Source: a virus
IMG/VR virus record: IMGVR_UViG_3300048573_000059
Coordinates: 1-22,679 of that record
Length of the DNA stretch: 22,679 nucleotides
Direction: 5' to 3' (one strand)
Shown: positions 1 to 22,679 of the stretch, one piece after another
Layout of the letters: every line of letters starts with the position of its first letter
Position numbering within the stretch: the stretch's first letter is position 1
Position numbers and translations under genes: made by a program
The notes under the pieces: generated by a model
Databases searched by the model: none
The model's input: only the letters and a program-made list of their open reading frames with translations
Told to the model about the DNA's origin: nothing

Positions 1-2157
1 AACCAACTGTGCACGTGCTTGCGAGTGGAGGGCCTGGACCATCTCATCGAACTCACGCTTGCGCTTATTGTTGAACTTCTTGTATGCATCTTCGTATCGA
101 ATCTTGCCACCCTTATCAGTGATAAGAGTTTCAAGACGGTCAACATCTCGCTGCCATTCTGAGGCAGAAATTGCTCCAGCCATCTGAGTCAAGTTCCAGA
201 ACCATTCTTCTGAGTACATGATTGCAGTTAGCAAGTGGCGAAGTTGCACTTCTTCGTACTTGTCGTACATAGCAAGCAGAACAGCACACTTCCAGACCGA
301 CAACGCTAGGCGCTGGCGTGAAGGCTCAATAGATTCCTTCTCTGGGTGGGCCTCTGCAAAGTTACCCATCTCCCACTTGAACTGATTGAATCGCTCAAGT
401 GCGGCCTGGCTCAAACGAACCGGGCGAGGTGACGGACCACCCTTCTTCTGCCACCACATGACGCTCTCTGACAAGCCCTTCATCATCGCCTCAAGAGTTT
501 CATCTCGGACGTTGACTTCGTACTCATCGGCCTGTTGAATATCTTCAGACTCTTTTGTGCGAGGTGGTGTTGGTGCAGTTACATAGATGAAACGAGCCAA
601 GAATCCCGAACGGAAATACTCGGTCGTTAGCACGTCTGCAGTCTTGCTAGTGATACCCATTAGGTACATGATGAAGTTTGTTTCAGCACGTTCTGTCTGG
701 GTCTTGCCCTTTGCTGAACGGATAGTCACAGGTACGTGGCCATCGTAAAGTTCAGTAAAGCGTTCTGCGGCTGAGGCCATGTAGGTCTTGTTGATAAAGT
801 CCTTGAACATACCCTGAACCTCATCGCGGTGAAGCAATGAAGTCTGCTTGTCTCGCTCACCCAGGATGGCCGTCAAGCCTTCTGGGGTTGCATCCGAACC
901 GATGTCAATCTGGTATCCAGAGAACTTCTCGTACTGGCGCACAGCGCGGAGCATGAGGTTTCTAGAGGTTGACTTACGGGTCAGAGTGGTTTCACCCAAG
1001 ACCATGAACCAAAGGTTCAAGCCCATCTTGCCAAACTTTGGCACAGCATAGCCGACATCAGAGAACACACACGAGAGCAGTGTCCACGCAGATGCGTTCT
1101 GATAGGCAATTGCACCGTCGGTCTTGCTGGTTGCCCAGTCGCGGTAGATGTCGATGAAGTTGCGGTGCTCCATTACGGTCAAGCGCTCGGACTCGGTTAG
1201 GAACTGAGGCTTGATGTTGCTGATTTCGACAGGCTTCTCAATGTCAGTCAAGTCGATTGGCATTGGAGCTGCAACGTCTTCGCGGAATGAACCGCCGGCT
1301 CGCTGAACTTCACGCCACAAGTCACCGTCTGCGTCCAGACGCTTAGGGCGTAGTGGTGAGTGGTACTTGTTGCACTTAGCGTTGCGAACAACAACGAAGA
1401 CTTCTTCTGCGGTGAGACCCTGCTTGTAAAGGGCAATCTCCAACTTCCAAAGAAGCTTAGACATGTCTGCGCTCGCCGAAGGTTCCTCCATGTACAGCCC
1501 GATGATTTCAGGGTTACTCTGAATCTTAGCCATAGTCTTCATGAGGTTAGGCCATGACTCTGGTAGCGCCTCAAGCGACAGTTCGCGGATTGGTTCTACT
1601 TCTACGTCTCCGTAGTGTAACTCTAGGTCTTCAATAGAGTAGATTGCACCATTAGTAGTTGCAGTAACTGGCACGTTCTTGCCTGGCTTGCAGTTCATGG
1701 TGTTAGGGATGCGAAGAAGTTTGGTTGTGTTCCAACCTGATAGGTCGCAACCCTGGTGCTTGTGTGCATAGGCAATCTTCTTTGCAAGCAAAGCTGCAAC
1801 CTGTGGGTCTACTTCTGAATCAAGCATCCAGTACGTGTGCCAGCGGTCATCCGAAGTCTGCACTGAGATAGACGGTTCGACAAGGAAGTTCTCTGGGCCA
1901 CAAGCGTCAGCATCTGCATAGATGACGTGAACGGTCTTAGCGTTCTCCTTGATACGACGTGTCGCATTGAATAGGATTGGTGAATAGTATACGTCTTCAG
2001 TGTTGCGAGCAAGGCAGTAGTTCACCATGTCTTCAGCCTGTGCTGGGTACTCGAAGAACTTCTGCTCGGTCAGTTCACCAGTCGCACCCTTGGTTACGAT
2101 GGTCGCTAGACCTTTGGCATCGCCATAGACGGAGGCTAGAAAATCGCCTGTCTGCAT
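1..2157 (-). CDS. Replication primase/helicase-like protein (N-terminal prim-pol-like, C-terminal ATPase), 3' end outside window
   Basis: The minus-strand frame stays open from ATG at 2157 to the window edge: 719 codons seen, C-terminus missing. SD AAAGGAGG lies 3 nt before the ATG. Residues about 79-110 read IYADADAC then VQTSDDRWHTYW. This acidic DxD plus R-x-H-x-YW pattern is that of primase-polymerase domains of the RepB/AEP type. Around residues 386-395 the segment GETTLTRKST resembles the degenerate Walker A of DUF3987-type phage ATPases, and HRDEVQGMF near 444 fits a Walker B. I infer a protein that primes and unwinds at the phage replication fork. It is the last visible gene of the leftward replication block, behind the tRNAs. 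The DUF3987-like assignment is moderately sure; the exact enzymatic activity is not proven. Confidence 0.75.
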   Translation of the reverse strand, partial: MQTGDFLASVYGDAKGLATIVTKGATGELTEQKFFEYPAQAEDMVNYCLARNTEDVYYSPILFNATRRIKENAKTVHVIYADADACGPENFLVEPSISVQTSDDRWHTYWMLDSEVDPQVAALLAKKIAYAHKHQGCDLSGWNTTKLLRIPNTMNCKPGKNVPVTATTNGAIYSIEDLELHYGDVEVEPIRELSLEALPESWPNLMKTMAKIQSNPEIIGLYMEEPSASADMSKLLWKLEIALYKQGLTAEEVFVVVRNAKCNKYHSPLRPKRLDADGDLWREVQRAGGSFREDVAAPMPIDLTDIEKPVEISNIKPQFLTESERLTVMEHRNFIDIYRDWATSKTDGAIAYQNASAWTLLSCVFSDVGYAVPKFGKMGLNLWFMVLGETTLTRKSTSRNLMLRAVRQYEKFSGYQIDIGSDATPEGLTAILGERDKQTSLLHRDEVQGMFKDFINKTYMASAAERFTELYDGHVPVTIRSAKGKTQTERAETNFIMYLMGITSKTADVLTTEYFRSGFLARFIYVTAPTPPRTKESEDIQQADEYEVNVRDETLEAMMKGLSESVMWWQKKGGPSPRPVRLSQAALERFNQFKWEMGNFAEAHPEKESIEPSRQRLALSVWKCAVLLAMYDKYEEVQLRHLLTAIMYSEEWFWNLTQMAGAISASEWQRDVDRLETLITDKGGKIRYEDAYKKFNNKRKREFDEMVQALHSQARAQLV

Positions 2158-2189
2158 ATATCCTCCTTTGATTGATTATTTACTCTCCG

Positions 2190-2260
2190 CAGATTCTGAA
2201 GGAGTCGAACCTTCGCTAACGGTGTTGGAGACCGTTGTGCTACCGTAACACTTAGAACCC
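2190..2260 (-). tRNA. tRNA-Trp (anticodon CCA)
   Basis: A cloverleaf can be drawn on the minus strand. The acceptor is GGGTTCT/AGAATCT (two G-U pairs), the D-stem GTGT/GCAC, and the anticodon stem ACGGT/ACCGT. The anticodon loop CTCCAAC gives anticodon CCA, and the T-arm is GAAGG-TTCGACT-CCTTC. Discriminator base is G and CCA is not encoded. It is the last of three tRNAs in the leftward array and lies just upstream of the primase gene, so it is probably cut from that transcript. Trp has a single codon, so this gene adds dosage or a backup for host tRNA loss rather than new decoding. Confidence 0.88.
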
Positions 2261-2376
2261 TTTTGTACCAGCCGCTACCACTACTATCACTCTGGCTCGA
2301 TGGGTGTCCCGCCTCCTATTTTCATAGGCCATTACTTTGCAGTAAAAGGGCTTCCACTAGGGAAGGTAGTGCGCCG
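2261..2376 (-). ncRNA. Structured spacer RNA between tRNA-Thr and tRNA-Trp
   Basis: This 116-nt gap holds no ORF I support, but it is rich in hairpins on the minus strand. Reading 5' to 3' they are CACTA-(CCTTCCC)-TAGTG at 2371-2355, TTACT-(GCAA)-AGTAA at 2345-2332, CCTAT-(GAAA)-ATAGG at 2328-2315, and a looser AGCC/GGCT pairing near the 3' end. Two of the loops are GNRA tetraloops. Normal 3' processing of tRNA-Thr and 5' processing of tRNA-Trp would release it as a discrete RNA. No T-loop is present, so it is not a tRNA. Function unknown. Confidence 0.4.
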
Positions 2377-2449
2377 AGCCCCAAGCAGGAATTGAACCCG
2401 CGACATCCATATTACAAGTATGGCGCTCTACCAACTGAGCTATTGAGGC
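2377..2449 (-). tRNA. tRNA-Thr (anticodon TGT)
   Basis: The minus-strand cloverleaf is clear. The acceptor is GCCTCAA/TTGGGGC with one G-U pair, the D-stem GCTC/GAGC, and the anticodon stem CCATA/TATGG. The anticodon loop CTTGTAA gives anticodon TGT, which reads ACA and possibly other ACN codons. The T-arm is GCGGG-TTCAATT-CCTGC. Discriminator is T and CCA is not encoded. It sits between tRNA-Asn and the structured spacer RNA. The ~115 nt on its 5' side (2450-2563) contain only a weak CCTAGC/GCTAGG pairing. Confidence 0.92.
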
Positions 2450-2563
2450 AAAATGGCAGGCCCTGCAGAGCCCACCCAGTAACAACTAACATCCTAGCAC
2501 CAGACATGAAAGTACAGGCGGGGGTTAGTTTACGCTAGGCTCACTGACCGTTGTTACTGTTTG

Positions 2564-2635
2564 CTGCCCCCGCTGGACTCGAACCAGCAACCTTGAAGTT
2601 AACAGCTTCCTGCTCTGCCATTGAGCTAGGGGGCA
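2564..2635 (-). tRNA. tRNA-Asn (anticodon GTT)
   Basis: The minus-strand cloverleaf has acceptor TGCCCCC/GGGGGCA, D-stem GCTC/GAGC, and an anticodon loop CTGTTAA giving anticodon GTT. The T-arm is GCTGG-TTCGAGT-CCAGC. The discriminator G and the 5' T are typical of bacterial tRNA-Asn. The anticodon stem GGAAG/CTTCA has one outer mismatch. CCA is not encoded. It is first in the three-tRNA array, about 60 nt downstream of the tRNA-like element at 2697-2772. Confidence 0.9.
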
Positions 2636-2696
2636 TTAGGTGAAAGAGTCCCGTGCTAGGGTACATATCTGCCCAGCGGTCTTGCGGTTCTTTCGT

Positions 2697-2772
2697 GTCC
2701 CGACCTGGAATCGAACCAGAGTTATACGCACAAAGGAGGGAGAGATAGAAAGCGTATAGCACCAGCGGGGAC
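2697..2772 (-). ncRNA. Aberrant tRNA-like RNA with anti-Shine-Dalgarno loop
   Basis: This 76-nt minus-strand element ends like a tRNA. Its T-arm is TCTGG-TTCGATT-CCAGG, and GTCCC at the 5' end pairs with GGGAC at the 3' end, although the inner acceptor positions mispair (C-C, G-U). No D-arm can be drawn. In place of the anticodon arm there is one long hairpin, TATACGC/GCGTATA, with a 22-nt pyrimidine loop containing CCCTCCTTTG. That loop includes CCTCCTTT, the known bacterial 16S rRNA 3'-tail (anti-SD) sequence. It could be a degenerate tRNA or a processing signal with a regulatory loop. It lies 46 nt after the stop of the SSB gene. Confidence 0.5.
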
Positions 2773-2775
2773 TTG

Positions 2776-2800
2776 TGAGACAGTTTTAAGTCATGTCTCA
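2776..2800 (-). terminator. Hairpin after the SSB gene (weak terminator or 3' stabiliser)
   Basis: A 7-bp perfect inverted repeat, TGAGACA and TGTCTCA around an 11-nt loop, begins 18 nt downstream of the SSB stop on the minus strand. There is no T-run after it, so it is a poor rho-independent terminator. It may instead protect the mRNA 3' end or help present the adjacent tRNA-like element. Confidence 0.35.
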
Positions 2801-2818
2801 GGACTGCCCATTTAGGTA

Positions 2819-3289
2819 TTACCAGACATCGCCAACTGGCTTTGCGCCTGAAGCTGCAAGCAATGAAGCTGCGCCTGAAGTTGGCTTATCAAAGCCGCCT
2901 ACCTCGTTGCGAGGCTTACCCTCCATGTCGGTTCCGACCTTGACGCGAACGCCAATAGCCTTGCCGGCAAGTTCATCTGGAGTCGGAACCGTGAATGAAC
3001 CAACAGTCATGTCAATACCAAGAGCTGCAAAGAATGCCTTGGTCTTCCAGAAGTCCTTGGCTACGTACAGTGGCACGTAACTGAAGACGCGGCGGTTCTC
3101 AACGCCTGGGCCTGATAGTCGGAACTGAATGTTGAAGCGTGGCTTACCGGCGTTCTCGCCTGAACGAACTTCCTCTGACTTTACATCAAAGATTGTTGCG
3201 TTGTATGAGCCCTCCGGTACTGGCGTGTAGTCTCCGCCGGTAGTTGAGTCGAGTGCATCCTGAGTGATGTTTAGTTTAATTGCTGACAT
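2819..3289 (-). CDS. DUF669-like single-stranded DNA-binding protein
   Basis: 156 residues. The pattern of an N-terminal VPEGSYNATI, then FNIQFRLSGPG, RRVFSYVPL and a C-terminal VRVKVGTDMEGKPRNEVGGF resembles the DUF669 family of phage OB-fold ssDNA-binding proteins. These are known to sit beside Sak4-type recombinases. It would coat ssDNA at the fork and assist recombination. SD GGAGG precedes the ATG by 9 nt. The start lies just past the stop of the 70-residue gene, and the Sak4-like ATPase is one gene further upstream in the same operon. The Ala/Gly-rich tail (about 138-156) is probably disordered. The family call is by pattern only. Confidence 0.7.
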   Translation of the reverse strand: MSAIKLNITQDALDSTTGGDYTPVPEGSYNATIFDVKSEEVRSGENAGKPRFNIQFRLSGPGVENRRVFSYVPLYVAKDFWKTKAFFAALGIDMTVGSFTVPTPDELAGKAIGVRVKVGTDMEGKPRNEVGGFDKPTSGAASLLAASGAKPVGDVW

Positions 3290-3290
3290 A

Positions 3291-3503
3291 TTACTTTACC
3301 TCCTGTTGTGCTGCCTCTAGGGCTTCTTTGATTTCTGCGTGAATCTCTGCGAGAACACGCTCTGCGTTACGCTGTGCGTCGAAAGCTGCGTTGGTTACCT
3401 TGCTTGCCAACTCGATTTCAATGTGCGCCTGTAGTAGTGCTGGCGCGATTTCCTCTGGTGAACGGTGCACCTTCTTTGGTTCTGACTTATTCTTCTTAGC
3501 CAT
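3291..3503 (-). CDS. Small charged helical protein between Sak4-like ATPase and SSB
   Basis: 70 residues, not recognised. A basic N-terminus (AKKNKSEPKKVHR) is followed by a long predicted helix from about residue 17 to the end, rich in Ala/Glu (IEIELASKV, then AEIHAEIKEALEAAQQ). The helix could form a coiled coil. It starts inside the stop of the ATPase gene (TAATG overlap) with SD GGAGG, so it is probably translated by coupling. Its place between recombinase and SSB suggests an accessory of that pair; this is inference. Confidence 0.75.
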   Translation of the reverse strand: MAKKNKSEPKKVHRSPEEIAPALLQAHIEIELASKVTNAAFDAQRNAERVLAEIHAEIKEALEAAQQEVK

Positions 3504-4237
3504 TACTTGCCTCCTTTGCTGATAATGTCCATGATTGATTTCATAGACGGGTCATAGATTTTCGCCGGCAGTCCGAAGCGGTTCTTCGTAACCAGTCGGT
3601 CTGACTGGCCAACGATTAGCACTCGCTGTGGCGGGCCATCCTCCTGTGCCTCGATGGTCATGTAACCAACGATGTCTGGAATAGATGGCAGGGTTGACTT
3701 GAACGAACCAGGAAGCATCGCAGTGGTCTTGATTGCACCGCTGTTTTCATCCTTGTCGTCAAGTGCGTGTGCAATAAGGATGCTCACGAATGGTGCGGTG
3801 TGGAACGTGCGGAAGATTTCATTCGCCCAGTTCTTTAGGTCGCCCCACTTGCCGAACTTGTTGCCCTTGTTCTCTGGCTTCTCACCGAAGAACTTCTCAG
3901 CACGGTCCATGACAACGCCAATGGTGTCGATGATAACCGTCTTGTACTTGTGGTCGCCACCGATTAGCCAGTCGTACACGGCCTGGAACTGTTCGTGCTT
4001 TTCAATCTGGATTACATCCACGGTCTTGAAGTCACGAGCGATAGCAGATGAACCACCCTCAACGTCAATCAGTAGAACTGGGCCAAACTCTGCAACCTCT
4101 GAGATAGAAGCTGCAAGCCAAGTCTTACCGCGACCTGCGTCACCGTAGAACAGCATTGACTTTGGTTTGTTCAGTGTTTCTGCCTTGTGAATCAGCTTTA
4201 GGAATGCTGGCTCAGGGGCCTTTGTTGCTTCAGTCAT
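3503..4237 (-). CDS. Sak4-like RecA-fold recombination ATPase
   Basis: 244 residues. Walker A is GDAGRGKT at residues 32-39. VLLIDVEGG near 55-62 and TVIIDTIGVV near 99-108 supply the acidic strand of a RecA-type core, and ILIAHALDD follows near 151-159. Size and motif order match the Sak4/AAA_24 phage ATPases, which promote single-strand annealing and recombination-dependent replication together with a phage SSB. It starts the SSB operon at an ATG with a strong SD, AAGGAGG, and an extended -10 promoter just upstream. The nuclease gene sits 82 nt upstream. Together these form an exonuclease/recombinase/SSB set. Confidence 0.82.
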   Translation of the reverse strand: MTEATKAPEPAFLKLIHKAETLNKPKSMLFYGDAGRGKTWLAASISEVAEFGPVLLIDVEGGSSAIARDFKTVDVIQIEKHEQFQAVYDWLIGGDHKYKTVIIDTIGVVMDRAEKFFGEKPENKGNKFGKWGDLKNWANEIFRTFHTAPFVSILIAHALDDKDENSGAIKTTAMLPGSFKSTLPSIPDIVGYMTIEAQEDGPPQRVLIVGQSDRLVTKNRFGLPAKIYDPSMKSIMDIISKGGK

Positions 4238-4265
4238 TTGTTTCCTCCTTGTTTCTGGTTTGTAC

Positions 4266-4294
4266 AGTATAACACATATGATTCAAGAAATCTA
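4266..4294 (-). promoter_or_regulatory. Leftward extended -10 promoter for the recombination operon
   Basis: The -10 element TATACT (4271-4266) is preceded by TGT, an extended -10. The hexamer at the -35 position, 17 bp upstream (TAGATT), is poor. The predicted start is about 22-25 nt before the SD of the Sak4-like gene. It lies in the only gap in this part of the arm. Confidence 0.55.
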
Positions 4295-4318
4295 GTAGCG
4301 ACCTCTATCGGCGTGTCG

Positions 4319-4990
4319 TTATATACCTATAGAGCATTTGTAGCAATCAGGGTGTGGCGCATATGATTCTGGGTGAGCGCCATCTTGCAGCTCGGACCAA
4401 AGCGTTTCAAGCCTGTTCCAAAGTTGCAACGCGAACTCTTCATCGTAGTCTACGCTGAAAGTCCAGATGTCGTTTTCGTAAGTTCCGTCGCGGTTGATAA
4501 ATACTAAAGTAACTTTATCAATCTTGGTTCCGCCTTGGTTCAATCCCCAAGCGTAGAGTTGCGCTTGGCCGATGTACTTACGAAGCGTATACTCTGATGC
4601 TGAGTCGTGCTTTAATCCTGCCACAAAGTTCTGCAGCTTTTTAATCTTGGTGCGTGATGTAGTCTTCCAGTCTATGAGGTGCTGACTACCAGGGAGAACC
4701 AAATCAGGTTTGCTAGAAATAGTGCCATAGCCGTCAAGAACGCCAAGTCTGATTTTCTGCTCGACAATAGCACCATCGAGAAGAACATCCCCGCTATCGG
4801 CAATAGCACGCTCAATAAATCCGTGAATAGCTGTACCAATCTTGCCTCCCATCCAGTACTTTTGTACTTCTTGTTCTGTACGCACAAGCGCGTGAGCCAG
4901 ATGCCTAGTACAAGGGTCAGATATCTGTGATGCTCCAACCTTGTGCTGCTTATCTCGTTCTGATTCCTGAAGGAACAAACCAACAGTCAT
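4319..4990 (-). CDS. PD-(D/E)XK nuclease, Cas4/RecB-like exonuclease
   Basis: 223 residues from the ATG at 4990. A longer in-frame start at 5041 has no SD and overlaps the WhiB gene by 35 nt. Motifs, numbered from 4990: GTAIHGF with the conserved His (about 56), KPDLVL with Asp near 96, LIDWKTT (Asp 107, Lys 109) as the catalytic D-x-K, and YIGQAQLYAWG as the downstream Gln motif. One Cys near the N-terminus (SDPCTRH) and a CYKC pair at the extreme C-terminus recall the iron-sulfur ligands of Cas4. Only three are present, so the cluster may be absent. It probably resects DNA ends for the Sak4-like ATPase. Confidence 0.8.
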   Translation of the reverse strand: MTVGLFLQESERDKQHKVGASQISDPCTRHLAHALVRTEQEVQKYWMGGKIGTAIHGFIERAIADSGDVLLDGAIVEQKIRLGVLDGYGTISSKPDLVLPGSQHLIDWKTTSRTKIKKLQNFVAGLKHDSASEYTLRKYIGQAQLYAWGLNQGGTKIDKVTLVFINRDGTYENDIWTFSVDYDEEFALQLWNRLETLWSELQDGAHPESYAPHPDCYKCSIGI

Positions 4991-5006
4991 CTCTTTTACT
5001 TGCGTA

Positions 5007-5525
5007 TCACTCAAACTCAAATAAAACACTCTCCTCTCCATCCATTACAACGCCACCCCAGATTCCTGCATTCACATTATCTGCGATGGCATAGTCGTAA
5101 CACGCCTTTATGATAGGGCAACCATAGCATAGTTCTTCGGCTTCGTCAATAGACACTAAGATTGTATGGTCTGCGTATATCTCCGGCTTGTTTAGGCAGG
5201 GTGTTTCGTTCTCACGAAGTCCGGCCTTGAGTGCCTCCCACAATGGAAGCGCAGCTTCAGATATCTGCACGGACTCAGACAACTCAAAGACCTGAATCTT
5301 TTCCTTCTTTGTCCGGGCTACGCCGTTGTTCTGTATCTTCTTTTCCTGATACTTCATCTTGGCGTATTCTTTACGGCACTGTCGGCAGACACGAGCGTTA
5401 TCAAGTGGGCGAATAAAAGTATTCTCCTCGGTGAACTCGTGTCCCTTAGAACAGTGCGTTCCCCTGGCTCTCTTCTTACCCCACGGATTATTCTTATCCG
5501 CTTGTTCCCACTGGTATTCGCTCAT
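5007..5525 (-). CDS. WhiB-family regulator fused to an N-terminal zinc finger
   Basis: 172 residues. The C-terminal half is WhiB-like: Cys110, Cys133, Cys136 and Cys142 (C-x22-C-x2-C-x5-C), with NAGIWGG at 152-158, the family turn that follows the cluster. WhiB proteins hold a 4Fe-4S cluster and bind the housekeeping sigma factor to alter transcription. The N-terminal half carries C25-x3-H29 and C47-x2-C50 in a GHEFTEENT context, a zinc-finger pattern seen in actinophage HNH-type proteins, followed by a basic linker (about 51-77). The start has SD AAGGAG. It is probably the main regulator in this arm; both domains in one chain is unusual. Confidence 0.85.
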   Translation of the reverse strand: MSEYQWEQADKNNPWGKKRARGTHCSKGHEFTEENTFIRPLDNARVCRQCRKEYAKMKYQEKKIQNNGVARTKKEKIQVFELSESVQISEAALPLWEALKAGLRENETPCLNKPEIYADHTILVSIDEAEELCYGCPIIKACYDYAIADNVNAGIWGGVVMDGEESVLFEFE

Positions 5526-5554
5526 CTGTCTCCTTATGGCAGTCGCACTGGCAA

Positions 5555-5860
5555 CTATAGTTCGGTATCGTCTTCAGGCATATCGTATGGTGGCCCGTCA
5601 TGCACCAGCCCAGTATCGTCATGCAACTCCTCAATCGGGTCGTAAACTAAACTATGAATCTTAGTGGCAACCTCAAGCGGGTCAAGGTCTTCGCTCTCCA
5701 ACAAGTCCTTGATAAGGTTGATTCTATCACGAGCCTCGGACATTAGGATTTCTTCTACCCAGGCTTCTGGTGAAACTGCTTCGTCACCGCTGTAGCGAAT
5801 AAGGTTTGTCTTCTCTTGTCGCCACTCTAGGTAGTCGTTGATAGTGTCTGCGTTAATCAT
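5555..5860 (-). CDS. Hypothetical acidic protein (101 aa)
   Basis: Not recognised. It is acidic and probably helical throughout (DYLEWRQEK, then EEILMSEARDRINLIKDLLES), ending in an Asp/Glu-rich tail. The ATG overlaps the TGA of the upstream gene (ATGA) and has SD GAGGAG. It lies 29 nt before the WhiB gene in the same operon. No cysteines or membrane segment. Confidence 0.75.
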   Translation of the reverse strand: MINADTINDYLEWRQEKTNLIRYSGDEAVSPEAWVEEILMSEARDRINLIKDLLESEDLDPLEVATKIHSLVYDPIEELHDDTGLVHDGPPYDMPEDDTEL

Positions 5861-6279
5861 TGCTCTCCTCTTCTGGCTGTGGATAGTTCTCTTGTAGCCA
5901 CTGCTCGTTCATCTTGCTCATCTAACTTCAGCTCCTTCTTTACCCATTCCCAGAAGTCGTCATAGTCGATGTCTTCGTAGTCTTGCATTAGTTCATAGTT
6001 CTGTTGGTTGCGTACCCGCATCCGCTCAATCAAGTCGTCATAGTGCCACTCGCAACGGAAGCGTTGGACTACCTTATCTTGGCATCCTTCTTCCTTACAG
6101 AACTTAGCCCGCTCTTGCTTCGCTTCTTTGTTGATTGCGCGAAGTCTAGCGATACCATCCACTGTGCCAGTTCTCATTACCCTGGCTTGGTGCATTCGGC
6201 AGTACTCATAAAGTCGCCAGCTCTGGTTCTTGCAGTCATTTACAGAGCATGGTGGCTTAGGTGTTTTTAATCTCGGCAT
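5857..6279 (-). CDS. Putative zinc-binding protein with two C/H clusters (140 aa)
   Basis: Two similar knuckles are visible: CSVNDCKNQSWRLYEYCRMH near residues 11-30 and CKEEGC, then FRCEWH, near 66-86. Each has the form C-x4-C ... C-x2/3-H. The arrangement suggests two treble-clef or HNH-like zinc sites, but no HNH catalytic signature can be read. The ATG at 6279 was preferred to 6285 because AAGGAG then lies at normal distance (7 nt). The start overlaps the previous gene by 23 nt and the stop overlaps the next. Role unknown, possibly nucleic-acid binding. Confidence 0.72.
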   Translation of the reverse strand: MPRLKTPKPPCSVNDCKNQSWRLYEYCRMHQARVMRTGTVDGIARLRAINKEAKQERAKFCKEEGCQDKVVQRFRCEWHYDDLIERMRVRNQQNYELMQDYEDIDYDDFWEWVKKELKLDEQDERAVATRELSTARRGEQ

Positions 6280-6436
6280 TCTCATACTCCTTAATCAAAT
6301 CCTGAACTTGCTTGACTGGCTTCTTGATTGCCTTTAGTTGCTTTACGAGTTCAATACGCTGTTCTATCCGAATAGTCTCTCTCATCATCGCATAGTGCTT
6401 CTGCATCTGATTGTAGATTGGTGTCTCATTAGTCAT
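6257..6436 (-). CDS. Hypothetical helical protein (59 aa)
   Basis: Starts at ATG 6436, overlapping the end of the Cys-rich gene by 8 nt. A longer reading frame upstream would overlap that gene much more. The protein is mostly predicted helix with basic patches (RIEQRIELVKQLKAIKKPVK) and no recognisable domain. It is translated in the same operon as the zinc-binding protein downstream. Confidence 0.6.
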   Translation of the reverse strand: MTNETPIYNQMQKHYAMMRETIRIEQRIELVKQLKAIKKPVKQVQDLIKEYENAEIKNT

Positions 6437-6620
6437 GTTGGCTATCCTTCCAGTTGTCGTAGTCGCTGTCGCAACGGCAGTTGCACTGCAAACCACAGCT
6501 GTCGCAGTAGTGCTTCTCGCATCGGCATTCGATGTTTTGCTCTTCGTCTGGCTCTATACATTCATCTGCCTCGCAGCAATCGTGTTCTGGTTGATTAATT
6601 GGTCCATCAATAAGCGACAT
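6429..6620 (-). CDS. Cys-rich acidic mini-protein (63 aa)
   Basis: Contains 11 cysteines in 63 residues: CC and C in the first third, then C-x-C, C-x2-C and C-x-C-x-C between residues about 32 and 49. This is dense enough for one or two metal sites. N- and C-terminal ends are acidic. ATG has SD AAGGAG at 5 nt and follows the helicase stop directly. It is not a known zinc ribbon I can name, and a metallothionein-like role is only a guess. Confidence 0.68.
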   Translation of the reverse strand: MSLIDGPINQPEHDCCEADECIEPDEEQNIECRCEKHYCDSCGLQCNCRCDSDYDNWKDSQHD

Positions 6621-6622
6621 TA

Positions 6623-7966
6623 CTACTCCTTACGTAGGGTTGCGTTCATGTCTAGCTGGCGTTGCAATAGTGTTGATAGCTGGCCCTCATCGTAAGTATC
6701 ACGTGCTACGATATCGTAAATCTTTACAACATTCTTCTGGCCACGTCTACGGATGCGGTCGATAACCTGCTGGTTCATTAGGTTACTGTCGCTGTGTGAT
6801 AGCCAGACGATTGTAGAACATACATCCTGCAATCCATCCACACCTTCTGCAATAGCCGGAATAACTGCCACGATATATTGAAGCTCTCCCCTGAGAAACT
6901 TCTGCTTGGCAGCTTCGCGTTGTGTCTGATTGGCTTGGCCACTCCACTCGAAAGCATCTGCACCAAGACGTGTAGCAACAAGACTAGCATACTTCTGGCT
7001 ATCAGTCAAGAGCAACATAGGTTCATTCGGATTATCCTCAATGATTTCCTGAAGCGCCTTATATTTGCTACTTACCGCATCACCCTCGAAGATAACCTCG
7101 TTAGCCTCGTTGATACTTGGCACAGCAAGGGTAATCTGGCGTAGTCGGATGCGAGCTGCAATCGGAACTTCTGCAATCATCGGATTATCATTTAGCCAAA
7201 CAACCAAGTCTTTCTCAAACTTCTCATAAATCTTGCGCTGTGCTGGCACAAGGTCTACGAATCTGGTTTCTTCTACGACTTCTAGATTGTGGTTAGGCTC
7301 AAGACGGATGTAGCAAGGAAGAGACTTGGCAAACTTACCAGGTTCCAGCTCGCCAAGGATATCCATCTTGCTGAATGGTGAATAGCCGGTAAGGCAATAC
7401 TCATATACCCAAGCCCAGAAACTCTTAGGCACAACGCTAGGCCATAGCCATCGCGTTACTGCCCAGAATCCCTCGAACTTATTTCCGTATGGCGTTCCCG
7501 ACATTGACAACCTGAAGCAGGACTTCAACTTCATAAGCGACTTGAATGACTTGCTGTTACGATTCTGTGCGAAGTGGCACTCATCAACCATAGCGATATC
7601 CGGAACAATCTTATCCCAGACCTGTGTTCTGAAATACTCACGGCCAATGAAATACCATCCAGGCTCACCTGCAATCAACAACTGCATTGCATCCTTGCCA
7701 GACTTGCTACTGTCAATCTTGCGAATAATGCTCTTGTAATCAGTCTGTCGCTGGATGGTATCCCACCAGCCCCAGTAGGTATTTAGTGGACCAATGATTA
7801 GGCTAGTCTTTGCCCCAATGCGAAGCGAAACCTCCACGCCCATCAAAGTTTTGCCAGTTCCCATAAGGCTCGCGTTGAGAGCTGCTTTGGTAGGCTCTGA
7901 GATAATCTTCTCGACTGCCTTCATCTGCCTTGGCTCTAAGGTTAGTGATTCTAACTTGTCTCTCAT
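6623..7966 (-). CDS. SNF2/superfamily 2 DNA helicase
   Basis: 447 residues. Q-motif-like start LEPRQMKAVEKI, Walker A SLMGTGKT (33-40), DECH box (128-131), motif III MSGTPYG (about 154-160), motif V region AIAEGVDGLQ, and motif VI QQVIDRIRRRGQ (about 403-414) with the arginine finger. This is the phage form of SNF2-like ATPases that remodel or unwind DNA in replication and recombination. No strong SD precedes the ATG at 7966; an AAGGAAAGGA stretch lies about 14 nt upstream. Its first 164 nt overlap a possible small membrane-protein ORF in another frame, so translation may depend on that upstream gene. Confidence 0.88.
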   Translation of the reverse strand: MRDKLESLTLEPRQMKAVEKIISEPTKAALNASLMGTGKTLMGVEVSLRIGAKTSLIIGPLNTYWGWWDTIQRQTDYKSIIRKIDSSKSGKDAMQLLIAGEPGWYFIGREYFRTQVWDKIVPDIAMVDECHFAQNRNSKSFKSLMKLKSCFRLSMSGTPYGNKFEGFWAVTRWLWPSVVPKSFWAWVYEYCLTGYSPFSKMDILGELEPGKFAKSLPCYIRLEPNHNLEVVEETRFVDLVPAQRKIYEKFEKDLVVWLNDNPMIAEVPIAARIRLRQITLAVPSINEANEVIFEGDAVSSKYKALQEIIEDNPNEPMLLLTDSQKYASLVATRLGADAFEWSGQANQTQREAAKQKFLRGELQYIVAVIPAIAEGVDGLQDVCSTIVWLSHSDSNLMNQQVIDRIRRRGQKNVVKIYDIVARDTYDEGQLSTLLQRQLDMNATLRKE

Positions 7967-8033
7967 ATAGTTCTTGTAATCCTTTCCTTGAGAACCAAAT
8001 AATAAAGAAGACTATCGATAAAATACCAACCAC
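7803..8033 (-). CDS. Possible small membrane protein overlapping helicase 5' end (76 aa)
   Basis: A GTG start at 8033 overlaps the TAG stop of the upstream gene (TAGTG) and has SD-like GAGGG 7 nt before it. Residues 2-14 (VGILSIVFFIIWF) form a strong hydrophobic segment followed by basic residues, as in a single-pass membrane protein. Only the first 22 codons are free of the helicase; the remaining 54 overlap it in another frame and read like a shadow. The C-terminal part may therefore be unselected. The gap between genes and the stop-start arrangement support it; the large overlap argues against. Confidence 0.4.
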   Translation of the reverse strand: MVGILSIVFFIIWFSRKGLQELYERQVRITNLRAKADEGSREDYLRAYQSSSQREPYGNWQNFDGRGGFASHWGKD

Positions 8034-8278
8034 TAGAAACCCTCTAGTGGGTCAATCTCATCTTCGTCTGGTAGTAGGTCATCATACAACAACTTTACTC
8101 GGCGTTCTGCCTCTTCAATCGAGTCGAAATATTCTTTGCCGTTTGTGCGGTTACTAGATAGCCAAACGTCACCATCAATATCAGACCCCATACGAATATC
8201 GCGCCCAATAGTGTCAGAGTAATAGTTAGATAGTTCACCAAGAGTTTCAGTAAGTTCATAGTAATCCTCATTAGCCAC
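8033..8278 (-). CDS. Hypothetical acidic protein (81 aa)
   Basis: GTG start at 8278 with strong SD GGAGGAGG inside the end of the preceding gene (8-nt overlap). Residues about 31-56 (DIDGDVWLSS, then EYFDSIEEAERRV) look like a beta-hairpin followed by a helix, as in small RHH- or DUF-type folds. The C-terminus is very acidic (DEDEIDPLEGF). Not recognised. Its TAG stop overlaps the next GTG. Confidence 0.7.
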   Translation of the reverse strand: MANEDYYELTETLGELSNYYSDTIGRDIRMGSDIDGDVWLSSNRTNGKEYFDSIEEAERRVKLLYDDLLPDEDEIDPLEGF

Positions 8279-8786
8279 GTGCCTCCTCCAATACTACATC
8301 CTTGAATCCTAGTCGGTACAACTGCACCTGCAAGAACATGTCGCCGTCAATGAGGCTGAAGTTCTCACCGTCATCGTCAATCTTGAACGTGCCAAAGCCT
8401 GACAACTTACCCTCGCCAAGCCCATATGCTGTGATGCTGAATGTGTCGTCACCGTTGCGGGTAAGTTTCCACTCTGGGTGTGTACTCATGGTGTCTGGCG
8501 TGGTGCCAGCCAGAGCCTCGGTGATTAGCCGCTTTGAGGTGTACGGGTCTGATGAGCCATACGCCGTGCCAATCTGTCGTGCTGACATGCCAAGCACAAG
8601 CGCACGTCTAACCTGCTCCACGATAGCCTCGTGTTCGGTTGCGGTCTCTTGCTCAATAGTAATCTTAGCACGTTTTGTAGCCTCTGCAATCGCAATCTTC
8701 TCATGCGCCCGTGCGGTCTTGATTGCTAATGCAATCTCTGCCATCTCTTTACTCATCCCAGCCATCGCTTTCTCTTGCTTGTCCAT
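8271..8786 (-). CDS. Hypothetical protein with helix-turn-helix-like centre (171 aa)
   Basis: Residues 1-55 form a long Ala/Lys/Glu helix. Residues about 60-92 (VRRALVLGMSARQIGTAYG, then SKRLITEAL) fit a helix-turn-helix of the kind that reads a DNA or adaptor site. The C-terminal 70 residues are beta-rich (WKLTRNGDDTFSITAYG). The 8786 ATG lacks an SD; in-frame ATGs at 8765 and 8756 overlap the preceding stop less and may be the true start. Possibly a DNA-binding regulator. Confidence 0.68.
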   Translation of the reverse strand: MDKQEKAMAGMSKEMAEIALAIKTARAHEKIAIAEATKRAKITIEQETATEHEAIVEQVRRALVLGMSARQIGTAYGSSDPYTSKRLITEALAGTTPDTMSTHPEWKLTRNGDDTFSITAYGLGEGKLSGFGTFKIDDDGENFSLIDGDMFLQVQLYRLGFKDVVLEEARG

Positions 8787-8937
8787 ATGTGAAAATCTGT
8801 TTATGTAGTTCTTTGTGTATATCGGATACCGTCTTAGACGCTTTCCAGTTGCCGGTCTGCGTGTATGCTGACTCTGCCATCTTTAGTGCGTGGAATAAGA
8901 AGTCCACCTGCTTGTGGGCTAGGCTTACCTCTACCAC
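8749..8937 (-). CDS. Hypothetical helical protein (62 aa)
   Basis: GTG start overlaps the TAG stop of the preceding gene (TAGTG). It has a weak GAGAG SD. The protein looks all-helical with several His/Lys residues (HKQVDFLFHALKMAESAY, then DIHKELHKQIF). It overlaps the next gene by up to 38 nt, less if that gene starts later. No recognised domain. Confidence 0.6.
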   Translation of the reverse strand: MVEVSLAHKQVDFLFHALKMAESAYTQTGNWKASKTVSDIHKELHKQIFTYGQARESDGWDE

Positions 8938-9098
8938 TACTTGCTCTCGCTAAGGCGTTGCGCGATATTGCTACGCTCCATGTCGGTGGAGAACTCAATC
9001 AGTTCCCAATCCTCGTCTGTCCAGTCTGTAGTGTCCACGATAATAAGGTCTGTTGCCTCGCCGTAACTGCCGTCTGTTGCAAAATAAAACTGTGTCAT
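8937..9098 (-). CDS. Hypothetical acidic micro-protein (53 aa)
   Basis: The ORF starts at ATG 9098 inside the stop of the 80-residue gene (TAATG) and ends in a TAG that overlaps the next GTG. The protein begins MTQFYFATDGSYGEATDL, continues DWTDEDWELIEFST and ends RLSESK. It is acidic, with aromatic residues in the first half. It closes exactly the gap between its neighbours, which supports it as real. Not recognised. Confidence 0.72.
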   Translation of the reverse strand: MTQFYFATDGSYGEATDLIIVDTTDWTDEDWELIEFSTDMERSNIAQRLSESK

Positions 9099-9340
9099 TA
9101 GTTATCCTGCTTTAGTAGGTAAAAGTCTCCGCCATTGTTCGGGTTGTATAGGTCATCCCATTCGCTCTCATCGTATACGAAGAAGAAGATAACGTCATCG
9201 GCAATCTCCTGCTCCTGCTCTGATAGCGAGTCCCAGTAGGCGCGTACCTCTGGCTTGTCTAGTCTTGCAATCTCCACGTTGAAAGACTTGTCTGGCATAT
9301 CATTGTCGCACCATACGGCACGGAAAGTATCAGTTAGCAA
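9098..9340 (-). CDS. Hypothetical acidic protein (80 aa)
   Basis: Starts at TTG 9340, which overlaps the preceding stop by 11 nt; an ATG at 9298 would give 66 residues but has no SD. Acidic and aromatic (FFFVYDESEWDDLY), with a central helix (SEQEQEIADDVI). Not recognised. Translationally coupled to the following micro-protein through TAATG. Confidence 0.65.
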   Translation of the reverse strand: MLTDTFRAVWCDNDMPDKSFNVEIARLDKPEVRAYWDSLSEQEQEIADDVIFFFVYDESEWDDLYNPNNGGDFYLLKQDN

Positions 9341-9668
9341 TCTCTTTACTCCTATCTAACATCTCGTATTCGGGTAGGTTATTTACCCATTCCGCAATCA
9401 TAGCAGGTACATTGCCCTCTGTCAAGTACTCTTTGCCTCGCCACATATCTATCTCATCCCAGCCAGCGATATCATCTGCCCAGTCCTCGCTATCAAGCAA
9501 GTAAGAAACCACATCGTGGTTCTCTGATATCATCTCGTAGTGTTCGCTGACGTAGTTGTCAGTTCGTATCTGAATCTGCCCGTTGGATGCAATCTCCAAC
9601 TGGTATGCGCTTAGTGACAACACGCCATCAAGCACGTAGATATTGTAGTCGTAGTCTTTAGTCTTCAT
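9330..9668 (-). CDS. Hypothetical acidic protein (112 aa)
   Basis: ATG at 9668 chosen over a GTG at 9686 because GAGGAG then lies about 10 nt upstream and the overlap with the previous stop is only 11 nt. The N-terminal half is beta-rich (YNIYVLDGVLSLSAYQLEI, then IQIRTDNYVSEHYEM); the C-terminal half is helical and acidic (DWADDIAGWDEID, then MIAEWVNNL). Not recognised. Confidence 0.7.
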   Translation of the reverse strand: MKTKDYDYNIYVLDGVLSLSAYQLEIASNGQIQIRTDNYVSEHYEMISENHDVVSYLLDSEDWADDIAGWDEIDMWRGKEYLTEGNVPAMIAEWVNNLPEYEMLDRSKEIAN

Positions 9669-9846
9669 CTTCGTAGCACTCCTCACAGCCGTAGCCTTCT
9701 ACCTTTGTACTCTTGTCTTCAATCTCTGGCAGTTCATATGGTAGGTCTGCTACGGTACAACCAACAGGGATGCGGTTCACGAACTTACCTGAACCGAACG
9801 ATGTGTCTTCTCTGCACCAGACACAGGTGTTGCCCATGTCTACCAC
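9658..9846 (-). CDS. Small zinc-finger-like protein (62 aa)
   Basis: CVWC at residues 8-11 and CEEC near 54-57 give a C-x2-C ... C-x2-C pair that could bind one zinc, as in a zinc ribbon with a long insert. The start is GTG at 9846, or ATG at 9837 giving 59 residues; neither has a clear SD. Start and stop both overlap the neighbouring genes. Function unknown. Confidence 0.62.
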   Translation of the reverse strand: MVDMGNTCVWCREDTSFGSGKFVNRIPVGCTVADLPYELPEIEDKSTKVEGYGCEECYEDED

Positions 9847-10193
9847 GATGCGCGATACTCGAAGTCGTAATCCTCGAACTTAGGATTCTCTAGGATTACC
9901 TTCAATCGGTCACGTGTGTACTCGGTCTGCATCCAGTACCAGTCATCGTACTCTGTGTCGCCGAAGAAGAATCCACCAACGGTAGGTAGCAAGTCTTCTG
10001 CTGTCGGCAACGCCTCATCAGGGTTTGCCTCTTGCATCTCCTTGATTTTCATAACCTCATTGGTGATGTTGAACAACTCCACCAAGTCTTTGCGGTTCAC
10101 GTAGACTGGCTTACAGTCGTCTTCGCCATCGACTCGGAATACAACTACACAATAGTCGGAAACGTATTCGTAGGTTAGTGTCTTGGTTGCCAT
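9840..10193 (-). CDS. Hypothetical protein (117 aa)
   Basis: ATG at 10193 lies in a TAATG overlap with a strong SD, GGAGGAG, 5 nt before it. A start at 10217 would add eight residues without an SD. The first 40 residues are beta-rich (LTYEYVSDYCVVVFRVDGED); the rest is acidic with aromatic residues. Not recognised. Confidence 0.72.
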   Translation of the reverse strand: MATKTLTYEYVSDYCVVVFRVDGEDDCKPVYVNRKDLVELFNITNEVMKIKEMQEANPDEALPTAEDLLPTVGGFFFGDTEYDDWYWMQTEYTRDRLKVILENPKFEDYDFEYRASW

Positions 10194-10312
10194 TACTGCT
10201 CCTCCAACTCTAGCCACTCGAACATCTCGCCGTCTTCAACGCCAGATGAAATATCCTTGATGACCTGTAGCCATCCATCGTCTACCACTAGGGTTAGTTT
10301 CCAGTTGCTCAC
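10193..10312 (-). CDS. Hypothetical micro-protein (39 aa)
   Basis: GTG start overlaps the preceding TGA (GTGA) and has SD GGAGGAG. The TAA stop overlaps the next ATG. It reads MSNWKLTLVVDDGWLQVIKD, a short beta-hairpin-like sequence, then an acidic Glu-rich tail. The first residues resemble those of the next two genes upstream (MSKYKYTVW, MPKYKITAT), so the three may be paralogues. Not recognised. Confidence 0.65.
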   Translation of the reverse strand: MSNWKLTLVVDDGWLQVIKDISSGVEDGEMFEWLELEEQ

Positions 10313-10503
10313 TCGGTCTCCTCCACGCTTATGTTGTTATAAGTTGTTTCTAGGATGATATCATCTAATCCGATTTCGCGCAACTTCTGGTCTGCCAGAT
10401 ACTGTAGCGCAAAATATTCTGTCGGGTTGTCTAGGTCTAGTTCGTCATCGGTCTCGACATCGAATCCGTATTCCATCCAGACTGTGTACTTGTACTTGCT
10501 CAT
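10309..10503 (-). CDS. Hypothetical acidic protein, paralogous small family (64 aa)
   Basis: Starts MSKYKYTVWMEYGFDVETDD; the beta-strand start and the ending in EETE match the gene immediately upstream (MPKYKITATLKRTYELTL, ending EETE). The ATG overlaps the previous TGA and has SD GAGGAG. A small beta-alpha fold is likely; function unknown. The shared start and end suggest tandem duplication. Confidence 0.7.
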   Translation of the reverse strand: MSKYKYTVWMEYGFDVETDDELDLDNPTEYFALQYLADQKLREIGLDDIILETTYNNISVEETE

Positions 10504-10676
10504 TCGGTCTCCTCTAGTTCCATGGCATCCCAGTCCCAGACGGCATCGGTTTCGTATTCGTCAAAGTCATCGCTAATCCACTCGTAAGTTTGTTGCCACG
10601 CTTCTAGTTCGCTATCGCCTTCTAGCGTGAGTTCATAGGTTCGCTTTAGCGTGGCTGTAATCTTGTACTTAGGCAT
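10500..10676 (-). CDS. Hypothetical acidic protein, paralogous small family (58 aa)
   Basis: Opens MPKYKITATLKRTYELTLEG, continues with an acidic aromatic helix (EWISDDFDEYETD), and ends AMELEETE. It overlaps both neighbours (AATGCC at the start, ATGA at the stop). Its start and end resemble the next gene, pointing to duplication. No domain recognised. Confidence 0.68.
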   Translation of the reverse strand: MPKYKITATLKRTYELTLEGDSELEAWQQTYEWISDDFDEYETDAVWDWDAMELEETE

Positions 10677-11181
10677 TCGCCATCTCCTCTGCCTTTGCCT
10701 TAGCCTCGGCTAGGTCTCTGTTGTAGGTCTCTAGCAATCGGGATACGGTCTTGAACTGCTCCTCGGTGAACGGTACTGTGAAGTCAGGTCGGTATTCGCT
10801 GAATGAATACCATGATACCCCGAACTCGATGAACGCTCCCTTATGGCGGTTCATAACCCCGATACGGCGGTTCTTCTCAATCTCTCCGCGTAGTGACTGA
10901 ATCTCGCGGTCTTTCTTGCGTAGTTCAATCTTGTTGATGATGCTCTGGTAGTCGCCTTTTAGCGTGTATAACTGAACGTACTCGCGGCGTGTCCCCTGAG
11001 TTCGGTTCTCGCCCCATCCCATCCAAGTCTCAAACTCAACCAGAACCGCGCCAGCATAACGCTTGTAGCCACCTTCTGACTCTAGACTAATAAGTTTCAC
11101 CTTGGTTACGTGAGATGGTAGTTCATCTCGGCTACGGTCATAAGCGTAGGTGTTGCCGATGATAAGTTCACTCTTCTTCAT
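10669..11181 (-). CDS. Hypothetical protein with coiled-coil segment (170 aa)
   Basis: The N-terminal part (about 1-75) has a KOW/SH3-like beta look: IIGNTYAYDRS, then AGAVLVEFETWMGWGENR. Residues about 82-105 are a charged coiled coil (ELRKKDREIQSLRGEIEKNR), and the C-terminus is an Ala/Lys/Glu helix. It resembles other phage proteins of unknown function seen next to replication genes, but I cannot name a family. The start is in a TAATG overlap. Confidence 0.75.
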   Translation of the reverse strand: MKKSELIIGNTYAYDRSRDELPSHVTKVKLISLESEGGYKRYAGAVLVEFETWMGWGENRTQGTRREYVQLYTLKGDYQSIINKIELRKKDREIQSLRGEIEKNRRIGVMNRHKGAFIEFGVSWYSFSEYRPDFTVPFTEEQFKTVSRLLETYNRDLAEAKAKAEEMANA

Positions 11182-11474
11182 TAGTACTTCTCCGATACGC
11201 GTAGGTAGGTGATTTGGTTCTGTGCTGTAAGTTTATTGGCTGTCACTTCGTAGCGCAAGTGTCTAGTCGGTGTCGGAGCCATGCGCTCCACAATCTCGGC
11301 GCGGATAGTTCGCTTGGCATGTCGGATGGCGTTCACTAGAATCGCGTGTGCCATGTTCGTGTTACCCATCGGGGTTGTGAACAGAATCTCGCAATGCCAC
11401 TTGCCAAATCCATCGGCATAGGCGTTTAGTCGGTAGTCCTTGGTTGCGCTAGGGGTTAGTGTCGGGTGTGGCAT
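11181..11474 (-). CDS. Hypothetical protein (97 aa)
   Basis: Basic protein with a predicted beta-sheet and one helix (WHCEILFTTPMGNTNMAHAI, then HAKRTIRAEIVERM). Starts at ATG 11474 in a TAATG overlap with the previous gene and ends in another. Not recognised. Confidence 0.7.
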   Translation of the reverse strand: MPHPTLTPSATKDYRLNAYADGFGKWHCEILFTTPMGNTNMAHAILVNAIRHAKRTIRAEIVERMAPTPTRHLRYEVTANKLTAQNQITYLRVSEKY

Positions 11475-11665
11475 TAGGCGTTTGCCTCCTGATAGAAGTC
11501 CTTAGTAGAGATTAGGTTGGCAGTTGCTACGGTCTGGCGGGCTTTGACGATACGAAACTTTGTCCCGCTCCAAGACAAGAAAGCCATGGTGTAATCTTTG
11601 GCAGACTGTAAGTCGGCGAACTCGTGCTCGATGAATCCTTGCTTGGTTTCTACCTTGTAAATCAT
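11474..11665 (-). CDS. Hypothetical basic protein (63 aa), first gene after the AT-rich region
   Basis: Starts MIYKVETKQGFIEHEFADLQ with SD AGGAGGG 5 nt before the ATG. The SD directly abuts a DnaA-box sequence. It is the first gene behind the promoter at 11803-11831 and leads the run of coupled small genes to the left. The beta-alpha-beta look (then FRIVKARQTVATANLI) gives no family call. Confidence 0.72.
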   Translation of the reverse strand: MIYKVETKQGFIEHEFADLQSAKDYTMAFLSWSGTKFRIVKARQTVATANLISTKDFYQEANA

Positions 11666-11673
11666 GTTGCCCT

Positions 11674-11994
11674 CCTGTGGATAACTTTCTATTTTGGTTT
11701 TCGGTGTTTTCTGTGAAAAGTCTGTGAACGGGGTAAATCGGGTGTTGAAAGTGTTATAACTTATGTATATTATATAGTATAAATACTTTATAACTTTGTA
11801 TTATATTAGCATTATATTTTTGGTTTGTCAAGTTGATTTTGGATAGAAAAATCAAATATGTAGTGAAATACGCGACACATATGATTTTATTGAATGGATT
11901 TTGAATACGGTCTATTACTTTATATATATATTTATTATAGTATAATAAGTTTCTAGTGGAGAGAGTGACTCGCGGAAAAAAAGTTATCCACAGG
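11674..11994. other. Candidate replication origin: AT-rich block between inverted DnaA boxes
   Basis: A 15-nt perfect inverted repeat, AAAGTTATCCACAGG, lies at both ends: minus strand at 11688-11674 and plus strand at 11980-11994. Each copy contains TTATCCACA, the known consensus DnaA box. The roughly 290 bp between them are strongly AT-rich, with runs such as TATATATATATTTAT, like a duplex-unwinding element, and carry no convincing gene. A strong leftward promoter sits in the middle. Phages often do not use host DnaA, so origin function is inference. Confidence 0.5.
11803..11831 (-). promoter_or_regulatory. Strong leftward sigma-A-type promoter
   Basis: TTGACA (11831-11826), a 17-bp spacer and TAATAT (11808-11803), with TGC just before the -10 (extended -10). 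It points at the run of small genes that begins at 11665 and leaves a 5' leader of about 130 nt. Confidence 0.75.
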
Positions 11995-12003
11995 TGTCTA
12001 TTT

Positions 12004-12312
12004 TTACTCCTCTTCGGTGTCTGGCAGTTTGTCAAGTACCTCGCGATAGGCTCGGTAAAAAGACTCGGTGTAATAGGCGTACAAGTCGTAGCGCATAAGG
12101 TCTACGATAGTTGAATCATCGGCTTTATAGTCCGAGCCTCTATCCCAGTAGTCTGAATCTAGGTCGCGCCACTCGGCGATAATCTCATTCGTGTAAATCG
12201 GGACTTCGGAATCTGCCCATTCCGATAGCGCGTCATCGGGATAGGGGTTATCTTGGATGGTCTCTAGGTTGCGAGCCACGGTTTCTAGAATCTCTTGGTA
12301 CGGTGTTAGCAT
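12004..12312 (-). CDS. Hypothetical acidic protein (102 aa)
   Basis: ATG 12312 chosen because it follows the previous stop by 2 nt and an AGGAGG lies upstream. Acidic and rich in Tyr/Trp/Asp (DSDYWDRGSDYKADDSTIVD), all-helical by eye, ending in a DTEEE tail. Resembles DNA-mimic-like small phage proteins only in charge. Last gene before the AT-rich block. Confidence 0.72.
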   Translation of the reverse strand: MLTPYQEILETVARNLETIQDNPYPDDALSEWADSEVPIYTNEIIAEWRDLDSDYWDRGSDYKADDSTIVDLMRYDLYAYYTESFYRAYREVLDKLPDTEEE

Positions 12313-12314
12313 GG

Positions 12315-12863
12315 TTACTTTGCCTCCTCTGGCAGGGTAAAAGTGTCTCGGCAAATCGGGGTAAGTTCGTCATAATCGGCAACCATAATCCCGCTAATGG
12401 AATCTACGGTCTCCCATTGCTCGATGGTTTTCGTGCCATCGGCATTGGTAAATAGTTCTCGGCGTTCGTGAACTAGGTAATACACGTCTCCACGCCACCA
12501 GTCTCTAAGCGCGGTTCTGAACTCTGGCGTTTCGACAAAATCATCTGGCGAATAGACAATAACCTCTGCCCAGTCACTTTGGCTTGCACCATGTAGTTGA
12601 ATCGTACGGTAATGTTGCCCCGCTAGATTTAGGTACTTGCCGATAGCCGACTCGTACTGTGAGTAATCTATACGGTTACACAATAGGTTTAGTTCGTCTG
12701 TGAACTCGCCGAAATCCTGTCGGCGTAAGCCTCGGGCTAGTCGGAGCGCGAACATTCCAAACCCATCGCCTAGTAGTTCGTCTGCCGAATGTTGATATTC
12801 GTCATAGTAGACACTCACGCGGTTGTCTTCGCCGAATAGAATCGGTTCTGTTACTTTGTACAT
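12315..12863 (-). CDS. Hypothetical protein (182 aa)
   Basis: ATG 12863 in a TAATG overlap with the 63-residue gene. Mixed alpha/beta; VSVYYDEYQHSADEL and a central ALRLARGLRRQDFGEF helix are the most striking parts. No catalytic motif found. Probably translated by coupling with its neighbours from the promoters at 13195-13668. Confidence 0.72.
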   Translation of the reverse strand: MYKVTEPILFGEDNRVSVYYDEYQHSADELLGDGFGMFALRLARGLRRQDFGEFTDELNLLCNRIDYSQYESAIGKYLNLAGQHYRTIQLHGASQSDWAEVIVYSPDDFVETPEFRTALRDWWRGDVYYLVHERRELFTNADGTKTIEQWETVDSISGIMVADYDELTPICRDTFTLPEEAK

Positions 12864-13054
12864 TAGTTGCTCCACTTTAGGTCTTTGGCTATTCTGTCGG
12901 CGGTTCGTGAGATGAACTCTAGACGGCGAATCAGTTCGTACCTGTCGCTTGCCGAGACTAACTCTGGCATTAGATAGCGCGATGGCAAACCAACGCCGCT
13001 AGACACGTAGCCCGACAAATCCATGATTTGGTCTGCTAACTCCTGTGTAATCAT
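12863..13054 (-). CDS. Hypothetical protein (63 aa), first gene after the tandem promoters
   Basis: Starts MITQELADQIMDLSGYVSSG with SD AGGAGGG 6 nt before the ATG. Helical with several Arg residues (DRYELIRRLEFISRTADRI). It is the first ORF behind five tandem leftward promoters, separated from the nearest by a 130-nt leader with two hairpins. Not recognised. Confidence 0.72.
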   Translation of the reverse strand: MITQELADQIMDLSGYVSSGVGLPSRYLMPELVSASDRYELIRRLEFISRTADRIAKDLKWSN

Positions 13055-13083
13055 TCCGTACCCTCCTGTAAGTTTGGTTGCGC

Positions 13084-13107
13084 CTCCGAGCCTTGCGGTT
13101 GTCGGAG
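13084..13107 (-). promoter_or_regulatory. Leader hairpin before the first gene of the 13,054 operon
   Basis: CTCCGA and TCGGAG form a 6-bp stem around a 12-nt loop, about 15 nt before the SD of the 63-residue gene. The mRNAs at 14294, 15059 and 15520 carry a hairpin in the same place relative to their SD. Possible role in mRNA stability or translation control. Confidence 0.45.
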
Positions 13108-13141
13108 ACGACTTGCCACTTTTATCGTGTCTGCCGTCACG

Positions 13142-13172
13142 CTGATAAGCCGTTGCCTAGGACACTTATCAG
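13142..13172 (-). promoter_or_regulatory. Second leader hairpin near the transcription start
   Basis: An 8-bp perfect stem, CTGATAAG with CTTATCAG, encloses 15 nt. It lies about 15 nt downstream of the predicted start from the promoter at 13195-13223. No T-run follows. Probably a 5' stabilising or attenuator-type hairpin. Confidence 0.45.
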
Positions 13173-13194
13173 AGCCTTGTTTTGTTATGTTGTA

Positions 13195-13223
13195 ACTATA
13201 ACACGAATCTTTTTGCTTGTCAA
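13195..13223 (-). promoter_or_regulatory. Tandem leftward promoter 1
   Basis: TTGACA, 17-bp spacer, TATAGT, with TGT before the -10. It is the promoter closest to the gene at 13054. Confidence 0.72.
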
Positions 13224-13285
13224 GTTATTTTCAGAAAATCTTTTGACTTGCTATCTGTTCTTTGTTGCTATTTGGTTATAAGTAA

Positions 13286-13313
13286 ACTATAGCACAGGTT
13301 TGGAGGTTGTCAA
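13286..13313 (-). promoter_or_regulatory. Tandem leftward promoter 2
   Basis: TTGACA, 16-bp spacer, TATAGT. The -35 sits in the sequence GGCTTGACAA, shared with promoters 3 and 4 of the array (13367-13395 and 13440-13468). Confidence 0.65.
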
Positions 13314-13336
13314 GCCACTTTGGCAAAATAGTTTAT

Positions 13337-13460
13337 AACGGTTTGGTAACGGACCGCGCTCGCCGAGTTATACCATGCCGAGGCAACTTTGTCAAGCCTT
13401 GTTACCAAATCGTTATAATACGAAACAAGTACCAAACTAAGTCTAACATTCGGCGAGCGC
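13337..13460. repeat. Interleaved inverted repeats A-B-A'-B' in the promoter array
   Basis: A is AACGGTTTGGTAAC at 13337-13350 and A' its inverted copy at 13401-13414 (one mismatch). B is GCGCTCGCCGA at 13356-13366 and B' its perfect inverted copy at 13450-13460. B lies directly after the -10 of promoter 3, and B' in the spacer of promoter 4. A third copy of the B core occurs at about 13878, inside the 34-residue gene. The sites look like operators for a dimeric regulator, or could form alternative RNA structures. Confidence 0.55.
13367..13395 (-). promoter_or_regulatory. Tandem leftward promoter 3
   Basis: TTGACA, 17-bp spacer, TATAAC, with TGG before the -10. It is flanked by inverted repeat arms A' and B. 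Confidence 0.72.
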
Positions 13461-13468
13461 ATTGTCAA
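13440..13468 (-). promoter_or_regulatory. Tandem leftward promoter 4
   Basis: TTGACA, 17-bp spacer, TAGACT, with TGT before the -10. Repeat arm B' fills most of the spacer, so a protein bound there would block it. Confidence 0.65.
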
Positions 13469-13503
13469 GCCATGTTTATAACAAAATTGTTATGAATAAA
13501 TAC

Positions 13504-13532
13504 TTGACAAATAGCGGGATTTGTGCTAGACT
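13504..13532 (+). promoter_or_regulatory. Rightward promoter inside the leftward arm
   Basis: TTGACA, 17-bp spacer, TAGACT, with TGC before the -10. It reads against the operon, towards 13545-13628 and the tandem promoter at 13640-13668. It could make a short peptide mRNA or an antisense/regulatory RNA. Confidence 0.6.
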
Positions 13533-13544
13533 TGATAGGTTGGA

Positions 13545-13628
13545 ATGACGTTTATAAAACGGGCAGGGTGGATTTTGAACCGTAGTTTTACAGAGCTCAT
13601 CGGACCAGACTCGTTGTTTCGTTTTTGA
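13545..13628 (+). CDS. Possible rightward basic peptide (27 aa)
   Basis: ATG lies about 6 nt after the predicted start of the rightward promoter, with only a weak AGG-type SD. It reads MTFIKRAGWILNRSFTELIG and ends in RF. No homology is evident, and it would be the only rightward gene in this arm. The same stretch could instead be a short non-coding RNA. Confidence 0.25.
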   Translation: MTFIKRAGWILNRSFTELIGPDSLFRF

Positions 13629-13639
13629 CTTGTAAGTAT

Positions 13640-13668
13640 ATTATAACAGAAAAATAGCAGTCTGTCAA
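13640..13668 (-). promoter_or_regulatory. Tandem leftward promoter 5 (full consensus)
   Basis: TTGACA, 17-bp spacer, TATAAT, with TGT before the -10: a perfect -35, spacer and extended -10. It is the most upstream of the array and lies just downstream of the tRNA-like element at 13694-13733. It should be a very strong promoter for the genes at 13054 and beyond, unless repressed. Confidence 0.8.
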
Positions 13669-13693
13669 GTGGTTTATAGATTTGTTATAAAGT

Positions 13694-13733
13694 GCCGGCC
13701 AGGGACTCGAACCCCGGTGTATGCCATCCCGGC
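13694..13733 (-). ncRNA. Mini tRNA-like element A (acceptor plus T-arm)
   Basis: On the minus strand GCCGG pairs with CCGGC as a short acceptor helix, and CCGGGG-TTCGAGT-CCCTGG is a T-arm with a standard T-loop. Only 11 nt replace the D-arm and anticodon arm. It begins 7 nt after the TAG stop of the 33-residue gene, the same placement as elements B and C. It may direct RNase P/Z cleavage at the operon 3' end. Alternatively it is a tRNA 3'-end fragment of the kind used as an attP core. Confidence 0.5.
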
Positions 13734-13740
13734 TTTGGTG

Positions 13741-13842
13741 CTACTTGTGCAGGTCGATTAGCTGGCGGTCGTTTCCGCAGCTCGGGCAAAAGCTGAGCTT
13801 GCTAATGTTGGCAGCTTGCCATTGGCACGCGGTGCATTTCAT
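13741..13842 (-). CDS. Miniature zinc-ribbon protein (33 aa)
   Basis: MKCTACQWQAANISKLSFCP begins the chain. Cys3 and Cys6 (C-x2-C) and Cys19 and Cys22 (C-x2-C), 12 residues apart, make a complete four-Cys zinc-ribbon site, followed by a short tail (GNDRQLIDLHK). SD GGGAGGGG lies 7 nt before the ATG, which follows the previous stop directly (TAAATG). It is about as small as a zinc ribbon can be. It might bind RNA polymerase, ribosome or DNA; function not known. Confidence 0.75.
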   Translation of the reverse strand: MKCTACQWQAANISKLSFCPSCGNDRQLIDLHK

Positions 13843-13947
13843 TTAGACTCCCCTCCCGGTTAGTTGTTTGGTGAGTCGCGCTCGCCGTAGGACAAGAGTC
13901 CTAGCTTTGGCCGTGATTGTTCGGGTTGAGTCCGGGCGTTTTGCCAT
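13843..13947 (-). CDS. Very basic micro-protein (34 aa)
   Basis: Opens MAKRPDSTRTITAKARTLVL and continues RRARLTKQLTGRGV, with about ten Arg/Lys and one Asp, so it probably binds nucleic acid. The ATG is in a TAATG overlap with the preceding gene; the stop adjoins the next start. It exactly fills the gap between its neighbours. It also contains the third copy of the B repeat and a TAGGAC/GTCCTA hairpin. Confidence 0.62.
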   Translation of the reverse strand: MAKRPDSTRTITAKARTLVLRRARLTKQLTGRGV

Positions 13948-14294
13948 TAGTTGCCCCCTAGGTAGAACTTAATAACGTTGGCAGGGAAATCATTAGTCGG
14001 GTCGGTGAGATACTCCACGCCGTCCGGGGTTAGGCCTACGCCTAGCCAGGTTGAGTGCTTGCCGTCAAGTTCGCAAGCGATGCAGCTTTGTGGCGTGTCT
14101 GATTCAATCTCGCCAAAGTAATCGGCATAGGCATAAATCTGGTCCGGGCGCTCCTCGGTATAGCCTAGGGATGAATCCCAAGTTAGGCCGTGTTCCTTGG
14201 CGAAATCCAGGGCGTGTTTTTGGCAGACAATCTCTGTAAACCCGTCCCCTGCCACGCCGATGACGTAGGGGGCAATCTGATAGTAAGTAGTCAT
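13947..14294 (-). CDS. Hypothetical protein (115 aa)
   Basis: ATG 14294 chosen because it follows the leader AAAGGAAACGG; a longer frame to 14348 would run through the tRNA-like element. Opens MTTYYQIAPYVIGVAGDGFT; an FTEIVCQKHA segment and a later SCIACELDG give three cysteines, possibly one metal site. Mixed alpha/beta, acidic. Not recognised. It lies directly downstream of element B. Confidence 0.72.
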   Translation of the reverse strand: MTTYYQIAPYVIGVAGDGFTEIVCQKHALDFAKEHGLTWDSSLGYTEERPDQIYAYADYFGEIESDTPQSCIACELDGKHSTWLGVGLTPDGVEYLTDPTNDFPANVIKFYLGGN

Positions 14295-14318
14295 TCCGTT
14301 TCCTTTGTTTTGCGATTG

Positions 14319-14334
14319 CACGGCGGTTGCCGTG
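14319..14334 (-). promoter_or_regulatory. Post-element hairpin B
   Basis: CACGGC-(AACC)-GCCGTG, a 6-bp GC-rich stem, starts 4 nt after the end of tRNA-like element B and 13 nt before the shared SD leader. After cleavage at the element it would cap the 5' end of the downstream mRNA. Confidence 0.6.
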
Positions 14335-14338
14335 TCGT

Positions 14339-14383
14339 GCCTAGCCAAGAGTCGAACTTGGTTTACCCCCGTCGGGTCTAGGC
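14339..14383 (-). ncRNA. Mini tRNA-like element B
   Basis: On the minus strand, GCCTAG pairs perfectly with CTAGGC (acceptor). A small ACCC-(GACGG)-GGGT hairpin takes the place of the D-arm and anticodon arm. CCAAG-TTCGACT-CTTGG is a T-arm with the standard loop. The 3' side continues with A and CG. It starts 6 nt after a TAG stop. It is a paralogue of element C, from which it differs by compensating base pairs. Probably a processing signal for RNase P and/or RNase Z. Confidence 0.7.
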
Positions 14384-14389
14384 TACTGG

Positions 14390-14698
14390 CTAACGCGTAG
14401 CCAAGTATTCGTTTATTACTCGGGCGATTTTGCCCGCGGTGTAGCGGGTGTCGTTGTTCGTGTCGAACACACGGCTAAAGTCATTCACGCCGTCACTGTA
14501 GTCATAGACGTGAAACTTTTCGCCATCGGTGTTCTCGTCGCCGTCATAGCAGTAAGCCGCGTGGATTTCGTGGCCGTCGTAACCGATTGACAAAAATCCG
14601 GGGTATTCGATGATAATGTCGGTTACGCCGTAAACCTTGGATAGAACGGCTTTGATTTTCTGAAGGTCATTGACGATTAGTTCTTGCGTAAGTTCCAT
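14390..14698 (-). CDS. Hypothetical protein (102 aa)
   Basis: ATG 14698 in a TAATG overlap was chosen; the longer frame to 14905 would run through two other genes. It reads MELTQELIVNDLQKIKAVLS, then FLSIGYDGHEIHAAYCYDGD and a C-terminal IARVINEYLATR. Looks like a small alpha/beta fold, acidic in the middle. Ends 6 nt before tRNA-like element B. Confidence 0.7.
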   Translation of the reverse strand: MELTQELIVNDLQKIKAVLSKVYGVTDIIIEYPGFLSIGYDGHEIHAAYCYDGDENTDGEKFHVYDYSDGVNDFSRVFDTNNDTRYTAGKIARVINEYLATR

Positions 14699-14817
14699 TA
14701 GTTCATTCCTAACATTAGTGAGATTGCGATTATTGCGAGAATCCAAAGATAAAAGAAACCAACCATCAGGGACGCGCCAACGACGCGCCCTAATGCTTTC
14801 CACGCTAGGCGGGCCAT
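14698..14817 (-). CDS. Single-pass membrane micro-protein (39 aa)
   Basis: A basic N-terminus (MARLAWKALGRVVG) is followed by one long hydrophobic helix, MVGFFYLWILAIIAISLML, and ends GMN. This is the shape of a small inner-membrane protein, N-terminus inside. TAATG overlaps at both ends place it firmly in the operon. It could be a membrane effector or a holin-like/superinfection protein; nothing in the sequence decides. Confidence 0.72.
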   Translation of the reverse strand: MARLAWKALGRVVGASLMVGFFYLWILAIIAISLMLGMN

Positions 14818-15059
14818 TAGATAGACCACGCTTTACGGATGATGTTCTGAAGTCGTGAAGTCGTGACACTGTATTTGCGCTGGTTGAAAGTAGTAACGTC
14901 AACAAACCCGCGGTTTACGTCTACCGCCGTAGCGATAAGGGTTGAGTAGGAATAAACCTGATAAACCTCGCCATTCCATCGGGCTGAGTGAGAGCCATGC
15001 TTGAACGGGGTTAGTGTCGCCAGTAGTGCGGGCATCGTCTTGTAGGTTGCAGTAGTCAT
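14817..15059 (-). CDS. Hypothetical basic protein (80 aa)
   Basis: ATG 15059 follows the leader AACAAAGGAAACGGAACA. Sequence opens MTTATYKTMPALLATLTPFK and is beta-rich in the middle (EVYQVYSYSTLIATAVDV), basic overall. First gene after tRNA-like element C. No recognised domain. Confidence 0.7.
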   Translation of the reverse strand: MTTATYKTMPALLATLTPFKHGSHSARWNGEVYQVYSYSTLIATAVDVNRGFVDVTTFNQRKYSVTTSRLQNIIRKAWSI

Positions 15060-15080
15060 TGTTCCGTTTCCTTTGTTTAT

Positions 15081-15100
15081 GGTTAGCGGTATTGCTATCC
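15081..15100 (-). promoter_or_regulatory. Post-element hairpin C
   Basis: TAGC/GCTA, extended by GG/CC across a T-T mismatch, encloses a 6-nt loop. It starts 2 nt after the end of tRNA-like element C and lies about 8 nt before the shared SD leader. Same position as hairpin B. Confidence 0.55.
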
Positions 15101-15102
15101 GT

Positions 15103-15148
15103 GCCTAAGTAAGAATCGAACTTACTAAATCCCCCGATGGGCTTAGGC
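15103..15148 (-). ncRNA. Mini tRNA-like element C
   Basis: GCCTAA pairs with TTAGGC (acceptor), and a CCC-(ATC)-GGG hairpin replaces the D-arm and anticodon arm. GTAAG-TTCGATT-CTTAC is the T-arm, followed by A and CG. It starts 7 nt after a TAG stop. Layout and flanks match element B. The closing acceptor pair (G-C to A-T) and two T-stem pairs are changed on both sides, so the helices are conserved by compensation. Confidence 0.7.
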
Positions 15149-15155
15149 GTTTCCC

Positions 15156-15392
15156 CTAATCAGAATAGGGGGTTTCTAGGTGAGACTCTGCACAATCTTT
15201 ACACTCACAAGCGGGCTTGTCGCGGTCGATTTCCTCGTCGCTTGCTTCAATAGAAACCTCCGTTAGCAGGTTTCCACAATCACAATCGGTTAGGTATTCC
15301 GAACCGCAACCGTTCGGGTTGTAGTTGATTAGTCCGAATGTGCGTTCGTCGTCGGCTTTACACTCTGAACAGTAGAAAGAAAAAGTTTTCAT
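15156..15392 (-). CDS. Small protein with several Cys pairs, probable zinc binder (78 aa)
   Basis: Residues C8-x2-C11 near the N-terminus, then C29, a C37-x-C39 pair, and CECKDC near 62-67 give eight cysteines, enough for two zinc sites. It opens MKTFSFYCSECKADDERTFG. The ATG is in a TAATG overlap with the previous gene. It resembles zinc-ribbon proteins in general shape only. It ends 7 nt before tRNA-like element C. Confidence 0.72.
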   Translation of the reverse strand: MKTFSFYCSECKADDERTFGLINYNPNGCGSEYLTDCDCGNLLTEVSIEASDEEIDRDKPACECKDCAESHLETPYSD

Positions 15393-15520
15393 TAGTTGTA
15401 TTCCTCAAAGGTGATTTCGATTGATTCCATTAGTGAATCGACAAAGTCGATTTCTGAAAAGTGTTCGTCAAGTCGGCCCATCTCTAGGCGGTTGTCTAGG
15501 ATTTCAAAAAGTTCGTTCAA
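15392..15520 (-). CDS. First leftward gene, acidic micro-protein (42 aa)
   Basis: TTG start preceded by the leader AAAGGAAACGGAACA, identical to that of the gene at 15059, with the TTG exactly where ATG stands there. It reads MNELFEILDNRLEMGRLDEH, then FSEIDFVDSLMESIEITF. Acidic and helical. It is the promoter-proximal gene of the leftward arm and overlaps the next ATG (TAATG). Confidence 0.7.
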   Translation of the reverse strand: MNELFEILDNRLEMGRLDEHFSEIDFVDSLMESIEITFEEYN

Positions 15521-15549
15521 TGTTCCGTTTCCTTTGTTAGTCGCTTTCC

Positions 15550-15567
15550 ATCAACCCCTTGGCTGAT
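15550..15567 (-). promoter_or_regulatory. 5'-terminal hairpin of the leftward message
   Basis: ATCAGCC pairs with GGTTGAT around a 4-nt loop (7 bp, one G-U). It starts at or next to the predicted transcription start of the promoter at 15574-15603, so the primary mRNA would begin with a hairpin, as the processed segments after elements B and C would. Confidence 0.5.
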
Positions 15568-15573
15568 AAATCA

Positions 15574-15603
15574 AGTATTGCACGCCCTGGCAAACCCTGT
15601 CAA
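15574..15603 (-). promoter_or_regulatory. Main leftward promoter of the left arm
   Basis: TTGACA (15603-15598), 18-bp spacer and AATACT (15579-15574), with TGC before the -10. It lies in the divergent 200-bp gap between the two arms and points to the TTG gene at 15520. The rest of the gap (15604-15709) shows nothing I can name. Confidence 0.65.
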
Positions 15604-15703
15604 ATCAAAAAACGCCCCAAACAAATCATTTTATTCGCCTACCTGGGCTGTTTCTGACGGCCTCACACCCGTATCCAATTTTTCGCAACTTCCAAAATAA
15701 TTT

Positions 15704-15715
15704 GTATGCTAAGAT
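15704..15715 (+). promoter_or_regulatory. Rightward extended -10 promoter, leaderless gene
   Basis: TAAGAT at 15710-15715 is preceded by TGC (extended -10); no good -35 is seen. The ATG at 15722 lies 7 nt after the -10 end, just where transcription should start, and it has no SD. The first rightward gene therefore appears to be leaderless, a common arrangement in actinobacteria. Confidence 0.55.
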
Positions 15716-15721
15716 ACTTAT

Positions 15722-15964
15722 ATGTCAGAAATAATCGTAAACATGTCAGGCCTCGGTAAGTTCACTATGGTCCTTGACCTTGTTGACCCTTGCACAGATG
15801 AAACCAATACCGAGGTATGGCAAGCTAGGTTCTGCGATGAACAAAACGATGACTGCCAGACGGTCTTCTTTGAGATTGACAATGACTACGAAGCATGGGA
15901 CATCATTGATGCCGCCATCCAAACATATCGGGATGAAAAACTTCCTGACGAAAACCTCATCTAA
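15722..15964 (+). CDS. First rightward gene, hypothetical acidic protein (80 aa)
   Basis: Opens MSEIIVNMSGLGKFTMVLDL, strongly acidic, with a beta-rich N-terminal half and a C-terminal helix (WDIIDAAIQTYRDEKL). Start at the ATG next to the -10, with no SD, suggesting a leaderless message. It resembles the acidic small proteins of the left arm in composition. About 50 nt separate it from the next gene. Not recognised. Confidence 0.72.
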   Translation: MSEIIVNMSGLGKFTMVLDLVDPCTDETNTEVWQARFCDEQNDDCQTVFFEIDNDYEAWDIIDAAIQTYRDEKLPDENLI

Positions 15965-16013
15965 AAAATTTTTCACACGTATTTTTCAAAACTTTTGACC
16001 CCAAGGAGAGCTC

Positions 16014-16244
16014 ATGGCCCGTGGACTAACTGACCTACCAGAACAACCAACTAACAACAGCGATGCAGATATCAACGAGGAAACTCAGCAGATTATCCAC
16101 GACCTAATCATGGGTCAGAACAAGCTGCATGACCGCCTAATTGACCTTGAGCGTAAACTCGACCACATGCTTAAAGCCAGCGAAGCAAACGATGCTGGGA
16201 CTTCCCGTCACCGCAAGCGCCCGATGGGTATCCTAGGACTTTAA
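16014..16244 (+). CDS. Hypothetical coiled-coil protein before the terminase genes (76 aa)
   Basis: Good SD AAGGAG and ATG. Residues about 20-58 form a helix with coiled-coil spacing (QQIIHDLIMGQNKLHDRLID, then LERKLDHMLKA). The tail RHRKRPMGILGL is basic. The last residues resemble short signature tails of head-gene neighbours, but I cannot name a family. It ends 4 nt before the terminase small subunit. Confidence 0.72.
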   Translation: MARGLTDLPEQPTNNSDADINEETQQIIHDLIMGQNKLHDRLIDLERKLDHMLKASEANDAGTSRHRKRPMGILGL

Positions 16245-16248
16245 TAAT

Positions 16249-16776
16249 ATGAATCTACCTGCAAACCGCGGCACAACCATCCTCGACGACATCCTTCTAA
16301 AGGCTGCCGCAGATGGTCGTAGCCCGCAGGAGATGGAACGCCTAAGCGGTATCCCTGCTGCCCAGGCTGTGCAACACGTAAAGACCCTGCTTGATTCACG
16401 CGACGTATGGACCGAACACCAGCAGCGTCAGCTTCTTCTGAGCGAACTGCACGAACTAAAAGACTCTCTCCGCGATATGGCCCTAAAAGCCAAGGACTTG
16501 GACTCAGCCCGCTTGCTACTAAAATCCCTAGAGGTAATCGGCAAGCGTCTTGACCAGCAACAGACCGTGCTTGATGAGAACGTAATCAAGTTGTCAATGC
16601 ACCAGCAGAGCATCCTGCTACGCGCAATGGACTCAGCCTTGACATTTGCTAAGAACGAACTTGCCGAGCGATACCCAGATATCAGCCGAAGTGAACTTGA
16701 GGTTCTCGTAGCCGATGGCCTTGTGCGGGCTAAGTATGAAATCATGGACGAGGAGCAATCTGATGACCAAGCGTAA
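16249..16776 (+). CDS. Probable terminase small subunit (175 aa)
   Basis: Located two genes before the large terminase, where the small subunit is usually found. Residues about 12-50 fit a helix-turn-helix (AAADGRSPQEMERLSGIPAA, then AVQHVKTLL), which would bind packaging-site DNA. The middle (55-120) is a long helical coiled coil suited to ring assembly. The C-terminus is acidic (MDEEQSDDQA). Starts at ATG 16249 with no clear SD; coupling with the previous gene is likely. Call is by position and architecture. Confidence 0.65.
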   Translation: MNLPANRGTTILDDILLKAAADGRSPQEMERLSGIPAAQAVQHVKTLLDSRDVWTEHQQRQLLLSELHELKDSLRDMALKAKDLDSARLLLKSLEVIGKRLDQQQTVLDENVIKLSMHQQSILLRAMDSALTFAKNELAERYPDISRSELEVLVADGLVRAKYEIMDEEQSDDQA

Positions 16777-16942
16777 GTATCGCTTCGGGCCAGAGTGGGC
16801 TGCCGCCATGAAGACCAACTATCGCAATCTTGATATGACCTTTAGAAAAGTGGAGTCGTACCACGGTAGTGAGTTGAACGTGTATACGGTAGTCTTCTGG
16901 CATCTAGAGCATGACAAGTGGGTTTGCAAGAGTGATAGATAG
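16763..16942 (+). CDS. Hypothetical basic protein between the terminase genes (59 aa)
   Basis: ATG 16763 with SD GAGGAG inside the end of the small terminase gene; a longer frame from 16715 would sit entirely inside that gene. Opens MTKRKYRFGPEWAAAMKTNY; beta-rich later (LNVYTVVFWHLEHDKWVCKS). It overlaps the start of the large terminase by 32 nt. Not recognised; may assist packaging. Confidence 0.62.
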   Translation: MTKRKYRFGPEWAAAMKTNYRNLDMTFRKVESYHGSELNVYTVVFWHLEHDKWVCKSDR

Positions 16943-18443
16943 CGTCTTAGACGGTGTTATTGCTGACCTTCGTGCCCGTTCACGCAAGGCAGAGTATTTA
17001 GAGGACCCAGCTCTATGGGCTAAGGAAGTCCTTGGCAAGCATATGTGGTCAAAGCAACGCGAGGTTGCGATGTCCGTTGTGAATAATACCCACACCGCGG
17101 TGGTTAGTTGTAACGGTGCTGGTAAGTCAGGTCTTGCAGGTATGCTTGCGGTCTGGTGGGTTGCCACACATGAGCCGCGAGATGTAGCGGTTATTTGTTC
17201 TGCGCCAACATACGTGCAGATTGCCCGAGTTCTGTTCACCGAGATTAAGGCCAACTACGACTTAGCTAAGGCCAATGGCGTGAACCTGCCTGGTCAGATT
17301 AACCAGAGCCAAGAGTGGAAACTCGAAGATGGTTTCGTGATGGCGTGGGGTCGCCGTCCGGCAGATAAGGACCTAGTTAGCTCGTTCCAAGGTATTCACC
17401 GCCGTTATGTGATGGTTATCCTTGATGAGGCTGGCGGTATTCCGAATGACCTATATACCGCAACTGAAGCGGTTACTAACACTGAGGGTGCCCGCGTTCT
17501 TGCGATTGGCAACCCTGACCAGCGTGGTACTGAGTTCCACCGCATCTTCCGCGAAGACCCAACTTGGCACAAGATTAAAATCTCAGCCTACGATACTCCA
17601 AACTTCACGGATGAGCGCAATGAGGTCCCTCAGGACCTCTTGCCCTTGTTAATCCAGCCAGCTTGGGTAGAGAAGCAGAAGATTTCATGGGGCGAGGAAT
17701 CGGCCCGCTTTAAGTCAAAGGTATTGGGAGAGTTCCCGGATGAGGCTGACAACACCTTCTTCTCACAGAGTGCGCTAGACCGCGCAAGCGACACTGAGAT
17801 TATCGAAGACTTTGGTATCGTAGCCAAACTCGGCGTTGACGTTGCCCGCTTCGGTGAGGATGACTCGGTTGCCTACCTAAACCGTGGTGGCCGAGCTAGA
17901 GTTGTGGAGCGCTGGACAAAGGCTACCGCGATTGAGACCGCTAATAGAATTCACAGGATTGCGATAGATAATGGCTGCAACGAAGTACGTATTGACGGTG
18001 CTGGTCTTGGTGGTCCTATTATTGACCTCGTGGCTAATATCGCCAATGGTGCGTATACTGTTATATCTATGCTCGGTTCTGCTGCGTCACCGGATAATAC
18101 TCGCTGGCATAATGCTCGTGCATATAATTTCGACTCACTCCGTGAGCAGATGATGGCAGGTCAGATTGACCTAGACCCAGATGACAAGGCATTGCTGGAC
18201 GAACTGCTGATGATTCAGTATAAGTTCTCGACTAAGGGTGCAATCCAGATTGAATCCAAGGATGACATGCGAAGCCGTGGAATCAAGTCTCCAGACAGTC
18301 TCGATGCGCTAGTTTACGCCACTGTGAGCCTTGACCACATCCTAAATGCTCCGTATGCCGACAAGAAACCAGGCGATATGGTGAACTTTGATACCAATTA
18401 TCTAGACCAGCAACATCCTTTCTATTCCAACTGGACATGGTAA
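16911..18443 (+). CDS. Terminase large subunit
   Basis: 510 residues. ATPase: SCNGAGKS Walker A (66-73) and VILDEAGG Walker B (169-176). Nuclease: VDVARFGEDDS (309-319), IDGAGLGG (361-368) and SPDSLDAL (460-467), the three acidic motifs of an RNase H-like fold. It would cut and pump the phage genome into the prohead at the portal. The ATG at 16911 overlaps the previous gene by 32 nt and has a poor SD, so a later GTG at 16932 is possible. Full length for the family. Confidence 0.92.
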   Translation: MTSGFARVIDSVLDGVIADLRARSRKAEYLEDPALWAKEVLGKHMWSKQREVAMSVVNNTHTAVVSCNGAGKSGLAGMLAVWWVATHEPRDVAVICSAPTYVQIARVLFTEIKANYDLAKANGVNLPGQINQSQEWKLEDGFVMAWGRRPADKDLVSSFQGIHRRYVMVILDEAGGIPNDLYTATEAVTNTEGARVLAIGNPDQRGTEFHRIFREDPTWHKIKISAYDTPNFTDERNEVPQDLLPLLIQPAWVEKQKISWGEESARFKSKVLGEFPDEADNTFFSQSALDRASDTEIIEDFGIVAKLGVDVARFGEDDSVAYLNRGGRARVVERWTKATAIETANRIHRIAIDNGCNEVRIDGAGLGGPIIDLVANIANGAYTVISMLGSAASPDNTRWHNARAYNFDSLREQMMAGQIDLDPDDKALLDELLMIQYKFSTKGAIQIESKDDMRSRGIKSPDSLDALVYATVSLDHILNAPYADKKPGDMVNFDTNYLDQQHPFYSNWTW

Positions 18444-18446
18444 AAT
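18438..18446 (+). promoter_or_regulatory. Possible late promoter before portal gene (extended -10)
   Basis: TGG followed by TAAAAT, overlapping the terminase stop region. No -35 hexamer is convincing. Its sequence ATGGTAAAAT is almost the same as at 19934-19942 and 22493-22501. Confidence 0.4.
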
Positions 18447-18476
18447 AGGTTTATCTAAACTTTAAGGATGTTTTAC

Positions 18477-19919
18477 GTGGCTTCTGAGCAGAATTCAACG
18501 CAAATTTCAGACAATTTGCAGGCAATGATTAGCGAAAACGAATTGCTTCGTGAGTCTTATGCCTCGATGGCTGCCGCCATTTTAACCTTCGAGGACAATG
18601 GTTGGAACGACCTTGCCACCTCTACTGGTACCGATGGCTTTGATTTGACCGCTTTGCAGGATGCAGCTAAGCGTATTCGTGAAACCACAGAGGGTAACCC
18701 GCTTCTAAAGCGTGGATGCGGCCTTCGCACCTCATACATCTTCGGTCGCGGCGTATCATTCGCAGACCAGCCACCTCGTGTGCAGAAGTTCATCAACGAC
18801 CCACGCAACCAGGAAGTGCTATTCTCACCTGAGGCGCAGGTTATTAACGAACGCGCGAACTTCACAGACGGTCAATTCTTCCTACTTGCTAACGTAAAGA
18901 CCAAGCAGTTCCAGCGTATTCCGTTCAATGAGATTACCGCTGTTGTGACTGACCCAGATGACGCAGAGCGTGTTCGCTACTTGCGCCGTACTTGGACTAA
19001 GCGTGAGCAGGAACTTGCTGGTGGTCAGGCTAAGGAAACCCAGATGAACGTCTGGTATCCAGTCGACACCTACACCCCAGACGGTGGCCGCTTTGCTGGC
19101 CGCATCAACAATCAGCCGGTAGACGAGAACTACGTCATGTTTGACTTCCGAGTCAACCGCCGTGCTGGTGTAATCTGGGGAGTCCCAGATGCTTTCCCTG
19201 CACTACCTTGGGCGCACGCATACAACGAGTATCTAAAGGATGGCTCTCGTATGCTAAAGGCTCTGAGCATGTTCGCTTGGCAGCTTAAGGCCAAGACGAA
19301 AGCCGGTGCGACCAATGCTGCTGCGACAATTGCAACTCCTTCTACTGCAGGGTCTACAGCTGTTATGGGCGCTGACATGGAACTTAGTCAGATGCCTAGA
19401 GGTTCTAGCATCAACCTTACTGATGGCCGTCCATTGGGTTCAATGGTGGCTTCTGCCCTTGAGGTCTCGGTTGTCGCACTTCTATCGGACCCGGGTTCCT
19501 CGGGTGCGTATGGCACGGCACAGACGCTAGACGTTCCAACGGTCAAGGCGATGGAATCTCGCCAGCAGGTTTGGTCATTGTTCTACAAGCGTGTGCTTAC
19601 TTTCCTTGGTGCAAAGGATGACGCACTTGCTGTCAACTGGCCAAAGATTGAGACCGAGCCTTCACAGCGTTTGACTCAGGCCCTTGCTCTGGCTTATGAG
19701 TCTGGAGCAATCTGGCAGGACGAGTACCGCGCCGCAATCATCGAGGTTCTTGACGTTCCTCGCCTGCACCTGACTGTGCCCGGCGAAGGCGTTACTGACC
19801 CTAATGCCAGTGCAGATAGCGGTAGCGCTATCCCTTCGCAGGGTAACTCGGGTGCCGTAGGTTCGATGCAGGATAACGCCAACGACCAGCGAGCCGGAGA
19901 CAACGCGCCAATAGCTTAG
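18477..19919 (+). CDS. Portal protein
   Basis: 480 residues from GTG 18477. AAGGA lies 8 nt upstream, while the ATG at 18468 has the same AAGG right against it, so GTG is preferred. LRTSYIFGRGVSF near residues 79-91, then FLLANVKTKQFQRIPFNEIT and MFDFRVNRRAGVIWGVPD are typical of siphophage portal proteins. It forms the twelve-subunit ring through which DNA enters the head. The Gly/Ser/Asn-rich C-terminus (about 440-480) is probably disordered. Position between terminase and head protease supports the call. Confidence 0.85.
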   Translation: MASEQNSTQISDNLQAMISENELLRESYASMAAAILTFEDNGWNDLATSTGTDGFDLTALQDAAKRIRETTEGNPLLKRGCGLRTSYIFGRGVSFADQPPRVQKFINDPRNQEVLFSPEAQVINERANFTDGQFFLLANVKTKQFQRIPFNEITAVVTDPDDAERVRYLRRTWTKREQELAGGQAKETQMNVWYPVDTYTPDGGRFAGRINNQPVDENYVMFDFRVNRRAGVIWGVPDAFPALPWAHAYNEYLKDGSRMLKALSMFAWQLKAKTKAGATNAAATIATPSTAGSTAVMGADMELSQMPRGSSINLTDGRPLGSMVASALEVSVVALLSDPGSSGAYGTAQTLDVPTVKAMESRQQVWSLFYKRVLTFLGAKDDALAVNWPKIETEPSQRLTQALALAYESGAIWQDEYRAAIIEVLDVPRLHLTVPGEGVTDPNASADSGSAIPSQGNSGAVGSMQDNANDQRAGDNAPIA

Positions 19920-19961
19920 TTATCATATCTGTATGGTATACTTGAATACAGTTAGATAACT
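19918..19961 (+). promoter_or_regulatory. Promoter inside a nested inverted repeat before the capsid protease
   Basis: AGTTATC (19918-19924) pairs with GATAACT (19955-19961), and inside it CTGTAT (19929-19934) pairs with ATACAG (19946-19951). TGG-TATACT, an extended -10, sits in the loop at 19934-19942. The gene starts at 19974 with SD GGAG. A dimeric operator over the -10, or a mRNA hairpin, is suggested. Confidence 0.5.
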
Positions 19962-19973
19962 TATTGGAGAATT

Positions 19974-20951
19974 ATGACTGTTTCACTTAATGAATCGCTT
20001 GCCTTTAGCGCAACCGGTTCTGGCAAGAAGTGGCGTATTAAGGTTATCGAGTCCGGTTGGGGCTCATCGGGTTACTACCCAGCAGAGATGCTGGCAGAGT
20101 ATGGCCCACAGGTATTTACCAAGGGCACCAAGGTGTTCATGAACCACCCTGGAATCTCTGAGGCGAACGACCGCCCAGAGCGAGACGTAAACCAGCTTGC
20201 TGGTAAGTTGGTCTCGGACGCGCAATTTGACGGCTCAGGCCTCGTTGCGGATGTCGAATTCTATTCACACTTCGCTCCAATCATCAAAGAGATGGCTGGA
20301 GATGTTGGTCTGTCAATCCGTGCGATGGGTGATTCCCGTCTCGGTGAGGCAGAGGGCCGACAGGGCCCAATCATCGAGTCGATGGTAGCAGACCCGCTAA
20401 CCAGCGTAGATGTAGTAACCGTAGCCGGAGCAGGCGGCAAGTTCTTGTCACTGCTTGAGAGCTACAAAGCAAAGGACGATGAAGCATCTTCGCTATCGGA
20501 GTCTGTATCGGAAGGAAATGAAAGCATGATTACTAAGGAAGAGTTCGAGGCAGCATTCGCTGACCTAAAGTCTGCCCTAGTTGAGGCTATCAGCCCTCTA
20601 TCTGAGTCTGTAAAGACCCTAGTAGAGTCTGCAACCCCTGCTGAGACTGAAGGCACCGATGAGGCTGCTGAAGAAGTTGAAGCTGTGGACCCTGTAGAAG
20701 TCGCTGAGAAGTTCAACGAATCAGGTCTACCAAAGATTTCGCTAAAGCGCGTAGCCGAGGCAATGAAGTCTGAGACCAACACCAAGTCTGTAGATGAGCT
20801 AATTGCTGACGAGAAGTCATACGTCACCGCAGTAAGCGAATCTGCTGTAACCGCCACCGTTGCTGACACCACTGGTGTTATCACCGAGGCAACCAAAACC
20901 AATTCAGCCGACGAGTTTGACGCAATCGTGTCACGCCTCGCTGGCAAGTAA
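19974..20951 (+). CDS. Capsid maturation protease with scaffold-like C-terminus
   Basis: 325 residues. MNHPG near residue 56 (His58) and VGLSIRA near 112-118 (Ser114) match the His/Ser pair of phage prohead proteases of the S78/U35-like type. Residues about 170-290 are acidic and helical with Glu/Ala/Ser-rich stretches, as in a scaffold segment, so protease and scaffold may be one chain. It cuts the capsid precursor during head maturation. Next in line are the decoration and capsid genes. The protease call rests on these two motifs and on gene order. Confidence 0.78.
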   Translation: MTVSLNESLAFSATGSGKKWRIKVIESGWGSSGYYPAEMLAEYGPQVFTKGTKVFMNHPGISEANDRPERDVNQLAGKLVSDAQFDGSGLVADVEFYSHFAPIIKEMAGDVGLSIRAMGDSRLGEAEGRQGPIIESMVADPLTSVDVVTVAGAGGKFLSLLESYKAKDDEASSLSESVSEGNESMITKEEFEAAFADLKSALVEAISPLSESVKTLVESATPAETEGTDEAAEEVEAVDPVEVAEKFNESGLPKISLKRVAEAMKSETNTKSVDELIADEKSYVTAVSESAVTATVADTTGVITEATKTNSADEFDAIVSRLAGK

Positions 20952-20965
20952 GTAAAGGAAAGTAA

Positions 20966-21307
20966 ATGGCTCTTAACGAGATTTACAAAGTAGCCAGTGA
21001 ACTGGTCTTCCCTGTTGCAAGCACTGTAAATTCAGGCGACTTGGTTCAGGTTGGTCAGGTTGTTGGTGTCGCACAGCAGGACGCAGTTCTAGGCGAGGAT
21101 GGCAACTACTACGCCACCCTAAAGCTAGACGGCGTTTTCAAGTTCTCGACTCTAGTAGCAGTTACCGTTGGCCAGTCGGTCTACGTAACCTCTGCTGGCG
21201 TTATCAACGTTACCGCTTCTGGTAACAAGTTCATCGGCCACGCAATCAAGGCAAAGACTACCACCACCGCTGGTGACGTGTACGTTCGCCTGGTTTCAGC
21301 AGCGTAA
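20966..21307 (+). CDS. Head decoration protein (DUF2190-like)
   Basis: 113 residues, beta-rich and Val/Thr-rich: FPVASTVNSGDLVQVGQVVG and KFIGHAIKAKTTTTAGDVYV. This recalls the small DUF2190-type proteins that stand between protease and major capsid gene in siphophages and stabilise the shell. SD AAAGG about 8 nt before the ATG. It lies 15 nt after the protease and 13 nt before the capsid gene, all in one transcript. Confidence 0.75.
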   Translation: MALNEIYKVASELVFPVASTVNSGDLVQVGQVVGVAQQDAVLGEDGNYYATLKLDGVFKFSTLVAVTVGQSVYVTSAGVINVTASGNKFIGHAIKAKTTTTAGDVYVRLVSAA

Positions 21308-21319
21308 GGAATATAAACA

Positions 21320-22429
21320 ATGACTGAAAACATCACTACCCGCCAGATTGAGGCTGCAAAGCTTCTCGAAGGTGCACTTCGCGGCGACCGCATGGACAAG
21401 CTAAAGCTTCAGGAAGGTATCTCTACCTCTGACCTGCCAGTTCAGCTTAACCCAACTCTAAACAAGATTATGCTTGCCAACTACGCAGACCAGCCAAAGG
21501 TCTGGAACAACTTCGCACAGAAGCTTGTTGTAGATGACTTCAAGAACGTTAACTACCAGAACCTCGCTTACGAGGATGACGGCGTTGACAACATGGGTGA
21601 CAAGTTCCGCGAGGGCTCACTACCTACCGTTGGCGAGTACGACGAGTACCCAACCATCGGCTGGTTCTCACTAACTGAGGCTGAGTTCAAGGTCAAGAAG
21701 GCCGGTTCTCGCGTTCGCTTCTCATGGGAGTCAATCGTAAACGACGGCAACATCGGCCTACTTGAGCGTCTACCTCTAGAGCTTGCTCGCAAGGCAGCCG
21801 GCAAGGAAGACGAAGAAGTTACCAAGCAGCTCGTGACCTCTGCAGGTCTAAACACTGCTAACTTCAAGACCGCTAACCAGAACGTTTTGACCGGCAACCC
21901 AGTGTTGTCACTTGAGTCACTTGAGGCAGCAATCACCGCTGCTAACGTTCAGACCTACAACGGCAAGTCAATCACCCCTCTAAGCCGCTTCGTTCTAGTT
22001 ATCCCACAGGCACTAGAACTAACCGCTAAGAAGATTCTTGCTATCCAGCAGGTCCGTCAGGAAATCACCGTTGGCGACACCGTTACCTCAACCGTATCGG
22101 GCAACCCAATCGCTTCGTCAATCCAGATTGTTGTAAACCCTTGGATTAAGAAGATTTACAACAACTCGGCAGCAGACACCATGTGGTTCCTACTTCCAGT
22201 TCCATCTGACACCCTAAACCCAGGTATCGTACTTGGCTTCCTCCGTGGTTACGAGGCTCCTGAGCTTCGCATCAAGGCTGACGCTGGTCTATACCTAGGC
22301 GGCGGTGCAGTTCCTGCTCGTGAGGGTGGCTTTGACTCTGATGACTTTCAGATGCGCATTCGCCACATCGCAACTGGTGGCTTTTTGCTCCCGACGGGCA
22401 CAATTGCATCAACCGGTGCAGGCGCTTAA
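21320..22429 (+). CDS. Major capsid protein (HK97-fold)
   Basis: 369 residues. N-terminal helix rich in charged residues (EAAKLLEGALRGDRMDKLKL), a core with IGWFSLTEAEFKVKKAGSRV, LARKAAGKEDEEVTKQLV and, near 290-345, LLPVPSDTLNPGIVLGFLRG, EAPELRIKADAG and GFDSDDFQMRIRH. The order is typical for actinophage HK97-type capsids. It assembles the icosahedral shell. Its codon use is strongly biased to C-ending codons, as expected for the most abundant late protein. A terminator follows 19 nt after the stop. Confidence 0.88.
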   Translation: MTENITTRQIEAAKLLEGALRGDRMDKLKLQEGISTSDLPVQLNPTLNKIMLANYADQPKVWNNFAQKLVVDDFKNVNYQNLAYEDDGVDNMGDKFREGSLPTVGEYDEYPTIGWFSLTEAEFKVKKAGSRVRFSWESIVNDGNIGLLERLPLELARKAAGKEDEEVTKQLVTSAGLNTANFKTANQNVLTGNPVLSLESLEAAITAANVQTYNGKSITPLSRFVLVIPQALELTAKKILAIQQVRQEITVGDTVTSTVSGNPIASSIQIVVNPWIKKIYNNSAADTMWFLLPVPSDTLNPGIVLGFLRGYEAPELRIKADAGLYLGGGAVPAREGGFDSDDFQMRIRHIATGGFLLPTGTIASTGAGA

Positions 22430-22448
22430 TAGCTCCCACTAAGATTAA

Positions 22449-22480
22449 CCCTCGGCCTTCGGGTCGGGGGTTTTTCTTTT
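22449..22480 (+). terminator. Rho-independent terminator after the major capsid gene
   Basis: A 9-bp GC-rich stem (CCCTCGGCC with GGTCGGGGG, two G-U pairs) closed by a TTCG tetraloop and followed by TTTTTCTTTT. This is a classic intrinsic terminator that ends the capsid transcript. Confidence 0.9.
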
Positions 22481-22492
22481 GTCTGAGTAGTA

Positions 22493-22501
22493 TGGTAAAA
22501 T
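22493..22501 (+). promoter_or_regulatory. Extended -10 promoter of the putative small RNA
   Basis: TGG-TAAAAT, between two terminators. No -35 is evident. The predicted start, about 22508, coincides with the foot of a hairpin. No ORF follows before the second terminator. Confidence 0.45.
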
Positions 22502-22507
22502 ATACCA

Positions 22508-22575
22508 GACGACCTTTCCTCCTTAGCTCGTCAATAACAAAGCCCCCGTAGAGCATTTATCGCTCCGGGGGTTTT
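22508..22575 (+). ncRNA. Putative small RNA with anti-Shine-Dalgarno loop
   Basis: About 68 nt between two terminators. GACGA (22508-22512) pairs with TCGTC (22528-22532), and the 15-nt loop, CCTTTCCTCCTTAGC, contains CCTCCTT, the core of the 16S anti-SD tail. A single-stranded AATAACAAAG follows, then the terminator hairpin. This is the usual build of a trans-acting small RNA that pairs with ribosome-binding sites. The loop can pair over 10 nt with the SD region AAGGAGGAAA of the Sak4-like gene. Confidence 0.5.
22541..22575 (+). terminator. Second rho-independent terminator
   Basis: CCCCCG pairs with CGGGGG, with an inner GAGC/GCTC helix across a TA bulge and a 7-nt loop, followed by TTTT. 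It separates the small RNA from the next gene. Confidence 0.85.
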
Positions 22576-22598
22576 GTGCATTTTCTAAGAAGACAAGG

Positions 22599-22604
22599 TA
22601 GAAT
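22599..22604 (+). promoter_or_regulatory. -10 element of a leaderless gene
   Basis: TAGAAT ends 7 nt before the ATG at 22612, and no SD lies between. As at 15,722, transcription should begin at or next to the start codon. No good -35. Confidence 0.45.
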
Positions 22605-22611
22605 AGTAGAT

Positions 22612-22679
22612 ATGGCCATTTACTTTCCAGACCCAAATCTACCGGTACAGTCACAGGACTGGACTAATAAGGTTGAATC
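22612..22679 (+). CDS. Start of the next head-tail gene, cut by the window end
   Basis: Only the first 22 codons are present, opening MAIYFPDPNLPVQSQDWTNK. In this order a head-tail connector or minor structural gene is expected, but too little is visible to name it. It lacks an SD and probably starts on a leaderless message. Confidence 0.7.
   Translation, partial: MAIYFPDPNLPVQSQDWTNKVE

Follow-up and report, generated by a model that had tools for sequence, protein, structure and literature searches.

A short non-coding RNA gene of about 70 nt lies between the major capsid protein gene and a tail-fibre gene in the window, the whole 22,679-base stretch of viral DNA analysed here, and it is almost certainly a real, conserved RNA gene. 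Its conservation is more extensive than a sequence-only reading of this DNA had seen, extending family-wide among the relatives. The RNA combines a hairpin with an anti-SD loop and a terminator hairpin with a conserved bulge. It is best explained as a phage-encoded riboregulator that acts as a generic anti-SD, a reading to which a probability of about 0.6 is given.

The RNA gene and its setting

The IMG/VR record of the window is linear and probably a fragment. The plus strand carries a late module (terminase, portal, protease, decoration and capsid genes) and the minus strand carries early genes, including those for a Sak4-like protein, a helicase, an exonuclease and a WhiB-domain protein. 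The presence of the last among the early genes (172 aa, window positions 5007-5525, minus strand) indicates an actinobacterial host. No prophage or host was found by a capsid search of host genomes, no match to the RNA region of the window was obtained by DNA search among phage records, and no primase gene was identified in the window. The relevant features are the following:

3291-3503, minus strand: gene for 70 aa, with SD AAGGAGG at 3510-3516; highest calculated pairing strength with the loop
3503-4237, minus strand: Sak4-like gene (phrog_124, 2.8e-47), with SD AAGGAGG at 4244-4250; a candidate target among many
21320-22429, plus strand: major capsid protein gene (phrog_133/4523/1650), 5' of the RNA; leader with AAGGA, without GGAG
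22447-22480, plus strand: intrinsic terminator of the capsid operon, the terminator itself at 22447-22472
22493-22501, plus strand: extended -10 of the RNA, TG-G-TAAAAT (TGGTAAAAT), from sequence; a similar element occurs in relatives
22508-22577, plus strand: the RNA, about 70 nt, its 5' end placed from the -10 spacing and its 3' end from the T run
22508-22532, plus strand: hairpin 1, stem GACGA-(C.C)-CU/AG-UCGUC, from the fold and from covariation in relatives
22518-22524, plus strand: anti-SD CCUCCUU within the 9-nt loop
22537-22577, plus strand: hairpin 2, the terminator, with a conserved 2-nt bulge UA (22549-22550) below G51-C65 and A52-U64
22599-22604, plus strand: -10 TAGAAT, 7 nt 5' of the fibre ATG; predicted leaderless mRNA
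22612-22679, plus strand: collagen-like tail-fibre gene, start only, running off the window; the relatives' proteins match tail fibre PHROGs

The sequence-only reading had proposed a short RNA between two terminators, and this arrangement is borne out. The extended -10, the first hairpin, the short single strand separating it from the terminator hairpin and the terminator itself were all located, and no plus-strand ORF of at least 50 aa lies inside the RNA, as had been claimed. The loop of hairpin 1 had been drawn at 22513-22527; if one internal C.C mismatch in the stem is allowed, it becomes a 9-nt loop, UUCCUCCUU, at 22516-22524, with CUCCU in it. The predicted folding energy of the 70-nt RNA is -31.7 kcal/mol (z = -6.9), and 0 of 200 shuffles were equally stable. 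This stability beyond shuffles is due mainly to the terminator hairpin, and hairpin 1 by itself does not stand out (z = -2.4, 6 of 200 shuffles). Likewise, CCTCCTT alone is no rarity, as the window contains 5 vs 2.9 expected. What lifts the anti-SD loop above chance is the comparison with relatives, in which the stem is rewritten and the loop is kept.

Conservation of the RNA and its anti-SD loop

Relatives were collected by a capsid search of IMG/VR, which returned 80, and a covariance model was seeded with eight of them, the window being excluded. The model matches 64 of 79 capsid-sharing relatives, with one copy each, always on the plus strand and 3' of the capsid gene. For 54 of these matches E is at most 0.01, and the weaker ones are backed by position and aligned features. 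In the other 15 relatives the contig ends before the fibre gene. The window itself gives E = 0.77 in the joint search and is also backed by position and aligned features; when it is searched alone, the RNA is the best match, correctly placed although low-scoring (14.9 bits, E = 0.018). Two relatives of near-identical architecture, L003 and L076, tie the window's RNA to the remaining members. There is one copy per genome in 16 of 16 long contigs and also in Clavibacter phage CN1A. Among 98 unrelated control loci drawn by chance motif, the best E was 0.87, besides two strong matches that are family contigs. An exact loop search of IMG/VR and a gapped motif search were rejected as ways of finding the family, their matches being mostly chance.

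Covariation over the whole RNA was matched by 0 of 500 shuffles on every measure. The stem of hairpin 1 is wholly different across relatives yet paired, with changes on both sides at 6 of 6 pairs. Pairing holds in 97.8% of cells, whereas shuffles reach 46% and slid controls 21-53%, and 46 cells are compensatory vs 12 in shuffles. A loop lost beside a conserved terminator was looked for, since the sequence-only reading had named it as refuting the proposed small RNA. Instead, the core CUCCU is found in the loop of all relatives examined, usually as NNCCUCCUU, while the stem changes; the listing of hairpins demanded CTCC in the loop, whereas the loci had been located by the covariance model without that demand. 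The loop region of some relatives is ACCUCCUUUCU, which we take to be the 3' end of 16S rRNA. A TAnnnT element, mostly preceded by TGN, lies 5' of hairpin 1 in the relatives. Additionally, a GU-rich linker such as UGUGUUGUGUG separates hairpins 1 and 2 in L024, L026, L034, L046, L067 and others, although not in all members.

The invariance of the CUCCU core would also suit a decoy directed at a host ribonuclease with the anti-SD of 16S rRNA as its cleavage site. The single-stranded CUCCU would then occupy a toxin of the MazF or RelE type that infection triggers, and the ribosomes would be spared. MazF-mt3 cleaves CUCCU and UUCCU. Further toxins from actinobacteria are known to cleave the anti-SD or to remove it, including MazF-mt11, which requires C-ACCU (PMC12274833), and RelE1 (PMC12620021). 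However, the C-ACCU required by MazF-mt11 is missing from most loops, no toxin is tied to these phages, and the link to a leaderless gene is left unexplained. The decoy is the main rival explanation, but an unlikely one.

The downstream fibre gene

In the loci examined, the RNA is always directly 5' of the collagen-like tail-fibre gene, and it remains there despite the insertion of glutaredoxin, ribonucleotide reductase or other genes after the capsid gene. Read from sequence, the genes between capsid gene and RNA encode ribonucleotide reductase-like subunits in L035 and glutaredoxin-like proteins in others. A second search, independent of the capsid, used the N-terminus of the fibre gene as query and gave 46 distinct upstream regions. 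The bulged terminator is present in all 46 and the CTCC hairpin in its strict form in 45, the exception being of the window type with the mismatch. All 46 regions also possess a -10-like hexamer 4-9 nt 5' of the fibre ATG, as compared to 84 of 921 genes overall. Under a stricter TANAAT rule, near -10 starts occur in 28 of 338 plus-strand genes vs 2 of 306 minus-strand genes. Because the -10 is only about 4-9 nt before the ATG, the fibre mRNA is predicted to be leaderless.

This association, complete in the loci examined and kept despite the insertions, would be consistent with a role purely in cis, in which no other mRNA is affected and the leaderless promoter of the fibre gene, 20-35 nt further on, is insulated or tuned by the RNA together with its terminator. 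For insulation, however, a terminator suffices, and a separate promoter, a covarying anti-SD hairpin and an invariant bulge would be superfluous. Moreover, the fibre gene has no SD with which the loop could pair. A role confined to the fibre gene is improbable.

The bulged terminator hairpin

Hairpin 2 contains a U-N bulge that begins with U in each of the 46 distinct sequences. Above it, the first pair is G-C and the second A-U in 46 of 46, and the pair below is G-C in 45 of 46; the outer stem varies by covariation. An invariant U-bulge beneath invariant G-C and A-U pairs indicates that hairpin 2 is more than a terminator. The arrangement resembles the bulge by which TAR RNA binds arginine, where U is likewise followed by G-C and A-U, a likeness that is a lead at most. 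The bulge probably serves in protein binding or RNA stabilisation. A kink-turn was ruled out by inspection, as the opposite strand is UCC rather than GA. Some relatives (L006:8625, L018:3803, L063:7338 and L064:7143) have, between capsid gene and RNA, coding sequences for very basic peptides of 28-37 aa, e.g., MAKARKKHKERSKRKEKNEKSHKKSRKR, which are possible candidates for a partner of the bulged hairpin.

The constancy of the bulge while flanking pairs vary could also be that of a structural or protein-binding RNA, used for example in packaging or assembly and encoded among the head genes, with loop and bulge as protein sites and the SD likeness incidental. However, the loop reproduces the anti-SD core exactly and at times runs on to ACCUCCUUUCU, as in 16S rRNA, which is unlikely to be incidental, and we know of no protein for such a function. 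This explanation is quite improbable.

Predicted pairing with early and late leaders

For a generic anti-SD, the question is which leaders the loop can pair with. Start codons were assigned by an SD-aware rule, the same on both strands, and strand was taken as a proxy for timing. In the window, the loop pairs more strongly with early leaders (median -9.8) than with late leaders (median -6.35; p = 0.002), and early leaders also pair more strongly over the contigs of 11 relatives. On the latter contigs, GGAGG is present in 98 of 395 early vs 19 of 418 late leaders (p = 3e-17), counts that pool homologous genes and hence are not independent samples. The capsid and decoration leaders of the family possess AAGGA or AAGGT, without GGAG in the SD, and the protease leaders always contain GGAG. 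The early excess of GGAGG and the capsid and decoration leaders without GGAG make a preferential block of host and early mRNAs plausible; the loop also forms 5 bp with AAGGA. The SD contrast is not diagnostic and was dropped as proof of function, because Curtobacterium phage Yappy, in which no RNA was found, has a similar early GGAGG bias. Lambda has no such bias.

The sequence-only reading had cast the RNA as a silencer of early genes, with the Sak4-like gene and, through a putative 8-nt match, a primase as targets. The general part of this proposal agrees with the better pairing of early leaders, and the 10-nt loop match to the Sak4 leader, AAGGAGGAAA, is exact. The choice of targets does not hold. 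The loop pairs with the leader of the 70-aa gene at -15.2 kcal/mol vs -14.7 kcal/mol for the Sak4 leader, and seven further early leaders pair at -10.9 kcal/mol or better. When own and foreign loops were compared on a genome's own early leaders, the residual was 0.003 (sd 0.196). Loops are thus not tuned to the leaders of their own genome, which favours a generic anti-SD and disfavours a Sak4-specific antisense RNA. Despite its 10 contiguous bp, a specific silencer of Sak4 (and primase) is highly improbable, given that loop flanks vary freely among relatives, that own loops fit early leaders no better than foreign ones and that the 70-aa gene pairs more strongly.

Relationship to known RNAs

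No Rfam family was matched by the window (to E = 5) or by 11 IMG/VR relatives plus CN1A (to E = 1), and a literature search, with coverage mostly of papers outside subscription, found no description of the RNA. The Betaproteobacteria toxic small RNA (RF02278; bdhR1, Bordetella S17) is about 64-67 nt and, like the phage RNA, consists of a CUCCU element and then an intrinsic terminator, a resemblance in kind only. S17/bdhR1-type RNAs repress by RBS pairing at many genes, and overexpression of bdhR1-type RNAs results in growth inhibition (PMC11722255). In contrast to the phage-encoded RNA, the RF02278 RNAs are chromosomal and betaproteobacterial, and S17 is Hfq-dependent. The RF02278 gathering score of 50 bits was not reached in the window or relatives, the best score being 30.4 bits at the Jojan60 RNA locus. 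A weak match in L332 was rejected because it falls on the capsid terminator, off the RNA.

The 6C/B11 sRNA of Actinobacteria binds G-rich 5' UTRs by C-rich hairpin loops (PMC10470900) and, like S17/bdhR1, is a precedent for the proposed pairing at RBSs. While 6C/B11 is chromosomal with two C-rich loops, the phage RNA has one CUCCU loop and a bulged terminator, and the loop of hairpin 2 is not C-rich. The 6C model of Rfam matched neither the window (to E = 5) nor 13 relatives (to E = 1). The ncRNAs of cluster A mycobacteriophages (L5, D29, StarStuff) and Rhodococcus phage WC1, compared by description, differ in that the main one maps to the right end of the genome, within about 500 bp that are transcribed. 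Staphylococcal sRNAs with C-rich loops, of the RNAIII and RsaE type, bind SDs by UCCC-type loops, a mode similar to that proposed here, but they belong to other hosts, are chromosomal and control specific regulons.

The same RNA in CN1A, at 42875-42943 of the record on the minus strand, carries GAG above a UUC bulge, and the capsid of this phage is 38% identical. The start downstream of the RNA has TAGACT 7 nt upstream, and the CN1A record annotates nothing at the RNA site. The annotated start of CN1A_54 (L218:7241-7636, record near 42459-42854, minus strand) appears to be about 100 nt too late; from the ATG 7 nt past TAGACT, the protein is 131 aa and matches phrog_18316 over nearly its full length. 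Two positional look-alikes were found. In Jojan60, whose record lists it as a Stenotrophomonas phage, an anti-SD hairpin occupies the corresponding position; a second anti-SD-like stretch, GUCUCCUCCC, precedes the terminator there (L216 near 7200-7260, record 13554-13603) and scores 30 bits with RF02278, under the gathering score. Arthrobacter phages of the Amigo type carry GUUCCUCCC in a terminator loop before a start with a near -10, and the terminator stem differs compatibly between two phages. In the Streptomyces phages Quantum and Frankenweenie (L269, L276), UUCUUCUCCUUUCC lies just before the terminator after the capsid gene and is possibly an analogue of the RNA.

Proposed function

The RNA probably acts by pairing with SDs. 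Transcribed by a host-type polymerase, it would be abundant and stable and would pair through its loop with the GGAG(G) SDs of host and early phage mRNAs, blocking 30S binding. The capsid and decoration mRNAs, with SD AAGGA and no GGAG, would be hit less, and the fibre mRNA, predicted to be leaderless and to start just 3' of the RNA, would escape. Because the promoters are host sigma-70-like, late timing is judged from position alone, and the idea that the RNA favours late over early phage expression is tentative. The full scheme is more doubtful still. As pieced together from sequence comparisons, it would be a translational switch in which, late in infection, the RNA globally blocks host and early phage mRNAs with strong GGAG(G) SDs, virion genes escape by AAGGA-type SDs or leaderless starts, and the bulged 3' hairpin serves as a protein handle. 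The Arthrobacter phages Amigo and Molivia count against the proposed function, as they have AAGGAG before the decoration gene despite the anti-SD terminator loop.

If this switch exists, a 70-nt RNA would let a phage directly reprogram the start signals accepted by the ribosome, and the leaderless initiation and weak SDs of phage structural genes would gain a purpose. In addition, an unannotated non-coding gene in the cultured phage CN1A would acquire a predicted function, which makes the proposal testable.
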